Shown piece after piece: positions 1 to 64,000 of a stretch of 64,000 bases of DNA. The notes under the pieces were generated by a model. It did not search any database and had not been told where the DNA came from. It saw only the letters and a program-made list of their open reading frames with translations. A program made the position numbers and the translations under genes. Position 1 is the first letter of the stretch; the number at the start of each line of letters is the position of its first letter. The DNA comes from Acetobacteroides hydrogenigenes (GTDB lineage Bacteria; Bacteroidota; Bacteroidia; Bacteroidales; ZOR0009), in the NCBI RefSeq assembly GCF_004340205.1, contig NZ_SLWB01000001.1:558001-622000 (forward strand). The letters are read 5' to 3'.

Positions 1-1
1 T

Positions 2-1489
2 TTACTAGAGCGCCGCGAGTTTGTAGAGCGCTGCGAGATTGCTATTATGCAGATCGTTGCCAACTCTTTTGGCATCGCAGTGATTGTTGGTGCGCCCAGC
101 GTTAACCCCTACGAGAAGGGGAAGATGCTCTTCAACAGCGCCTACTTTATTGCCGACGGCGAAATCAAGCACATCGCTCACAAAACGCTTCTACCTACCT
201 ACGATATCTTCGACGAGTACCGCTACTTTGAGCCAAACTGCGAGTTTAACATTGTAGAGTACAAGGGAAAGCGTTTAGCCATTACCATTTGCGAAGATTT
301 GTGGGACGATCAGCCCATCAGCAACCGTTTTGGTAAAAATCAGCTCTACCGAACCTCTCCAATGGAGAATCTTTCGAAGCTAAACCCCGACATTGTTATC
401 AACATTGCCGCCTCGCCCTTCTCGCACGACAAGGTAGAGGAACGGCTCTCCGTATTTCTTGGCAACGTTCGTCGCTACGGGCTTCCGGTTGTTTACGTAA
501 ACCAGGTAGGCGCCAACACCGACTTGATATTCGACGGCTCATCGATGGTTCTCTCTTCCGATGGCGAGCTATGCGAAGCCCTAAAGTCATTTGAAGAGGA
601 CTATAGGGTTATCAACACCAATAATCTTAAGCCAGATCACTTCGAAAAGACATCTTCCATCGAGCGAATTCGTCAAGCCCTTGTGCTAGGCATACGCGAC
701 TACTTCGCTAAGATGAACTTTAAGACCGCAGTTCTTGGTCTTTCGGGGGGAATCGATTCGGCGCTTGTGCTTGCCCTTGCCGCCGAAGCCATAGGAGCAG
801 AAAACGTTCGCGTGCTAATGATGCCTTCGAGATACTCTTCCGATCACTCGGTAAATGATGCTGTGGAGCAGGCAAAACGAATGGGCGTTAAGTACGATAT
901 CGTTACCATCGAGGAAGGATTTAAGGCGTTCGAAAGCATGCTAGCTCCGATCTTTGGCGATCTTCCATTAAACGTTGCCGAAGAGAATATCCAAGCGCGC
1001 ATTAGAGGAACGCTGCTCATGGGAGTATCCAACAAGTTCGGCAATCTTCTACTCAACACCACCAATAAAAGCGAGGCTGCCGTTGGATACGGTACGCTTT
1101 ACGGCGATATGAACGGATCGATGTCGATTCTTGGTGATGTTTACAAGACACAGGTTTACGAGCTGGCAAAGCTTATCAACAAGGACAAGGAGATTATTCC
1201 AGTTAACGTACTAACTAAAGCGCCTTCGGCAGAGCTTCGTCCCGACCAAAAGGATACAGATTCGCTGCCCGACTACGACGTTCTCGACGACATCCTATTT
1301 AGATATATCGAAAGACAGGACGATGAGCAGGCAATTGCGGCTGCTGGATACAGCCCCGAAGTCGTTCGCAAGGTGGTTCGATTGGTAAACATGAACGAGT
1401 ATAAGCGATTCCAGTTTGCCCCAGTCCTTCGCGTTTCGTCGAAAGCTTTTGGCTTTGGAAGAAAGATGCCACTGGTGTTCAGGTTTTAA
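2..1489 (+). CDS. nadE: Glutamine-dependent NAD+ synthase, 5' end cut off by the window
   Basis: It makes NAD+ from deamido-NAD+, ATP and glutamine-derived ammonia, the last step of NAD synthesis in the cytosol. The reading frame is open back to base 2, so the Met at 47 is internal and the gene starts upstream; about 495 residues are visible. The first part is the C-terminal half of a nitrilase-type glutaminase, with the catalytic Lys in HKTLLPTYDIFDE and the nucleophile Cys in ITICEDLWDD (codon 290-292). The second part is the synthetase domain, with the pyrophosphate-binding SGGIDSA loop at about 743-763. The C-terminus is complete and ends in a basic stretch, as in family members. Full-length proteins are usually 540-690 residues, so roughly the first quarter is missing. 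The family call is secure. Confidence 0.95.
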   Translation, partial: LLERREFVERCEIAIMQIVANSFGIAVIVGAPSVNPYEKGKMLFNSAYFIADGEIKHIAHKTLLPTYDIFDEYRYFEPNCEFNIVEYKGKRLAITICEDLWDDQPISNRFGKNQLYRTSPMENLSKLNPDIVINIAASPFSHDKVEERLSVFLGNVRRYGLPVVYVNQVGANTDLIFDGSSMVLSSDGELCEALKSFEEDYRVINTNNLKPDHFEKTSSIERIRQALVLGIRDYFAKMNFKTAVLGLSGGIDSALVLALAAEAIGAENVRVLMMPSRYSSDHSVNDAVEQAKRMGVKYDIVTIEEGFKAFESMLAPIFGDLPLNVAEENIQARIRGTLLMGVSNKFGNLLLNTTNKSEAAVGYGTLYGDMNGSMSILGDVYKTQVYELAKLINKDKEIIPVNVLTKAPSAELRPDQKDTDSLPDYDVLDDILFRYIERQDDEQAIAAAGYSPEVVRKVVRLVNMNEYKRFQFAPVLRVSSKAFGFGRKMPLVFRF

Positions 1490-1525
1490 AAGAAGAGTTC
1501 GATCATCTTAATAAAATAGATAGCA

Positions 1526-1563
1526 AGGGCTTTCAATCCTCTTACCGATGGAATGAAAGCCCT
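1526..1563 (+). terminator. Hairpin downstream of nadE
   Basis: Two 14-bp arms (AGGGCTTTCAATCC and GGAATGAAAGCCCT) pair with one mismatch around a 10-base loop, 37 bp after the nadE stop. No T-run follows, so termination is an inference from position and stem strength. Confidence 0.4.
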
Positions 1564-1661
1564 AATCATATCAGCAAACAAGGAAATTGATAGACATAAA
1601 GCTATCCCGAACAAGGTTTTCACTATAATTTATTCTATCTTCAAGCAAACATATTGACATT

Positions 1662-4616
1662 ATGACCTCGTTCCTCTCCGATTTGGCTCGCACGCTTTAC
1701 CAAAAGCATGGAGATAACATCCATAAGCTAACCATTGTGTTCCCTTCGCGAAGGGCTCGTTACTACTTCTCGCGGGCTTTAGCCCAGCTGATAAAGCAAC
1801 CAACGTGGCAGCCGCGGTATGTTGGCATCGACGAGTTTATTCATGGACATACGTCGCTGCGAGTTGCCGATAGCTACCGGCTTATCATCGAGCTGTACCG
1901 TGCTTTTGCCGATGTGAAGAAGACTAATGAGACTTTCGATCAGTTTTACTTCTGGGGCGAGGCGCTGCTCAACGATTTCGACGCCATAGATAAGTATATG
2001 GTGGAGCCCGATCAGCTTTTCCGCAACCTTGCCGCCGAAAAGGAGCTTACCGACGACCTTTCGTTCCTTACCGACGAGCAACGCGAGATCATTGCTTCGT
2101 TTTGGAAGGCGTTTGAGGCGAAAGAGAGCCAGCAGAACGAGTATCAGAGCCAGTTTTTATCGGTTTGGGAGGCGCTTTTGCCCATCTACCGACAGTTTAA
2201 TCAGCGTTTGCGCGAGCAGGGGCTTGCCTACTCGGGGATGATATACCGCGACATGGCGCAAAATCTAAGAAACGGAGAGGAGCTATTCGCTGATGCCGAG
2301 CATACCGTGTTTGCGGGCTTCAACGCATTGAATAGGTGCGAGCAGGTGCTGTTCGACTACATGCGTAAGCGCAATGCGGAGTTCTACTACGACTACGACT
2401 CGTACTACGTTAAGAGTAAGGAGCAGGAGGCAGGGCTTTTCCTTCGTAAGAACCTCGAAATGTTCCCGGAGGCAAAGAATCTCAACCCAAAGAATCTATT
2501 TAGCAAGGGGAAAAAGGAGGTTGCCATTGTTGCTACACCGTCGGACACGATACAAGCGAAGTATGCGGCGCAGCTGGCAATGGATATCGTTGCACGCGGA
2601 GGCAAAGCGGAGCAAACTGCCATCGTTTTCACCGACGAAACGCTACTTACCCCGGTACTTTCTGCCATTTCGTACAGCGACGAGGGCTCTACATCGCCAC
2701 AAATCGAAACGGTGAACGTTACGATGGGCTATCCGCTAACGATTACGCCCGTTTACTCGCTTATCGAGCACGTTTTGTCGCTGTACAGAACGCTTAAGTC
2801 GAACGATGATGGCGTTTTCTTCTACCATAAGGACGTTTCGGCGATTGTTAGCCACCAGCTGCTTAAAGGTTTGGGCATAGAGGAGTTCGAAAACGTCCGT
2901 AAGCAGATCAAGGAGGAGAATCAGATATTCCTTTCGCAAAGTAGGCTCTGCCAGCTGCCGCTTATCGGACCTATTTTTTCGATAGAGGCATCATCTAACA
3001 AGCAAAAGGAGGGAAAAGTAAGCTACCAGCGGCTATCGGCAGCCCTTATAGACATACTGGAGCAACTTTTGGACCGGGAGAACGCCAAAAGCGACGAGCA
3101 ATCGGAGCACTACGTCGAGTTTATCAACACTACGCTGGTAGCCCTACGCAAATTGCACACGGCTTTGGTGCGCGAGGCGATGGATATATCGCTACAGGTG
3201 TACGTTAGCTTGGTTAGGAAGGCGCTTAGCGGCATTCGCATTCCGTTCGAAGGCTTTCCGGTAGCAGGATTGCAGCTTATGGGGATCCTAGAAACGCGTA
3301 ACCTCGACTTCGAGAACGTTATCATCCTATCTTTAAACGATGACCGCTTCCCGGCAGTAGCTCAGCAGCCATCTTTTGTCCCCTACAACATCAAAAGAGC
3401 CTTTGGCATGCCAACCTACGAGCAACAGGAGGCGATGTACGCCTACTACTTCTACCGTTTGCTGCAAAGGGCCGGCAATATTCACCTTTTGTACAACACT
3501 AAAGCCGATGAGCGAAGCACCGGCGAGATGAGCCGCTTCCTGCAGCAGCTTAAGTTCGAAAGCGGTCTCGATATCACCGAACAAACAATCGGCTACTCGT
3601 TAGGATTTAAGACATCGCCCGCTATTACCATCGAAAAGACGCCGGAAGTAATGGAAATCCTCAACCAGTACGTCGATGGAAGCCGCCGTAGAGGGCTTTC
3701 GCCAAGCGCCATATCGTCGTACCTCACCTGTAGGCTGAAGTTCTACTTCAACTACATCGCCGACGTAAAGGAACAGGAGGATGTGGAGGAGGATATCAGC
3801 AATCAGATCTTCGGTAAGATCCTTCACGAAGCGATGGATGTCATCTACCAGCAGCTTGGTAAGGAAAGCATCGCAGCCAACGAGCTGGAGGCGCTGCTTA
3901 ACGACCAACCGCGCATCGAAAAGGTAATTGATGATGCATTTGCTAAAGAATTCATCCGAAGCGAAGAGGGTAAGTCGCTGCTTAAGATGAATGGCAAGTT
4001 CCTTTTGGTGAAAAGGGTCGTTACCACCTACATTCGGGGAATACTTAAGTACGATTTGGAGCTGATTAAGCAGGGTTCGTCGCTGGCAATGGTATCATTG
4101 GAAGAGCCAATGGCGGCAATGCATCCATTTACCGTCGATGGACAAACGCGAAGCATCTTCCTAAAAGGACGATTGGACCGAGTGGATCGGCTTAACGGCA
4201 TTACCCGCATTGTAGACTACAAAACGGGAGCGTATAAGGGCAAAAACGAGTTTGCCGGATTCGAAAAGATGTTCGTCGGCAAGGATACCTCCAAGTATTC
4301 GGGCTCTATGCAGACGTTTTTATACTCGCTGATGTACGACATCAGCAAAAAGGGCGAGGTTAAGAACATTAAGCCAGCGCTCTACTTCGTTCGCGGCATC
4401 CAAACCAACGATTTCGAGCCATCGCTAGCCCTAAAGGAGGGGAAGAATAAGCCAACCATAATCGAAAACTTCTTCGACTACAAGGACGAATACGTTTCGT
4501 TCCTGGATAATGCCCTCGCGGAGCTCTTTGGTTCGTCTCAGCCCTTCGATCAGACCGGCGACCCGGCACAGATGTGCCAAAAGTACTGCCCGTATAACGT
4601 AATATGTAAGCGATAA
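1662..4616 (+). CDS. AddB-like PD-(D/E)XK nuclease with Fe-S cluster cysteines
   Basis: 984 residues, probably a subunit of an AddAB/RecBCD-like double-strand-break processing complex. The N-terminal part (VFPSRRA near residue 26, SLNDDRFP near 555) has the degenerate helicase-like look of AddB. The C-terminal nuclease domain carries the metal-binding core: GRLDRVD near 835 and the VDYKTG motif near 850. Cys690 (in YLTCRLKF) together with Cys972, Cys976 and Cys982 at the very C-terminus matches the spaced cysteines that hold a 4Fe-4S cluster around the AddB nuclease domain. Met at 1662 is taken as start because the SRRA segment follows at the expected distance. No AddA-type helicase gene is in the window, so the partner is either elsewhere or downstream of a different promoter. 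The nuclease domain is secure; the AddB role is inferred. Confidence 0.85.
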   Translation: MTSFLSDLARTLYQKHGDNIHKLTIVFPSRRARYYFSRALAQLIKQPTWQPRYVGIDEFIHGHTSLRVADSYRLIIELYRAFADVKKTNETFDQFYFWGEALLNDFDAIDKYMVEPDQLFRNLAAEKELTDDLSFLTDEQREIIASFWKAFEAKESQQNEYQSQFLSVWEALLPIYRQFNQRLREQGLAYSGMIYRDMAQNLRNGEELFADAEHTVFAGFNALNRCEQVLFDYMRKRNAEFYYDYDSYYVKSKEQEAGLFLRKNLEMFPEAKNLNPKNLFSKGKKEVAIVATPSDTIQAKYAAQLAMDIVARGGKAEQTAIVFTDETLLTPVLSAISYSDEGSTSPQIETVNVTMGYPLTITPVYSLIEHVLSLYRTLKSNDDGVFFYHKDVSAIVSHQLLKGLGIEEFENVRKQIKEENQIFLSQSRLCQLPLIGPIFSIEASSNKQKEGKVSYQRLSAALIDILEQLLDRENAKSDEQSEHYVEFINTTLVALRKLHTALVREAMDISLQVYVSLVRKALSGIRIPFEGFPVAGLQLMGILETRNLDFENVIILSLNDDRFPAVAQQPSFVPYNIKRAFGMPTYEQQEAMYAYYFYRLLQRAGNIHLLYNTKADERSTGEMSRFLQQLKFESGLDITEQTIGYSLGFKTSPAITIEKTPEVMEILNQYVDGSRRRGLSPSAISSYLTCRLKFYFNYIADVKEQEDVEEDISNQIFGKILHEAMDVIYQQLGKESIAANELEALLNDQPRIEKVIDDAFAKEFIRSEEGKSLLKMNGKFLLVKRVVTTYIRGILKYDLELIKQGSSLAMVSLEEPMAAMHPFTVDGQTRSIFLKGRLDRVDRLNGITRIVDYKTGAYKGKNEFAGFEKMFVGKDTSKYSGSMQTFLYSLMYDISKKGEVKNIKPALYFVRGIQTNDFEPSLALKEGKNKPTIIENFFDYKDEYVSFLDNALAELFGSSQPFDQTGDPAQMCQKYCPYNVICKR

Positions 4617-4660
4617 AATAATCCGTCACTAATAGTTAGCAGTAAGGCATATTAAACGCT

Positions 4661-4798
4661 CGTTATCCTCCCGTTGCACGGGATGGAGGGGTGGGTTGTA
4701 CTCGAACTTATACAAACAATACCATTTAGCCTAAACCAAATATTAGTTTTATTCGTCGATAATCCCCTACCTCCCGTTTTAACGGGAGGATAACCACC
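4661..4798. repeat. Inverted-end element 1 (gene-less, DUF559-associated family)
   Basis: The left end at 4661-4698 reads CGTTATCCTCCCGTT, a short loop, ACGGGA, then GGAGGGGTGGGTT. The right end at 4761-4798 is the reverse complement type (CCCCTACCTCCCGTT, AACGGGAGGATAACC). About 65 bp of AT-rich sequence lies between them, with no reading frame. Outside the left end is ATTAAACGCTCGTTATCC, which is shared with elements 2 and 3 as ATTAAnCGCTCnTTATCC. The family resemblance is direct; calling it a derivative of the gene-bearing element 3 is inference. Confidence 0.6.
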
Positions 4799-4895
4799 TT
4801 CGAAGTAAGCTAATCTCATACTTAATAAACTTAGGTCTTCGAAATAAGCCATAAAGTTCTGGCAAAATGCCATTACGCCTCAACCTAATCAATAT

Positions 4896-4928
4896 ATGCT
4901 TTAACCTATATCGATTAGGTTAAAGCAT
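4896..4928. other. Perfect 13-bp inverted repeat
   Basis: ATGCTTTAACCTA at 4896-4908 and its exact reverse complement at 4916-4928 flank a 7-base spacer. It lies in the 559-bp gap between the nuclease and HTH genes, 25 bp before the 21-bp array. It could be a protein-binding palindrome or an RNA hairpin; no T-run follows. Confidence 0.5.
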
Positions 4929-4952
4929 AATCAATATTTCCTTCGAGATATA

Positions 4953-5036
4953 CACCAAATACGTTTATCCACACACCAAATGCGGCAACGTAAGCACCAA
5001 CTTGGTGCATCTATACACCAAGTACGAGCAGCAACT
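4953..5036. repeat. Four-unit array with exact 21-bp period
   Basis: The motif CACCAAAT, CACCAAAT, CACCAACT, CACCAAGT recurs at 4953, 4974, 4995 and 5016, exactly 21 bp apart, while the bases between the motifs differ. The third copy is also half of the palindrome CACCAACTTGGTG. The array sits 140-220 bp upstream of the HTH gene at 5176. Spacing of two helical turns puts all motifs on one face of the DNA, as in operator or iteron arrays. Apart from this, element 1 and the inverted repeat at 4896, I see nothing in 4617-5175. Confidence 0.65.
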
Positions 5037-5175
5037 CTACTATTGCCATCATGAAATCAAACCTACCTTCAAGGAAAAGAAGATAACTCGAAGAAATACC
5101 AATAAAGAAAAGCATGCTTCTAATCAAAATTTATTCGTACCTTAATTGCATGTTTAACATCTAACCATCAGCGCT

Positions 5176-5526
5176 ATGCTAAAGCTGAATCTTCATCGCA
5201 TTCTTACGCTACGGGGCATAGAGAATCCGTATAGCCATCTTCGAAGCAAAGGATACCAGCGCCATAAGATTACCAACCTCATGCAAGGGAAAAATGCAAC
5301 CGTCAATCTCGAAGAGCTCGAGTACCTATGCGAAGCTTACGGCTGTACTCCCAACGATTTGCTCGAGTGGACTCCATCTAAGAAGAACGAGAACAACGAA
5401 AGCCATCCCCTACAACCACTACGCCGCAGCAAAATGCCTGTATCCATCTACAAAATCATCGAAACTCTGCCTCCCGATAGACTGGAGGAGCTGGAGAGGT
5501 ATATACTTGAGAAGGATGGGAAGTAA
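5176..5526 (+). CDS. XRE-family helix-turn-helix protein
   Basis: 116 residues. Residues 1-65 form a Cro/C1-type HTH: residues 20-38 (RSKGYQRHKITNLMQGKNA) hold the recognition region, followed by LEELEYLCEAYGCTPNDLLEW, the usual end of this fold. The C-terminal 40 residues (KIIETLPPDRLEELERYILEK) are a short charged helix that could dimerise. The lone gene is surrounded by repeat elements on both sides, and the 21-bp array lies upstream, so it may regulate itself. Its targets cannot be told from sequence. The HTH assignment is firm. Confidence 0.8.
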   Translation: MLKLNLHRILTLRGIENPYSHLRSKGYQRHKITNLMQGKNATVNLEELEYLCEAYGCTPNDLLEWTPSKKNENNESHPLQPLRRSKMPVSIYKIIETLPPDRLEELERYILEKDGK

Positions 5527-5578
5527 AATGGTAGCAAAATATTCTTTTCTGTTGGGCAGATCATCAATTATTTACAGA

Positions 5579-5756
5579 TAATGCTGATTAATCGCTCTTT
5601 ATCCCCTCCTCGGGAGGGGCAAGGGGTGGGTTGGGCTGGCATTATTAATATAGACGAGTTTCAATTCAAGCAAAACTGGGTTCTTTTAGACTTTTGTTCT
5701 ACTCTTTTCGACGAAAACCCACCCCTACCCCTCCTAAGGAGGGGATAACGTGCTTC
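5579..5756. repeat. Inverted-end element 2 (gene-less, DUF559-associated family)
   Basis: The left end is CTTTATCCCCTCCTCGGGAG plus GGGCAAGGGGTGGGTT (5597-5632). The right end is AACCCACCCCTACCCCTCC, TAAGGAGGGGATAACG (5717-5750). The two are inverted and about 85 bp apart, with no coding frame between. The outer 33 bp on the left (from 5579) recur almost exactly in front of element 3 (from 5851). Elements 2 and 3 occupy nearly all of the gene-free stretch 5527-5929; apart from about 60 bp between them there is nothing else visible. Confidence 0.7.
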
Positions 5757-5850
5757 GAATTAAGGCTATTGCAGACTAGGATAGCTGCTAAACACTAAAG
5801 AAGAAATGAATTAGTTTTTTGATACAGATGTAGACCTAATTAATAACCCA

Positions 5851-6372
5851 ACAATGCTGATTAATCGCTCTTTATCCCCTCCTCTGGAGGGGCAGGGGTG
5901 GGTAAAAACCAACCTTAACTATTTAAGCCATGAATAAACCCAAAGTCATTCCCTATAATCCAAAACTAGTCGAGCTTACCAAACACCTGCGCAACCACTC
6001 AACCAAATCGGAGGTCATTCTTTGGAATTATCTTAAGGGGTAAAAGATGTTAGGCTTCGATTTTACTCGGCAAAAGCCCATTGATAGCTATATCGTCGAT
6101 TTCTTCTGTAGTAAGCTCATGCTCGCCATAGAAATTGACGGGTACTCGCATCAGTTGGAAGAGGTATATGCAAAGGATGTCGAAAATAGTAGACGTTTAG
6201 AGGAACTTGGAATTAAGCTACTCCGCTTTCAAGATGTTGAGGTGTTTCAAAATACTAAAGGTGTTCTGCAGGTAATTGAGAATACCGTTATAGAATTAAG
6301 TTCTATCGCTGATTAACGTCCTAAAACCCACCCCTACCCCTCCTAAGGAGGGGATAAAGCGTTTCAATTCAA
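5851..6372. mobile_element. Inverted-end element 3 carrying a broken DUF559 gene
   Basis: Left end at 5870-5903 (TTTATCCCCTCC, TCTGGAGGGGCAGGGGTGGGT), right end at 6325-6362 (AACCCACCCCTACCCCTCC, TAAGGAGGGGATAAAGCG). The ends are inverted and frame exactly one gene, the DUF559 endonuclease at 5930-6316. Each end is itself a small palindrome (CCCCTCCT..AGGAGGGG) followed by AGGGGTGGGTT pointing inward. No transposase is present and no target-site duplication was recognised, so mobility is inferred from the repeated, matched ends and the gene-less copies nearby. Confidence 0.55.
5930..6316 (+). pseudogene. DUF559 (Vsr-like) endonuclease, interrupted by one in-frame stop
   Basis: From ATG at 5930 the frame encodes a typical DUF559 N-terminus (MNKPKVIPYNPKL, then STKSEVILWNYLKG). 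It meets TAA at 6041-6043 and continues in the same frame with KMLGFDFTRQKPIDSYIVDF and LAIEIDGYSH to 6316. Family members read LKGKKMLG or similar here, so a single AAA or CAA to TAA change explains the break. DUF559 proteins have the Vsr/PD-(D/E)XK nuclease fold; the D of IVDF and the E and D of AIEIDG are the expected core residues. ATG at 6047 could still start an 89-residue product that keeps this core but lacks the N-terminal helix. The gene is framed by inverted ends (element 3). Family call firm; loss of function probable. Confidence 0.8.
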
Positions 6373-6429
6373 TGTTTCTGCAAGCTAAGCAGGCTTCTAC
6401 TGCTAAAAACACTCCTTGAAAAGCCTCCC

Positions 6430-7032
6430 CTACAGCGACAAAATAAACACCACCAGAAACGGAACCACTATGGTTAGCGCAATACCGCTAAAGAGGGCGA
6501 TAATGGCAACCTCCTTTCCCGAGTACCTCATGATAACCGGAAGGCAGGTATCCATAGAGGTAGCCCCGGCTGCTGCAACGGGAGCCAATCGTCCAAAGAG
6601 GCGAACGTAGAGAGGTGCAAGCATAAGCGTAGAGAGCTCGCGGATCATGTTAGCCAGTAAGGCCACAACCCCCATTTGATTGCCGCTAATCTTACCAATA
6701 AAAATGCTCGACAGGCTGTAGTAGCCGAAGCCCGAACCTATCGCCAGCACGTTCTTGGTATCAATCCCTTTAACAATAAAGGATACCAGCAGGGCTCCGA
6801 TGGTTGTGCCCACCACCACACCAATGGGAACGAGAACAATCTTAAAGCTGACCGACCTAAGTATGGCAACCACATGCTCGTCGGCACCAATGCTTACGCC
6901 CACCATAAACATCAGGAAGTAGAGAGCGATGGTGCTCAGGTCGTACTGAGCCATGATAGCAGGAAGAACCCCAAAGTAGGCGAGCAGCATCCCCACAACG
7001 AAAACGGATAGAACAATAGCGCTTCCCTTCAT
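6430..7032 (-). CDS. lysO: LysO-family lysine exporter, C-terminal part
   Basis: 200 residues, strongly hydrophobic, about six membrane helices. It corresponds to the C-terminal two thirds of E. coli LysO (YbjE), including SGFGYYSLSSI, RELSTLMLAPLY and GATSMDTCLPV, which match the family signature regions. LysO exports L-lysine across the inner membrane. The N-terminal part is the separate gene just upstream (7036-7320); together they give 294 residues, close to the single-chain E. coli length. The ATG at 7032 lies three bases past the upstream stop and in the same frame, so the two are almost certainly co-translated and assemble into one transporter. Confidence 0.85.
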   Translation of the reverse strand: MKGSAIVLSVFVVGMLLAYFGVLPAIMAQYDLSTIALYFLMFMVGVSIGADEHVVAILRSVSFKIVLVPIGVVVGTTIGALLVSFIVKGIDTKNVLAIGSGFGYYSLSSIFIGKISGNQMGVVALLANMIRELSTLMLAPLYVRLFGRLAPVAAAGATSMDTCLPVIMRYSGKEVAIIALFSGIALTIVVPFLVVFILSL

Positions 7033-7035
7033 CGC

Positions 7036-7320
7036 TTAGCTCCTCCCCTTATAAATGTAGCGCTGAATAATGGCAACAACGGCGATACTTCCGGCAATAG
7101 ATCCTGCAGCAATAATCAACGCCCACAAGCCCAAGGTATGCAGGTTGCTCATCACAACAGTATTAAAGCCAACATTGGTTCCAAGAATAAAGATCAGAAG
7201 CCAAATGGCGATTGTCACTAGCCTCTCGATGGGCTTGGTAGATTTAATCCAACGCTTTACAAGAAATCCGACTAGGAATCCAACCGTAAAAAGTATAATA
7301 ACAGCAAGCATAGCCTCCAC
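7036..7320 (-). CDS. LysO-family lysine exporter, N-terminal part
   Basis: 94 residues with three predicted membrane helices (about 5-20, 33-53 and 62-84), matching the N-terminal DUF340 portion of LysO. It ends in YKGRS, then TAA, GCG and the ATG of the C-terminal gene, all in one frame. Two-gene LysO is, to my knowledge, usual in Bacteroidota, so I do not call this a mutation. It lies 57 bp downstream of the TetR gene on the same strand, so it may belong to the same transcript as the efflux operon or have its own promoter. Confidence 0.8.
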   Translation of the reverse strand: MEAMLAVIILFTVGFLVGFLVKRWIKSTKPIERLVTIAIWLLIFILGTNVGFNTVVMSNLHTLGLWALIIAAGSIAGSIAVVAIIQRYIYKGRS

Positions 7321-7377
7321 GTTTATAGTAGAGGCAAAGATAGCGTTTTATTATTCAAGGACGAGTAAAGGAAAGGT

Positions 7378-7998
7378 CTAACAGGCAACGACTCGAAGAT
7401 CGAGGACTTCGCGTAAGCCTCCTAACCCGATTGACGAGCAGTTTCCCTTTAGCATGTAGTACATCACCTTATTAAGCCGGCTTCCGGCAAGAAGACCTTC
7501 CGCGTTAGCTTCATGCCTATGCGAGAACATCTCTATGCTCGAAAGGTAGAGCTTGCTTGCCAAAGCGGCATCAATATCAGACTCGAAGACGCCAGTACGA
7601 ATTCCCTTCGTAAAAAGATGAACAACCAGATCGAGGATTTCCCCACGGCGCTCGTCCGTGATGCGCTGCGCCGCAGCAGCATCAATCATCGCTCCCTTAA
7701 TAGCAGGATGACTCGAGAAATCGCGAAGTAGGGTGCTTACATTTCGCCCAATTACCACCAGCGCAGCTATTGGGCTTGCAGCTTTCGATGCATCCAAGCG
7801 AATTTTATCAATGCGGCGCTTCAGGAAGCTATCCATAACGCACTCCATTAGCTGCTGCTTGCTGTCGAAATGGTTGTAAAGCGTCTTCTTGGAAACGCCA
7901 ATCGAAGCTGCAATTTCTTCAACCTTAAGATTAACGCTTGTAGAATCGAGAATTACCTTCGAGACTAAATCTATATAGTAAAGCTTTTTAGACCTCAT
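7378..7998 (-). CDS. TetR/AcrR-family regulator at the end of the efflux operon
   Basis: 206 residues. The DNA-binding HTH lies near residues 22-50 (VEEIAASIGVSKKTLYNHF, then DSKQQL), the diagnostic TetR pattern. The remaining 150 residues are an all-helical ligand-binding domain without close similarity that I can name. It starts 24 bp after the permease gene, on the same strand, so it is probably the last regulator of the efflux transcript or the first gene of a unit with lysO. A second, different TetR gene opens the operon at 15061. Confidence 0.85.
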   Translation of the reverse strand: MRSKKLYYIDLVSKVILDSTSVNLKVEEIAASIGVSKKTLYNHFDSKQQLMECVMDSFLKRRIDKIRLDASKAASPIAALVVIGRNVSTLLRDFSSHPAIKGAMIDAAAAQRITDERRGEILDLVVHLFTKGIRTGVFESDIDAALASKLYLSSIEMFSHRHEANAEGLLAGSRLNKVMYYMLKGNCSSIGLGGLREVLDLRVVAC

Positions 7999-8022
7999 AC
8001 TTTATGCTAAAGATGATTTTAC

Positions 8023-9132
8023 TTAAGCTGTTTTCTTTTGGTATAGGGCGATGGCTAACGTCATAGCAACAACGGCGTAAACAGCCAACGAGCCCAGCGG
8101 AACGGCAATGTCCGAAAGCGTAGCCCCCTTCAGCATCACCATTCGAATAATCAGGATGAAGTAGGAGATCGGGTTGAGCTTGTTAATCCATATTGCCCAC
8201 TGCGGCATGCTCTCGACGATGTTGAAAAGCCCGCTCATCATCAGGAAAAGCATCATGAAGAACCAGCTAACGAACATCGACTGCTGCTGAGTGCTCGATT
8301 GGTTGGAGATTAGCGTTCCGAGCGCAATCACCACAAGAAGGTAGGTGATGGTGGTTAACAAAAGCGTCCCCACAGAGCCTACGAACGGAATTCCGAAAGC
8401 AATCCTTCCTAGGAGAACACCCAAACCTATCTCGAAAAGCCCAATGATGAGGAACGGCAGCACCTTCCCCACAATGAATTGCCATTTCTTGATGGGCGTA
8501 ACGTTTAGCTGCTCGATGGTACCGATCTCCTTCTCGCGCACCAGGTTCATCCCCGAAAGGAAAAGCCCAATGGCGGTAACCAGTATCACCAGGATTCCGG
8601 GGAACATGTAAATCTTGAAGTCGAGCGTTGGATTAAACCAGAACTGCGGACGAACGTCGGCGGCGTAAACGTTATCGATGGCGCCCGGAGGTAGCTTGGT
8701 GCGGTTGAAATCGCCGATAATCGAGTTCGCGTAAGCATTTGCCAGCGTTGCCTGCGTAGTGTTGATGGCGTTAACCAGCAGCTGCACGTCCACCTTTCCA
8801 TCCCTCACCTGGTTTAGGCTAAACCTTTCGGGGATAATCAGCGCCAAGTCCGCCTTACCGCTATTGATGAGGTCCATTGCCTGTTGGCTGCTCTGCGGAT
8901 AATCCTTCAGCAGGAAGAAGGATGATCCGACGAACTTATTTACCAATTCGCGCGAGTCGGAACTTCTACTGTTATCCACCACCACTAAATTCAACGACGT
9001 CACATCGAAGGTAACCGCGTGGATTAGTACCAGCAGCTGAACCACTGGTAAAATAAATATAATGGGAAGCATACTCCTGTTTCGGAATATCTGCCTAAAC
9101 TCTTTCTGAAGTATAAATAGAACGGTTCGCAT
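8023..9132 (-). CDS. ABC-2 type multidrug efflux permease (YbhR/YhhJ-like)
   Basis: 369 residues. One N-terminal helix (about 22-42) is followed by a large periplasmic loop to about 175, then five helices to the C-terminus. The conserved inner-face segment LVREKEIGTIEQLNVTPI lies before the second transmembrane block, typical of YhiP/YbhR/YhhJ proteins. It forms half of the membrane channel with the second permease (9286-10395), powered by the two ATPases upstream. A 153-bp gap with repeats separates it from that permease. The substrate cannot be told. Confidence 0.85.
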   Translation of the reverse strand: MRTVLFILQKEFRQIFRNRSMLPIIFILPVVQLLVLIHAVTFDVTSLNLVVVDNSRSSDSRELVNKFVGSSFFLLKDYPQSSQQAMDLINSGKADLALIIPERFSLNQVRDGKVDVQLLVNAINTTQATLANAYANSIIGDFNRTKLPPGAIDNVYAADVRPQFWFNPTLDFKIYMFPGILVILVTAIGLFLSGMNLVREKEIGTIEQLNVTPIKKWQFIVGKVLPFLIIGLFEIGLGVLLGRIAFGIPFVGSVGTLLLTTITYLLVVIALGTLISNQSSTQQQSMFVSWFFMMLFLMMSGLFNIVESMPQWAIWINKLNPISYFILIIRMVMLKGATLSDIAVPLGSLAVYAVVAMTLAIALYQKKTA

Positions 9133-9142
9133 AGCTTTTGTT

Positions 9143-9285
9143 TGAAGAAGTTATTTCAGGAGTTAGACGAAGTTAGATGAAGTTAAAAGAAGAAGGAGTA
9201 ATCTCACGAATTGGTTTCCTAGAACGCAAGCCATTCGTATAACTTCCTTTAACTTCTGAAATAACTCCGTATAACTTCATATATT
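9143..9285. repeat. GAAGTTA decamer array with an inverted copy
   Basis: On the plus strand GAAGTTA-like motifs start at 9148, 9159, 9169 and 9179; the inverted form TAACTTC starts at 9240, 9250, 9262 and 9272. Spacing is 10-12 bp, one helical turn. The two blocks face each other across about 55 bp, so the transcript of the efflux operon could fold into a long imperfect hairpin between the two permease genes. It fills the whole intergenic gap. Confidence 0.55.
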
Positions 9286-10395
9286 TTACTCCAGCCTTAC
9301 CTTAAATTTCTTAATACTACCAATGATAAAGATGGCGGTGAAGCCAACAACGACGAGCGTTTCCTTCCACACCCCCACCAGATCGCTTCCCTTCAGCATT
9401 ATTCCTTTAACGATGACGATGAACCAACGTGCAGGAATGATGTTGCAGATAACCTGAAGCCACGAGGGCATATTCTCGACGGGGTAGATGAAACCCGAGA
9501 GCAGCATGGTTGGCATCAGCAGCGCAAACATCGATATGAACATCGCCTGCTGCTCGCTTGCCGAAACCGTAGAGATAAGGATGCCCAGCGAAAGCGCCAT
9601 CAGGATGAAGAGCATGCTTTCCGCCAGCAGCAGAACGTAGCTGCCGCGTATCGGAAGCCCAAACACGTACTGGCTTAGCAGCAGGATGACAACCGCATTA
9701 ATAAACGACAGGAAGAAGTAAGGAAGCACCTTGCCCATTATTATCTGCGACGGACGTAAAGGCGATACCAGCAGGATCTCCATCGTTCCGCGCTCCTTCT
9801 CGCGAGCAATGGTTATGGAGGTCATCATGGCGGAGATCAGCATTAGGATAAGCGCCATGGTTCCCGGAACAAACATGAAGACGTTTTGCTGTTCCTCGTT
9901 GTACACCATTCGTGGTTGAACGATCACGCCTCTATTCATATCCTGGTGAAAGATATCGTTCACCGCCTTGTTAACGATCTGCGAGGTGTAACCTACCGAT
10001 GCGTTGGCAACGTTAGGCTCGGCGGCGTCGGCAACAACCTGCACCAGCGCCTTTTTTCGATCCACCAGGTTTCTTTCAAAGTTAGCGTCGAACACCACAA
10101 CCATCTTCACCTTCCCCGAGCGTAGCGCCTCGTGCACCTGCGATTCGTCCGTCAGGAAATCCGTACACTGGAAGTAGTTGGAAGCATCCAACGCGCCAAT
10201 TATCTTTTTGGTGGTAGCATCCTTGCTTTTGTCGAGCACCGCAACGTTAGCGTTCTTCAGCTCGTTGGTAATAACGTATCCGAACAGCAGCAACTGCACA
10301 ATCGGCATACCAAAAAGGATGAGCATCGAGCGTTTATCCCTGAAGATATGCTTAAACTCCTTCGACAAAAAGCTACTAAGCCTATTTTGTTTCAT
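9286..10395 (-). CDS. ABC-2 type multidrug efflux permease (YbhS-like)
   Basis: 369 residues, the same length and layout as its neighbour: an N-terminal helix (about 22-42), a periplasmic loop containing PRMVYNEEQQNVFMFVPG, and five C-terminal helices. The inner-face motif AREKERGTMEILLVSPL is typical of the family. The two permeases are clearly related but diverged, so they probably form a heterodimer. It starts 208 bp after the ATPase gene, a gap that contains a solitary element end and a low-complexity tract. Confidence 0.85.
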   Translation of the reverse strand: MKQNRLSSFLSKEFKHIFRDKRSMLILFGMPIVQLLLFGYVITNELKNANVAVLDKSKDATTKKIIGALDASNYFQCTDFLTDESQVHEALRSGKVKMVVVFDANFERNLVDRKKALVQVVADAAEPNVANASVGYTSQIVNKAVNDIFHQDMNRGVIVQPRMVYNEEQQNVFMFVPGTMALILMLISAMMTSITIAREKERGTMEILLVSPLRPSQIIMGKVLPYFFLSFINAVVILLLSQYVFGLPIRGSYVLLLAESMLFILMALSLGILISTVSASEQQAMFISMFALLMPTMLLSGFIYPVENMPSWLQVICNIIPARWFIVIVKGIMLKGSDLVGVWKETLVVVGFTAIFIIGSIKKFKVRLE

Positions 10396-10467
10396 ATTCT
10401 ACTTCATTAGTTTGATGTAAGTGCCGAGTTTTCGAGATTGAGGGATAACCTTATTTATAAGTCCTTT

Positions 10468-10503
10468 ACCCACCCCTACCCCTCCTAAGGAGGGGATAAC
10501 GAA
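10468..10503. repeat. Solitary end of the DUF559-associated element family
   Basis: ACCCACCCCTACCCCTCCT, AAGGAGGGGATAACG is base-for-base the same as the right ends at 5717 and 6325 over more than 30 bp. I see no partner end; a faint AGGGATAACC at 10441 might be a remnant. It sits between the ATPase and permease genes of the efflux operon. Confidence 0.75.
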
Positions 10504-10537
10504 TCTCTTTTCTAAAACATCGCTTAATTCTCCAATT

Positions 10538-10606
10538 TCTCTATTCACTTCTCCCCACTCACTATTCCTTTCAACCTAATCTCTATTCCCCACTCCCTAC
10601 TCCCTA
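10538..10606. repeat. Low-complexity CACTCCCTACTCCCTAT tract
   Basis: Pyrimidine-rich sequence with repeats of ACTC and CCCTACT. Its start (TCTATTCACTTCT) recurs at 12281 between two other genes of the same operon. No coding or RNA structure seen. Confidence 0.5.
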
Positions 10607-11332
10607 TCGGGCAAGCTTTAGGAAGACCTCGTCCATGGTTTCTGCCTTATAGGCATCCTTAAGCATCGTTGGGGTATCGAGCGCCTCAATTTTGCCGTTT
10701 ACCATAATGGTAACGCGGTTGCAGTACTCCGCTTCGTCCATGTAGTGGGTGGTTACGAACACGGTTATCCCGCGTTCGGTAGCCTCGTATATCAACTCCC
10801 AGAACTGTCGGCGCGTTATGGGATCAACGCCGCCCGTTGGCTCGTCAAGGAATACGATTTTGGGGTCGTGGAATATGGCAACGGAGAAGGCTAGCTTCTG
10901 CTTCCAGCCAAGCGGAAGCGATGCAACAAGGGTATTACGCTCCTCGTAAAGACCTAACCGCCGGAGCAGGTCCTCCGACTTCTGCTTGATCTCCTTCATC
11001 GCCATTCCGTAGATGCCTCCGTAGAATCGGATGTTCTCGGCAACCGTTAGGTCCTCGTATAGCGAGAACTTCTGGCTCATGTAGCCGATATTGCGCTTAA
11101 TCAACTCGGTTTGCGTAAAGGCATCAAAGCCTGCCACCGAAATTTTCCCCGATGTGGGCGAGGATAGTCCGCAAAGGATCTTAATGGCGGTGGTTTTCCC
11201 GGCACCATTTGCCCCTAGGAATCCGAATATCTCGCCTTGGTAAACGTCGAAGGTCAAATGGTCGTTGGCAACAAAGCTGCCGAACTTCTTTACCAGATCT
11301 TTAACCTCTATTATCTTGCTATCGGTAATCAT
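10604..11332 (-). CDS. ABC transporter ATPase (second half of a YbhF-type pair)
   Basis: 242 residues. Walker A GANGAGKTT near residue 40, Walker B IVFLDEPTGGVD, and an H-loop TTHYMDEAEYC. The signature motif reads LPLGWKQK instead of the canonical LSGGQ, a variant also found in one of the two ATPase domains of YbhF/RbbA-like exporters. It energises the two permeases. In E. coli the paired domains are one polypeptide (YbhF); here they are two genes 20 bp apart. The role in efflux comes from context; the substrate is unknown. Confidence 0.9.
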   Translation of the reverse strand: MITDSKIIEVKDLVKKFGSFVANDHLTFDVYQGEIFGFLGANGAGKTTAIKILCGLSSPTSGKISVAGFDAFTQTELIKRNIGYMSQKFSLYEDLTVAENIRFYGGIYGMAMKEIKQKSEDLLRRLGLYEERNTLVASLPLGWKQKLAFSVAIFHDPKIVFLDEPTGGVDPITRRQFWELIYEATERGITVFVTTHYMDEAEYCNRVTIMVNGKIEALDTPTMLKDAYKAETMDEVFLKLAR

Positions 11333-11352
11333 AATTTTAAAGATGAAAAAGG

Positions 11353-12276
11353 TTATAGACCTGCGCCGCTACTTGCAACCATCAAATCCATAAAGCAGTC
11401 CTCGATGGTTGCCTCTGTTGGCTGTAAGGTTTGAGCAATTCCGCATTCCGACAGCTTCTGCTCAACACTCACTCTAGCATCTTCTCTTTTCAGCACAACG
11501 TGTACGTTCTGTCCAAAAGCAAATGCGCTTTCCACCTCGGGCATAACTCGTAATGCTTTAATCGATGCGTATATGTTTGCCGTTGGAAGAGCGTAGAGCG
11601 GCTTACTAAAGTCTTTTATTATGGCAGATGGACTATCGACCTTAAGAATTTCGCCCGACTGAATGAGCGCAACCCTATCGCAAAGGCTTGCCTCGTCCAT
11701 GTACGGCGTCGAAACTACAATGGTGATTCCATGCTGCTCGAGCATTTTAAGCATTTCCCAAAACTCCTTTCGCGATACAGCATCGACGCCCGTTGTAGGC
11801 TCATCGAGCAGCAGCAATTCAGGTTTGTGGATCAGCGCACAGGAGAGGGCTAGCTTCTGCTTCATTCCTCCTGAGAGTTTTCCTGCTGGTCTGTCCTTAA
11901 ATGGCTCCAGCATCTTAAACACAGGCTTAATCAGGTCGTAGTTTTCCTTTATCGTTGTCCCGAAAACCGATGCGAAGAAGTTGAGATTCTCCTCAACCGT
12001 CAGGTCGGGATAAAGCGAGAACTTTCCGGGCATATAGCCCACCATCTTTCGAATCTGCTTGTAGTCCTTCACCGAATCGAGCCCTAGTGCGGTTATCTTC
12101 CCCGACGAAGGAAGCAGAAGCGAGGCAATTAACCGAAACAAGGTTGTCTTGCCGGCACCATCTGGACCAATTATGCCAAATAGTTCTCCCTGTTCGATGC
12201 TCAACGAAACGCCTTTCAGCGCCTCCACTTCGCCAAAATGCTTTCTGATATTCTCTATGCTGAGTGCTATCATCAC
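11353..12276 (-). CDS. ABC transporter ATPase (first half of a YbhF-type pair)
   Basis: 307 residues. Walker A GPDGAGKTT near residue 38, a regular signature LSGGMKQK, Walker B LLLLDEPTTGVD, and the H-loop region STPYMDEASLC. The last 80 residues are an extra domain (EVESAFAFGQNVHVVLKRED) seen in drug-export ATPases of this group. It is the partner of the noncanonical ATPase that follows. It starts 30 bp after the HlyD gene, a gap holding the short tract at 12281. Confidence 0.9.
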   Translation of the reverse strand: MMIALSIENIRKHFGEVEALKGVSLSIEQGELFGIIGPDGAGKTTLFRLIASLLLPSSGKITALGLDSVKDYKQIRKMVGYMPGKFSLYPDLTVEENLNFFASVFGTTIKENYDLIKPVFKMLEPFKDRPAGKLSGGMKQKLALSCALIHKPELLLLDEPTTGVDAVSRKEFWEMLKMLEQHGITIVVSTPYMDEASLCDRVALIQSGEILKVDSPSAIIKDFSKPLYALPTANIYASIKALRVMPEVESAFAFGQNVHVVLKREDARVSVEQKLSECGIAQTLQPTEATIEDCFMDLMVASSGAGL

Positions 12277-12280
12277 TTTT

Positions 12281-12309
12281 TTCTATTCACTTCTCACTAC
12301 TCACTACTA
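12281..12309. repeat. Short TCACTACTCACTACTAG tract
   Basis: TCTATTCACTTCTCACTACT followed by CACTACT fills the gap between the HlyD and ATPase genes. It shares its first 13 bases with the tract at 10538. Confidence 0.4.
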
Positions 12310-13188
12310 GAAAACCACGCTACCTGGCATTCCAATCTTTAATCGACCATCGTTAGGCACGTTAACCTTTACGGCGTAAACCAAATCAACCCTTTCCTCC
12401 TTGGTTTGGATGATCTTTGGCGTAAACTCAGCCTGTGGCGAAACCCAGGTTACAACGCCCTCCAGCTTTTGGTCCGATTTCTTGTCCTTATCGATGTAGA
12501 CCGCAACCTTCTTACCAACCACCACCTTTGGAAGAAGCGAGCCTGAAACGTACACCTTTAGCACCAGCGTCTTGGTATCTGCAATCTTATAGAGTTGCTT
12601 ACCCGGAACAGCCAACTCTCCCTTTTCGATGTACTTATCGAGAATCGTTCCTGCAATTGGCGATTTAACCACCGACTTATTAACCAAATCGGTAACCTGC
12701 GACTCCTGCGAGGTAAGACTCTTAAGTTCACCTTGTATTCCTACCAATTGGCTCTTGGCTTGTGCAATTTGTCGGTTGATTACGTTCAATTGCCCGCTAA
12801 CATTATCGTAATCGCGCTGAGTTGCGGCTCCATCCTTTAGCATTGCAGAGATTCTGGCGTAATCTTTATCAGCTGTCTGCTTCTGTGCTTGAAGTACGGC
12901 AATCTGCGCTTCAATTGTCCCAACCTTCGATTGGGTTGCCTCCTTCATTCCTTGCATTTGATCGATCCTTAACCTATTCTGCAACGAGTCTATGGTGCAA
13001 AGAACCTGACCTACGCCCACTTCGTTACCTTCTACAGCCGAAGCCGAAGTTATTAGTCCGTTAACCTCCGAAGAAACAACCACCTCTACAGCCTCAAAAT
13101 TACCGTAAGCATCATTTTTCTCTTTTCCGCCATTGCAGCTGGTCAATGCTGCTATCGCCATTGCGGCTACCACTATATAAGCTTTCAT
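12307..13188 (-). CDS. HlyD/YbhG-family periplasmic adaptor lipoprotein
   Basis: 293 residues. A lipoprotein signal ends in the lipobox LTSC with Cys18, so it is anchored in a membrane facing the periplasm. After a biotinyl-lipoyl-like half motif (VVSSEVNGLITSASAVEGNE) comes a long coiled coil (about residues 70-160), then the second half motif (VKSPIAGTILDKYIEKGE) and a beta-barrel domain. This is the membrane-fusion protein linking the ABC-2 permeases to the TolC protein encoded 9 bp upstream. It matches YbhG/YhiI in size and order. Confidence 0.9.
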   Translation of the reverse strand: MKAYIVVAAMAIAALTSCNGGKEKNDAYGNFEAVEVVVSSEVNGLITSASAVEGNEVGVGQVLCTIDSLQNRLRIDQMQGMKEATQSKVGTIEAQIAVLQAQKQTADKDYARISAMLKDGAATQRDYDNVSGQLNVINRQIAQAKSQLVGIQGELKSLTSQESQVTDLVNKSVVKSPIAGTILDKYIEKGELAVPGKQLYKIADTKTLVLKVYVSGSLLPKVVVGKKVAVYIDKDKKSDQKLEGVVTWVSPQAEFTPKIIQTKEERVDLVYAVKVNVPNDGRLKIGMPGSVVF

Positions 13189-13197
13189 ATAATTCTA

Positions 13198-14451
13198 CTA
13201 TTTACCATTAATAATATTGACATTTACCCTACTAAACGCAAGCATAACCTTATGCATCTCGCGATTAAGCTCTGCCTGCTTCAGTTCTGTTTGACGACCT
13301 ACATAATCAGCCGCATCAATGGCACCATTATCGTACATCACCGAGTACAATTTAGCTACCTCTTCACGAGCAGCAATCACCTCCTCGTCAGTTTTCAAAA
13401 GGTTCTCATACTTCGATAATGACTTAGACTCCTGTGCCAACTCCATCTTCTGCGATTGCTCAAACATCGCCTGACGGGTGTCTACTATGTTCTGTTGAAA
13501 CCTTAAGATCTGTCGATCTCGCTTAGTGCTATTCCAATCAAAGATGTTCCAAGTTGCTTTCACCCCAACGTAGTAGAAAGAATCGAAGCTGTTGTTGAAC
13601 ATGTTCAGCGCAGGCTTACCGTATCCAACCTGACCAAATGCGGAAACCTTAGGCATTCGCTTTGCCGTATAGAGTTCGTTGGCCGCATCGAGCCTAGCCT
13701 TCTGCGACTTGAACAGTTCAAACTCAGGTCGCAATCCACCTGCCGATGGAGCCTCATCCCAAATAAAATCGGACGAATAGGAGATTGTTGATCCAACAAG
13801 TACTGCCAACGCATCAATTAGCCCATTCCTATCGCTTTCCGTTGATGCCATTTCCTGATTAAGCTTAACAATTTCAGCCTTAAGCAGCAGTTCGTTTGCC
13901 TTAAGTACCGCACCATTGCGTACACCCGACGATGTTTTGCTTAACTTCTGCATCAAATCGGCTTTAAGAGCCTCCTGTATCTTAAGTTGCTGCTTTTTAA
14001 GAACAATTCCATAGAAAAGTTGGGAAACACGCCCCTTCAGCGTATACAAATCAACTGCAACCTGCATGTTATCTGCAGTCAATCCAGCCAACTCCAACTT
14101 TCTAGAAGCGCTTACCTGACCTCCATCCCATATCAGCTGGCTTAAATCCACTGTAAGCTTATACTGATCCTTGTCGGGCGAAGCAATCGAAAAGCCCTTA
14201 ATTGGAAGGTTACTCAAATCCATGTGGGTAACATCCGATTGGTAGGTAGCCTGCGCATTAGCATCAACTTTGGGCAGATAAGCCGTTTTCAGGTTAGAAA
14301 TCTTCAAATTGGCAATCTGCTCGTAATCCTGCCTATCCTTTGCTCGTGGGTAGGTTTGCTCTGCTTTTTGCCAACAATCGGATAATCTTACCTCCTGAGC
14401 ATTGACAGTAATGGCTCCACCCAAAACAAGTACTAGTATTAATCGCATCAT
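13198..14451 (-). CDS. TolC-family outer-membrane efflux protein
   Basis: 417 residues with an N-terminal signal peptide ending near VNAQ (about residue 19). Two related helical halves with beta segments are seen, including YPKVDANAQATYQSD-like and MPKVSAFGQVGYGKP, the outer-membrane strands of the TolC fold. It makes the exit duct of the efflux complex. It follows the TetR gene by 10 bp and precedes the HlyD gene by 9 bp, clearly one operon. Confidence 0.9.
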   Translation of the reverse strand: MMRLILVLVLGGAITVNAQEVRLSDCWQKAEQTYPRAKDRQDYEQIANLKISNLKTAYLPKVDANAQATYQSDVTHMDLSNLPIKGFSIASPDKDQYKLTVDLSQLIWDGGQVSASRKLELAGLTADNMQVAVDLYTLKGRVSQLFYGIVLKKQQLKIQEALKADLMQKLSKTSSGVRNGAVLKANELLLKAEIVKLNQEMASTESDRNGLIDALAVLVGSTISYSSDFIWDEAPSAGGLRPEFELFKSQKARLDAANELYTAKRMPKVSAFGQVGYGKPALNMFNNSFDSFYYVGVKATWNIFDWNSTKRDRQILRFQQNIVDTRQAMFEQSQKMELAQESKSLSKYENLLKTDEEVIAAREEVAKLYSVMYDNGAIDAADYVGRQTELKQAELNREMHKVMLAFSRVNVNIINGK

Positions 14452-14461
14452 ATTTTATGGT

Positions 14462-15061
14462 TTATCTTTTAATTGCACTAATAACAAACTCTGCCAGCGT
14501 CTTCTTACGCTCCTCTATAAGCTTATCGAAATCCTCATCAGAAATTCCTCCTATTGTTTTAAAAATAGGAGCACCTGCAAACTGAAAGATGCTAAGTGAA
14601 ACCATATTCAACATAAGTTCTTCGCCTCTAATCGGTCTTACCTCGCCTCTGTCAACGGCCTCCTGAACTTTAGCATTAACGGCACCTAGCATATCCACAT
14701 CTTTCTCTGCCAAAATCTTCTCCAACAAATGAGGAACCCGGTTTATCTCCTTCATCACAAACATCGATATAGAAGGATTTTGCTTTAGGAATTCGATGTG
14801 CATTTCAAAGAAATTTCGAATGATTTCGCAAAGGGGCAAGTCTGACATAAATATCCCAAATATGCGAGGAAGAACATCACTAAACACCTGCATGTAAATT
14901 CCATCAAACAGATGCTGTTTAGATCGATAATAGTAATGAAGTGAAGCTTTGCTCATGCCTGCTTCATCCGCAATCTCTTGCATACGAGCACCATCAAGGC
15001 CTTTTTCCAAAAAAACCTTCTTCGCAGCGGCTAGTATTTTTTCTTCTGGTGACTGTTCCAT
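14462..15061 (-). CDS. TetR/AcrR-family repressor opening the efflux operon (CecR-like position)
   Basis: 199 residues. The TetR HTH is at residues 24-47 (MQEIADEAGMSKASLHYYY), followed by RSKQHLFDGI. The ligand domain is helical. First gene of the operon with TolC, HlyD, two ATPases and two permeases, the same arrangement as E. coli cecR (ybiH) ahead of ybhGFSR. A near-perfect inverted repeat overlapping a promoter -7 box lies 33-54 bp in front of the start, so it very likely represses itself and the pump until an inducer binds. Confidence 0.9.
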   Translation of the reverse strand: MEQSPEEKILAAAKKVFLEKGLDGARMQEIADEAGMSKASLHYYYRSKQHLFDGIYMQVFSDVLPRIFGIFMSDLPLCEIIRNFFEMHIEFLKQNPSISMFVMKEINRVPHLLEKILAEKDVDMLGAVNAKVQEAVDRGEVRPIRGEELMLNMVSLSIFQFAGAPIFKTIGGISDEDFDKLIEERKKTLAEFVISAIKR

Positions 15062-15093
15062 ACTATCAATAACTATTTGGTTTGATTATTTGG

Positions 15094-15115
15094 TTTAACC
15101 ACATGGTCAAAGGTA
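15094..15115 (-). promoter_or_regulatory. Efflux operon promoter -7 box overlapped by a TetR operator
   Basis: On the minus strand TACCTTTG (15115-15108) is an exact Bacteroidota -7 element (TAnnTTTG); a TTTAG at about 15140 is a weak -33. Overlapping it, 15094-15111 reads TTTAACCA CA TGGTCAAA, an inverted repeat with one mismatch between 8-bp arms. A bound repressor would cover the -7 box. The sequence is seen directly; the binding protein is inferred to be the TetR encoded 33 bp downstream. Confidence 0.65.
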
Positions 15116-15254
15116 GCCGATTTTTATTCATATCTCTAAATAGAAATATTTTTTGATGCGTTTTTAAACCTTTTTAAAATAAGCTATCTTAGCCCCCGAC
15201 ATTTTTAATGTTATAAATGAACGGTTTAATGTCGAACCTCAATCTTTTAAGACG

Positions 15255-15980
15255 ATGAAATCACTCAAACATACAATACAACTCCTAGTCCTACTCACCC
15301 TAATAGCTGAAATCCCGTTTCAGAGTACTGCTCAACGACGACGCTCTTATAGATCATCACAATCTAATGCTACATACAGCTATGGAGCAACTGCAGGATT
15401 TAACATCTCTAGTTTAGCACCTGAGAATGGCAGCAATTCAAACAATATGCTTGGATTCTTCGGCGGAGGTTTCTTTGAATACCGGTTCACAGAAAAGATA
15501 GGAGGACAGATTAATGTCAACTTTATTCAACTAGGAGGCGAAAAGATTCCTACAACCCTACTTTTTAGTCCAAATTCAATTTTTCTTTATGACGTTAAGT
15601 CTATAGATCTGTCAATTTATGGAATAGACGTCCCGCTAACTGCGAAGTATCACTTTACGGAGTTCTCCCCTGAATTCTACGTAAATCTTGGATTATCTGG
15701 AACATACATCCTAAAAGCACAAGCAGCACTAAATAAAGAAACATCGGTAGGTGGAATGTACTCCTCCAATACTACCTATGTTGATGTAACAAAGAAAGTA
15801 CAAAACCTGCAAGCCTGTGGTGTTGTAGGATGTGGAACCTCAATTCCCCTAGGAAATCTATCAATTCTGTTAGATATAACATTCCACTACGGCATTACGG
15901 ACCTTAGCGCAAATAACATTGCCGCCAACAACGGATTTAACTCTAAATTTCTAAAGGTAGGTGTAGGTGTTGTTTTCTAG
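15255..15980 (+). CDS. Outer-membrane beta-barrel protein (PorT-like fold)
   Basis: 241 residues with a signal peptide ending near STAQ (residue 26). The mature part has alternating hydrophobic strands (ATAGFNISSLA, GGQINVNFIQLGGEK, VDVPLTAKYHF-like, FYVNLGLSGTYIL) and ends in LKVGVGVVF, a terminal aromatic strand typical of outer-membrane barrels inserted by BamA. The pattern fits the outer-membrane beta-barrel family common in Bacteroidota. It is a single gene, transcribed away from the efflux operon. No specific function can be given. Confidence 0.75.
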   Translation: MKSLKHTIQLLVLLTLIAEIPFQSTAQRRRSYRSSQSNATYSYGATAGFNISSLAPENGSNSNNMLGFFGGGFFEYRFTEKIGGQINVNFIQLGGEKIPTTLLFSPNSIFLYDVKSIDLSIYGIDVPLTAKYHFTEFSPEFYVNLGLSGTYILKAQAALNKETSVGGMYSSNTTYVDVTKKVQNLQACGVVGCGTSIPLGNLSILLDITFHYGITDLSANNIAANNGFNSKFLKVGVGVVF

Positions 15981-15990
15981 AATAGCCTTG

Positions 15991-16503
15991 CTACTTTACC
16001 GTATGGTAAATGCGATTAACCAAGCCATCAACATCGATGCTTAATGCCGAAACCACTATACGGGCCAGTTCGTAGTACGGTTCTCTTCCTTCTAAAGTTT
16101 TCTCAATAAACTCAACAAGTTCCTCTTGTGTCTTATCCTTTAGAAGAGGACGGCTTTTTCGAGCTCCTTTTAAGCGACTTGCTAGGGCCATTGGCGTCAT
16201 CTTTAAATAGACCGTAACACCAGCATCCATCATCTTTTTCATATTATCGAAAAAACAAGGAGCACCACCGCCTGTTGAAACAAGAACGTTATCATATAGA
16301 GTACAAACATCGTTAACAGCTTCGTGCTCCCGCTCTCGAAAGCCCGCTTCTCCAACATCTTCGAACTGTTCGGGAATTGTTCTCCCATATTTTGATTCTA
16401 TATATCTATCCAAATCAATAAAATGTAAGCCAAGTTTACTAGCTAAACGCTTCCCTACGGTGGATTTACCACACCCCATATAGCCTATCAAGAAAATTCG
16501 CAT
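15991..16503 (-). CDS. aroK: Shikimate kinase
   Basis: 170 residues. It phosphorylates shikimate to shikimate 3-phosphate in aromatic amino acid synthesis. Walker A GYMGCGKST lies near residue 7, the substrate-binding Asp-Arg in DLDRYIESKYGR follows, then FREREHE and the GGGAP loop (STGGGAPCF), and an R-rich lid (RKSRPLLKD). The ATG at 16503 is chosen because the conserved N-terminus (MRIFLIGYMG) begins there; the frame is open further upstream but with unrelated residues. It converges with the barrel gene, 10 bp apart. Confidence 0.95.
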   Translation of the reverse strand: MRIFLIGYMGCGKSTVGKRLASKLGLHFIDLDRYIESKYGRTIPEQFEDVGEAGFREREHEAVNDVCTLYDNVLVSTGGGAPCFFDNMKKMMDAGVTVYLKMTPMALASRLKGARKSRPLLKDKTQEELVEFIEKTLEGREPYYELARIVVSALSIDVDGLVNRIYHTVK

Positions 16504-16838
16504 AGCAAAAAGAATAATACCGCGCTGGATTTTTGTGTAAAATAGCCATAATTTTGGGAATGTTACCACCTCTACCCCAAAGGAGCCTTCCCCTATTTAA
16601 CATTGTTTCGTCTTTTTTTAGTGCGTAAAGCAAACAAATTGCTGCTATTCTTCGTTTTACTTGTAGATTTTGCTTGATAATTGTTTGCGAAAGAAAAATT
16701 TGAAGAGCCGAAGTCAAATAAAGAAGCAAATCTCAAAGATGAGAATTTTGGCAATGAACAACAATTTATCCCTTATATTCCAACAGCCAGCTTTATTTTT
16801 TTAAGTAAAGTAACCATTTATTATTCCCAAATGGAAAG
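16504..16838. other. Gene-free stretch between aroK and the repeat-protein gene
   Basis: AT-rich, with no coding frame that has family support and no recognisable RNA. It must hold the aroK promoter on the minus strand, but no clean TAnnTTTG was found. Confidence 0.4.
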
Positions 16839-16870
16839 AAGAGGCCGCATGTGAATGCTGCCTCTTTTTT
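16839..16870. terminator. Hairpin with T-run
   Basis: AAGAGGCCGCAT, gtga, ATGCTGCCTCTTTTTT: an 11-bp stem with one mismatch followed by six T on the plus strand and A-rich sequence on the other side, so it can act in both directions. It probably ends transcripts of the large gene at 16923 on the minus strand. Confidence 0.5.
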
Positions 16871-16880
16871 ATGGTTATTA

Positions 16881-16909
16881 GAAAGCCCTGCTCAAGTTGC
16901 AGGGCTTTC
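16881..16909 (-). terminator. Perfect 11-bp hairpin after the LRR gene
   Basis: GAAAGCCCTGC and GCAGGGCTTTC around a 7-base loop, 14 bp beyond the stop of the minus-strand gene. It works in tandem with the hairpin at 16839. Confidence 0.6.
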
Positions 16910-16922
16910 AATATCAACATCG

Positions 16923-19900
16923 CTACTGCTTTATAAATTTTGAACGGTAAACCTTAGCGCCATCAGTTAACTCGAGCAAGTATGTTCCTGACGTTAGGGT
17001 TTCTACTTTAATTTCTGCCTTAAAGTCGTTTATAGTTCCTGATTTCATCAATACTCCGCTTACCGAATAAATACGATACTCACGAATTACCTCATCAATT
17101 TCGACCTTAAGAATTGAGGATGCTGGATTTGGGTAAACAGCAATGTTCACCTCTTTCCCAAACTTACTTTCAAACTTTGAACCAGGAATCGCAATAATCA
17201 CTGTTTGAATACTTCCATTTGGGAACTTAGAATTTGAAAGGCCGCAGTATAGCTTTCTACCAATAAAATCACTATTAAAGGCAAACCTTCCATTCTCACC
17301 CTTCGTTGGAGTAATCGTGTTTCCTGCTTCATCCTTCCATGTAAAGTTAGTTGCTTGACCTTCGACTGTAACTTCACTACTCAAATCTACATATTCACCT
17401 GCCATTAGAGTATAACTGCCACTTTCAGCCTTCTTCCCTATTTCCAATTTTGCTTGTGGGAAGCAACTATACTCATCGAAAGATGTACTTGTTGGCATGG
17501 TAGAAAACTTAAGCTGATTGCTACCAAATAAGCCTCTTTTAAGAAGTGGCGTATTAGCCGATATTATCTTGTCAAGTTTGTTATCAGCAACATCAATTGA
17601 GGTTAACTTAACAAAGTTGAAAATATTAAGAGTATCTGCGATCCCAAGGCTAGCCCAACTAATGGACTTCACTCGCCTATCGGAAACCCCACTTGTCCAT
17701 TCTACCCCTCGCCAAGAACTAGGATCGTTCATTTTAGAAATACCAATGCAGTCACCGTTATTTATTCCATTCATAGATGGACGTCCAAAGAAGCCAATCA
17801 ACTTAGAAACCTCCTCTTCATTATAAGGAGACAAGACTGTAAATTTTACGGTTTTAAATACTTTATCGCCAGCAAAGTCAGGGAAGGAAGCGTTTGACAG
17901 TTCCCCATAAAGAGTTTCGCCAATTAAGCCTGTCGAGAAAGCAAACACTCCGTTATCCGAAGAAGTTGGTAGAACAACAGTTCCATCTGCTTTCTTCCAA
18001 ACGAATGCCGTCACATTTCCACCAACGTTAAGTTCGCTACTTAAGTCCAATGGTTCTTCTGCATAAATGGAATACTTAACATCGTTCCCCTCCTGCTTAG
18101 CATGACCTACAGCCATTGAAGATTGAGGCGCATAAGAATAGTTTGTATACGCCGCCTTGCCAAGAGGCAACCTAGAAAGCAATAGCTTATTATTCGATAG
18201 AGTAAGATCGGTTAGAGAAGTAAGGCTAGAAACATCAACAGATAGCAGCTGATTACTATCAAGGTTTAACAATACTAGCTGCTCGTTACCTCCGAACTTT
18301 ACCCCAGTAATTTTATTGCCTTCAACCTTCAACATCTGCAGTTTGGTAAGATCAGAGACATCCATTGAAGAAAGCTCGTTTCTCATTAATTTGACTCTGG
18401 TTAAAGAAGCCATCTTACTCAAATCTATTTGGGATAGCTTATTGTCTGTTGCAAAAAGGAAAGAGAGCATTGGAGCCTCTGGTATTGTAAGAGAAGTTAG
18501 CTTATTTAGAGAAATGTCAACCGATTCAAGTAATGGATGCTTATCAAATGAAGCCGAAGCGATTTCGTTTGATTCAGCATAAAGATTTACCAGCGATGAG
18601 CATCCTTTAAAGTTAACTGATGGAATCTTATTGTTCGAAATAAACACATCATTCAACAACTCACAGCCACTCAGGTCTAAATCGCCCGAAAGTTTCTTAT
18701 CATACCATTGGAAGCTAATTACTCGCTTATTGACATTATGCCTACTCCATGCCACTCCGTAGGTCGCAGGATCTTCAGGGTTGTAGGCTGCATTTAACTG
18801 CTGACCGTTAGTCTTCCCCGATTCCTGCGAAGGTTTGTTAAGGAACGCCTTCAGTTTATCTACGTCATTCTGATTATAGGCAGGAACAACTTCGACTACT
18901 ACAGTCTTAAGAATGTTATACCCTACAAAATCGGGGAAGCCAGCATTAGCCATCTCGCAATACAATTTTTTACCAACAAACTTGCTATTAAAGGTAAACT
19001 TACCTCCATTTGAAGAAGTTGGAGTTACAACGGAGCCATACTGTTCTTTCCATGTAAATGTAGTTTGAACACCGTTCACTATATTTTCCTTACCAAGATC
19101 AACAACATGATCTGCTCCTATAAAATACTTTTCAGACGTTCCTGAAATCTGCTTTTCACCAATTTCCACCAATTTCTGAGGTGCACAACCAAAAGCAGTT
19201 ACAGATGCTGGTTTCCCAGGTAAAGTAGAATAGGTAAAACTATTGTTATAGCAATATAAACTAGTCAACTTAGTATTAGCAGCAATATCTAAAAGTCGTA
19301 AGTTGTTATTATCACCCCAAAGTACTTCTAAGTTAGAGAGATTACTCAGGTTTAAATTTGCTATTTTATTCTCTCCAACGACTAACTGCTTTAATTGAGT
19401 AAGCGAATTAACTTCTACATTTCCAATTTGATTTCCGCGCAAACCTATACTTTGAAGTTTAGGATTAGCAGAGAAATCTACAACTGTTAGTTTATTACGC
19501 ATCGCATTAAAACTAACAAGATTAGGAGCCTGACTCAGATCTACATTCGTAAGACGATTATTATCGCAAACTAAAAGGTAAAGATTAGAACACCCTGAAA
19601 CATTCAAAGTAGCAACTTGATTACGTTCAAAATGTAACCCTTCTAGTTTGGCACATTCTGACATGTCAACGTTACTTATACCGTTATCTCCTAAATAGAA
19701 AGTTACGAGTTCTGAAAACTTATTTAAAGCTATAGAGCCAGACAGCGACTTAGACTGCCAGTCTATTAACGTTACCTTCTTATCAAAAAGATTCGAGTTC
19801 CAAACAACTCCATAGGTAGATGGATCTTCAGAATTGTAGGCTGAGTTCACCTGTTGTCCATTCGTTTTTCCAGCGACAGCAGATGGTTGATCTAAGAATG

Positions 19901-22900
19901 CTTTGAGTTTCCCAACTTCGTAGGCATTGTAGGCAACAAAGGAGTCTCCTACTACCACATCTACCGTTTTAAGAGTGTTATTCCCAGTAAAGGAAGGAAA
20001 AGTGGCATTGCTCATCTCACAGTAGATGGTCTGGTTTGCTAACGAAGCATCGAAAGTAAATATACCTCCCTCGCTGGTTGTTGGTGTTATCACAGAGCCA
20101 TCGCGACGCATCTTCCATACGAAGGTGGTAGCTTTACCATCAATGGTAGCCTCAGCACTTAAATCGATAGCTTTGCCTAGACCTACATGCTTAAAGGTGG
20201 TTCCGTTTACGGTTATGTCCTCACCAATAGAAATCACCCCTTGTGGGACATAGGCGTACGTTGTAAGGCTCGACTTAACTGGCAAAGTCGAGAACTTAAG
20301 CAGATTATCGCCGCAGTACAGGCTACGAAGCAATGTATTTGAGCTAAGGTCAAGTACCTTTAGTGAGTTACCTTGGGTAATAAGAGTAGTTAGCTTTGTT
20401 AGCGAACCAACATTTAACGACGCAAGTTTATTGCTTTGACATGAAAACCACGAGAGTTGGCTACATCCAGAAACGTCAACGTTGATTAGTTTGTTGTTAT
20501 CTAACTGAAGAGTACTTAGCAACACACAACTGCTTAAGTTCGCTGTTTTTAGTTGGCTATAGGAAATAGTAAGCCCGCTTAGTTGTGAAAAGTTGGAGAA
20601 GTCTAGGTCTCCCGACAAGTTCTTTCCCCACCATGAAATGCTTGCGGCCCGCTTTTCAATAGCAGCCCCTGTCCATGTTATTCCAAAGGTAGAGGGGTCA
20701 TTTGAATTATAGGTAGGATTCACCACCTGACCATTTGTTTTACCCTCTAATGCTGACGGCTGATCTAAAAAGGCTTTTAGCTTACCCACTTCATATTGGT
20801 TATACCCTGATGCAACCAGCACCTTCACGGTCTCGAATGGGTAGAGCATACTAAAATCAGGAAGTGACTCGTTGCGCATATAGCATATCAGCGTATCTCC
20901 TTCAACAGAGCTATCGAAGGAGAACTTACCGTTTGCTGAAGTTCTTGGAGTAATATCCGTCTTCTTGCTAACATTGTACCATGAGTAGTTTGTTGTTTTA
21001 CCACCAATGGTCAATTCGCTACTTAAATCGATAGTAGTATATGATCCAACCTTATAGATAGTTTTGTCATTCTCTTGCACAGCATCTCCAATTACCATCG
21101 GATTCTGAGGCTGATAGAAATAGCTATAATACTGACTTAATGCAGGAGACAATGTCGACAACTTAAAGTTGTTTCGTGTCGCGCGTACCAAACCTAGCGT
21201 CGCTGTATTCGGCAGCTTAACCGTACTAAGCAGGTTGCTCGCAAACTCGGCTTCTTCGAGCTTCACATTTGCAGAAAGATCGAGCTGCGTGATTTTATTG
21301 TAATTTACATTTATCCTCTTAAGGCTGGCTAACGTTGACGTATTAATGGCGGTTATTGTATTCTCATCCAACCAAATCTTTTCGAGCTTAGAGCAACCAC
21401 TAAAGTCTGCCGAAGCGATCTTATTAGTAGTAAGTTCAACCGACTTTAGGTTATCCAACCCAGAGAAGTCCAAATTACCGGCCAAATCTTTTCGCATCCA
21501 GCTGATTGATTCCACTCTTTTATTAGTTGAAGAAGCTGTCCACACTACTAATGGCCACGATGAAGGGTCGTTTATATCAACCTCCAATCCAATTCTTTGA
21601 TAGTTCTTTTGCCCGGAAATTGCGGATTCTTGTTGTAGGAAACTCTTAAGTTTAGCTACATCATTAGAGTTGTATCGACCTTCAACCCTCACAGTCTCGG
21701 TACTTAGCACATTTTGTCCCGCAAAATCGGGGAAAGCAGCATTCGTTAATTCGCAGTAAATCATTTGACCTGCCAAGTTTTCAGAAAAAACGAAGACTCC
21801 ATTTTCTGATTTCAAGGGCGTTACAACTGTTTTATCGCTACTTTTCCTCCAAGTGTATATGGTAGGTTTACCTCCAACTGTTTGCTCGGAGCTTAGATTA
21901 ACTTCTTTATATGTTTCAATATACCTTTGGTTATAACCATTTATTGTGGTATCTCGGCCAATGCTTAACGTCCTTTGGGGTGCGTATGAGCAAGGGCTAG
22001 CAAGTGAAGGACTACCCAGATGTAGCGTGGAAAACTTAAGATAATTCCCCGTACAAGACATACTCGACAGCTTATTCGCACCTGCTATATTTACATTCGA
22101 CAGGTAATTGTTCGCAATACGCAATTGAGACAATTCTGCAAAATTGCTTAAATCAAGGCTTCCGGTCACCCCCAGCCCTGACCAATAGATGCTGATTACC
22201 TTTTTTTCAACCGGCGAGTTCGACCAAGTAACCCAAAATGTTGACGGGTCGTTGGCGTTATAATTAGAGTTAAGCAACTGTCCGTTTGACTTGCCTATTT
22301 CCGATGAAGACTGATTTAGGAAAGCCTGCAACTTACCTACTTCATAGGTATTGTAGATATTAAAGGTATTTCCGACAACAACATCTACGGTTTTAAAAGC
22401 CACATCTCCGGTAAAGTAGGGGAAATTGGCATTGCTCATTTCGCAGTAGATTACCTCTCCGGCCAGCGATGCGCCAAAGGTAAACATACCACCGTTGCTG
22501 GTTGTAGGTGTTACCACTGCCCCATCGCGTCGCTTCTTCCATGCGAAAGTAGTGGGCTTACCGCCTATGGTTGCCTCAGCGCTTAAGTCTACCATCTCAT
22601 CTACCCCAACATACTTAAAGGTCTTGCCGCTTACGACAATATCCTTGCCAATAGAAATTAGACCTTGTGGGACATAAGTGTAATTTGTCAAATTCTGCTT
22701 AACGGGTAGAGTAGAGAGCCTTAGTTGGTTATTCCCGCAATCTAAGCTGCGAAGAAGCGTATTTGAGCTAAGGTTGAGTTCCTTTAGCAAATTATTGTTC
22801 GCATTAAGTGTGGCTAGTTTTGTTAGCGAACCAACATTTAACGACGCAAGCTTGTTATTTTGGCATTCAATCAACGAAAGTTGGCTACAGCCAGAAACAA

Positions 22901-25628
22901 CAATGCTGGTAAGCTGATTATTTCCACATTGTAATTCGCTAAGCAGCGTATTTGAACTAAAGTCCAGTTCCTTTAGCGAATTGTTATACGTATTAATGTA
23001 TTTAAGTTTTGTTAACGAACCTACATTCAAGAATGTAAGCTTATTGTAGTCGCATAAAATTCGATAAAGTTGGCTACAACCAGAAACTTCAACTCTGGTT
23101 AACTGATTGTTACTTACCCATAGATCTCTCAGCATCGTACAACCACTAACATTAACTGTTTTAAGCAGGCCGCCGTTCACGTAAATCCAACCTAGCTGTG
23201 CAAAGTTTGAAAAGTTCAAATCTCCCGACAAGCTCTTCAGTTGCCATGATATGCCTTCAACTCGCTTCTCATAGGCAGCCTTTGTCCAAGTAACCCCAAA
23301 GGTGGAAGGATCGTTTGGATTGTAAGCCGCATTCACCTGCAAACCGTTGGTCTTACCTGCTACCGCCGATGGCTGATCGAGGAAGGCGCGTAGCTTACCC
23401 ACCTCGTAGGCATTGTAGGTATCAAAAGAATTTCCGACAGTAACATCTACCGTTTTAAGACAATCATTACCCGTAAATTTGGGAAATGCATCGTTCCTCA
23501 TTTCGCAATAGATGGTCTCTTTTGCTAGCGACGCATCGAAGGTAAACTTGGCTCCTGCGCTGTTTGTTGGTTTTACCTCCGACCCATCGCTGCGCTTTTT
23601 CCATACAAAAATGGTATTCTTGCCTTCAATGGTGGCCTCAGAACTTAAATCTATAGATTCGTTTACACCCACATGCTTAAAGGTTGATCCGTTTACCGTC
23701 AGATCATTGCCGATAGCAATCAACGCTTGAGGAGAATAGTTATAAGTTGTAAGGCTCGACTTAACAGGCAGAGAGGAGAATTCAAACTGATTATTACTGC
23801 AATTTAGGCTGCTAAGCAGCGTATTTGTGCTAAGGTCGAGTTCTTTTAGCAAATTATTTTGCACATCAAGGGAAGTCAACTTTGTTAGCGAACCAATATT
23901 TAATGATGTAAGCTTATTATTATTGCATCCGAACGACAAAAGCTGGCTACAGCCAGAAACCTCTAGGCTAGTAAGCTGATTATTTGCACATCGTAGTTCG
24001 CTAAGTCGCATATTCGAACCAAGGTTAAGCTCCACTAGCGAATTGCTGTACGCATCAAGGGTGGCAAGTTTAGTTAGTGAACTAACATCTAACGATGTAA
24101 GCTTATTATTTTGGCATCTAAACTGATTAATCCATCTACAGCCAGAAACGTCGATACTGGTTAATTGATTGTTTTCCAACCAAAGACTTTGAAGATTTGT
24201 ACAGCCACTAAAATTAGCCGTTTTAAGTTGGTTAAAAGAAATATAAAACCAACCTAGATCTATAAAATTGGACAAATCCAAATCTCCCGATAAACTTTTC
24301 GATGTCCAATTTATATTATTAACTCGCTTCCCAACAGCAGGCCATGTCCAGGTAACCCCAAAGGTGGAGGGATCATTAGGATTGTAGGCGGCATTCACCT
24401 GCTGACCGTTGGTTTTACCTGCTATTGCAGAAGGCTGATTGAGGAAGGCGCGTAGCTTGCCCACCTCGTAGGCATTATAGATATCAAAAGAATTTCCGAT
24501 AGCCACATCTACTGTTTTAAGGCAATCATTAACAGTAGAGTTGGGGAATGCATCATTCCTCATTTCGCAATAGATGGTCTCTTTTTCTAGTGATGCATCG
24601 AAGGTAAACTTGGCACCTGCGCTGTTTGTTGGTTTTACCTCCGAGCCATCCCTGCGCTTCTTCCATACGAAAGTAGTACTCTTGCCATTTATGGAAGCCT
24701 CGGTACTTAAATCGATAACTTCATCAACACCCACATGCTTAAATGTGAATCCGTTTACGGTTATATCCTTGCCTATAGTAATCAACGCTTGTGGAGAATA
24801 TCTGTAATATGTAAGATTCGACTTAATCGGCAGGGTAGAGAACATAAACTGATTAGAGCTGCAATCTAGGCTGCTAAGCAGCGTATTTGAGCTAAGGTCG
24901 AGTTCCTTTAGCAAATTAAAATGCACTTGAATGTAGGTAAGCTTTGTTAGCGAACCAACATTTAACGACGAAAGCATATTCCTTTCGCAGCTTAACCTCG
25001 AAAGTTGGCTACAGCCAGAGACATCAAGGCGGGTAAGCTGATTATCCCCACATTCTAGTTCACTAAGCAGCGTATTTGAGCTAAGTACAAGCTCCTTTAG
25101 CGAGTTGTTACGCACGTCAAGAGTAGTAAGTTTTGTTAGCGAACTAACATTTAACGACGTAAGCTTATTATTTCCGCAGATTAACATCGAAAGTTGGCTA
25201 CAGCCCGAAACATCAAGGCTGGTTAGCTGATTGGCACTTGCCTCTAGCCTATTTAGTTTCGTACAACCGCTTACATTAGCCGTAGTAAACTGGTTGCCAA
25301 TCACCCATAAACTTTCTAACAGAGTAAAGTTGGAAAAACTCAAATTGCCCGCCAAACTTTTCCAATTCCAGTCTATACTTGATACTTGCCTATCAGAGTT
25401 AGCCCATGATGTCCATGTAACCCCAAAGGTGGAGGGATCATCCGGATTGTAAGCAGCATTCACCTGCTTACCATTAGTCTTACCAGCTACCGCTGATGGC
25501 TGGTTGAGAAATTCCCTCAATTTCCCAACCTCATAATTGCTGTAAACAAGAGGTTGCCCCATCGAAGGGGTCGTAAGCGTCAGCCCAAAGAGGCACGCCA
25601 GCAGGGTGCGCCAAAAGAATGCTTTCAT
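16923..25628 (-). CDS. Giant secreted leucine-rich-repeat protein, nine modules, T9SS sorting domain
   Basis: 2901 residues. A signal peptide (residues 1-25, ending SMGQ) is followed by nine copies of one module. Each copy has a helix-like start (YEVGKLRAFLNQPSA, then GKTNG), a set of internalin-like leucine-rich repeats (LTSLDVSGC, LKELDLSSNTLL), and an Ig-like strand domain (VDLSSEATIGGK, TIYCEMRN). Module starts on the DNA are near 25530, 24455, 23395, 22345, 21655, 20785, 19910, 18860 and 17815, so most are about 350 residues and two or three are shorter. The last 75 residues (IAVYPNPASSILKVEI to the end) are a T9SS type A sorting domain, so the protein is exported by type IX secretion and attached to the surface. 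Modules 2 and 3 are close to identical in long DNA stretches, a sign of recent duplication. A binding or adhesion role is plausible but unproven. Confidence 0.9.
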   Translation of the reverse strand: MKAFFWRTLLACLFGLTLTTPSMGQPLVYSNYEVGKLREFLNQPSAVAGKTNGKQVNAAYNPDDPSTFGVTWTSWANSDRQVSSIDWNWKSLAGNLSFSNFTLLESLWVIGNQFTTANVSGCTKLNRLEASANQLTSLDVSGCSQLSMLICGNNKLTSLNVSSLTKLTTLDVRNNSLKELVLSSNTLLSELECGDNQLTRLDVSGCSQLSRLSCERNMLSSLNVGSLTKLTYIQVHFNLLKELDLSSNTLLSSLDCSSNQFMFSTLPIKSNLTYYRYSPQALITIGKDITVNGFTFKHVGVDEVIDLSTEASINGKSTTFVWKKRRDGSEVKPTNSAGAKFTFDASLEKETIYCEMRNDAFPNSTVNDCLKTVDVAIGNSFDIYNAYEVGKLRAFLNQPSAIAGKTNGQQVNAAYNPNDPSTFGVTWTWPAVGKRVNNINWTSKSLSGDLDLSNFIDLGWFYISFNQLKTANFSGCTNLQSLWLENNQLTSIDVSGCRWINQFRCQNNKLTSLDVSSLTKLATLDAYSNSLVELNLGSNMRLSELRCANNQLTSLEVSGCSQLLSFGCNNNKLTSLNIGSLTKLTSLDVQNNLLKELDLSTNTLLSSLNCSNNQFEFSSLPVKSSLTTYNYSPQALIAIGNDLTVNGSTFKHVGVNESIDLSSEATIEGKNTIFVWKKRSDGSEVKPTNSAGAKFTFDASLAKETIYCEMRNDAFPKFTGNDCLKTVDVTVGNSFDTYNAYEVGKLRAFLDQPSAVAGKTNGLQVNAAYNPNDPSTFGVTWTKAAYEKRVEGISWQLKSLSGDLNFSNFAQLGWIYVNGGLLKTVNVSGCTMLRDLWVSNNQLTRVEVSGCSQLYRILCDYNKLTFLNVGSLTKLKYINTYNNSLKELDFSSNTLLSELQCGNNQLTSIVVSGCSQLSLIECQNNKLASLNVGSLTKLATLNANNNLLKELNLSSNTLLRSLDCGNNQLRLSTLPVKQNLTNYTYVPQGLISIGKDIVVSGKTFKYVGVDEMVDLSAEATIGGKPTTFAWKKRRDGAVVTPTTSNGGMFTFGASLAGEVIYCEMSNANFPYFTGDVAFKTVDVVVGNTFNIYNTYEVGKLQAFLNQSSSEIGKSNGQLLNSNYNANDPSTFWVTWSNSPVEKKVISIYWSGLGVTGSLDLSNFAELSQLRIANNYLSNVNIAGANKLSSMSCTGNYLKFSTLHLGSPSLASPCSYAPQRTLSIGRDTTINGYNQRYIETYKEVNLSSEQTVGGKPTIYTWRKSSDKTVVTPLKSENGVFVFSENLAGQMIYCELTNAAFPDFAGQNVLSTETVRVEGRYNSNDVAKLKSFLQQESAISGQKNYQRIGLEVDINDPSSWPLVVWTASSTNKRVESISWMRKDLAGNLDFSGLDNLKSVELTTNKIASADFSGCSKLEKIWLDENTITAINTSTLASLKRINVNYNKITQLDLSANVKLEEAEFASNLLSTVKLPNTATLGLVRATRNNFKLSTLSPALSQYYSYFYQPQNPMVIGDAVQENDKTIYKVGSYTTIDLSSELTIGGKTTNYSWYNVSKKTDITPRTSANGKFSFDSSVEGDTLICYMRNESLPDFSMLYPFETVKVLVASGYNQYEVGKLKAFLDQPSALEGKTNGQVVNPTYNSNDPSTFGITWTGAAIEKRAASISWWGKNLSGDLDFSNFSQLSGLTISYSQLKTANLSSCVLLSTLQLDNNKLINVDVSGCSQLSWFSCQSNKLASLNVGSLTKLTTLITQGNSLKVLDLSSNTLLRSLYCGDNLLKFSTLPVKSSLTTYAYVPQGVISIGEDITVNGTTFKHVGLGKAIDLSAEATIDGKATTFVWKMRRDGSVITPTTSEGGIFTFDASLANQTIYCEMSNATFPSFTGNNTLKTVDVVVGDSFVAYNAYEVGKLKAFLDQPSAVAGKTNGQQVNSAYNSEDPSTYGVVWNSNLFDKKVTLIDWQSKSLSGSIALNKFSELVTFYLGDNGISNVDMSECAKLEGLHFERNQVATLNVSGCSNLYLLVCDNNRLTNVDLSQAPNLVSFNAMRNKLTVVDFSANPKLQSIGLRGNQIGNVEVNSLTQLKQLVVGENKIANLNLSNLSNLEVLWGDNNNLRLLDIAANTKLTSLYCYNNSFTYSTLPGKPASVTAFGCAPQKLVEIGEKQISGTSEKYFIGADHVVDLGKENIVNGVQTTFTWKEQYGSVVTPTSSNGGKFTFNSKFVGKKLYCEMANAGFPDFVGYNILKTVVVEVVPAYNQNDVDKLKAFLNKPSQESGKTNGQQLNAAYNPEDPATYGVAWSRHNVNKRVISFQWYDKKLSGDLDLSGCELLNDVFISNNKIPSVNFKGCSSLVNLYAESNEIASASFDKHPLLESVDISLNKLTSLTIPEAPMLSFLFATDNKLSQIDLSKMASLTRVKLMRNELSSMDVSDLTKLQMLKVEGNKITGVKFGGNEQLVLLNLDSNQLLSVDVSSLTSLTDLTLSNNKLLLSRLPLGKAAYTNYSYAPQSSMAVGHAKQEGNDVKYSIYAEEPLDLSSELNVGGNVTAFVWKKADGTVVLPTSSDNGVFAFSTGLIGETLYGELSNASFPDFAGDKVFKTVKFTVLSPYNEEEVSKLIGFFGRPSMNGINNGDCIGISKMNDPSSWRGVEWTSGVSDRRVKSISWASLGIADTLNIFNFVKLTSIDVADNKLDKIISANTPLLKRGLFGSNQLKFSTMPTSTSFDEYSCFPQAKLEIGKKAESGSYTLMAGEYVDLSSEVTVEGQATNFTWKDEAGNTITPTKGENGRFAFNSDFIGRKLYCGLSNSKFPNGSIQTVIIAIPGSKFESKFGKEVNIAVYPNPASSILKVEIDEVIREYRIYSVSGVLMKSGTINDFKAEIKVETLTSGTYLLELTDGAKVYRSKFIKQ

Positions 25629-25666
25629 ATGATGTTTTTTATAATTATTCCAAAATTAACAGATGG

Positions 25667-25674
25667 CAAAAGTA
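25667..25674 (-). promoter_or_regulatory. Possible -7 element for the LRR gene
   Basis: TACTTTTG on the minus strand matches TAnnTTTG, 39 bp before the start codon. TAATTTTG at 25658-25651 is an alternative. No convincing -33 TTTG at the expected distance from either. Confidence 0.35.
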
Positions 25675-25853
25675 ACCTTTTATAGCTTAAATCTGGCTTT
25701 GACAAAAACGCTTTAAAGATTTATTCACACTATAGACTTTTTATGCAAATTATTTATTACACATTTGTTTTGAGATTCTAATTTATTTATAAATTAGCAA
25801 GCGGAGTTCTCTCCGCTAATTAACCATATTCTAACCTTTTAAACCTAATTATT

Positions 25854-26261
25854 ATGGCAGTACAGTACGTACTCATCGAGAAGGGAAACCCTGCAAAACC
25901 AGAGGAACCCAAAAAGTACTACGCGCAAAACAAGTCTACCGGTGAGATTACCTTTAAGACGCTTGCTAAGGAGATCGCCAGCAAGTCGTCGCTCAACTCT
26001 GGTGATGTTTACAACGTTCTGGATGTACTAACTCAGGTTATGAACCGCGAAATTTCAGAAGGTCGTATTGTTCGACTTGGTGATTTTGGATCGCTGCAGC
26101 TATCCATATCGAGTGTAGGCACCGATACCATGGAAAAATTCAACAGCAGCCACATCAAGAGCTCTAAGATTAACTTTCGTCCAGGCAAAGACCTTAAGGC
26201 CATCCTCAACAACCTAGAGTATAAAAAGGTGGCCGGACAACCTGATGATGCCGACGAATAG
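25854..26261 (+). CDS. HU-family DNA-binding protein, Bacteroidota type
   Basis: 135 residues. It binds and bends DNA as a dimer and helps organise the nucleoid. Compared with classical 90-residue HU there is a longer N-terminus (residues 1-35, with KYYAQNKSTGEI) before the helical dimer part (LAKEIASKSSLNSGDVYNVL). The usual RLGDFGSLQLS and the NFRPGKDLK segments follow, as in the HU-like group abundant in Bacteroidota. The start ATG follows a clear leader (AACCTAATTATT). It is a single gene, divergent from the LRR gene, with its own terminator. Confidence 0.9.
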   Translation: MAVQYVLIEKGNPAKPEEPKKYYAQNKSTGEITFKTLAKEIASKSSLNSGDVYNVLDVLTQVMNREISEGRIVRLGDFGSLQLSISSVGTDTMEKFNSSHIKSSKINFRPGKDLKAILNNLEYKKVAGQPDDADE

Positions 26262-26286
26262 TAGACCAACCTTACCTAACATAAAA

Positions 26287-26318
26287 GCCTGACTTACCTC
26301 TGTAAATCGGGCTTTTTT
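26287..26318 (+). terminator. Terminator of the HU gene
   Basis: GCCTGA and TCGGGC pair (one G-T) around a 14-base loop and are followed by six T, 25 bp after the stop. Confidence 0.7.
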
Positions 26319-26343
26319 CTTTGACCAAAGACCATATCTCAAA

Positions 26344-26453
26344 AAGCTCGCGAGCTCTTAATCACAAGCCCGCGAGCTCTTGAGCAAAAGCTGGCGAGCT
26401 TTTAATCGAGAGCTGGCGAGCTCTTAAATGAAAGCTCGCGGGCTTTTGTTAGG
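26344..26453. repeat. Five-unit array with exact 22-bp period, palindromic unit
   Basis: Units start at 26344, 26366, 26388, 26410 and 26432, each exactly 22 bp. The consensus is AAGCTCGCGAGCTCTTAATC plus two variable bases. The first 14 bases are nearly a palindrome (AAGCTCGCGAGCTT). It lies between the HU terminator and the parC terminator, so it is probably not transcribed as part of either gene. Not a CRISPR: the units have no spacers. Confidence 0.75.
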
Positions 26454-26496
26454 GTGCTAGTTGGCTCTTTTAAAATAGTGCTAAACGAATAAGAAA

Positions 26497-26528
26497 AAGC
26501 CTAACAGCTTCAAAGTTCTGTTAGGCTT
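26497..26528 (-). terminator. Terminator of parC
   Basis: Perfect 11-bp stem (AAGCCTAACAG and CTGTTAGGCTT) with a 10-base loop. On the minus strand it ends in TTTTTCTT. It is 32 bp past the parC stop. Confidence 0.85.
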
Positions 26529-26559
26529 ATGGTAAAAGATAAAGATCTACTTCTACAGG

Positions 26560-29214
26560 CTACAACCCCAAATCCATCTGCTTGGCGTTGCTGTAGTCCT
26601 CGGGATCTACCGATAGGTCGATTGGCCCATCTTCGCCCTCCTCCAGCTCCTCCTCTTCGGGTTCGGGAGCCTTATCCAGCGGTTCGATGAACTCCAGCTT
26701 GCCAACCTCGTAGGTGGATACGCGCTTGCCCTTGGCCTTGGAGCTCTTCACGCCGATGAACTCATCCACGTCGATGTGCTCGGCTGGACGGCTGGCGTTA
26801 GCTCCGCCAAAGGTAACCTCCAGCTGAGGATAGTCGTCGTCGTTCACCTCCACTATGTACGATGCCTTATGCTCGCCTACCAGCTCCGATGGGCGGTCGC
26901 TGGCCTCCAACGAGCAGCGCTTCACGTAGAAGAACTTCTGCTCGCCGTCGTAGTAGGTTATGGAGAATACCTTTTCGGGATCGAACTTCTCAATTCGGAG
27001 AATTTCATCCTCGTAGCGGTTGGTTAGCTCGTACGAGGTGGTGTAGTAGGTGCCGTTCTTGGCAACCACCAGAATCCTATCGTTGGAGAGGAACTCGCCC
27101 AGATGCGTGCCCCTTCCCTCAGCATTCAGACGGCGAATGGTGTCGTCAAACCAGATATTCTGCCCACCAAGCGTCGACACGCCCTTCTCCTTGAGCACCA
27201 CCTTATGGATGGCGTAGCGGGTAAAGATGTTACCCATCGACGAGCGCCCCTTAATGGCCAGCTCCGAGAAGTCGAGGTCTACGATAAGCTTCTTGAGCCT
27301 TGGGCGTGGCTTGAAGTACACCTTTAGCACCTCGGCCTCGCCGTTGGGGTTGGCGCTCATGTAGAGGATGCTCGACCCTGCAGTTCCCTTGGTCATATCG
27401 TACTCCTTGTCGCGAGTGATGCCCGTAATGGCGCAGCGCTTCATGTATATCGGGCCGTTCTTTCCATCCCTGTAAACAATGTTGTAGATGGTACGGCTGT
27501 CGTTCTTCTTGAATACGGCGATGTGGATGATATCCTTGCCCACAAAGCCCTTGTCGGTTACCTTGGTGATGATGTACTTTCCATCGCGCAGGAACACGAT
27601 TACGTCGTCGATATCCGAACAATCGCACACGTACTCCTCTTTCTTGAGGTTGGTGCCAAAGAAGCCCTCCTTGCGGTTAACGTACAGCTTCTCGTTGGCC
27701 ACCACCACCTGGGTTGCCTGTATCACGTCGAAGCTGCGGATCTCGGTCTTACGCTCGCGTCCCTTACCGTACTTCTTACGGATATTCTCGAAGTAGGCGA
27801 TGGTGTACTCGATTAGATGCGCCAAATGGTTCTTCACCTCATCCATTTCCACCTCCAGCCCACGGATGTACTCGTCGGCCTTCTTGGTGTCGAACTTCGA
27901 GATGCGCTTAATCTTGATCTCTGTAAGCTTAACGATATCGTCGGTGGTAACCTCGCGCCTAAGCATTGGCTTAAACGGATCGAGCCCACGGTCGATGGTT
28001 TCGATTACCGCCTCCCATGTCTCGCACTCCTCGATGGAGTTGTAGATGCGGTTCTCGATAAATATCTTTTCGAGCGACGACATGTGCCACCCCTCCTCCA
28101 GCTCGCGCAGGCGGATGTCGAGCTCCATGCGCAATAGCTCCTTCGTACGGTCGGTAGATCGGCGCAGCATCTCCTTCACCCCAATAAAGTGCGGGCGCTT
28201 GTCGATGATAACGCAGGCATTTGGCGAGATGGATACTTCGCAATCGGTAAACGCGTACAGCGCATCTATGGTGATGTCGGGGCTAACGTCGTTGGCCAAA
28301 TGGATCACAATCTCTACATCGCGCGCCGTGTTGTCGTCAACCTTCTTTATCTTGATTTTACCCTTATCGTTGGCCTTAATGATCGATTCGATGACCGAAG
28401 AGGTGGTCTTCCCAAATGGGATTTCGGTGATCACCAGCGTCTTCTTGTCGAGCTTGTTTATCTTGGCGCGAACCTTAACGGCACCACCGCGTAAGCCATC
28501 GTTGTAGCGCAGCACGTCTACCATTCCAGCGGTAGGGAAGTCGGGGTACAGTTCAAAATCCTCGCCGCGAAGATGTGCGATAGATGCATCTATCAGTTCA
28601 ATAAAGTTGTGGGGAAGTATCTTGGAAGCCAAGCCTACCGCAATACCCTCAACGCCCTGAGCCAATAGCAGCGGAAACTTTACGGGAAGCGTTACGGGCT
28701 CCTGGTTACGGCCGTCGTACGAGGCCATCCACTCGGTAGTTTTGGGATTAAATACAACGTCGCCAGCAAACTTCGAAAGGCGCGCCTCGATGTAACGAGG
28801 TGCTGCCGAGCTATCTCCTGTTAGGATGTTACCCCAGTTACCCTGACAGTCAACCAGCAAATCCTTTTGTCCGAGCTGCACCAGCGCATCGCCAATGGAG
28901 GCATCACCGTGCGGGTGGTACTGCATGGTGTAGCCGATGATATTTGCCACCTTGTTGTAGCGGCCATCATCCATCTTCTTCATGGCGTGCATTATGCGGC
29001 GCTGTACCGGTTTTAGGCCATCCTCGATGTGCGGCACGGCACGCTCCAGAATAACGTACGAGGCGTAGTCGAGAAACCAGTCCTTATACATCCCCGACAG
29101 CCGGTACTTCTTGGTTTCGCCCATCAGCTTTTGGTAGTGGGCCTTTTCCTCAGCACTAGAGGCCTTTACGGTATCGCCCTCTAGTTCTATGCGGTCGTCA
29201 AGCTCTTCGCTCAT
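26560..29214 (-). CDS. parC: DNA topoisomerase IV subunit A
   Basis: 884 residues. It cuts and rejoins DNA in the type IIA enzyme that decatenates replicated chromosomes. The catalytic Tyr141 is in SAAPRYIEARL, preceded by the winged-helix segments QRRIMHAM and HPHGDASIGDALV. The C-terminal third forms the beta-propeller (VVAKNGTYYTTS, SDRILVVA-like blades). The last 40 residues are very acidic (PEEEELEEGEDGP), common in this group. It follows parE by 36 bp on the same strand. The pairing with a 646-residue B subunit, and the short B subunit without the gyrase insert, favour topoisomerase IV over gyrase. Confidence 0.9.
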   Translation of the reverse strand: MSEELDDRIELEGDTVKASSAEEKAHYQKLMGETKKYRLSGMYKDWFLDYASYVILERAVPHIEDGLKPVQRRIMHAMKKMDDGRYNKVANIIGYTMQYHPHGDASIGDALVQLGQKDLLVDCQGNWGNILTGDSSAAPRYIEARLSKFAGDVVFNPKTTEWMASYDGRNQEPVTLPVKFPLLLAQGVEGIAVGLASKILPHNFIELIDASIAHLRGEDFELYPDFPTAGMVDVLRYNDGLRGGAVKVRAKINKLDKKTLVITEIPFGKTTSSVIESIIKANDKGKIKIKKVDDNTARDVEIVIHLANDVSPDITIDALYAFTDCEVSISPNACVIIDKRPHFIGVKEMLRRSTDRTKELLRMELDIRLRELEEGWHMSSLEKIFIENRIYNSIEECETWEAVIETIDRGLDPFKPMLRREVTTDDIVKLTEIKIKRISKFDTKKADEYIRGLEVEMDEVKNHLAHLIEYTIAYFENIRKKYGKGRERKTEIRSFDVIQATQVVVANEKLYVNRKEGFFGTNLKKEEYVCDCSDIDDVIVFLRDGKYIITKVTDKGFVGKDIIHIAVFKKNDSRTIYNIVYRDGKNGPIYMKRCAITGITRDKEYDMTKGTAGSSILYMSANPNGEAEVLKVYFKPRPRLKKLIVDLDFSELAIKGRSSMGNIFTRYAIHKVVLKEKGVSTLGGQNIWFDDTIRRLNAEGRGTHLGEFLSNDRILVVAKNGTYYTTSYELTNRYEDEILRIEKFDPEKVFSITYYDGEQKFFYVKRCSLEASDRPSELVGEHKASYIVEVNDDDYPQLEVTFGGANASRPAEHIDVDEFIGVKSSKAKGKRVSTYEVGKLEFIEPLDKAPEPEEEELEEGEDGPIDLSVDPEDYSNAKQMDLGL

Positions 29215-29250
29215 TTATTTGGCTATTCTTTGATAGTTTCTACCTATTTG

Positions 29251-31191
29251 CTATTCGAGCACGCTCTGGCGCTCCTTAATCTCTTCAATGCCCTCAGCTA
29301 GCAGCTCAATCTCCTCGAGCACCTCACCCATTCGCTCCATCTTCTCGATATCTTCAACAATATCCTCCTCAACACGGAGGTTTTCGATGATGAAATCCTG
29401 ACGCTCGGGCGTATTCTTACCCATATAGAACTGGAGCAGGTCGTGCACCGAATCCTCCTTGGTTAGGCGAACCGGATCGAGGCGGATATCCTCGCCAATG
29501 AAGTTGCGGAACTCATCGGGCGAAATTTCACCAAGACCTTTAAATCGGGTGATCTCGGGATTAGCCCCAACCTTTTCTATTGCAGAAAGGCGCTCCTCCT
29601 CGCTGTAGCAGTAGAAGGTTTGCTTCTTGTTGCGCACGCGGAAGAGCGGCGTTTGAAGTATAAAAAGATGCCCGCGACGAATAAGGTCGGGGAAGAACTG
29701 CAGGAAGAAGGTGATAAGCAGCAGGCGAATGTGCATACCGTCGACATCGGCATCGGTAGCGATAACCACCTTGTTGTAGCGAACGTTATCTATATCTTCT
29801 TCGATATTCAGCGCAGCCTGAAGCAGGTTGAACTCCTCGTTCTCGTAAACAATCTTTTTGGTAAGCCCATACGAGTTAAGCGGCTTACCCTTAAGGCTAA
29901 ACACGGCCTGCGTATTCACATCACGGCTTTTGGTGATGGAACCGCTCGCCGAATCACCCTCGGTGATAAACAGCGTGCTGTTCTCCGAACGGGGATCCTT
30001 ATCCCCATTATGCAGACGGCAATCGCGCAGCTTACGGTTGTGAAGGTTGGCCTTCTTGGCACGCTCCTTAGCCAGCTTCTGAATACCCGAAATAGCCTTA
30101 CGGTCCTTTTCCGATTCCAGAATCTTCTTTTGCAGCGCATCGGCGGCTTCAGGATTCTTATGCAGGTAGTTGTCTAGCTTCTCCTTTACGAAGTCGACGA
30201 TAAAGTTGCGCACCGAAGGACCATCAGGACCAATATCCTTAGAGCCCAGCTTTGTCTTGGTTTGCGACTCAAACACGGGTTCAATCACCCTTATGCTGAT
30301 GGCCGCAACAAGCGAGTTACGGATGTCGGCAGCATCAAAATCTTTCTTGTAGAACTCGCGGATGGTTTTAACGTACGCCTCCTTAAAGGCAATCAGGTGT
30401 GTTCCACCTTGCGTAGTATTCTGGCCGTTTACGAAGGTGTAGTAATCCTCGCCGTACGAAGTGCCGTGGGTAATGGCCAGCTCGAGGTCTTCGCCCTTTA
30501 GGTGAATTGGCGCATATAAAGGCTCATCTGAAATGTTATCGTTGAGCAAATCGAGCAATCCGTTCTTAGAAACGTGAGGCGTACCGTTCAACTCTAAGGT
30601 AAGACCGGTATTCAGGTAGATGTAGTTCTTTACCATCGCCTCAACAAAGTCGAGGTTGAAGGCGTACTTCCCGAACACCGACTCGTCTGCTAGGTAGCTC
30701 ACCTGCGTGCCGTTCGAACGGTTTTCCTCGTCGGCTACGATACCGCTATCACTTACGATCTCCCCTTTCGAGAAAAGGATTTCGCGATACTGCCCCTCGC
30801 GGAAAGCCTGAATCCTAAAGCTGATGGAGAGCGCATTTACCGCCTTGATACCGACACCGTTCAAACCTACCGACTTAACGAAGGCCTTCGAGTCGTACTT
30901 CGCACCAGTATTCATCTTCGAGGCCACATCGGCCAGTTTCCCGAGCGGAATACCACGACCGTAGTCGCGAACGGTAACCGTCTTATCCTCTATCTTGATG
31001 GAAATGCGTTTACCAAAGCCCATGGCAAACTCGTCAATCGAGTTGTCAAGAACCTCCTTTAGCAGGATGTATATGCCATCGTCGGGCGATGAACCATCAC
31101 CCAGCTTACCGATGTACATACCTGGACGTCGACGAATGTGCTCTTTCCAGTCGAGTGTCTGAATACTATCTTCAGAATAGATTGCAGTCAT
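29251..31191 (-). CDS. parE: DNA topoisomerase IV subunit B
   Basis: 646 residues. This is the ATPase subunit. The GHKL ATP-binding site is clear: [11 protein letters not shown] with the catalytic Glu46 and metal-binding Asn50, then [11 protein letters not shown] and [14 protein letters not shown] transducer domain follows ([12 protein letters not shown] with the QTK-like region later), and the TOPRIM domain begins with EGDSASGS near residue 412 and includes DADVDGMHI. Length and order match ParE of Bacteroidota. A -7 box lies just upstream. It forms an operon with parC. Confidence 0.92.
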
Positions 31192-31215
31192 ATTGGCTAT
31201 ATAGGTTGCTTAATG

Positions 31216-31223
31216 CAAAGATA
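31216..31223 (-). promoter_or_regulatory. -7 element of the parE-parC promoter
   Basis: TATCTTTG on the minus strand is an exact TAnnTTTG, 25 bp before the parE start. No clear -33 at the normal distance. Confidence 0.5.
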
Positions 31224-31393
31224 TAAGAAAATCGAAATGCTCGTTCCTACAAATTATCAACAAGTTATTAACCGATGGCCTTAAACCGAACAATTTGAAC
31301 AATTTGGTCCAAGCCAAACGGCAAACACGCAAAAGGCCTGCCGCATCACCGCTAGCGATAACATGGCAAGCCCTTAATGAATTAACGCAGCTG

Positions 31394-31720
31394 TTAAAAA
31401 TGCTCTCCGTTTTCGTAGTAGCGTTCGCGCTTTAGTTTTACAAAGTAAACGTCTACCGACAGGTAGCCAGCGCCAATTAGGTGCTTGGTAATGCACTGGG
31501 CCACCTTGTCCTGCACCTCTTGGGTACGGGCAAACCAGGCAACCTCAACAAGCGGATTTGTTTTAACAACAGCACCGTCCATAATAAAGGTCGCATCAAC
31601 GTGCTCCAGGCTAAAGTAATCACGGGGCGAACCAACAATTTCTACAAGATCGTCAACCAGATCAGTGCTAATCTTGATCAGTTTCTGCTGGTCAACCGAT
31701 TTAAATCTGAGCAAAGGCAT
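31394..31720 (-). CDS. DUF1904 family protein
   Basis: 108 residues, the usual size for DUF1904. Residues 1-60 (MPLLRFKSVDQQKLIKIS, ending in the FSLEHVDATFI segment) and the later VEVAWFARTQEVQDKVAQ match the family pattern, which resembles the tautomerase/MIF fold. The Pro after Met1 would be the N-terminal Pro used by that superfamily, but no activity is established for DUF1904. The gene is on the same strand as plsC upstream (30 bp gap) and may be co-transcribed with it. Confidence 0.75.
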   Translation of the reverse strand: MPLLRFKSVDQQKLIKISTDLVDDLVEIVGSPRDYFSLEHVDATFIMDGAVVKTNPLVEVAWFARTQEVQDKVAQCITKHLIGAGYLSVDVYFVKLKRERYYENGEHF

Positions 31721-31750
31721 AGAAAGGAATTATTTAGCGGTAAAAGGTTT

Positions 31751-32497
31751 CTACTTGCGGTACTTATCTGGGGCCATAAGCATGTGCTCCTTACGGATGA
31801 CATTTTCGAGTTGCTGGGCAATCTCGCGAGGCGAAAGATTTTCCATCTGCTGGTAGGTAAACTCTGGCAAAACCCTCATCCTAAAAACCTGCTTCAGCTT
31901 AAACCCAAACTTTCCTTTGGGCATAGCATCAAATGTTCCGTCGATTACCACGGGAAGTATACCTATCTTATTTGCTTTTGCCACCACAAAAGCTCCTTCT
32001 TTAAATCGCTTCACCTGCCCATCGCTAGAGCGGGTTCCTTCGGGGTAGAGCAGCACCGACCTGCGATGTGCCACCTTATTGGCAACCTGATGAATCATCA
32101 TTCTTGCGCTTCGCGACTGCCCGCGCTTAATAGGAATGTCGCGGCACATCCACATCAGCCAGCCAATAATAGGAATGTACAGCACCTCAAACTTCGACAC
32201 CCAGTTAAACTGGGTACGAATGAAGGCCGAGAAGGGTATATCAAGTGCAGATTGGTGGTTCGATATAATAATGTAGGGTTTTCTTGTATCGATGTTCTCC
32301 ATTCCCTCTGTCTGTACGATCCATCCCGGGCTAATATTAAAGTATAAGCGTCCCCACCAAAAACGGTAGGAGTTAAGCCAGGCTATCTCTTTGTTGCATA
32401 GCAGGCAAACCAGCCACAGAGGAACTACCGGAATAAATAGCGCACAGGACAATGCTATGTACAGAACTAGGTAAATCAGAACAAGAAATTTCTTCAT
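31751..32497 (-). CDS. plsC: 1-acyl-sn-glycerol-3-phosphate acyltransferase (PlsC family)
   Basis: 248 residues from the ATG at 32497. It adds an acyl chain to lysophosphatidate at the inner membrane. Two N-terminal hydrophobic stretches (about 1-33) anchor it. The catalytic HX4D box is NHQSALD (His81, Asp86), and the substrate motif is PEGTRSSDGQ. The frame is open to 32572, but residues before MKKFLVLIY look unlike the family, so the later ATG is chosen. Members of this family can also act on ornithine lipids, so the exact acceptor is not certain. Confidence 0.88.
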   Translation of the reverse strand: MKKFLVLIYLVLYIALSCALFIPVVPLWLVCLLCNKEIAWLNSYRFWWGRLYFNISPGWIVQTEGMENIDTRKPYIIISNHQSALDIPFSAFIRTQFNWVSKFEVLYIPIIGWLMWMCRDIPIKRGQSRSARMMIHQVANKVAHRRSVLLYPEGTRSSDGQVKRFKEGAFVVAKANKIGILPVVIDGTFDAMPKGKFGFKLKQVFRMRVLPEFTYQQMENLSPREIAQQLENVIRKEHMLMAPDKYRK

Positions 32498-32727
32498 TTT
32501 AAATACTTGAATAAATAGCCATTTTCCCCGGTGCAATTTTACATCATTTTTTGGAATTACTAAGGGCGCCAATTCTATTTGTACTAAATATCGCTAATGC
32601 AGGCTGTTAGTACTCTAGTCTTCTAAAAAACTCTTTTGCAGCAAGAATAGCCGAGCATACAACGTATTACATATCCCTAAACAGCAAGAATTGCAAGCGC
32701 ACAATTACGTATGTTGCTAATTATTTA

Positions 32728-32735
32728 TACTTTTG
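32728..32735 (+). promoter_or_regulatory. -7 element before the secreted protein gene
   Basis: TACTTTTG matches TAnnTTTG, about 70 bp upstream of the start codon at 32805; no good -33 seen. Confidence 0.4.
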
Positions 32736-32804
32736 AAACGACAAATAATCGTTTTTTATAGATGTCTAACCCTTTGTGAAGGCTTACGCCTTCGGTAACT
32801 GCCA

Positions 32805-33425
32805 ATGAAAATGATTAGCACGCTAAAAAGATTCGGATACCTAGTATGTTTTTTTGCTAGCACCTACGCCTTCAGCGGACAGGCGCAGGCTCAAACGCTA
32901 CAAGTTAAGGTAGCACAGGATACCATTTTTACCCTTATGCGCGACACGGTAGTCGCTAACGTCACCAGCGTATCTTCTACCAAAATATTCTACACCCAAC
33001 CCGACTCTGCCAACATCGAAAAGTCTATCCAGCGAAAGGTTGTTCAAAGAATTGTTTACGCATCGGGAAAGGTAGAGCAGTACAATAAGCCTGTTTTTGT
33101 TAGCGTATCCAGCACCGACTGGCGCTCTATTATTATAACCGACAATCCGGCCGATGTCGACGGCATGCACCTTAGAGCTGTCGTTATTGGAAAATCGGCA
33201 AGTAGCGTTACCTCGGCAGCCAGCGCAAAGAAAAGCGCAGAGGTAATGGCCAAAAAGAAGGCCGCCAATAACGGGGGCATGTACCTACTCGTGAAAAACA
33301 GAAAAGAGCTGGGAGGATACGGAGAAACTCCCAAATACTACCTCGAAGCCGAAGTTTACGGGGAATCGCCTCTACCCAACGATCAGGAGATGAAGAACGA
33401 AGTAGATAAGCAAAAGAAGAAATAA
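32805..33425 (+). CDS. Secreted protein of unknown function
   Basis: 206 residues. The N-terminus is a signal peptide (hydrophobic 8-22, cleavage near AQAQ, residue 30). Residues 31-115 contain beta-strand-like segments typical of Bacteroidota secreted proteins (DTIFTLMRDTVVANVTSVSS, IVYASGKVEQYNKPVF). The C-terminal half is rich in Ala, Lys and Ser and ends in a charged tail (DEVDKQKKK-like). I do not recognise the family. It stands alone between a divergent acyltransferase gene and the convergent glycogen gene. Confidence 0.7.
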   Translation: MKMISTLKRFGYLVCFFASTYAFSGQAQAQTLQVKVAQDTIFTLMRDTVVANVTSVSSTKIFYTQPDSANIEKSIQRKVVQRIVYASGKVEQYNKPVFVSVSSTDWRSIIITDNPADVDGMHLRAVVIGKSASSVTSAASAKKSAEVMAKKKAANNGGMYLLVKNRKELGGYGETPKYYLEAEVYGESPLPNDQEMKNEVDKQKKK

Positions 33426-33430
33426 GCAGT

Positions 33431-33467
33431 AAATCAAAAAAGGAGGCTAATGCCTCCTTTTTTGATT
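33431..33467. terminator. Bidirectional terminator
   Basis: A perfect 17-bp stem whose core is GGAGGC TAAT GCCTCC, with A6 before and T6 after. It serves both the secreted protein gene (plus) and the glycogen gene ending at 33474 (minus). Confidence 0.9.
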
Positions 33468-33473
33468 TATCTC

Positions 33474-36400
33474 CTACAACCATCGGGCTAGACAGAAGTC
33501 TTGCCGATTGGGCATAAGCTTGCTCTTTGCAAACATCCTAACTCCAACCTCGTATATACCAGGATTAATTGGAATTATTTCGACCCTGTAGGTGGCAATA
33601 GAGCCTTCTGCTTCTACAAGTTCGTACTCCTTCTTAAGCATTACTTCTACCTCATCGCCATCAAGAGGTTTTGCGACAACCATCTCTACGCCAATATCGT
33701 CGGTTGACAGCTCTTTTAAATCGAACTTGACGTACGAAAAGTACTTTTTGCCAACTACGATTTCTTCCTTCTCTTTCTGAAACTGCGATACAGAAAGGAT
33801 GCTGATACTAGACCAATTCCGAAGCATCTTCCGTTTCCAATCCGCGTATTCGCGCGCCATCTCATAATCGTTCAACGCAATCTCTTTCGAACGTTTGGTA
33901 AGCCACTTGTAGTACTTCTTCTGATAGTCGAATAGCATACGCTTGGTGGTAAACTGAGGGGCTACATCCTTCAGGGAGTTCTTCATGTACTCTACCCACC
34001 TATGGGGCACTCCATCCTTATCCCGATCGTAGTATGCCGGCACAATCTCATCCTCAATAATAGAGTAGATACTTTCAGCGTCAAACTGATCTTGGTACTC
34101 CTCGTTCTGGTAGTACTGCTCTTGGGCTAAGGCCCAACCCGCATTCTTCTGGTATCCTTCAACCCACCATCCATCGAGAACGCTAAAATGGAGCGTACCA
34201 TTTAGTACCGCCTTTTGTCCGCTTGTACCCGATGCTTCCATCGGACGAGCTGGGTTGTTCAGCCAAACATCAACACCCTGAACCATGCTGCGGGCAAGTT
34301 CCATGTCGTAGTTCTGAAGGAAAACCACCTTACCCTCAAATTCTGGGCGCTTCGATATTTCAACTATATACTTGATTAAGGACTGGCCTGGCCCATCGTT
34401 TGGATGCGCCTTTCCTGCAAACAGCAGCTGCACCGGACGCTCAGGATTATTCAGGATTTCCTCTATTCTCTTCAGATCCCTAAAGAGCAGCGCTGCTCGT
34501 TTATAGGTTGCAAAACGACGGGCAAAGCCTATTGTCAGCACATCATCGCGCACGATTTCACCAATACGAAGCGTCTGCTTAGGATCGCCATACGACGAAT
34601 AGGCGGGGTTAAACAACCGATCTCTAACAACACCCATGAGCTTAGAGCGCAACCCGCATTTGGTATGCCATAGTTGCTTATCGTCTATAACCTCTATCCT
34701 GTCCTTCCATGCAGGCGTTCCTATTGCTTCTGCTGCACTAGGCATTTCTTCGTTTTCTATTAGCTGTACGATCTCTGTCGATGCCCATGTTGGGAAGTGT
34801 ACCCCATTGGTAACATAGCCTATGTGCAATTCAGAGGACATGTAGCCGTTGTATAACCGTTTAAAGATATGCCTGCTCACATCGCCATGCAGCATGCTCA
34901 CACCGTTAATCTCCTGCGAGAGATTGGCAGCAAGCATGCTCATCGAAAACTTATCTGCGGGGCTGTTGGGCTTTAGTCCCCCAAGACGAATCAGCTGCTC
35001 CCACGATATCTTTAACCGTGCGGGTAAAAAGCTCAGATATGGAGCGAGCATCTCTTCGGGGAATGCATCGTGCCCAGCAGGAACGGGTGTGTGCGTTGTA
35101 AATATCGATGACGACCGAACAACCTCTATAGCTTCTGCATAGGATAGCTTTTCTTCCTCTATAAGATAGAGCATTCTTTCTATTCCAATGAATGCGGCGT
35201 GCCCCTCGTTGCAGTGGAAAACATCGGGGGTTATGCACATGCGCCTAAGTGCACGCATTCCTCCTATTCCGAGTAGTATCTCCTGTTTCAGCCTGTTTTC
35301 CCAATCGCCACCATAAAGCTGATAGGTAATTGCCCTATCTTCGGGAAGATTTGCCTCGTAGTCAGCATCGAGAAGGTAGAGCTCCGTGCGGCCAACATCA
35401 ACCCGCCATACCCGAGCAAAAAGCCTACGCCCAGGCAACGGCACTGAGATGGCAAGCGGACACCCCTCGCAATCTTTCACCTGCGTTATGGCCAGCTTGG
35501 AGTAGTCCTGATAGTCTACCAGCGATATTTGCTGCCCCGAAGACGATAGCTGCTGCGAGAAATAGCCGTTTCGATAGAGTAAGCCAACCGCAACAATGCC
35601 CGCATTCTGATCGCTAGCCTCCTTTAGATAGTCGCCGGCAAGTACACCTAAACCTCCCGAATAGATTTTGAGCGAACGATCAATTCCATACTCCATGCTA
35701 AAGTAGGCTATCTTGTAGGCCCCCTCCGCCTTCTTATCCATGTAGGCTCTAAAATGTCCATAAACCTCATCGAGCCGTTTTAAGAAGCGGTTATCGCACT
35801 CCAGCGACCGATACCTCAGGTAGCTGAGCTTGTTAAGAAAATCTAACGGGTTCTTGTTGCACGACACCCAAAGAGCAGGATCAACCATCTCGAAAAGCTC
35901 CAGTGCTTCCTGATTCCACGACCACCAGTAGTTTCGCGATATCTCCTCAAGCGGCTTAATTCTATCTGGAATATTCTTCTGAACGAACACCTTATTCCAC
36001 CTAGGCCTACTCAGCTCCTGCGCTTTATCGACAAACGAAAGTAGATCGCTCTTATCCATTCCGACAAGCCTATTGGCCCTACCAAACGACTTGCTTACGG
36101 CCTGCGAATAGGCCCGCAAGTAGAACTTCACAAACGAGCTCCACTGCGTTTTGGTTGCCAGCGTATTCGCATCCCTACGCAGCTTTTCATACTCTTCCAC
36201 ACCAACCTTAGAAAGATCGAGAATGGTAGATTCTATACCGGCAACAACCTCTGGGGCATTACCATCGGTTCGTGGAATTACCACAAGCGAACTGTTGGGG
36301 AACCGGTGGGCATCCATCCACCTTCCAAAACCGGCAAGGCTTGTGGTTACCGTTGGGACATAAAAGGCGAGGCTTTCCTGCGGCGTGTAGCCCCAAGGCT

Positions 36401-37724
36401 CGTAGTACGATGCAAATACGCTCACATCAAGCCCCACCAGCAAATCGTAGTACCGCTTATTGAAGATGCCATCGTTGCCATTTAGGTAGCTTGGTACAAA
36501 AAACACCTTCACCTTGTCCGTTTTCTTATTGGTAAGGCCAGCCTGTCGAATCTTGCCCATTATGGGATCGACATCGGCATCTGCCAAGTAATGGGTAAGG
36601 AATGGATCGTGAAGAGCTGCCGCATCGGTAAGATTCCTATCGTGAAGGTTGCGAACCAGATCTCGGCGAGGACCATGCTGGTTGGCCGGAATAAACAGGA
36701 ACGCCAAAACCTCGCGCGTCAAGCGCTCGTCCTTATTTAAACGTCCAAGCGATTCGATAAGCACGTCGAGCCCCTTATTCTTAAACTCGTACCGCCCGGA
36801 TGTTCCTACAAGCATACAATCGGGAGAAACGGGGTAGGCCAAGAGCGCCTCTGCAGCTTCGAGCATTGCCACCCGAGCCTCTATCCGCATAAGCTTTAGC
36901 TCCTCGCGGTCGGGAACAATGGATAGGTCGAAGCCGTTGGGGGTGACCATATCCACCGTTTGATTCAGAAAGTGGGAGCACTCTCGGGCCGTTATGCCGC
37001 TTACGGTGGTAAAGATATCGGCCTCCATCGCGGCAATCTTTTCGAGCGAATGCTTTGCCTGCACGTTATTATCCTTTGCCGCCAGATCGGGGTTCACGCT
37101 AAGCATTCCATCGTAAAGAGGCATATTTGTACCCGCTAGGCAACGCCCCAACACGGTAGCATGGGTTGTAAACACGGTTGACACTACGGGCAGCTGGGCC
37201 TTTAGGTACAAAAGCCCCGAGCCGGTCATCCACTCGTGGAAATGGGCCACCACCCGGCTATCGCCGGTTAGCATATAGTGGTAGAAGCTTTCGATAACAC
37301 GCCCTACGGTAAATCCAAAAATAGCGGGCTCAATATAGTCCCACTGACCGGTTAGCGAGTCGAGGTTGTACTGCTCCCAGTACCACTTAAAGAGCTCATC
37401 CTTCTTCTCTACGTAGGACGATGTATCCACCAAAAATGCGATTGGGTTACCGGGAATATTCCACCGCCCGACTCGGAAACGAAGCCCCTCGTGGTGCAGC
37501 CGCTCGCGCCAACCTTTAAACATCTCCTTATCCTCGATAAATTCGGAGGTTCCGCCTATATCCTTAAACAGGTCGGGGCCAATGCAGATATGCCTATCGG
37601 GCAGCTTTTCTGATAGCTGAAGGGCTTTGGTCGAGATAACCGTATGAATTCCCCCTATCTTGTTGCACACCTCCCACGATACTTCAAAAAGGTAGGAAGG
37701 TATAATGTCGTTAGTCGTGCTCAT
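33474..37724 (-). CDS. Fused glycogen synthase and alpha-glucan phosphorylase
   Basis: 1416 residues in two enzymes. Residues 1 to about 570 resemble eukaryote-type (GT3) glycogen synthase: SWEVCNKIGGIHTVIST at 16-32, HFHEWMTGSGLLYLK, and the C-terminal EPWGYTPQESLAF. From about residue 600 the chain is a short-type alpha-glucan phosphorylase (GT35): FSMEYGIDRSLKIYSGGLGV, HCNEGHAAF, and near 1165-1180 NPARPMEASGTSGQKAVLNG, which includes the Lys expected to hold pyridoxal phosphate. Both glycogen-building and glycogen-degrading activities would thus be on one chain; this fusion is known in Bacteroidota. It follows the GH57 gene by 17 bp in an operon. Confidence 0.9.
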   Translation of the reverse strand: MSTTNDIIPSYLFEVSWEVCNKIGGIHTVISTKALQLSEKLPDRHICIGPDLFKDIGGTSEFIEDKEMFKGWRERLHHEGLRFRVGRWNIPGNPIAFLVDTSSYVEKKDELFKWYWEQYNLDSLTGQWDYIEPAIFGFTVGRVIESFYHYMLTGDSRVVAHFHEWMTGSGLLYLKAQLPVVSTVFTTHATVLGRCLAGTNMPLYDGMLSVNPDLAAKDNNVQAKHSLEKIAAMEADIFTTVSGITARECSHFLNQTVDMVTPNGFDLSIVPDREELKLMRIEARVAMLEAAEALLAYPVSPDCMLVGTSGRYEFKNKGLDVLIESLGRLNKDERLTREVLAFLFIPANQHGPRRDLVRNLHDRNLTDAAALHDPFLTHYLADADVDPIMGKIRQAGLTNKKTDKVKVFFVPSYLNGNDGIFNKRYYDLLVGLDVSVFASYYEPWGYTPQESLAFYVPTVTTSLAGFGRWMDAHRFPNSSLVVIPRTDGNAPEVVAGIESTILDLSKVGVEEYEKLRRDANTLATKTQWSSFVKFYLRAYSQAVSKSFGRANRLVGMDKSDLLSFVDKAQELSRPRWNKVFVQKNIPDRIKPLEEISRNYWWSWNQEALELFEMVDPALWVSCNKNPLDFLNKLSYLRYRSLECDNRFLKRLDEVYGHFRAYMDKKAEGAYKIAYFSMEYGIDRSLKIYSGGLGVLAGDYLKEASDQNAGIVAVGLLYRNGYFSQQLSSSGQQISLVDYQDYSKLAITQVKDCEGCPLAISVPLPGRRLFARVWRVDVGRTELYLLDADYEANLPEDRAITYQLYGGDWENRLKQEILLGIGGMRALRRMCITPDVFHCNEGHAAFIGIERMLYLIEEEKLSYAEAIEVVRSSSIFTTHTPVPAGHDAFPEEMLAPYLSFLPARLKISWEQLIRLGGLKPNSPADKFSMSMLAANLSQEINGVSMLHGDVSRHIFKRLYNGYMSSELHIGYVTNGVHFPTWASTEIVQLIENEEMPSAAEAIGTPAWKDRIEVIDDKQLWHTKCGLRSKLMGVVRDRLFNPAYSSYGDPKQTLRIGEIVRDDVLTIGFARRFATYKRAALLFRDLKRIEEILNNPERPVQLLFAGKAHPNDGPGQSLIKYIVEISKRPEFEGKVVFLQNYDMELARSMVQGVDVWLNNPARPMEASGTSGQKAVLNGTLHFSVLDGWWVEGYQKNAGWALAQEQYYQNEEYQDQFDAESIYSIIEDEIVPAYYDRDKDGVPHRWVEYMKNSLKDVAPQFTTKRMLFDYQKKYYKWLTKRSKEIALNDYEMAREYADWKRKMLRNWSSISILSVSQFQKEKEEIVVGKKYFSYVKFDLKELSTDDIGVEMVVAKPLDGDEVEVMLKKEYELVEAEGSIATYRVEIIPINPGIYEVGVRMFAKSKLMPNRQDFCLARWL

Positions 37725-37741
37725 CGTGTACCGCGCTAATT

Positions 37742-39025
37742 TTATTCCAGATATAAAGTAGGATCGCTGGCCTGACTTGTGGAGCCTTTGCTGCCAGGCG
37801 GTGTAACCTCGGGCATTGGCATACGCTGCCGTTGCTCGTTTAGTGCTCTATCAACACGCGCTTCGAAGTCGGTTAGCACATTCATATAGGTAATGTACGC
37901 CTCGAAGGGCGAGCCGAAGTGGTTGAAGTAGCGGTGCACCTCGCCGTCGGAGTGCTGTTTAACGCACATGTAGTAGAAGTGGTCGCTCGACTGCAGCTTT
38001 CCCCAAACGCTACGTATCGCCTCGTCGTTTAGCAGGTTTACCTTCTTGGAGAGGGCGTACACCTTATCAAAGGCGTCATCCTGCATTCCATTGCCCAACC
38101 ATGCCGACAGATCGCGCTCCGTATCGGCCCACGAAAGGTTCGATGGCACGCTTAGCGCACCTATCGGCGTTCGGCGCGTGGCCACCTCCGATGGAGCTGC
38201 AAACCTCAGTTGGTTGGTTTTTAGTATTGCATCAGGCAGCATCCCCAAGAAATCGAAGATGCCGGTAGAAGCCCACTGGTGCTCGCCAAAAGTCTCGTAA
38301 TCCATAAATAGGTTGATCACCTCGTCGGTTTGGGGAGTTCGGTTTAGCCACGCCACGTACTTTTCGACGGTAAGGGGCCATTCCTCCCAACCCTTATTGG
38401 AGAAGCGGAAGGCGATATCGTCGCTACGCCTGTAGTTGCGCAGAAGAAGCGTTAGCGAAGGGTCGTTGGGATGCGCGTAGAGAACGTTGGGGCTCCGTGT
38501 ACCCAGCACCTTTTCGGCGCCTTCGGTAAGGATTGTCCTAAAGCCCATCGCGCCTACCCGCGCTCCAATTCGATCGGAGTACAAGAACTCGGTGTTGCGA
38601 AATACCGCAGGAGTAACCCCAAAAAGGGCTGTTATTTTTTTCTGATGCTTGCCTACCTGATGCTCAAAATCGGCAGTGCCAACAATCGAGGAAAGCGTAT
38701 GGTAGTAGGTTTCGGACAGCAGCTCAACGCAACCCGTTTCGACAAGCTCCCTGAACGAGTCGAGCACCCGTGGCGAGTACTGCTCAAATTGTTCGAGGGC
38801 TGTCCCCGAAATCGAAAAGGCAACCTTAAGCTCACCATCGTACCGCTTAATCAGCTTTAGGAGTAAGCTATTGGCGGGCAGGTAGCATTTCTCCGCAACC
38901 TTATTCATGATGCTTCGGTTGGCCGAATCGTCAAAGTAGCCCACCCCTTTACCAATGTCAAAAAAGCGGAAGCGCCTTAGCCGAAACGGCTGATGAACCT
39001 GAAAGTAGAAGCAAACGTCCTTCAT
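37742..39025 (-). CDS. Glycoside hydrolase family 57 enzyme
   Basis: 427 residues from the ATG at 39025, chosen because the conserved start (MKDVCFYFQVHQPFRLR) begins there. The GH57 catalytic nucleophile is the Glu in FRNTEFLYSD (near residue 143), and the acid/base region is NLFMDYETFGEHQ (near 242). The family holds alpha-amylases and 4-alpha-glucanotransferases that trim or transfer alpha-1,4-glucan. The enzyme is cytoplasmic (no signal peptide). Next to the fused synthase/phosphorylase it should act on glycogen. Confidence 0.88.
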   Translation of the reverse strand: MKDVCFYFQVHQPFRLRRFRFFDIGKGVGYFDDSANRSIMNKVAEKCYLPANSLLLKLIKRYDGELKVAFSISGTALEQFEQYSPRVLDSFRELVETGCVELLSETYYHTLSSIVGTADFEHQVGKHQKKITALFGVTPAVFRNTEFLYSDRIGARVGAMGFRTILTEGAEKVLGTRSPNVLYAHPNDPSLTLLLRNYRRSDDIAFRFSNKGWEEWPLTVEKYVAWLNRTPQTDEVINLFMDYETFGEHQWASTGIFDFLGMLPDAILKTNQLRFAAPSEVATRRTPIGALSVPSNLSWADTERDLSAWLGNGMQDDAFDKVYALSKKVNLLNDEAIRSVWGKLQSSDHFYYMCVKQHSDGEVHRYFNHFGSPFEAYITYMNVLTDFEARVDRALNEQRQRMPMPEVTPPGSKGSTSQASDPTLYLE

Positions 39026-39252
39026 TTCGAAGCCATTTTTGGTAGATTCATTGCCCTCTACCCCAACAAGCAGCCCCAACAATCGGCAACAAATTATGAA
39101 AACCGCGCTAAACGAGGGAAGCTTTCCGCGTTAAATACCAGAAACCCCCAATAGCTATTCGTTAAATAGTCTGCCCTAAGCTGGAAGTAGCATAAAGGAT
39201 GCTTTAATGGTTGAACAAGAATGCTCGTGAAGGAGGCAGGGATTCTGAGGTG

Positions 39253-39580
39253 GTCGATCGGGTTCGGAACCGGGTCGACGCGTCGTTGGACGTATACAGA
39301 GGGCTTATGCAACGTATCCGGGGTGGTTATATAACGTATCCAGAGTGGTTCGGGACGTATCCGAAGGCGTTATGCAACGTATCCGGGGTGGTTCGGAGAC
39401 GATCCGTTGGGGTTCGGAACCGGGTCGATGCGTCGTTGGACGTATCCAGAGTGGTCCGGGACGTATCCGAAGGCGTTATGCAACGTATCCGGGGTGGTTC
39501 GGAGGCGATCCATTGGGGTTCGGAACCGGGTCGATGCGTCGTTGGACGTATCCAGAGGGGCTATACAACGTATCCGACGC
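39253..39580. repeat. Higher-order tandem array: 106-bp repeat made of 21-22-bp units
   Basis: CGTATCC-type motifs occur at 39291, 39313, 39335, 39356, 39378, 39400, 39441, 39462, 39484, 39506, 39547 and 39569, mostly 21-22 bp apart. Five units make a 106-bp repeat: GGTTCGGAACCGGGTCGA recurs at 39411 and 39517 (106 bp apart), and a first copy lies at 39261 (150 bp before). Frames in this stretch are not coding, since 106 is not a multiple of three. The stretch 39026-39252 holds no other feature that I can see, except the regulatory region of the GH57 gene. Confidence 0.8.
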
Positions 39581-39589
39581 CCCCGTGAG

Positions 39590-40180
39590 CTACTTCGCAG
39601 AGTTCCCCCAGCCGTACTTTCTAGCCAAGCGCTGGTAGCCATAGTAGCACAGCCACCCAATTAAAGCACCGAGGGCTCCACCTGCTAGTATATCGGTAGG
39701 GAAATGAACCCCAAGGTAAATTCGGCTAATAGATACTACGACAGCCCACGATAGGGCGATAGCGGTAACAGCCTTACGCCTTGCATAAAGAGCAATAAAG
39801 ACAGCCACGCCAAAGGTGTTGGCTGCATGCGACGATACGAATCCGTACAGCCCACCATGGTAGGCATCGCCATTAGGCTTTATGTGGTAGTGAAGATTTT
39901 CCATTACTCCCGGAGTGTGGCTTGGCCGAAGCCGACAAACCACATCCTTAAAACACTCCACCGAAATTCTATCGGCGAGCAGAACGACCAGCGCAATAGC
40001 CAGTAGGGGGCGCCACAAATTTTTCCCTTCACCCTTATATAGTAGGTAGATGAAGTAGGCGTACACAGGTAGCGAAACCAACGGCTTCGACAGCTGCCAC
40101 ATTACCGCATCCAGAAAAGGGCAGTGCAGCCCATTAATAAAGTAGAGAATCTGCGTATCAACCCCTAAAAGCCAGCCCAT
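39590..40180 (-). CDS. PAP2-family phosphatase, membrane-bound
   Basis: 196 residues with five or six hydrophobic helices. The three phosphatase motifs are all visible: CFKDVVCRLRPSHTPG (motif 1, KX6RP), FVSSHAANTFG (motif 2, with the catalytic His) and SRIYLGVHFPTD (motif 3). In Bacteroidota such enzymes dephosphorylate undecaprenyl pyrophosphate or lipid A at the periplasmic face. The substrate cannot be decided here. Its start is 3 bp after the obg stop, so it is the last gene of that operon. Confidence 0.88.
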   Translation of the reverse strand: MGWLLGVDTQILYFINGLHCPFLDAVMWQLSKPLVSLPVYAYFIYLLYKGEGKNLWRPLLAIALVVLLADRISVECFKDVVCRLRPSHTPGVMENLHYHIKPNGDAYHGGLYGFVSSHAANTFGVAVFIALYARRKAVTAIALSWAVVVSISRIYLGVHFPTDILAGGALGALIGWLCYYGYQRLARKYGWGNSAK

Positions 40181-40183
40181 AGT

Positions 40184-41173
40184 CTATTCGTTGTTAAGTT
40201 GTTTCCAGATCATATCCTTCAGTTCCTGCATGTGGTACCCCACCACCGAACTAATAAATACATGAGGGATACCGGGTAAATCCTGTTCGATCTCCGCCAT
40301 CAGTTCCTCGTCGAGCATATCCGACTTGGTGATGGCCAGGATACGCTTCTTGTCGAGCAGCTCCGGATTGTACATCTTCAGCTCGTTAACCAGCACGTTA
40401 TACTCCTCGTGGATATTCTTGCTGTCGGCAGGAATCATAAAGAGGAGCATCGAGTTACGCTCAATATGGCGAAGGAAGCGCAGTCCAAGCCCACGCCCCT
40501 CGTGTGCACCCTCGATGATACCAGGAATATCGGCCATCACAAACGACTTGCCGTCGCGATGCTCTACGATACCGATGTTAGGTTCCAGAGTGGTAAAGGC
40601 GTAGTCGGCAATTTTTGGCTTTGCGGCAGATATGGCCGAAAGCAAGGTCGACTTTCCGGCGTTCGGAAATCCAACAAGCCCTACATCGGCAAGTATCTTA
40701 AGCTCTAGGATAAACCAGCCTTCAACACCCGGCATACCGGGCTGCGCATAGCGAGGCGCCTGGTTGGTTGCCGTCTTAAAGTGCCAGTTGCCCAAGCCTC
40801 CGATTCCACCGGGAGCAATCACCTTCTCTTCGCCATCTTCGGTTACCTCGAGAAGCACCTCGCCGGTTTCGGCATCCTTGGCAATGGTTCCAAGCGGAAC
40901 CTCAAGAATAACGTCTTCGCCAGACTTGCCGCTTCGGCGCTGGCCATGGCCGCACTCACCATTATCGGCGTGTATATGCTTACGGTATTTTAGGTGGATA
41001 AGCGTCCAGTGCTGATGGCTACCACGAAGAATGATGCTACCCCCAACGCCGCCATCGCCGCCATCGGGTCCACCAAACTCAACAAACTTCTCGCGACGAA
41101 AGTGCGAGGAACCAGCGCCACCGTTACCAGAGCGCAAAAAGACTTTTACGTAATCTACAAAGTTAGATTGCAT
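40184..41173 (-). CDS. obgE: GTPase Obg (CgtA)
   Basis: 329 residues. It is an essential GTPase that binds the 50S ribosomal subunit and takes part in its maturation. Residues 1-158 are the glycine-rich Obg fold ([49 protein letters not shown]). The G domain starts at about 160, with [14 protein letters not shown] (G1), [16 protein letters not shown] (G3) and TKSD (G4). It has no C-terminal OCT extension. Order hpt-adk-obg is common in Bacteroidota. Confidence 0.95.
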
Positions 41174-41199
41174 GTGCTATTTTTTCGGGAACTAAGTGG

Positions 41200-41207
41200 C
41201 AAAGGTA
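41200..41207 (-). promoter_or_regulatory. -7 element of an obg promoter
   Basis: TACCTTTG on the minus strand (CAAAGGTA on plus) is an exact TAnnTTTG in the adk-obg gap, 26 bp before the obg start; a weak TTTA lies 19 bp upstream as -33. So obg may be read from its own promoter as well as from the hpt-adk transcript. Confidence 0.5.
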
Positions 41208-41226
41208 CGAATAATAAACTTAGCGA

Positions 41227-41814
41227 TTAAACCTTTAAGTTAGAGGTAGCCACGGCAACCTGCTCCTTAATGCGGTTAAGGATCTCGTCGAGGGTTCCAA
41301 CACCGTCCACCTCATAGTACTTACCGGCATTTTTATAGAGCCCCATTACGGCCTCAGTTCGCTCGTGGTAGATTCGAATACGCTTTCTTATAATATCGAT
41401 GTTACTATCGTCAGGGCGATGAGCCTCTTCTCCCCGCTTAAGCAGACGCTGTGCCAGCTCATCCTCGGCAACATCAAGCGAAACCATCAAGGTAACCGAC
41501 GAGCCTACCGATGCAAGAATAGAATCGAGCACACCAACCTGCGCAATGTTACGAGGAAACCCATCAAGAACAAAGCCATTACCATGCTTATTCTCCTGAA
41601 CCGCTTTCTCAAGCAGCGTAATCACCACCTCGTCGGGTGCAAAGTTACCCGCCTCGATGCTTTTTGCTCGCATCCCAAGCTCTGTGCCCTTGGCGATCTC
41701 CTCACGGAGCATGTCTCCTGTCGACAAGTGCATCAACCCAAACTCTTTTGCAAGCAGATTCGCCTGCGTACCCTTACCGGCACCAGGTGCTCCAAATAGG
41801 ACAATATTTAGCAT
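41227..41814 (-). CDS. adk: Adenylate kinase
   Basis: 195 residues. Interconverts ATP, AMP and ADP. The P-loop GAPGAGKGTQA is at residues 8-18, the AMP-binding segments STGDMLREE and DGFPRN follow, and the short lid (RGEEAHRPDDSN) replaces the long zinc-type lid, so this is the short form usual in Bacteroidota. The gene lies 25 bp after hpt and 53 bp before obg. Confidence 0.95.
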   Translation of the reverse strand: MLNIVLFGAPGAGKGTQANLLAKEFGLMHLSTGDMLREEIAKGTELGMRAKSIEAGNFAPDEVVITLLEKAVQENKHGNGFVLDGFPRNIAQVGVLDSILASVGSSVTLMVSLDVAEDELAQRLLKRGEEAHRPDDSNIDIIRKRIRIYHERTEAVMGLYKNAGKYYEVDGVGTLDEILNRIKEQVAVATSNLKV

Positions 41815-41839
41815 GATTAAAAAGTGAACTTTAATATGA

Positions 41840-42379
41840 CTACTCTACCAAGGTGTAAATGCTCTTGTAGTTACGACCAAGCTCTTGATAGTCTAAGCCA
41901 TATCCTACAATAAAGTCGTTAGGAATTTCCATCCCAACATAGTCAATCTTCAAATCTTTTGTATATGCTTCGGGCTTAAACAGGAAAGTTGCAATCTTAA
42001 TCTCCTTTGGCTGCTGTTCTCCAACAACTTCAAGCAGTTTCTCAAGAGTAGTTCCAGTGTCGATGATGTCCTCTACAATAATCACAACCCTGTCCTTTAA
42101 ACTTTTTGTAAGCCCAATAAGTTCGTTAACCTTTCCCGAAGTCGAAGTCCCTTGGTAGGAAGCCAGCTTTGTAAAGGATATTTCGCACTGAAAGTTGATG
42201 TTCTTAATAAGGTCTGCCGTAAACATAAACGACCCGTTAAGTACACTTAAGAAAACGGGGAGATCAGCATCAGTATACTCACTATTGATTTGATCTGCAA
42301 CTTTTTTTACAGCATCTTGAATTCGATCCGAGGGGATTGAAACTTCAAAAACTTTATCATGAAGTTTGATACGTTCCAT
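41840..42379 (-). CDS. hpt: Hypoxanthine phosphoribosyltransferase
   Basis: 179 residues from the ATG at 42379, where the conserved N-terminus (MERIKLHDKVFEV) begins; the frame is open to 42436 but without family similarity. It salvages hypoxanthine and guanine to IMP and GMP. The PRPP-binding loop is VEDIIDTGTTLEKL, and LNGSFMFTADL is the first substrate loop. First gene of the hpt-adk-obg-PAP2 unit, divergent from purE, another purine gene. Confidence 0.93.
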   Translation of the reverse strand: MERIKLHDKVFEVSIPSDRIQDAVKKVADQINSEYTDADLPVFLSVLNGSFMFTADLIKNINFQCEISFTKLASYQGTSTSGKVNELIGLTKSLKDRVVIIVEDIIDTGTTLEKLLEVVGEQQPKEIKIATFLFKPEAYTKDLKIDYVGMEIPNDFIVGYGLDYQELGRNYKSIYTLVE

Positions 42380-42456
42380 AAAGGGAGTAGAAATTTTAAG
42401 TATCTTGCGAAAGTAAGAATAATTGTTTAATTTCAACTTAAAAGCTTGAGCGCTTT

Positions 42457-42969
42457 ATGCAACCAAAAGTAAGCATTATCATGGGGAGCACTTCCGACCT
42501 TAAGATTATGGAAGAAGCCGCAAAATTCTTGAACGAAATGCAAATTCCGTTCGAAATCAACGCCCTATCAGCACACCGTGTACCCGAAATGGTACTTGAT
42601 TTTGCAAAAAACGCCCATACCCGAGGCATTAAGGTTATTATTGCCGGAGCAGGAGGTGCAGCACACCTTCCAGGTGTAGTTGCAGCCCTTACTCCACTTC
42701 CTGTAATTGGAGTCCCTTGTAGATCTTCAATCTCTATTGATGGCTGGGACTCAATCCTTTCAATCCTTCAAATGCCAGCAGGAATTCCAGTTGCCACTGT
42801 TGCTCTTGATGGCGCTAAAAATGCAGGTATTCTTGCTGCGCAAATCATAGGCACAGGAGAACCTGCTATTTTTGAAAAAATTAAAGCTTTCAAGGCAGAT
42901 TTAGCAAAGAAAATAAGTTCTGCAAACATTGAACTTGCAAAAGTAAAGTACGAGTATAAGACCAACTAA
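42457..42969 (+). CDS. purE: N5-carboxyaminoimidazole ribonucleotide mutase
   Basis: 170 residues, class I PurE. It moves the carboxylate of N5-CAIR to give CAIR in purine synthesis. The GSTSDL loop near the N-terminus (residues 9-14), the SAHRVPE segment with the catalytic His, and AGAGGAAHLPG and the mutase loop VPCRS are all present. It starts 77 bp from hpt, on the opposite strand, and the next gene begins 6 bp after its stop, so two outer-membrane genes are read with it. Confidence 0.95.
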   Translation: MQPKVSIIMGSTSDLKIMEEAAKFLNEMQIPFEINALSAHRVPEMVLDFAKNAHTRGIKVIIAGAGGAAHLPGVVAALTPLPVIGVPCRSSISIDGWDSILSILQMPAGIPVATVALDGAKNAGILAAQIIGTGEPAIFEKIKAFKADLAKKISSANIELAKVKYEYKTN

Positions 42970-42975
42970 ACCGAA

Positions 42976-43842
42976 ATGAATATAAGGGATGGCATATCGA
43001 AGATTCACTTGCTGATTTTTTCGGTAGCCATTCCTTTAGCATTACCAACCGCAACCCAAGGACAAATACTTGCCGATGCAAGCCCCTTCGGAAGCCGTGC
43101 TACGGCACTTGGGTCTACCTATGTTACCCTAACCGACTTCTGGTCGTCGCTTAACAACCCCGCCAACATAGCCTATCAGGCAAACCAATATGCAGCAGGA
43201 GTTTACTACGAGAACTCCTACCTTATCAAGGAGCTAAATCGATCAAGCATTGGTTTTTCTTACGCCTCAAAACACCTAAATGCAGGCATATTCCTGTCTC
43301 GCTTCGGGATAACCTCATACAACCAAGGCAATGCTGCACTTATTGTCGGCAAAAACATATGGAAGAATATAAGCGTTGGAGGTAAAGTTTGCTACAACTA
43401 CATTCAGGTTGCCGATGGATATGGATCGGTCGCGGCTTTCACCGGCGAATTTGGCGTTAACGCACAGCTGTCCAAAAGCGTTACGGTTGGAATCCATATA
43501 AAAAATCCCACGCACGAAAGAATTGGAAAAGAAGTAAAAGAAACGCTACCATCCTCTCTAGCCTTTGGCGTATCTTACCTATCATCTTGGGGATTTACCG
43601 TATTCTCGGACATAAATAAACCACTCGAACAAAAAGCCGCATTCCACACCGGTTTTGAATGGAGCATGTACAAAGGTCTCTGTGCACGTGTAGGATTCCG
43701 CTCTTCACCCAATATGCTAAGTGTAGGATTGGGCTACACAGCAAACATTCTATCATTCGACATAGCAATATCCAAACATCAAACACTAGGCTACTCACCT
43801 CAAGCCTCAACCACTATATGGTTCAACAAAAAATCTAAATAA
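42976..43842 (+). CDS. PorV/PorQ-like outer-membrane protein
   Basis: 288 residues with a signal peptide ending near TQGQ (residue 30). The start of the mature protein (ASPFGSRATALGSTYVTLTD and WSSLNNPANIA) is typical of the PorV/PorQ group, barrel proteins related to FadL that in several Bacteroidota serve the type IX system. The body consists of amphipathic strands (AGVYYENSYLI, GVSYLSSWGFTVF). It may therefore help export or anchor surface proteins such as the LRR protein, but this is inference. It is in one operon with purE and the HhH protein. Confidence 0.7.
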   Translation: MNIRDGISKIHLLIFSVAIPLALPTATQGQILADASPFGSRATALGSTYVTLTDFWSSLNNPANIAYQANQYAAGVYYENSYLIKELNRSSIGFSYASKHLNAGIFLSRFGITSYNQGNAALIVGKNIWKNISVGGKVCYNYIQVADGYGSVAAFTGEFGVNAQLSKSVTVGIHIKNPTHERIGKEVKETLPSSLAFGVSYLSSWGFTVFSDINKPLEQKAAFHTGFEWSMYKGLCARVGFRSSPNMLSVGLGYTANILSFDIAISKHQTLGYSPQASTTIWFNKKSK

Positions 43843-43854
43843 AAATAAACACGA

Positions 43855-45846
43855 ATGAGAAGGTTCTTTTACTTAATCTTTCTCTCAACCATTACGATCC
43901 TAACCGCTCAAGGACAGAATAGCAGCCACGATCCCATAAAGCAAATGGTAGAATATCTGCTAAACGTAAACGCAGAATTACCTACGGATGTCGAAGAATT
44001 ATCCAACCACTTCGAGGCTCTTAGAGCAAACCCTGTTTGTATCAACATTCCAACAGATGAAAATCTAGAGAAGCTCTTATTACTATCCGACTTTCAAATA
44101 GAAAGTTTGGCGGAATACATTGCAGCAAATGGTGATGTTAAATCGCTGAACGAGCTGCAATATGTTCCTGGATTCGATGCTGAACTAACAACCCTAATAG
44201 CCCCATTCATCACTACAACTATACCCACCAAAAAGCACATATCGCTAGCCGATTTAAAGAAGATTCGCTCTAATTTCATGGCTAGAAGTACACTCATAAC
44301 CCAAAACTCAAAAGGATTTAATGATACTTCCAGCAATCGCTTCTTGGGCAGTAAACCTCAATACGCATTTGCAAGCAATATCTCATTAGGTAAAAGCATC
44401 TTCATCAACATTCACTCCGAAAAGGATGCAGGGGAGCGTGCAACAATAAGCAAAGGTGGCTTCGACAGCTTTGGAGGAAGCGTAATGGCAGTTGAGCCAA
44501 CAAAGCATATCGGCAAGCTAATTGTTGGCGACTACCGCATCAACTTAGGGCAAGGACTTCTATCCTGGTCAGGCTTTTCAACCAGCAAAAGCAGCGATCC
44601 TACCCTACTAAGAAAAAAACCGAATCTTAGCGCCTTCAAATCATTTGACGAAATAAACTTCTACCGAGGTATTGCAACGGAGATCAACTATAAGCCAATC
44701 TCGTTAGCAGTTGCAGCATCTAACAGATGGATAGATGGGCATCCATCTACGTCCGACTCCTTAGGAATCGTAATCCTGCCTAGCGGGCTACACCGCACAT
44801 CGAGCGAAATACAAGACCGATCCTCGATACAGCAACGCATGTTTGCCTCCAAAATATCATACACATACAAGCAGAGCAACATCTGCATGAACTTCTTTTC
44901 AAAAGAGACTAGCACTAAATCACTAAAGGAATGCGAGCAAGGATCAAGCATCGACTTCTATGGAAAATGGAAGAAGCACACCGCATTCGGAGAGGTTGCA
45001 ATCGATCAGGACAAAAACATTTCAATGTTTGCAGGTGCAACTATCAAGCTTAGCTATCAAGCCTTTCTAACCGCATCATACCGGAAATACCCCAAAGCGT
45101 TTTCCATAAAATCGAACAACGCCTTTGGGGAAAACTCTAACGCAAGTAACGAAGAGGGACTTTACCTAGGGATTAAGATATCCCCCAAATATAAGTACTC
45201 AGTTCTAGGATATGTAGACATGTTTCAGGCAAGTGCACCAAAATATCGAACAAGCAAGCCATCTGATGGCACAGAAGCAGGCATAAGTGCCTCCGGTGCA
45301 ATTACGCCTCTTATAGAAAGCAGGATCAGGCTAAGGTACAAAACAAAGGAGATGGATGTTAGGCAGCCTAATGGTAGCTATACGCTAACAGAACGTGTGA
45401 ACAGCTACAAAGGAGATGCAAAACTACGGTACATACCCGACAAGAAACTAGAGATTGGACTAAGTGGAGCCATCAGCAGCTACTCCACTGAATCTCAAAG
45501 ATCAAAACTAGGATACCTAGCCTATGCCGATTTTCAATTCGAATTCAGTAAAGTCCCCTTCCGCTTATACACCCGTTTTGCAGCCTTCGATGCTCCTAGT
45601 TGGGATGTTGCCCTTTACTGCTACGAAAACGATCTCCCAGGCATGTATGCATCCTCTGCTTTTTATCAGGCAGGAAATAGAGCGTACCTAATGGTAAGAG
45701 CCAAACTCAGAAACAAGCTTAACCTTTGGTTAAAGCTGGCTGAAACGTTCTACTCATCGTCAACAACAAGTATTGGAGAAGGGATTGACAAAATTAGCGG
45801 CAACAGAAAAACAGAAATCAAGCTGCAGGCCACTCTAGACTTATAA
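43855..45846 (+). CDS. Helix-hairpin-helix protein with outer-membrane barrel
   Basis: 663 residues. Signal peptide ends near AQGQ (residue 21). Residues 30-125 carry a ComEA-like helix-hairpin-helix region (LLLLSDFQIESLAEYIAAN, LNELQYVPGFD), followed by about 500 residues of beta strands that resemble an outer-membrane barrel (SKISYTYKQSNICMNFF-like strands). Such HhH-plus-barrel proteins are found in many Bacteroidota and have no settled function; DNA uptake has been proposed by analogy with ComEA but is unproven. It is 12 bp after the PorV/PorQ-like gene. Confidence 0.75.
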   Translation: MRRFFYLIFLSTITILTAQGQNSSHDPIKQMVEYLLNVNAELPTDVEELSNHFEALRANPVCINIPTDENLEKLLLLSDFQIESLAEYIAANGDVKSLNELQYVPGFDAELTTLIAPFITTTIPTKKHISLADLKKIRSNFMARSTLITQNSKGFNDTSSNRFLGSKPQYAFASNISLGKSIFINIHSEKDAGERATISKGGFDSFGGSVMAVEPTKHIGKLIVGDYRINLGQGLLSWSGFSTSKSSDPTLLRKKPNLSAFKSFDEINFYRGIATEINYKPISLAVAASNRWIDGHPSTSDSLGIVILPSGLHRTSSEIQDRSSIQQRMFASKISYTYKQSNICMNFFSKETSTKSLKECEQGSSIDFYGKWKKHTAFGEVAIDQDKNISMFAGATIKLSYQAFLTASYRKYPKAFSIKSNNAFGENSNASNEEGLYLGIKISPKYKYSVLGYVDMFQASAPKYRTSKPSDGTEAGISASGAITPLIESRIRLRYKTKEMDVRQPNGSYTLTERVNSYKGDAKLRYIPDKKLEIGLSGAISSYSTESQRSKLGYLAYADFQFEFSKVPFRLYTRFAAFDAPSWDVALYCYENDLPGMYASSAFYQAGNRAYLMVRAKLRNKLNLWLKLAETFYSSSTTSIGEGIDKISGNRKTEIKLQATLDL

Positions 45847-45850
45847 CAAT

Positions 45851-47581
45851 CTAAAATGGCTCATTCTGCATCTTTATATCTTTAAGCCTAAGCTGAATGG
45901 TAGAAACTCCTCTAAAATGGTTTTCAACAACGGCATAGCAAACCTTAAAGGCCATACCATTTTTGATATTGTTGTAATGATCCGCCAATCCAAATCCAAT
46001 TGCACCTATAGGCTTATACGGGTTATTCTCTTGTATCAGATCGAGTTTAAGATGCTCTGCTCCATTGCCTACTTTCCTTCCATCACCATTATCGTACACT
46101 TCCTCCGTAAGGAATACTGGCGACATATTACCAGGGCCAAAAGGTTGAAACTGTTTAAGTATCCTATAAAATTTAGGAGATATCTCATCCAAGTTCAACC
46201 TCGAATCTATTTCAATTTGGGGAACAAGCATTTCTGGTTTTATCATCGAGCAAACCACCTCCTCAAAGCGCTTCGAAAATTTTTCCACATTTTCAACCTT
46301 GAGCGTTAAGCCTGCCGCATACATATGCCCTCCAAAATTCTCAAGCAGGTCAGAACATGTCTCTACAGCTTGGTAAAGGTCAAAACCAGGCACACTTCGA
46401 GCAGATCCAGTTGCAAAACCATTACTCGAAAGCGTAAGCACCACGGTTGGCCTGTAATAGGTTTCAATAAGACGCGATGCAACAATCCCAACAACGCCCT
46501 TGTGCCATGTAGGGTTAAAGAGCACCGTGCTTTTTCGATTTGCAAACTCCGGATTGGTTTCTATGAACTTAAAGGCATCAAGCGTAATAGTCCTATCCAC
46601 ATTCTTGCGGTCGTTATTGCACTCGTTGATGATATTAGCCATCTCTTTTGCAACTTCCTCGTTGGATGCAGTAAGCAGGTCTACAGCCGTTTTACCCGAC
46701 TCCATTCGTCCTGCTGCATTAATTCGGGGACCTATCTTAAATACAATATCGTCAATAGCAATGCTATGATGGTCGAGCCCCGAAAGCTTAATGATTGATT
46801 TGAGCCCATAACGAGGGTTCTCGTTCAACCTTTTTAATCCGAAATAGGCAAGCACCCTATTTTCTCCAATAACAGGAACAATATCAGAGGCTATGCTCAC
46901 AGCAACAAGATCGAGCAATCCTTCTAACTCCGAAAACGGGATATCATACCTCTGGCAGTAAGCCTGAAGCAACTTAAAGCCAACGCCGCAACCAGATAAA
47001 TCATTAAATGGGTACGTGCAATCCGTACGTTTTGGATCAAGAACAGCAACTGCATCAGGAATTATATCGCTCGGAAAATGGTGATCGCATATAACAAAAT
47101 CGATACCCAAAGTTTTAGCATGAGCAACCTTTTCCACAGCTTTTATACCACAGTCAAGTGTAATAAAAAGGGTGTATCCATTTTGAGCAGCGTACTCTAT
47201 ACTTTTAAAAGAGACTCCATACCCTTCACTATACCTATCGGGGATATAGTACGATACATTAGAATACCTTTCGCGAAGAAACGAGTACATGAGAGCAACG
47301 GCAGTTGTTCCATCCACATCGTAATCGCCATAAACGAGTATCTTTTCATTGTTTGCCATTGCAGCATGAAGTCTCTCCACTGCTTTATCCATGTCGGTAA
47401 GCAAGAACGGGTCATGCAAATCGCTTAAAGATGGACGGAAGAAGGCTTTTGCATCATCAAAACTGGTTACCCCGCGTTGAACAAGCAGATTGGCCAAAAC
47501 AGAATCAATACCCAAAGAGGCTGCCAATTCAGCAACAACTTCAGGATTGCCTTGTTCTTTTAAAACCCACGATTTTACCAT
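45851..47581 (-). CDS. recJ: Single-stranded-DNA-specific exonuclease
   Basis: 576 residues. It degrades single-stranded DNA 5' to 3' in recombination and mismatch repair. DHH-family motifs: VYGDYDVDGTTA near residue 84, DCG(I/V) in TLDCGIKAVE, and the DHH triad in VICDHHFPSD near 160. The DHHA1 domain follows (GIVASRLIETYYRP, GSARSVPGFD) and then the OB fold near the C-terminus (FQPFGPGNMSPVF). It starts immediately after the lipB stop, so the lipA-lipB-recJ order is one operon. It converges with the HhH gene, 4 bp apart. Confidence 0.94.
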   Translation of the reverse strand: MVKSWVLKEQGNPEVVAELAASLGIDSVLANLLVQRGVTSFDDAKAFFRPSLSDLHDPFLLTDMDKAVERLHAAMANNEKILVYGDYDVDGTTAVALMYSFLRERYSNVSYYIPDRYSEGYGVSFKSIEYAAQNGYTLFITLDCGIKAVEKVAHAKTLGIDFVICDHHFPSDIIPDAVAVLDPKRTDCTYPFNDLSGCGVGFKLLQAYCQRYDIPFSELEGLLDLVAVSIASDIVPVIGENRVLAYFGLKRLNENPRYGLKSIIKLSGLDHHSIAIDDIVFKIGPRINAAGRMESGKTAVDLLTASNEEVAKEMANIINECNNDRKNVDRTITLDAFKFIETNPEFANRKSTVLFNPTWHKGVVGIVASRLIETYYRPTVVLTLSSNGFATGSARSVPGFDLYQAVETCSDLLENFGGHMYAAGLTLKVENVEKFSKRFEEVVCSMIKPEMLVPQIEIDSRLNLDEISPKFYRILKQFQPFGPGNMSPVFLTEEVYDNGDGRKVGNGAEHLKLDLIQENNPYKPIGAIGFGLADHYNNIKNGMAFKVCYAVVENHFRGVSTIQLRLKDIKMQNEPF

Positions 47582-48283
47582 CTACCTCACCTCCGCACTA
47601 TTATACAAATCTGCACCAAAAACCTCTTCGAATTTTTTAGCGATGACCTTTTTCACCTCATCAAAATCCACAATCTTCCCCAACTCTCTTCCTATAGAAG
47701 TTACTCCTTTATCAACAAAACCACAAGGGTTTATGTAGCTAAAATAGTCGAGATTAGTATTAACATTGAGCGCAAAACCATGCATTGTTATAAAACGACT
47801 TGCCTTTACTCCAATAGCACAAATCTTGCGAGCTTTACCAGGAATTTTAGTGTCGAGCCAAACCCCCGTAGCCCCATCAAGCCGCTCACCCATAATCCCA
47901 TATTCGGCAACAGTTCGAATGACCATTTCCTCTATTTTGTGGATATAACCCTTTAACGAAACACCAAACTTTTCGAGGTCGATAATTGGGTAGCCAACAA
48001 TCTGGCCAGGTCCATGGTAGGTTATATCCCCACCTCTATCAATCTTATGATAGGTAGCCCCAATTCTTTTAAGAAAGTCGTTTGATATGAGCAAGTTAGC
48101 AGCAGCGCCACTTTTACCAAGCGTATAAACATGAGGATGCTCACAAAGCACAAAGTACCCATTAGCATCTTCCGTAGAATTAATCTTCCGACTAAGTAGA
48201 AGGCTAAACAGTTCGCTCTGCTTATCCCAAGCCTCCTTATAATCGACAAGCCCGAAATCCATAAATGCCACTTCACGTCTCAT
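47582..48283 (-). CDS. lipB: Octanoyltransferase
   Basis: 233 residues. It moves the octanoyl group from ACP to lipoyl domains, the first step of lipoate synthesis. Conserved blocks: HVYTLGKSG, RGGDITYHGPGQIVGYPI and GKARKICAIGVKASR, which holds the catalytic Lys of the Lys-Cys pair, then GFALNVN. It sits 3 bp after lipA, the next enzyme of the same pathway. Confidence 0.94.
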   Translation of the reverse strand: MRREVAFMDFGLVDYKEAWDKQSELFSLLLSRKINSTEDANGYFVLCEHPHVYTLGKSGAAANLLISNDFLKRIGATYHKIDRGGDITYHGPGQIVGYPIIDLEKFGVSLKGYIHKIEEMVIRTVAEYGIMGERLDGATGVWLDTKIPGKARKICAIGVKASRFITMHGFALNVNTNLDYFSYINPCGFVDKGVTSIGRELGKIVDFDEVKKVIAKKFEEVFGADLYNSAEVR

Positions 48284-48286
48284 CGT

Positions 48287-49171
48287 TCAAGGAAGATTTA
48301 ATGGGTTTATCATGCCTTCGTAAGCACGCTCGGCCATGTAAGACGAACGAACCAAAGGCCCACTCTCTACATATTTAAACCCCTTACGAAGAGCAATCTC
48401 TTTCAGTTCGGTAAACTTATCAGGGTGAATATAGGCTTGAACAGGAAGATGCTTGTGAGTTGGCTGTAGGTACTGCCCTAAAGTAAGTAGCCTACATCCA
48501 GCAGCGAGCATATCGTCCATTGCTTCTAGTATTTCGTCCTCGGTCTCCCCAAGTCCTAACATCAACGACGACTTCGCCACTGCCCCCCTATCTGCTATAT
48601 GCTTAAGGGTTTTCAGGCTAACATCGTACTGTGCACGACTTCGAACCGAAGGCGTCAACCTCTTTATAGTTTCGAGGTTATGCCCTACTACATCTGGATT
48701 TGCGGCTAGAACAGTATCGATTAGATCTCCACGACCATCGAAATCGGGAATCAGAATTTCAACGGCTGTACTAGGATTTACGCGCTTGACCTCTGAAATA
48801 ACAGCAGCCCAATGCTCAGCACCACCATCAGGAAGATCATCCCTATCAACTGAAGTTATTACACAGTATTTTACCCCCATCAATCGCACCGACTGAGCGA
48901 CGCGCGATGGTTCCTCTCTGTCTACAGGAAGAGGACGCCCTGAATGGGTTGCGCAAAACTTGCAAGATCGAGTACATATTTCACCAAGAACCATAAACGT
49001 TGCCGTTCCTTTCCCCCAGCACTCGCCGATATTAGGACAACGCCCACTACTGCAAATGGTATGCAGGTTGTGAGCCTTTACGGTTTCACTCGTACTTGCG
49101 TAGTTTTCGCCTTCTGTAAGTTTTATTTTAAGCCATTCGGGTTTCTTTAATCGTTGTTGGCGTTTTTCCAA
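48287..49171 (-). CDS. lipA: Lipoyl synthase
   Basis: 294 residues if started at TTG 49171. A radical-SAM enzyme that inserts two sulfurs into octanoyl-lipoyl domains. The auxiliary cluster CX4CX5C is CSSGRCPNIGEC and the radical SAM CX3CX2C is CTRSCKFC. The C-terminal RSSY (VRSSYMAERAY) is present. The frame is open to ATG 49279, but the extra 36 residues look unlike the family, and TACTTTGC, a possible -7 element, lies at about 49191-49198, inside that extension. The family N-terminus (RLKKPEWLKIKL) begins just after the TTG. The start is thus uncertain, the identity is not. Confidence 0.9.
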   Translation of the reverse strand: MEKRQQRLKKPEWLKIKLTEGENYASTSETVKAHNLHTICSSGRCPNIGECWGKGTATFMVLGEICTRSCKFCATHSGRPLPVDREEPSRVAQSVRLMGVKYCVITSVDRDDLPDGGAEHWAAVISEVKRVNPSTAVEILIPDFDGRGDLIDTVLAANPDVVGHNLETIKRLTPSVRSRAQYDVSLKTLKHIADRGAVAKSSLMLGLGETEDEILEAMDDMLAAGCRLLTLGQYLQPTHKHLPVQAYIHPDKFTELKEIALRKGFKYVESGPLVRSSYMAERAYEGMINPLNLP

Positions 49172-49299
49172 GTTACTACTTTTTAAAGTAGCAAAGTAAG
49201 CAAAAAAAATGGACACATGCTCGCTTCTTAAATCTTTCTTAAAAAGAGAAAATGTTAATTCGTTATGGTGAAAAAACACCCATGCTAACTAAATACTTT

Positions 49300-49307
49300 T
49301 AATTTTG
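49300..49307 (+). promoter_or_regulatory. -7 element of the histidine kinase promoter
   Basis: TAATTTTG matches TAnnTTTG, 19 bp before the start codon at 49327; no clear -33. The leader would be only about 12 bases. Confidence 0.45.
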
Positions 49308-49326
49308 CAGTTAGTTATTCTTCTCT

Positions 49327-51261
49327 ATGGGCAAATGTTATAAGCAAACGATTACACAAGGTCGCCTTTTGTGCATTTATTTAATGCCTGTAGTTCTTTT
49401 TTCCATTCTACTTACTTTTTCTGGCAAATGCTATGGAGTAGAAACAGACAAAGATGGATTCCTGATCATTCCTCAGCACATTCAAAAAACCAAACAAGAA
49501 TCGGCCTACCTACAACATCTTTTAGATAGCGCATCTATATTCAAGGACAACTCTTTAGCTGCAAAAACATATGCAAAAATAGGCTCTATTAGGTACAACG
49601 AAGCCTGCTACCACCTTGCTATATCATACTACTTTAAATCCATAGAATACGCCCAACAGGCAAAGGACAACGAACTTACCGCCATAATCTATAACTGCAT
49701 AGGGACAGCATACAGACAACTAGACGATCTAAAGAACGCCTTCATTTACCACAAAAAAGCACTGGAGACAGCGACTCAGTCCAAAGATATTAGGATTAAG
49801 GGATATGCACTTAATGGACTTGGGAACATATACCTCACACTTAAGCAGGCGGATAAAGCCATCGAAATATTTACAGAGTCCCTTGACATAGCCAACTCAA
49901 GGAATAATCCTTTGAGCAAAGCAATCAATTACGCAAACCTTGGTGCTGCTTACGTACTAAAAAAAAATTACAGTTTAGCACTAAGTTTCTACTTCAAATC
50001 TCTTGATGTAAACCGACGCTTAAACAATAAGCGAGGTATCCGCATTTGTTACTCCGAGATATGCAATGTTTTCCTAAAAATAAACAGAAACGACAAAGCC
50101 ATTGCACTAGCAAAGGAAGCACTTGCTGAAAGCGGAAGGACAGAACCTATTGACTCTGCCAACTTTTATCTAACAATTGCAAGAATCCAACTTATCCAAA
50201 AAGAGTATAAGCTTAGCGAAAAAAATGCCACTAAAGCCTCTACTATCGGAAAGCGAATACGATCAAAAAGCACCAATAACGAGGCCTACAAGATTCTTTC
50301 AGACATTTACAAAAACACAAACAAGTATACAAGTTACCTAAATGCTTACGAACTAGCCCTAAAGTATCAAGATTCTGTTAATAGGGAGTATGCTCAAAAA
50401 GAAATCGTAGAACTACAACAAATCTCCGACATTGAAAGGAAGGATGCCCAAATTAAGCAACTTGTTACCGAGAATAAAATAAAAGATTTAGAGCAGTCAA
50501 AAAGCGAGCATACGCTTATTATTGTAGTACTCTGCTCAACATTAGCGCTAATGATAACCTTTTTATTCTCAAGAAAAATTACCAACAAAGCAATTCAGGC
50601 CTCCAACGACATAGAACTTAAGTTGCTAAGATCACAAATTAACCCCCACTTCATTTTTAACTCACTAAACTCTATACAGAAGTTTATCTGGTCCAACAAC
50701 CCAGAAAAAGCCTCTGTGTACCTATCAAACTTTTCGATGCTGATGCGAAAGACAATGGAGTCTATGAGGCAGAACCTTACCCCTCTGTCTAAAGATATTG
50801 AGCATCTCAAGCTTTACCTTGAGCTAGAGAAACAACGATTGTCAGAAAATTTTGAGTATAAAATAAGCATCCCCAATACCATAAATCCAGACAACATAGA
50901 TATTCCTCCACTCATTATTCAACCATTCGTGGAGAACGCCATTTGGCATGGAGTTGCCCCTATTTTACAAAACAGCAAGGGGTCAATACTCATCTCCTAT
51001 TCTCTAGAAGGAAGATTTCTGATTGTCCAAATAGAAGACAACGGCGTAGGCATAAACCAATCCCAAACGTACAAGTCTTCACTATCAAAAGTTCACGAAT
51101 CGGCAGGCATGACAATAACAGCAGAACGCCTAAAGATGTCGTACAAGGTAAACAACATTAAAAAGTCTGACTACATTAAAATAACGGATTTATCAGCAAT
51201 TGACCCCTCAAAACATGGTACAATTGCAACAATTACAATACCATATAAAGAAATTTACTAA
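49327..51261 (+). CDS. TPR-containing LytS-type sensor histidine kinase
   Basis: 644 residues. Signal peptide or first helix at 14-33. Residues 60-340 hold several tetratricopeptide repeats (ISYYFKSIEYAQQAKDNEL, AFIYHKKALETATQ, ALSFYFKSLDVN), placed in the periplasm. A coiled coil (about 350-390) and a membrane helix (396-415) lead to a His kinase domain of the LytS/YehU type: INPHFIFNSLNSIQ near 438-451 and the ATP site PFVENAIWHGV, then EDNGVGI. It autophosphorylates and passes phosphate to the regulator that starts 2 bp downstream. The signal sensed by the TPRs is unknown. Confidence 0.9.
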   Translation: MGKCYKQTITQGRLLCIYLMPVVLFSILLTFSGKCYGVETDKDGFLIIPQHIQKTKQESAYLQHLLDSASIFKDNSLAAKTYAKIGSIRYNEACYHLAISYYFKSIEYAQQAKDNELTAIIYNCIGTAYRQLDDLKNAFIYHKKALETATQSKDIRIKGYALNGLGNIYLTLKQADKAIEIFTESLDIANSRNNPLSKAINYANLGAAYVLKKNYSLALSFYFKSLDVNRRLNNKRGIRICYSEICNVFLKINRNDKAIALAKEALAESGRTEPIDSANFYLTIARIQLIQKEYKLSEKNATKASTIGKRIRSKSTNNEAYKILSDIYKNTNKYTSYLNAYELALKYQDSVNREYAQKEIVELQQISDIERKDAQIKQLVTENKIKDLEQSKSEHTLIIVVLCSTLALMITFLFSRKITNKAIQASNDIELKLLRSQINPHFIFNSLNSIQKFIWSNNPEKASVYLSNFSMLMRKTMESMRQNLTPLSKDIEHLKLYLELEKQRLSENFEYKISIPNTINPDNIDIPPLIIQPFVENAIWHGVAPILQNSKGSILISYSLEGRFLIVQIEDNGVGINQSQTYKSSLSKVHESAGMTITAERLKMSYKVNNIKKSDYIKITDLSAIDPSKHGTIATITIPYKEIY

Positions 51262-51263
51262 CG

Positions 51264-52022
51264 ATGATAAAGGCATTAATTCTTGATGATGAGATAAACT
51301 GCATAGACACTTTATCGATAATTCTCGACAGAAAGTTCGGTGACGAAATAAAAGTTGTGGCAAAATGCACATCAATACAGCAAGCCATTGACTGCATGGA
51401 CCTATACAATCCCCAAGTAGTTTTTCTTGACGTGGAAATGCCCAACGGAACGGGCTTCGACTTTCTTTTAAACGTAAAAAAGCACAACTTTCACGTTGTG
51501 TTCATAACGGCCCATGAGAGCTATGCTCTAAAAGCGATCAAGTTTAACGCTATAGACTACATCTTAAAGCCTATAAATCTTAACGAGCTAGAAGTTGCCG
51601 TATCCAAAATAATGCAAAAAATAAAGGAAGATGTAATTATCAACGTACCTGAAATAGGCAACCTACTAGACAACCTTAAAACCCTAAAGTCTGACTCTAG
51701 GAAAGTTGCTCTTATTGGTAACAAGCAAACTATATTCGTAGAAATAAAGGAGATCATTCGGTTTGAGTTTGACGAAACGAGCACAGCAATCTACCTCACA
51801 GGCAACAGGGTGCACCACAGTCCAAAGTCTCTAAAAGACTTCGAAGAAATGCTATACGAGTATAACTTTCTAAGGGTCAACGTATCTTCCATCATCAACC
51901 TAAGCCATGTAAAAGCCTACATTAATGGGGGCGGAGGATTCGCCATAATGAGCGACGACTCGAAAATTGAGATATCGAGAAGACGAAAAAATGAGTTCCT
52001 AACAAAAACCGCCAATATCTAA
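51264..52022 (+). CDS. LytTR-family response regulator
   Basis: 252 residues. The receiver domain (1-120) has the acidic pair DD (8-9) and the phosphoacceptor Asp56 in VVFLDVEMPNGTG, plus Lys in YILKPI. The C-terminal part (150-250) is a LytTR DNA-binding domain (NRVHHSPKSLKDFEEML, NFLRVNVSSIINLSHV). LytTR regulators bind pairs of short direct repeats about 21 bp apart. A 21-bp-period array lies 3 bp after its own stop (52025-52096). Forms a two-component pair with the kinase upstream. Confidence 0.92.
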   Translation: MIKALILDDEINCIDTLSIILDRKFGDEIKVVAKCTSIQQAIDCMDLYNPQVVFLDVEMPNGTGFDFLLNVKKHNFHVVFITAHESYALKAIKFNAIDYILKPINLNELEVAVSKIMQKIKEDVIINVPEIGNLLDNLKTLKSDSRKVALIGNKQTIFVEIKEIIRFEFDETSTAIYLTGNRVHHSPKSLKDFEEMLYEYNFLRVNVSSIINLSHVKAYINGGGGFAIMSDDSKIEISRRRKNEFLTKTANI

Positions 52023-52024
52023 AA

Positions 52025-52096
52025 CCACTTATTGCCCATTTTCGACCACTTATCGCCCATTTTCGACCACTTATTGCCAAAATTCGACCAGTTATT
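52025..52096. repeat. 21-bp-period array after the LytTR regulator gene
   Basis: CCACTTATTGCCCATTTTCG plus A (52025-52045) is repeated at 52046 and 52067, each exactly 21 bp, followed by a partial fourth unit (CCAGTTATT, 52088). The repeated part ACCACTTAT or ACCAGTTAT resembles LytTR half sites (for example ACAGTTA of AgrA). In the 374-bp gap to lysS nothing else is seen except the hairpin at 52262 and the lysS promoter. Confidence 0.7.
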
Positions 52097-52261
52097 TAAA
52101 TAGTTTAGATTAAAGGCATCTAATTTTGGCGATTTTATAATTTTGCTTTTAAGAATTCCCTCTTAAGTTATTCTTCGTTCAAGAGAATTACTTACGAAGA
52201 AAAGCAACAGAACATATCCCATAAATCTCTGTTGCTAGCAAATTAATCCAACAGCCAGCAT

Positions 52262-52290
52262 GAAAAGGGCTACCGTGAGGTCGCCCTTTC
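52262..52290 (+). terminator. Hairpin before lysS
   Basis: GAAAAGGGC and GCCCTTTC pair, with inner ACC and GGT, on an 11-base loop. Followed by ATCATTTT. Possible terminator of the two-component unit. Confidence 0.45.
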
Positions 52291-52360
52291 ATCATTTTAA
52301 CCAAGGCTCAACCACCAAACAAGAACCTCTCATTAGAAATATAAAAAGACTAATAATTAC

Positions 52361-52368
52361 TATATTTG
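52361..52368 (+). promoter_or_regulatory. -7 element of lysS
   Basis: TATATTTG is an exact TAnnTTTG, 28 bp before the start codon; the -33 is weak. Confidence 0.5.
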
Positions 52369-52396
52369 CCAATTAAACAAAATTGTCAATCCCGAG

Positions 52397-54121
52397 ATGA
52401 TCAATTTAGACTTAAGCGAACAGGAAATAATACGCCGCAACTCGTTGGAGGAGCTGCAAAAGATGGGCATCAACCCATACCCCGCAGAGCAATTCGAAGT
52501 AAACACCAACACCGAAGAAATCCGCAACCAATTCGATCCAGAAAAGGGCAACTTTCAGGAAGTAACCATCGCAGGAAGGATGATGACTCGTCGCATCATG
52601 GGCAGCGCATCTTTCTTTGAACTTCAAGATGAAAAAGGGAAAATTCAGGTTTACGTTCGTCGCGATGACATTTGTCCAGAAGGCGATTCAACCCTTTACA
52701 ACACCTTCTTTAAGAAGTTACTGGACATTGGAGATATTGTTGGCGTTAAAGGTTTTGTTTTCATCACCAAAACTGGAGAACTCTCCATCCACACCGAAGA
52801 GCTTAAGCTTCTATCCAAATCATTGCGTCCACTTCCTATCGTAAAAGAGAAGGAAGGACAGGTTTTTGACGCCTTTACCGATCCAGAACAACGCTACCGC
52901 CAGCGCTACGTTGACCTGATCGTAAACCCACAGGTACGAGAGGTATTCATTCAACGTGCAAAAATCATTAGCACAATGCGCGAGTTCTTCAACTCCAAAG
53001 GCTACCTCGAAGTGGAAACCCCAATCCTTCAGCCAATCCCAGGAGGAGCATCTGCAAGGCCATTCATTACGCATCACAATGCGCTCGACATACCTCTTTA
53101 TCTTCGTATTGCCAACGAACTTTACCTAAAAAGGCTAATCGTTGGAGGATTTGACGGAGTTTATGAGTTTGCAAAAGACTTCCGTAACGAAGGGATGGAC
53201 CGCACCCACAACCCCGAATTTACGGTGATGGAAATATACGTAGCCTACAAGGACTACTTCTGGATGATGGAGTTTACCGAGCAAATGCTCGAAAAGGTAG
53301 CAATGGCCCTCCACGGCACAACCAAAGTTCAAGTTGGCGACAACACCATCGACTTTAAAGCCCCTTTCCGTCGCATTACCATGCTCGATGCCATTAAAGA
53401 ATACGCTGGTGTTGACATCTCGGGAATGAGTGAGGATGAGATCAGAAAAGTTTGCAAGAATCTGGATATTGAGGTTGACGAAACCTTTGGCAAGGCAAAG
53501 CTTATTGATGCAATCTTTGGAGAAAGATGCGAAAGCAGCTTCATACAACCAACGTTCATTACAGACTATCCTATAGAGATGTCGCCGCTTTGCAAGCGTC
53601 ACCGCAGCAACCCCGACCTAACAGAACGATTCGAACTAATGGTAAATGGGAAGGAACTTTGCAATGCTTACTCAGAGCTAAACGACCCTATCGATCAACT
53701 TGAACGATTCCAAGAACAGATGAGACTATCGGAAAAGGGAGATGACGAGGCCATGTTTATAGACATGGACTTTGTTAGAGCTCTTGAATACGGAATGCCA
53801 ACCTGCTCTGGAATGGGTATAGGAATCGATCGCCTAACCATGTTCATGACAAACCAGCCTTCAATTCAGGACGTCCTCTTCTTCCCACAAATGCGTCCAG
53901 AAAAAAAGGTGGTAAAAGATAGTACAGAAGCCTACACTACCCTTGGTATTTCTGAAGAATGGGTTTCTGTAATCCAAAAAATGGGCTACACCACAGTAGA
54001 AGCATTGAAGAAAGCAAATCCTGGAAAACTCTTCAACGACCTCTGTGGCATGAACAAAAAACATAAACTAGGGCTGACAAATCCAACAGCCGAGGCCGTA
54101 AAAGGCTGGATTGAAAGCTAA
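52397..54121 (+). CDS. lysS: Lysyl-tRNA synthetase, class II
   Basis: 574 residues. The N-terminal OB fold binds the anticodon ([27 protein letters not shown]). Class II motifs follow: motif 2 in [15 protein letters not shown], and motif 3 in [12 protein letters not shown]. After motif 3 there is a C-terminal extension of about 70 residues ([20 protein letters not shown]) with a helix-hairpin-helix look, usual in Bacteroidota LysRS but absent from the 505-residue E. coli enzyme. Its own promoter and terminator make it a single-gene unit. Confidence 0.95.
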
Positions 54122-54137
54122 ACGACAGCATAATTCT

Positions 54138-54166
54138 GCAAAAAGGCACTCTGCAGTGCCTTTTTG
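54138..54166 (+). terminator. Terminator of lysS
   Basis: GGCACT CTGC AGTGCC flanked by A5 and T5, 22 bp after the stop. Confidence 0.85.
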
Positions 54167-54259
54167 TGTTATGGGAGGAACGCACCTTCTTTGATTAACA
54201 AAACCTAGATGTCTTAATCGATCGTTTTATTGTAAATTTACAAGCAAAAAGGAAGCCCA

Positions 54260-54427
54260 ATGCGTCCAAAAGCCAATATTAGAAATCTTTGCATTTGGTT
54301 CGTGGTAGCAAGCCTACTCACAGTAGGATGCTCAACCTCCCGTAATGCAAGTTCGGCTGGCAAAAAAAAAGCTTGCGATTGCCCAAAGTTCAACATCAAG
54401 CGATTTAGCGACCACAGAAAACACTAG
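54260..54427 (+). CDS. Tiny Cys-rich lipoprotein
   Basis: 55 residues. Hydrophobic residues 10-22 (LCIWFVVASLLTVG) lead to a lipobox TVGC, so Cys24 would be lipidated. The mature part is only 32 residues: a Ser/Ala/Lys linker and a Cys-containing end (ACDCPKFNIKRF). I do not recognise the family by name, though small lipoproteins ending in a CxCPxF-type motif are known to me from Bacteroidota. It precedes gpsA by 14 bp, so it is probably co-transcribed with it. Support comes from the lipobox and the spacing. Confidence 0.6.
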   Translation: MRPKANIRNLCIWFVVASLLTVGCSTSRNASSAGKKKACDCPKFNIKRFSDHRKH

Positions 54428-54441
54428 AAAACAAACTGATA

Positions 54442-55461
54442 ATGCAACGAAAAAGCAGTATATCGCTATCACCATCTTCACGCTATGCCGTTCTTGGAGG
54501 CGGTAGCTGGGCGACAGCCATAGTAAAGATACTAAGCTACAGCATAGAATCACTTGGGTGGTATGTACGATCGGAAGATACCCTTAAGCACATCGAACAG
54601 TTTGGACACAACCCCAAATATCTAAGTTCGATAAACATCGACACCAAGAAGGTATGGCTTACCAACGACATCAATCAAATTATAGAAAAATCAGATGTGC
54701 TGATAGTCGCTATTCCATCTGCGTTCTTGACAGACACCCTAAAAGAAATAACCACATCCATAAAAGATAAGTTTATCGTATCGGCAGTAAAGGGGATCAT
54801 CCCAGACAACAACCTAACAATTGCCGAATACTTCAACCAGCACTACGAGATACCTTTCGACAACATAGGAATTGTAACAGGCCCATGCCATGCCGAAGAA
54901 GTTGCTCTAGAGCGCTTATCGTACCTAACACTTGCCTGCAAAAGTAGAGAAAACGCGCAAATGCTGGCGGACAAATTTGAATGTCACTTCATCAAAACAA
55001 CAACAACAACAGACATTTACGGAGTTGAATACGCTGCCGTATTAAAGAATATCTATGCAATTGCATCTGGCATTTGCCACGGATTAGGTTACGGCGATAA
55101 CTTCCAAGCAGTGTTGGTCTCAAACGCCCAAAGGGAACTTAAAAGATTCCTTGACGGAACTTACCCAAGCAAGCGTAACGTAGACACATCTGCCTACTTA
55201 GGCGACCTCCTGGTAACCTGCTACTCGAACTTTAGCCGGAATAGGACATTCGGCAACATGATTGGCAAAGGATACACCGTTAAGGCAACAATGGCAGAAA
55301 TGAACATGGTTGCAGAGGGTTACTATGCAACCAGTTGTATATACTCCATAAACGACAAGTACCATATAAGCATGCCTATTGCCGATGCAGTTTACAGCAT
55401 CCTCTACCAGCATGCCAATCCTAGGCCAACTATTAAAAGATTGGTTGATCAGCTAAAATAA
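54442..55461 (+). CDS. gpsA: Glycerol-3-phosphate dehydrogenase (NAD(P)+)
   Basis: 339 residues. It makes glycerol 3-phosphate for phospholipids from dihydroxyacetone phosphate. The Rossmann loop is VLGGGSWATAIVKIL at about 17-31. The substrate-binding Lys is in AAVLKNIYAIASGICHGLGY, and GDLLVTCYSNFSRNR is the C-terminal signature. The first 12 residues (MQRKSSISLSPS) are a short extension, so a later start cannot be ruled out. Confidence 0.93.
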   Translation: MQRKSSISLSPSSRYAVLGGGSWATAIVKILSYSIESLGWYVRSEDTLKHIEQFGHNPKYLSSINIDTKKVWLTNDINQIIEKSDVLIVAIPSAFLTDTLKEITTSIKDKFIVSAVKGIIPDNNLTIAEYFNQHYEIPFDNIGIVTGPCHAEEVALERLSYLTLACKSRENAQMLADKFECHFIKTTTTTDIYGVEYAAVLKNIYAIASGICHGLGYGDNFQAVLVSNAQRELKRFLDGTYPSKRNVDTSAYLGDLLVTCYSNFSRNRTFGNMIGKGYTVKATMAEMNMVAEGYYATSCIYSINDKYHISMPIADAVYSILYQHANPRPTIKRLVDQLK

Positions 55462-55503
55462 GATTAAGAGTAACGATCATATTTTCACAAAAAGACTAAT
55501 GAA

Positions 55504-56844
55504 ATGGTAAAAGTCAACGTAGATCTCAGCAAAACTGCCCCATTTGTGGCTGCTCCGGAGATTGAAGGATTGAGCCACCTTGCAAAAGAGAGCAACAAAG
55601 CATTGCACAATGGCACCGGTAAAGGCAACGACTTCCTCGGGTGGGTCAACCTCCCTTTTGAAATCACAAACGAGCACATCCTTGACATAAAACAAGCCGC
55701 AGCAACCCTTTCGAAGGATGTTGACGTGGTAGTTGTTATTGGTATTGGAGGCTCATATCTAGGAGCAAAGGCCGTTATTGACGCACTTTCTAACAGCTTC
55801 TCACAATATACCAAAGGAGCACATCCCCATATCGTATACGCAGGTCAGAACATTGGAGAAGAGTACCATGCAGAATTGCTAGACTTTATAAAAACACAAT
55901 CGGTTAGCTGCATCGTAATTTCAAAATCGGGAACAACAACCGAGCCTGCAATAGCGTTCCGTCTTATCAAACAGCATATTGAGGAGAAGTACGGAAAAGA
56001 GGAAGCAAAGCGCAGAATAGTTGCCATCACCGACGAATCAAAAGGTGCTCTTCGACAACTTGCAGATACAGAAGGCTACAAAACATTCGTAATTCCAGAT
56101 AACGTTGGAGGACGCTACTCTGTTCTTACCCCTGTAGGTCTTTTACCTATTTCTGTAGCCGGATTCGACATCGCCAAACTTGTAGAAGGAGCAAGATTAA
56201 TGGCAGAACAATGCAAACCCGAAATTGCATTTGCACAAAACCCTGCTGAACAATACGCAACAATCCGAAACGTACTTTATAAAAAAGGGAAAAAGATTGA
56301 AATGCTCGTAAACTTCAATTCTAAGCTGCACTTTATGTCCGAATGGTGGAAGCAGCTCTATGGAGAAAGCGAGGGTAAAGAAAACAAAGGAATATTTCCA
56401 GCAGCAGCAGATTTTTCTACCGACCTTCACTCCATGGGGCAATACATTCAGGAAGGGGAAAGAATACTATTCGAAACATTCCTAGGCATAGAAAACGTAA
56501 GCAGAGACCTCCGTGTCCCTATGGATAAGGAGAACTTAGATATGTTAAACTTCCTTGCAGACAAGCACATCGACGATGTAAATAAAATGGCAGAGTTGGG
56601 GACTATTCTTGCACACATCGACGGAGGAGTTCCTGCCATTCGCCTAGGCATCGAAAAAGTTGATGAAACAAACCTAGGTAGTCTTATTTACTTTTTCGAA
56701 AAGGCCTGCGGCATCAGCGGGTACATGCTTGGGGTTAATCCGTTCAACCAACCCGGAGTTGAAGCTTATAAAGCAAACATGTTTGCACTACTCGACAAAC
56801 CAGGATTCGAGGAAGAAGGCAAAAAGTTACGAGCAAGACTATAA
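55504..56844 (+). CDS. pgi: Glucose-6-phosphate isomerase
   Basis: 446 residues, the short bacterial form. It interconverts glucose 6-phosphate and fructose 6-phosphate. Visible are [13 protein letters not shown], the phosphate loop [10 protein letters not shown], a Glu and His site in the region of [11 protein letters not shown] and HIDGGVPAI, and the C-terminal Lys segment [13 protein letters not shown]. It starts 42 bp after gpsA and ends with its own terminator, so it could be read with gpsA. Confidence 0.94.
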
Positions 56845-56851
56845 AATAAAT

Positions 56852-56878
56852 AAAAAGGTGGCAATGCCACCTTTTTAT
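56852..56878 (+). terminator. Terminator of pgi
   Basis: AAAAAGGTGGC AAT GCCACCTTTTT, perfect stem with T5. Confidence 0.9.
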
Positions 56879-57131
56879 TTAACACCTTCCATTTAGCAAC
56901 TTTAAACATCGTGTAGCCCACCACTCTTTAAATCTACCCCAATAAAAAATACCTTTGCAAACGTTATAACTTGAACTTTTAAATCAAGCCCAAACGATTT
57001 TTAATTGTATAATCCACACATAGTCATTACTATAATATTTTTTAGCATAAAATTGCGTTTATCTCGATTTTGTGTTAACTTAATGGTGAAATTTTATAGC
57101 TACCAATGACTAAATATTAAAACCAAAAACG

Positions 57132-57860
57132 ATGAGCGACTCATATAGCAGTATCGCGGAAAACTACGATTACATATTCCCCCTTAATCCGCTACAAAAA
57201 ATGTTTTTAACAAGCAGAATTCCTTCTGGTAAAAACATTTCGGTGCTGGATCTTGGGTGTGGAACAGGAAGCCTAGCCATTGCGTTGGCTGAGGAAGAAG
57301 ACTACAACATTGTAGGAATAGACAACGATCCTAACATGATCGATGTAGCACAATCTAAAGTAAAAGGGAAGAATCCTGTCTTCTTAGTTGAAGACATGAC
57401 TAAGGTACAACGAAGTTTCAAAGCAGAATCATTCGATGCCATTTACAGCTTTGGCAACTCGTTAGTGCACCTTAGCAACCCCGATGACATCGAAAATCTG
57501 TTCCAAACGGCAAAGACTCTTCTTAAGCCAGGAGGAAAGTTTTTAGGACAAATAATAAACTATCGTCGTATATTCGACAAAATGGTAACAGGGCTTCCAA
57601 CTATCGACAATGAGCATATTAGCTTCGAACGTGGATACCAATTTACAGGACCAGGAGAACCCCTTTACTTTAAGACTCGGCTTCTAACAAAAAAGGACGG
57701 AAAAATTCTTGAAAACAAAGAAGTTCTATACCCTCTTTTGCCCGAAGAGGCTCTGTTTTTCCTTGAAAATGCTGGATTTTACGACATTGATCTTTATGGA
57801 GCATTTAACGGAGACGGACTTCTTTCCGACAGCTATTCGTTCATATTCGTTGCGAGGTAA
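57132..57860 (+). CDS. Class I SAM-dependent methyltransferase
   Basis: 242 residues. SAM-binding motif I is VLDLGCGTGSLAIAL at about 38-52, the acidic motif II GIDNDPNMID follows, and motif post-I to IV is present (FDAIYSFGNSLVHL). The rest (GFYDIDLYGAFNGDG) is as in small-molecule methyltransferases. The substrate is not evident and no pathway partner adjoins. A single-gene unit, ending in a hairpin shared with the convergent gene. Confidence 0.85.
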   Translation: MSDSYSSIAENYDYIFPLNPLQKMFLTSRIPSGKNISVLDLGCGTGSLAIALAEEEDYNIVGIDNDPNMIDVAQSKVKGKNPVFLVEDMTKVQRSFKAESFDAIYSFGNSLVHLSNPDDIENLFQTAKTLLKPGGKFLGQIINYRRIFDKMVTGLPTIDNEHISFERGYQFTGPGEPLYFKTRLLTKKDGKILENKEVLYPLLPEEALFFLENAGFYDIDLYGAFNGDGLLSDSYSFIFVAR

Positions 57861-57879
57861 CAAATTTCGATCAAGCACA

Positions 57880-57913
57880 CCCATGGTAAGGCTCTAGCAG
57901 CTCTTACCATGGG
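57880..57913. terminator. Hairpin between convergent genes
   Basis: CCCATGGTAAG and CTTACCATGGG, perfect 11-bp arms around a 12-base loop, between the methyltransferase stop and the metallo-hydrolase stop. No T-run on either side, so it may act with another factor. Confidence 0.5.
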
Positions 57914-57919
57914 AATACA

Positions 57920-58765
57920 TCACCCCAAAAACTCATCTAAAGAGAATAAACGATCAGCCCTTATCCCTTTCTGTGTCCGTTGTAGCGTACAGCATTCGGT
58001 ATAAAAGTCGTGTTGAAAAAAGAAGGTAAATCCTTTTGCTAAGGATTCTTCGAGAAAATCCGCCTTTTCCTGCAAGGTAATCATTGGCTCAACATCGTAG
58101 CTCATTATATAGGGAAGCAGTATATGCGCAGTAGAAGGAAACAGGTCTGCAACAAAAACAAGCCCTCCATTTTGATGATGAACAATTGGGATAATCTGCC
58201 CCTTGGTATGCCCATTAAAAATCCTCAATTCGACACCTTCAGTTATAAAACACTCATCATCAATAAAATTAACCAGCCCCAATTCTTGCATAGGCAAAAT
58301 ATTCTCCTCTAAGAACGAATCAGCCTCTCGAGCATTAGGGTTAATAGCCCACTCCCACTGCGCACGCGAGATATGGAACTTTGCATTAGGAAAAACAGCC
58401 TCATAGTTGCCATTATTCTGATTAACGCGGATTCCTCCTCCACAATGGTCGTAATGCAAATGTGTTAGAACAATATCGGTAATATCACTTGGATCATATC
58501 CCAATTTAGACAAGCCACCAAGCAATCCATCACCGCCAAAAAGGTGAAAATGGCTAAAAAATTTGGCATCCTGCTTATCACCAAAACCATCGTCGATAAG
58601 AATAACACGATTGCCGGCCTCCACAACTAAACTACGCAGCGACCAAGAGCAAAGGTTTGCAGCATTAGCAGGATAAACTCGTTGCCAAAGCACCTTTGGC
58701 ACAACTCCAAACATGGCACCACCATCAATCTTGAAGTTCGTAATGTTAATAGGTGAAAGCTTCAT
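57920..58765 (-). CDS. Metallo-beta-lactamase-fold hydrolase
   Basis: 281 residues from the ATG at 58765. The HXHXDH metal site is THLHYDHCGGG, a later His lies in NGHTKGQI, and an Asp in VFVADLFPS. These metals bind one or two zinc or iron ions. The group includes lactonases and other hydrolases; which one is not clear. The frame is open to 58960, but that overlaps the start of mpl on the other strand and carries no family similarity, so the internal ATG is chosen. Confidence 0.82.
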   Translation of the reverse strand: MKLSPINITNFKIDGGAMFGVVPKVLWQRVYPANAANLCSWSLRSLVVEAGNRVILIDDGFGDKQDAKFFSHFHLFGGDGLLGGLSKLGYDPSDITDIVLTHLHYDHCGGGIRVNQNNGNYEAVFPNAKFHISRAQWEWAINPNAREADSFLEENILPMQELGLVNFIDDECFITEGVELRIFNGHTKGQIIPIVHHQNGGLVFVADLFPSTAHILLPYIMSYDVEPMITLQEKADFLEESLAKGFTFFFQHDFYTECCTLQRTQKGIRADRLFSLDEFLG

Positions 58766-58916
58766 CGTTATAATCTTAAGTTTATTTGTGCGTAAAAATA
58801 AACTATTCGTCAAAATACAACGATAAATAATTATAGCAAGCATCCACTCTACTCCAGTTTCGCATATCTTTGACAGCTGTAAAACTTGCAGCAGCAAGGC
58901 AACTTCCACAATAGCT

Positions 58917-60275
58917 ATGAGAGTACATTTTATTGCCATAGGCGGTAGCGCAATGCACAATCTCGCATTGGCCCTACATCAAAAAGGATATACCATCACA
59001 GGTTCTGACGACGAAATTTTTGAACCATCGCGCACAAGGCTCGAGCAGAAAGGCATACTGCCGCCTCAAACAGGATGGTTTCCTAAAAAGATCACCAACG
59101 AACTAGATGCTGTTATCCTTGGGATGCATGCGCGTGAGGACAATCCTGAACTAATTAGGGCCAAAGAATTAGGAGTGAAAATCTACTCCTATCCGGAATA
59201 CCTATATGAACAAACCAAAAACAAATGTCGCATTGTAGTTGGCGGAAGCCACGGTAAAACATCGACAACTGCAATGGTAATGCACGTACTCCGCCATGCT
59301 AACATAAAGTTCGACTACATGGTCGGTGCGCAACTCGACGGATTTGACACCATGGTAAGTTTGAGCGACGACACCAAATTCGCAGTTTTTGAAGGCGACG
59401 AGTACCTTACCTCTCCTATTGACAGACGCCCAAAATTTCACCTATACAAGCCCAACATAGGGCTCGTTACTGGAATTTCGTGGGATCACATAAACGTTTT
59501 CCCAACCTTTGACTTCTACGTCAAACAATTTGAAATCTTTTCAGATTTGGTAGAAGATGGAGGCACATTCATCTACTTCAGCAATGACGAGCATCTTGCT
59601 AAAATTGCCGCTAGCGCCAAGTCTACTATCAACAAAAAGTCGTACACCACTCATCCTTACGAAGTAAATGAAGGTGTTTGCCAACTAATCGCAGGCGATC
59701 TAAGAATTCCTCTTAAAATTTTTGGAGAGCATAACCTACAGAATATTTCAGCGGCAAAAACCATCTGCAACACTATTGGCATTAACGACAGCATCTTCTA
59801 CGATGCAATATCGACTTTTGCGGGAGCCGCGAAACGACTCCAACTACTTGCCTGTAATAAATCATCAAACATCTACCTCGATTTTGCCCACTCGCCATCA
59901 AAGTTAATGGCAACCACTAAAGCTGTAAAAGAACAGTTCCCCAATCGGAAGCTAATTGCATGCATGGAGCTTCACACCTTTAGCAGCCTAAACAAAGAAT
60001 TTCTTTCGGAATACAAAGGAACTATGAGCAAAGCCGATATTGCCTACGTTTACTTTAACCCAGAAACTATAAAGCACAAGCAGCTCCCTGAAATCACTCC
60101 CGAAGAAGTAAAAGCAAATTTTGGAGGGAATGCCGAAGTATTTACTGAAAGCGACAAACTCATAGCCACACTTAACAAGCAGTGCTACAACGACACAAAC
60201 CTACTAATTATGACATCTGGGAATTTTTCAGGTGTTGACCTAAAAGCATTTGCCCAAGAGATTTCAAACAAATAA
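58917..60275 (+). CDS. mpl: UDP-MurNAc:tripeptide ligase (murein recycling)
   Basis: 452 residues. It attaches recycled L-Ala-gamma-D-Glu-meso-DAP to UDP-MurNAc. The N-terminal Rossmann-like part starts HFIAIGGSAMHNLALAL, the ATP loop is GGSHGKTSTTAMV near 108-120, and the later FAGAAKRLQLL and DFAHSPSKLMAT are shared with the MurC/Mpl group. The AREDNPEL stretch favours Mpl over MurC. It is a single gene with its own promoter region, divergent from the metallo-hydrolase. Confidence 0.9.
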   Translation: MRVHFIAIGGSAMHNLALALHQKGYTITGSDDEIFEPSRTRLEQKGILPPQTGWFPKKITNELDAVILGMHAREDNPELIRAKELGVKIYSYPEYLYEQTKNKCRIVVGGSHGKTSTTAMVMHVLRHANIKFDYMVGAQLDGFDTMVSLSDDTKFAVFEGDEYLTSPIDRRPKFHLYKPNIGLVTGISWDHINVFPTFDFYVKQFEIFSDLVEDGGTFIYFSNDEHLAKIAASAKSTINKKSYTTHPYEVNEGVCQLIAGDLRIPLKIFGEHNLQNISAAKTICNTIGINDSIFYDAISTFAGAAKRLQLLACNKSSNIYLDFAHSPSKLMATTKAVKEQFPNRKLIACMELHTFSSLNKEFLSEYKGTMSKADIAYVYFNPETIKHKQLPEITPEEVKANFGGNAEVFTESDKLIATLNKQCYNDTNLLIMTSGNFSGVDLKAFAQEISNK

Positions 60276-60287
60276 ACTCCACAACAT

Positions 60288-60319
60288 GCGCTCGTGCTCA
60301 TACTCATGAATACGAGCGC
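60288..60319 (+). terminator. Hairpin after mpl
   Basis: GCGCTCGT and ACGAGCGC (8 bp) enclose a loop that can pair TCAT with ATGA. No T-run. 13 bp after the mpl stop. Confidence 0.45.
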
Positions 60320-60366
60320 TTAAGCAATCAACCCAAAATATATCTACAATTTTTCCACAAGAATAC

Positions 60367-60396
60367 TTGCAGATATAAATTTTTGACTTACCTTTG
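60367..60396 (+). promoter_or_regulatory. Promoter of tRNA-Glu and rpsT
   Basis: TTGC (60367-60370) as -33 and TACCTTTG (60389-60396), an exact TAnnTTTG, 18 bp apart and 39 bp before the tRNA. Good spacing for a Bacteroidota promoter. Confidence 0.65.
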
Positions 60397-60434
60397 CACC
60401 CGCAATACCCCCTAAGGGGTTGGCAAAACAAAAA

Positions 60435-60506
60435 GGTCCATTCGTCTAGGGGTTAGGACGCAAGATTTTCATTCTTGTAACAGGGGTTCGATTCCCCTAT
60501 GGACTA
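60435..60506 (+). tRNA. tRNA-Glu (anticodon TTC)
   Basis: 72 nt. The acceptor stem pairs GGTCCAT with ATGGACT (first pair G-T), the anticodon stem is CAAGA/TCTTG with loop TTTTCAT (anticodon TTC at 60468-60470), and the T arm is GGGGTTCGATTCCCC. The discriminator is A; CCA is not encoded. It is 26 bp before rpsT and probably in the same transcript. Confidence 0.97.
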
Positions 60507-60531
60507 CTAATTCAAAAGCACGTTTTGTACA

Positions 60532-60786
60532 ATGGCAAATCATAAGTCAGCTGAAAAAAGAAATCGTCAAAGCATCTCTAGAAGACTGCACAACAGGTAC
60601 TATGCCAAGACGACTCGCAATGCTCTAAAGGCATTGAGAAACACTACCGAGAAGGAAGCTGCTTTAAAACTTCTTCCAAAGGTTAGCGCAATGCTAGATA
60701 AACTAGCAAAGATCAACGTGATCCACAAGAATAAGGCTGCAAACCTAAAAAGCAGCATACAACTTCACGTTAACAAGTTAGCATAA
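60532..60786 (+). CDS. rpsT: 30S ribosomal protein S20
   Basis: 84 residues, very basic, helical. Begins [20 protein letters not shown], the standard S20 start (first 20 shown), and continues with [11 protein letters not shown], the segment that binds 16S rRNA. It is read after the tRNA-Glu gene and followed by a strong terminator. Confidence 0.96.
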
Positions 60787-60806
60787 TTAGTTTTAATTAT
60801 ATTGCT

Positions 60807-60834
60807 TTAGGCCGTACTTTTCAGTACGGCCTAA
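60807..60834 (+). terminator. Terminator of rpsT
   Basis: TTAGGCCGTACT TTTC AGTACGGCCTAA: a perfect 12-bp stem, followed by CTTGTTTT, 20 bp after the stop. Confidence 0.85.
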
Positions 60835-60891
60835 CTTGTTTTAACTAAATCTTTGATAAAATAAAAATGCTATATTTACCATAAACACACA

Positions 60892-61602
60892 ATGCATATG
60901 GAAGATAGCTACATATCCAAAAAGTTAAGCATCAAAGAATGGTCTGTTGAAGATCGTCCTCGAGAGAAACTTCTTTCCAAAGGATTTTCGGCACTTGGCG
61001 ATGCCGAGATTTTAGCAATCCTTATTGGCTCAGGGACTAAAGACGAAACCGCCGTAGAGGTTGCAAAGCGAATACTTTACAGCTGCAACAACAACCTCGC
61101 GGAACTCGGAAAGCAATCCATAAAAGACCTTTGCAAGATAAAAGGAATAGGCGAAGCTCGTGCCATTACCATTGTAGCAGCACTAGAACTAGGCCGACGC
61201 CGAAGCATTGTAGAACCACTCGAACGAAAACGCATCTCGGCTAGTAGCGATGTGACAGATATATTCCAACCGCTACTGGCTGATCTACCTCACGAAGAGT
61301 TCTGGGTAATGCTCCTTAACCGTTCCAACAAGATCATAGACAAGCATCGCATATCACAGGGAGGCATGAGCGGCACTGTAACAGACATCCGTATCATAAT
61401 GAAGCTAGCTTTAGACAATCTTGCCAGCAGCATTATCGCAGTACATAACCATCCTTCAGGAAATCGATTTCCGTCTGATGCGGATAAAAACATCACAGAA
61501 AAGCTAAAACTTGCAGCAGCGACCTTCGACATTCAACTCATCGATCACATTATCGTAACCGCATCTCAATGCTTTAGCTTTGCCGACGAAGGACTCATTT
61601 AG
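60892..61602 (+). CDS. radC: RadC-family JAB-domain protein
   Basis: 236 residues. An N-terminal helix-hairpin-helix (LCKIKGIGEARAITIVAALE) precedes a JAB/MPN domain with the metal-binding HNHPSGNRFPSDAD. The typical start (IKEWSVEDRPREKLLSKG) is present. The family is named DNA repair protein RadC, but its role in repair is disputed; the domain looks like a metal-dependent enzyme. The start may be ATG 60892 or the in-frame ATG two codons later (60898). Confidence 0.9.
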   Translation: MHMEDSYISKKLSIKEWSVEDRPREKLLSKGFSALGDAEILAILIGSGTKDETAVEVAKRILYSCNNNLAELGKQSIKDLCKIKGIGEARAITIVAALELGRRRSIVEPLERKRISASSDVTDIFQPLLADLPHEEFWVMLLNRSNKIIDKHRISQGGMSGTVTDIRIIMKLALDNLASSIIAVHNHPSGNRFPSDADKNITEKLKLAAATFDIQLIDHIIVTASQCFSFADEGLI

Positions 61603-61664
61603 TGAAATTATCTTAGAAAAACTGATAATTTGATATTTACAAAATGGATATAATGTGAAATTAA

Positions 61665-61672
61665 TACCTTTG
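61665..61672 (+). promoter_or_regulatory. -7 element of upp
   Basis: TACCTTTG is an exact TAnnTTTG, 23 bp before the start; the -33 is weak. Confidence 0.55.
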
Positions 61673-61695
61673 GAAGATTTTTACAACAAAAAAAT

Positions 61696-62346
61696 ATGGT
61701 CATCAATCTTGGGGAGCAAAGTTCTCTCCTAAACCAGTTCATCGCAGAACTTCGGGATGTCAACATCCAAGGCGACAGCCTCCGATTTAGAAGAAACCTA
61801 GAGCGAATTGGCGAGATCTTCGCCTACGAGATTAGCAAAACGATGCCTTTCGGCATTGAGGAGATTACAACCCCCCTCGGAGTTGCCAAAGTAAAGATTC
61901 CATCACCGCCTCCTGTTATTGCTTCAATTCTACGAGCAGGCCTTCCATTACACGACGGGCTCCTCAACTACTTCGACAAAGCTGAAAATGCATTTATTTC
62001 CGCAGCCCGCGTCTACAATCCTGATGGCACCTTCCGCATTCAATTTGACAATTTGTCGAGCCCAAGCGTAGACAAGAAGCATCTAATCTTGGTAGATCCT
62101 ATGCTTGCCACTGGATCTTCTATGGTGCTTGCACTTAACGCCCTTCTCGAGCGCGGAAAGCCAGAGCATATTCACATTGTTTCGGTAATTGCAAGCAAAG
62201 ATGGTCTTGACTATACCGTTGCAAACACAGATCCAAAAAACGTGACTATTTGGACAGGAGCGGTAGACCCCGTACTATCTCCAAAAAAATACATTGTGCC
62301 AGGCCTTGGCGATGCAGGCGATCTGGCATTTGGAAAAAAACTATAG
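61696..62346 (+). CDS. upp: Uracil phosphoribosyltransferase
   Basis: 216 residues. It salvages uracil to UMP with PRPP. The PRPP-binding loop is LVDPMLATGSSMVLALNAL and the C-terminal uracil-binding region is VPGLGDAGDLAFG. ILRAGLPLHDGLL is the conserved central segment. The gene has its own promoter and a strong terminator. Confidence 0.94.
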   Translation: MVINLGEQSSLLNQFIAELRDVNIQGDSLRFRRNLERIGEIFAYEISKTMPFGIEEITTPLGVAKVKIPSPPPVIASILRAGLPLHDGLLNYFDKAENAFISAARVYNPDGTFRIQFDNLSSPSVDKKHLILVDPMLATGSSMVLALNALLERGKPEHIHIVSVIASKDGLDYTVANTDPKNVTIWTGAVDPVLSPKKYIVPGLGDAGDLAFGKKL

Positions 62347-62357
62347 AAAATACACAT

Positions 62358-62397
62358 AAAAGCGAAAGCCCCAGAATATTCTGGGGCTTTCGCTTTT
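62358..62397. terminator. Bidirectional terminator, 40-base perfect palindrome
   Basis: The palindrome centre is AGAATATTCT; arms include AAAGCGAAAGCCCC and its complement, with A4 before and T4 after. It separates the convergent upp and folK genes and reaches the last bases of folK. Confidence 0.9.
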
Positions 62398-62893
62398 ATC
62401 CTAAGGTTGAATCAAACACTACAACTCCCCCAGCATCCTTACACTCACCCAATAATAAAGAAACAGTTTTATGAAAAACAGGATGAACATAATCCGATGC
62501 AATCTCATTCAAGGGAACAAGGACAAAATTCCGATCCTGCATTCGAGGATGAGGAATCTGTAGTTCTGGAGTGTCAACCACCATTTCGTCAGCAAAAATG
62601 ATATCTACGTCCATTGTCCGTGAACCATACCTGACTGATGTATCGCGTTTTCTTCCGAGTTGTTCTTCCACCTTATGACATGCAGCCATAACCTCATGTA
62701 TACTTAAACTTGTTTCTACAAGCAATGCAACATTAAGAAACCGATCCGTAGATTCAAAGCCCCATGCCGCCGTCTCGTATACTCTAGACTCTTGCAGCAA
62801 TGGTCCAATACGATCAACAATCAGCTGCTTTGCCGTATCAATCAACGACAACCTATCCCCTTGATTTCCGCCAATCAGCAGGTATACTCTCAT
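62396..62893 (-). CDS. folK: 2-amino-4-hydroxy-6-hydroxymethyldihydropteridine diphosphokinase
   Basis: 165 residues. It transfers pyrophosphate from ATP to the pterin in folate synthesis. Conserved HPPK parts: [11 protein letters not shown] at the N-terminus, [33 protein letters not shown] with the metal-binding Asp pair, and [16 protein letters not shown]. The single gene converges with upp and is divergent from sppA. Confidence 0.94.
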
Positions 62894-63005
62894 TAATTAA
62901 TCCTTCCAACTTAATTTTGGTAATATTTTCAGTTTCCCAAGTTTAGCTGTTGTTTAAATTCGCTAAATTGGCAACAAAAATAAACAACTTAACTATTTAA
63001 GCGCA

Positions 63006-64000
63006 ATGAAAGAATTCTTTAGAGCATTTTTAGGCTCATGCTTAGGGGTTTTAATATCTCTCGGTCTGCTGATTCTTATAGGCTTAGGCATTATTGGTGC
63101 TATCGTATCAAGCGCAGAGGAGGAGGTTAAAATATCCCCAAAAACCATTCTCAAAATTGAGCTGGATCAACCTATTGTTGAAAGAACCTCGAAAAATCCT
63201 CTCGACAACTTTAACTTCAACAAGTTTAAAAGCAGCAAACCAATTGGGTTAAACACCATAATAGCAAGCCTCAAAAAGGCTAAAACCGACGAAAACATAG
63301 CTGGCGTTTACATGGATCTTACCACTGTAAATGCTGGAGGATTTGCGACTGTGCAGGAAATTCGCAATGCAATTATTGACTTTAAGAAGTCGGGAAAATT
63401 CGTAGTAGCCTATAGCGAAACCTACACTCAAACAGCCTACTACCTTGCATCTGCAGCTGACAAAATCTACCTTAACCCAGAAGGCAATCTCGAAATGCTA
63501 GGACTAAAGGCTCAGGTGATGTTTTACAAAGGAGCCTTGGAAAAACTAGGAATTAATGCTCAAATAATTCGCCATGGCAAGTTTAAAAGCGCAGTAGAAC
63601 CATTCATGCTCGACAAGATGAGTCCAGCCAACCGTGAGCAGTTTGACGCATTGCTAGGTTCTATTTGGGGTATCATTTCTTCTGAAATAAGCAAAAGCCG
63701 TAACATCTCTGCTGAAGAAATAAACAGCATGGCGAATAACATGACTATTACCGATGGAAAATCGGCATTAAAAGCAAGACTTGTTGATGATCTACTCTAT
63801 AAAGATGAGCTCATTAAAAAGTTATCCACCTTTGCAAAACTAGGCAAAGACGAAGAACCAGAAGCGATTAGCATAACCAAATACGATCAAGTAGCGGCAA
63901 AAGACGAAAAACTTGCACATGAAAAAATTGCGGTTATTTATGCAAATGGAGAGGTGGTAATGGGCTCTGACTCGCAAAATCTTTCAGAAAAAGAAATTAG
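63006..64000 (+). CDS. sppA: Signal peptide peptidase SppA (67-kDa type), 3' end cut off
   Basis: The frame is open from ATG 63006 to the window end, so only the first 331 residues are visible. The N-terminal membrane helix is at about 10-35 (LGVLISLGLLILIGLGIIGA). The first S49 peptidase repeat follows, with the catalytic Lys in IRHGKFKSAVEPF and the ASAADKIYLNPEG part before it. The second repeat, which brings the Ser, starts near 310 (IAVIYANGEVVMG) and lies mostly beyond the window. It degrades signal peptides in the inner membrane. Confidence 0.92.
   Translation, partial: MKEFFRAFLGSCLGVLISLGLLILIGLGIIGAIVSSAEEEVKISPKTILKIELDQPIVERTSKNPLDNFNFNKFKSSKPIGLNTIIASLKKAKTDENIAGVYMDLTTVNAGGFATVQEIRNAIIDFKKSGKFVVAYSETYTQTAYYLASAADKIYLNPEGNLEMLGLKAQVMFYKGALEKLGINAQIIRHGKFKSAVEPFMLDKMSPANREQFDALLGSIWGIISSEISKSRNISAEEINSMANNMTITDGKSALKARLVDDLLYKDELIKKLSTFAKLGKDEEPEAISITKYDQVAAKDEKLAHEKIAVIYANGEVVMGSDSQNLSEKEI

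Follow-up and report, generated by a model that had tools for sequence, protein, structure and literature searches.

G-rich triplex-type hairpins framing a DUF559 nuclease gene in Acetobacteroides suggest that a homing-like enzyme copies and spreads its own end repeats

The window analysed here, a stretch of 64,000 nucleotides from the genome of Acetobacteroides hydrogenigenes, contains three related elements within 1.7 kb. Each is formed by an inverted pair of ends, every end combining a palindrome with a G-rich tag, as the first-pass annotation had proposed, and their coordinates can now be placed: copy A spans 4663-4794, copy B 5597-5749 and copy C 5870-6359 (Table 1). The outer sequence ATTAAnCGCTCnTTATCC, said to be common to the three left ends, indeed precedes each of them, at 4651, 5587 and 5860. 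One copy had also been described as framing exactly one DUF559 gene. The framing holds for copy C, but the gene is not intact, as an in-frame stop breaks it; the remnant is either a pseudogene or a gene that begins at 6047 and lacks the initial third. An intact relative (L029) lies in the same intergene of G002, one of the two congeners compared here (G001 and G002, the window's own genome being G000). The divergence between these two genes (dN 0.066, dS 1.58) shows purifying selection on the DUF559 gene.

Table 1. Ends, gene remnant and empty site located in the window
Feature	Position	Strand	Description
Copy A left end	4651..4697	+	outer ATTAAACGCTCG, decayed palindrome and AGGGGTGGGTT tag (core 4663-4697)
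Copy A right end	4764..4794	-	tag remnant, palindrome CCTCCCGTTTTAACGGGAGG and GATAAC (core 4764-4794)
Copy B left end	5587..5632	+	palindrome CCCCTCCTCGGGAGGGG and tag (core 5597-5632)
Copy B right end	5715..5749	-	core 5715-5749
Copy C left end	5860..5903	+	core 5870-5903; third strand 7/7
DUF559 (PF04480) gene remnant of copy C	5930..6316	+	TAA at 6041-6043; open part from 6047
Copy C right end	6323..6359	-	core 6323-6359; third strand 7/7
Further end of the same family	10468..10485	-	tag and palindrome arm; from the genome-wide end-pattern search
Empty site	11336..11378	.	G002 carries another DUF559 element (L019 family) at the matching place

The gene product scores above the Pfam cut-off for DUF559 (PF04480), a family that Pfam still lists as being of unknown function. 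An AlphaFold2 model built from an alignment reached a pLDDT of 88.8 and was used instead of the single-sequence model (pLDDT 37.6). Its closest structural matches are 3HRL and 3R3P (the I-Bth0305I catalytic domain; E 2.7e-4), with 1CW0 and 1VSR, which represent the Vsr fold, among the weaker ones, and the relationship to I-Bth0305I is also found by sequence (E 9.8e-6). The EDxHD catalytic residues (D, E-x-D, H) are conserved across 50 sequences, with D57, E68, H74 and D83 invariant and D70 nearly so. The DUF559 protein is thus predicted to adopt the Vsr/EDxHD homing-endonuclease fold of I-Bth0305I. A PADLOC search for defence systems gave weak matches only (mREase_II at 0.0011 to 0.0023, DpdF at 0.0081). 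As to carriage by phages, 5 of 50,697 records matched; the one such match inspected (L265) has palindromes with a third strand of at most 5/6, a fit that has no power to distinguish.

The ends are not confined to the cluster. The genome has 46 occurrences of the tag AGGGGTGGGTT and 3 of the reversed pattern, and for a longer end pattern the counts are 35 and 0, so the ends are not a product of chance. They form a family of many dispersed copies, partly arranged as inverted pairs. A search of this genome and its relatives, which had been suggested at the outset, recovered the exact end 35 times here, 51 times in G002 and not at all in 39 other genomes, among them the congener G001, which has no DUF559 hit; G000 and G002 are the two genomes that hold the window's type of DUF559. 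The 105 ends collected from these two genomes carry either a GGAGGGG (75) or a CGGGAGG (30) arm, the search pattern having been built for just these two types. As a possible sign that gene-less copies arose by deletion from gene-bearing ones, the inner terminus was compared: the motif GRACGYT lies near the tag in 19 of the 105, including the gene-bearing copy C, but most of the others look like one amplified subfamily. G000 further holds many gene-less ends of the type found at the DUF559 element L019 of G002, yet no gene of that type. The notion of MITE-like, gene-less derivatives is supported, with the correction that some gene-less copies elsewhere in the genome ride inside a separate MITE of ~220 bp with ordinary terminal repeats of its own.

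The architecture of the ends offers a greater level of detail. Each has a C-rich 5' arm, a G-rich 3' arm and, adjacent to it, a tag that mirrors the G-rich arm and could serve as a third strand through G.GC, A.AT and T.AT triplets. With each palindrome read on both strands, 99 of 397 hairpin readings have a third strand fitting 7/7 on the 3' side of the G-rich arm; the share is 0.5% in shuffled sequence and likewise 0.5% on the opposite side. In G000 and G002, all 75 GGAGGGG ends fit 7/7, which is implied by the search pattern, and all 30 CGGGAGG ends fit 6/7 in a shifted register. Judged by this fit, one tag suits both arm types; the idea that CGGGAGG palindromes break the triplex was dropped in view of the 6/7 fit. 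Rfam gave no credible sign of a structured RNA in the ends: all that matched were microRNA models, with scores well short of the gathering thresholds, which we take as chance hairpin matches. In their base order the ends obey the geometry of an intrastrand triplex and are the repeats known as BoxC, PIT element or TM (triplex motif), three names for one motif described in E. coli and more than 260 genomes (Holder et al. 2015, PMC4666352). The geometry of the ends is that described for single-stranded DNA.

BoxC repeats have been known from E. coli since the 1990s; in 2015 they were still described as being of unclear origin (PMC4666352). That paper reports triplex formation by an isolated strand of the E. 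coli motif, variability of the motifs between strains, and five inverted pairs among the 23 motifs of MG1655 (PMC4666352). It found no gene that would mobilise them and states that there were no transposase or integrase remnants; its main text reports no enzyme, and the terms nuclease, endonuclease and ycjD are absent from it (PMC4666352). Motif number 9 of its Table 1 (1,351,204-1,351,239) lies 167 bp from ycjD, the DUF559 gene of E. coli K-12, whose nearby BoxC stands on the 3' side only. Of 5426 E. coli genomes, 5376 have places that match a BoxC query.

A comparison of occupied and empty sites had been called for, and such pairs do exist between species. The G002 DUF559 elements L019 and L034 are absent from G000, the gene-less L043 is absent from G001, and the solo end L056 is absent from G002. 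The flanks of these four polymorphic sites are too diverged for any precise insertion border or target duplication to be fixed, and no clean empty site was found in G001 or G002 at the place of the other DUF559 element of the window's genome (L009). Mobility of the element is thus shown by comparison only, where an absence could also be a deletion. A different kind of change is seen at six sites common to G000 and G002, where 7 of 12 ends differ in the arm type of their palindrome. In these cases of in-place exchange the outer bases are unchanged, as is the tag in most; both palindromes of copy B are of the other type in G002, and there the tag itself is altered. The right end of copy A has a counterpart at the same place in G002, where a T-A pair of the stem is changed to C-G. 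Copy C, whose two ends display no exchange, was aligned but not counted because it stands at another place in G002, and the shared sites L045/L119 and L048/L113 were seen but left out of the alignment.

Relatives number at least 554, and the survey of DUF559 genes extends the picture to other phyla. A C-rich hairpin within 250 bp on at least one side accompanies 89 of 97 DUF559 loci and 70 of 1704 slid controls, and both sides are so framed at 52 of 97 loci and 3 of 1704 controls; under the definition used here, the hairpin is missing on at least one side at 45 of the 97 and on both at 8. Six loci with short flanks were skipped in this test, and in it, as in the comparison of flanks with protein identity, for some named loci the end of the match was set at 3315 and may be a few bases off. 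With exact match ends, and with L197 and L227 skipped for their short flanks, 37 of 78 named-genome loci reached a similarity score of at least 30 between the 250 bp upstream and the reverse complement of the 250 bp downstream, as did 7 of 1779 slid controls. Ends of this kind do accompany DUF559 genes elsewhere, as had been asked. Similarity of the flanks climbs with protein identity: for pairs 60-70% identical, the inner flanks match in 42% and the outer ones in 0.5%, and a Mantel test of flank against protein similarity was equalled in 0 of 300 permutations. The paralogues L226 and L237 are an exception, with 70% identity and yet unlike ends, and different DUF559 genes within one genome carry different ends. 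Of 33 PF04480 matches in the 41 genomes, 23 entered the flank tests, leaving aside three matches without a locus and seven loci (L021-L024, L030, L031 and L036), two of which are among the four leuS cases and the others weak or partial. The genes are sporadic, being present in 15 of 41 relatives, and some are placed inside other genes, including four leuS cases; the palindromic insertion into leuS is in frame.

Linkage of the G-rich repeats to DUF559 becomes clearer upon counting a generic form of the motif, the median being 19 in the 15 genomes with DUF559 and 0 in the 26 others (p = 1.3e-6). The motif is still present in 9 of these 26, most visibly in G039 (13), G031 (11) and G010 (6). The paired inverted layout looks REPIN-like, and one could suppose that a RAYT (Y1) transposase mobilises the ends as REP/REPIN elements, DUF559 being a passenger. 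Y1 genes do occur in 31 of 41 genomes, including all 15 with DUF559 (three matches in G000 and seven in G002), and their number correlates with that of the motif (rho 0.46). DUF559 is nevertheless the better predictor (rho 0.78), its association with the motif holds among genomes with Y1 (p = 7e-5), and in DUF559-free genomes Y1 alone does not predict the motif (p = 0.09). At the Y1 genes themselves, the CCCCTCC/CCTCCCG and GGGGTGGG signals are absent from the eight stretches (L098-L105) that hold nine of the ten Y1 matches of G000 and G002, the tenth being below the cut-off, so a Y1/HUH gene flanked by the same palindromes was not found at any of these nine. Most of these stretches carry other palindromes, as judged by eye, and at twelve Y1 loci of other genomes no such ends were seen within 330 bp on each side, several having other palindromes. 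After the test in these two genomes a RAYT origin was dropped, and we consider it very improbable. The copies could instead be conventional MITEs that depend on a DDE transposase gene at some other place, the palindromes being no more than filler inside them. Among aligned long copies of G000 and G002, a CATAGCCGTCAAGCTAAG-type terminal repeat is indeed present on the right in 23 of 27, on the left in 11 and on both sides in 11 (up to 4 mismatches), and 9-bp direct repeats were seen by eye at the borders of some copies. Within 3 mismatches, however, this repeat is absent from the window, where a single 4-mismatch site lies at 7504, and copies A, B and C show no bordering terminal inverted repeats with target duplication; the repeat is also absent from all 80 named DUF559 loci, and at DUF559 genes of other phyla it is the hairpins that recur. 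A MITE origin accounts for a share of copies in this genus only; it is true of that subset; for the window copies it was rejected and is highly unlikely.

Triplex repeats might also arise and persist by other means, such as fork stalling, supercoiling or transcript ends, and a free-standing homing endonuclease gene would then simply land at them by preference. Holder et al. (2015) tie the motifs to instability without an enzyme (PMC4666352), and the nine DUF559-free genomes that hold some motifs, together with the BoxC places in E. coli genomes, fit this explanation. Against it stand the lack of window-type ends in the DUF559-free congener G001, the shift of end sequence with protein lineage and the differing ends of DUF559 genes in one genome, and we regard it as unlikely. 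That DUF559 is a Vsr-like repair or restriction nuclease serving the cell, the hairpins being regulatory or terminator structures of a small operon, draws on the Vsr fold and on Caulobacter VsrA, a DUF559-domain protein held responsible for the SOS response in methylase-less cells (PMC12907096); with the same ends recurring tens of times without a gene, and the genes themselves being sporadic and at times lodged inside others, its probability is practically negligible.

These observations can be best explained, and in our judgement probably are, by a selfish element of a homing-like kind: its nuclease, of the EDxHD/Vsr type, acts at the repeats, and through repair it spreads copies both with and without the gene. 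Such an element would consist of two inverted ends, each an intrastrand-triplex hairpin in which a C-rich arm pairs with a G-rich one and a third strand, also G-rich, mirrors the latter, and its sole gene would supply the DUF559 nuclease. We infer that this protein cuts the hairpins and that they spread by repair from another copy. The enzyme would nick or cut DNA at or beside a hairpin, probably while it is extruded as a single strand during replication, and repair would then copy sequence from another repeat of the family. In this way ends would overwrite each other in place, the gene would be copied into the space between two ends, and ends with little or nothing between them would spread as gene-less passengers. 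The initial proposal of a framed DUF559 gene with gene-less derivatives and no transposase has thus stood up, both in the hairpins at DUF559 genes of other genomes and in the linkage of the G-rich repeats to DUF559.

Taken together, the data suggest that the DUF559 enzyme copies and spreads G-rich hairpin repeats. We see about an even chance that this is a distinct class of mobile DNA, which has no transposase, has triplex-forming hairpin ends and a homing-type DUF559 nuclease as sole enzyme, is the source of BoxC/PIT/TM in E. coli and many phyla, spreads by cut-and-copy conversion between hairpins and can lodge in frame in essential proteins such as LeuRS. If so, DUF559 would gain a function, a widespread class of G-rich repeats would be explained, and homing-type nucleases would be shown to maintain scattered repeat families in the way proposed for RAYTs. 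The results also suggest that an enzyme may be behind some of the instability that has been attributed to DNA triplexes. Since BoxC is tied here to YcjD, a small nuclease of E. coli K-12, the question of origin is testable in a laboratory strain.

Among known systems, the EDxHD homing endonucleases (I-Bth0305I) share with the DUF559 element the fold and a sequence relationship, the gene-sized unit, presence/absence variation and insertion inside conserved genes. The element differs in having palindromic ends of its own and gene-less derivatives at many sites, and its surroundings show neither intron nor intein. Rickettsia palindromic elements insert in frame into protein-coding genes, as observed here for leuS, and are not known to carry a nuclease gene. 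The REPIN-RAYT system resembles the present one in combining one enzyme gene flanked by palindromes with many gene-less paired palindromes in the genome; its enzyme, however, is an HUH transposase rather than an EDxHD/Vsr-type nuclease, and its tag is described as GTAG or CGTC (PMC3733652), whereas the tag here is a mirror third strand. With BoxC/PIT/TM the ends share the C-rich arm, the G-rich arm and the mirror third strand, the partial arrangement in inverted pairs and the variability between strains or species; the main text of the 2015 paper gives these repeats no enzyme (PMC4666352), whereas here a gene is tied to them in many phyla.

In the window (G000:C1:558001-622000, part of the 3.86-Mb, 32-contig Acetobacteroides hydrogenigenes genome G000), the interval that separates a 984-aa gene (PD-(D/E)XK domain) from the following gene contains three elements, A, B and C. 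From outside to inside, each left end consists of ATTAAnCGCTCnTTATCC, a palindrome and the tag AGGGGTGGGT, and the right ends are the inverted counterparts. ATTAAnCGCTCnTTATCC precedes all three left ends, at 4651, 5587 and 5860. A DUF559 (PF04480) reading frame lies in element C and is broken by a TAA at 6041. A near-perfect inverted repeat (TATGCTTTAACCTA / TAGGTTAAAGCATA, 4872-4931) lies between A and the HTH gene and is present in altered form in the congener G002.

Repeat elements and neighboring features in the window
Feature	Position	Remark
Element A	4663-4794	
Small HTH gene	5176-5526	between A and B
Element B	5597-5749	
Element C	5870-6359	
Additional end	10468-10485	beyond A-C

The tag mirrors the G-rich arm of the hairpin with A or T facing A, which is the rule of a purine-motif intrastrand triplex with the tag as third strand. 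On the 3' side, 99 of 397 hairpin readings (25%) have a best third strand that fits 7 of 7; the share is 0.5% when the flanks are shuffled and 0.5% on the 5' side. At most about half of the readings are expected to score, because both strands of every palindrome are read. Over G000 and G002, all 75 GGAGGGG ends fit one tag 7 of 7, as implied by the search pattern, and all 30 CGGGAGG ends fit the same tag 6 of 7.

The number of repeat ends in G000 is beyond chance. AGGGGTGGGTT occurs in 46 copies versus 3 for its reverse. Of 53 tag occurrences in 34 stretches of sequence, 44 are preceded, within 34 bases, by a perfect stem of 6 bp or more. The pattern GGAGGGGN{0,3}AGGGGTGGGT is found 35 times in G000, 51 times in G002 and nowhere in 39 further relatives, and the reversed pattern is absent from all 41 genomes. 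The congener G001 lacks both this end pattern and any DUF559 match. Other arrangements were seen as well: four head-to-tail units of a left end and the sequence behind it, with a 208-bp period (L054, G000:C6:88712-89397); a run of related repeats of a different end type, with CTCACCCCTCATTCCCCTCTCTAAGACAGGC units, beside the DUF559 gene L038 (L074, G002:578330-579330); and several RAYT-type Y1 genes of the order lying among their own palindromes, unlike the triplex ends (L096, L097, L098-L104).

The repeats are strongly associated with DUF559 genes. A generic motif (CCCCYY, loop, RRGGGG, spacer, GGGGW; overlapping matches counted) is present in all 15 of the 41 genomes that carry PF04480 (median 19, sum 398), compared with 9 of the 26 without it (median 0, sum 42; Mann-Whitney p = 1.3e-6, or 6.6e-6 with the window's genus excluded); the reversed motif totals 19 over the 41 genomes. 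Exceptions are three DUF559-free genomes with 13, 11 and 6 motifs (G039, G031, G010) and two DUF559-bearing genomes with only 1 and 2 (G014, G007).

Many DUF559 genes are flanked by inverted G-rich ends, whose sequence varies from gene to gene in the printed flanks. We compared flanks at 80 loci of named genomes, the best 80 of at least 554 relatives found with a consensus-like query, spanning Bacteroidota, Chloroflexota, Nitrospira, Zixibacteria, Patescibacteria, Desulfobacterales, Acinetobacter and others. In this set, the upstream flank matches the reverse-complemented downstream flank with a score of at least 30 at 37 of 78 loci, versus 7 of 1779 slid control windows. With the relatives included, a C-rich hairpin lies within 250 bp on either side of 89/97 DUF559 loci (controls 70/1704) and on both sides of 52/97 (controls 3/1704); the relatives alone give 14/19 and 8/19. 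Of the 66 plasmid and 5 phage records with DUF559 matches, seven loci were opened, and in each of them DUF559 has a C-rich hairpin no more than 300 bp away. L259, L262 and L264 have a complete third strand (6 of 6); in the other four, among them the phage locus, it fits 5 of 6, which is not telling. On cyanobacterial plasmids, the elements of L260 and L264 lie inside or beside DUF1156/PglX methyltransferase genes, and DUF559 also adjoins DUF1156 genes in L261 and L263. In Deinococcus psychrotolerans a DUF559 element is situated between paaD and paaZ.

Inner-flank similarity rises with DUF559 protein identity (Mantel correlation 0.33, with 0 of 300 permutations as high). At 60-70% protein identity, a score of at least 34 is reached by 42% of inner flanks and by 0.5% of those lying 700 bp out. 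Common descent of close relatives accounts for part of this similarity; below 70% protein identity, outer flanks do not track the protein. In G028, paralogues 40-43% identical have unlike ends, and paralogues 86-95% identical in G028 and G015 have like ends. A counter-case comes from one Aquimarina, in which L226 and L237 share 70% identity and yet differ in their ends.

Comparison of the congeners reveals gain or loss at individual sites. The G002 DUF559 elements L019 and L034 are absent at the matching places of G000, one of these empty sites lying inside the window (11336-11378); the gene-less pair L043 is shared by G000 and G002 and absent from G001, and the solo end L056 of G000 is absent from G002. 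The window's DUF559 element itself follows B in G000 and precedes A in G002. At six sites shared by these two genomes (A, B, L040, L043, L053, L071), 7 of 12 ends carry a palindrome of the other type, exchanged in both arms together, with the outer bases retained and the tag largely retained, except at B of G002. The two ends of C, which stands at a different place in G002, display no change of palindrome type. Point mutation would need several matched changes in each case, and overwriting from another repeat copy is a simple explanation. Selection has kept the DUF559 gene, with dN 0.066 and dS 1.58 between G000 and G002 (Nei-Gojobori; dS saturated). Stops fall within the matched DUF559 stretch at 5 of 103 loci.

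DUF559 also resides inside other genes. In 4 of 41 genomes the domain is in frame within leuS, three insertions sharing one site in the editing-domain region and one, decayed, at another site. The palindromic ends of L012 and L016 are translated as part of LeuRS. In L022 and L023, likewise LeuRS with in-frame DUF559, the nuclease motifs look decayed by eye and leuS is still open. On two Synechocystis plasmids, inspection by eye of annotation and sequence puts DUF559 between parts of an apparent methyltransferase gene labeled DUF1156 and PglX, and DUF1156 genes are a possible preferred target.

The copies are best read as a mobile repeat family, probably driven by a homing-type nuclease through a mechanism that is inferred. 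Against movement by a Y1 (RAYT-type) transposase, the Y1 loci looked at are without these ends. The copies might also represent a MITE with its own terminal repeats, since a MITE of ~220 bp carries the triplex pair inside in part of the copies of the window's genus (e.g., L055, L060, L119). Its terminal repeat CATAGCCGTCAAGCTAAG is found on the right in 23 and on both sides in 11 of 27 aligned long copies from G000 and G002, some with apparent 9-bp target duplications; however, it is absent at A-C and from all 80 named DUF559 loci. The strongest rival is that DUF559 genes are drawn to triplex repeats whose existence has other reasons. Two findings weaken this rival without deciding the matter: G001 lacks the end type of the window, and the ends change together with the DUF559 protein lineage.

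The proposed nuclease-driven family agrees with the nature of the enzyme. Structure matches of the AlphaFold2 model (pLDDT 88.8) include 3HRL (E 1.3e-7) and 3R3P, the catalytic domain of I-Bth0305I (2.7e-4), with a weaker match to Vsr (1CW0, 0.026); sequence search agrees for 3HRL (4.1e-28) and 3R3P (9.8e-6). Invariant residues among 50 DUF559 sequences include D57, E68, H74 and D83. Kinship with homing nucleases was already known, since the available text of PMC9403480 (2022) places one DUF559 gene in the EDxHD homing family and that of PMC12907096 (2026) holds a DUF559-domain protein responsible for an SOS response in Caulobacter. New here is the tie to triplex repeats; in the literature searched, which covers subscription journals thinly, we found no published link between DUF559 and BoxC, PIT or triplex repeats.

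The window's end hairpins are the motif known from E. coli and many genomes as BoxC, PIT or TM and described in PMC4666352. That paper calls its origin unclear, with no transposase or integrase found nearby, and the main text contains none of the words nuclease, endonuclease and ycjD. Places matching a 51-base BoxC query (E limit 10) occur in 5376 of 5426 E. coli genomes, with a median of 19. The E. coli gene ycjD belongs to DUF559 (PF04480, E 1.4e-49), and TM 9 of Table 1 in PMC4666352 lies 167 bp away from it, a nearness with a chance of about 0.004 by simple arithmetic. The proposed mechanism is testable in a laboratory strain, and the proposed family would take in a class of repeats that has been known for decades with no enzyme assigned to it.
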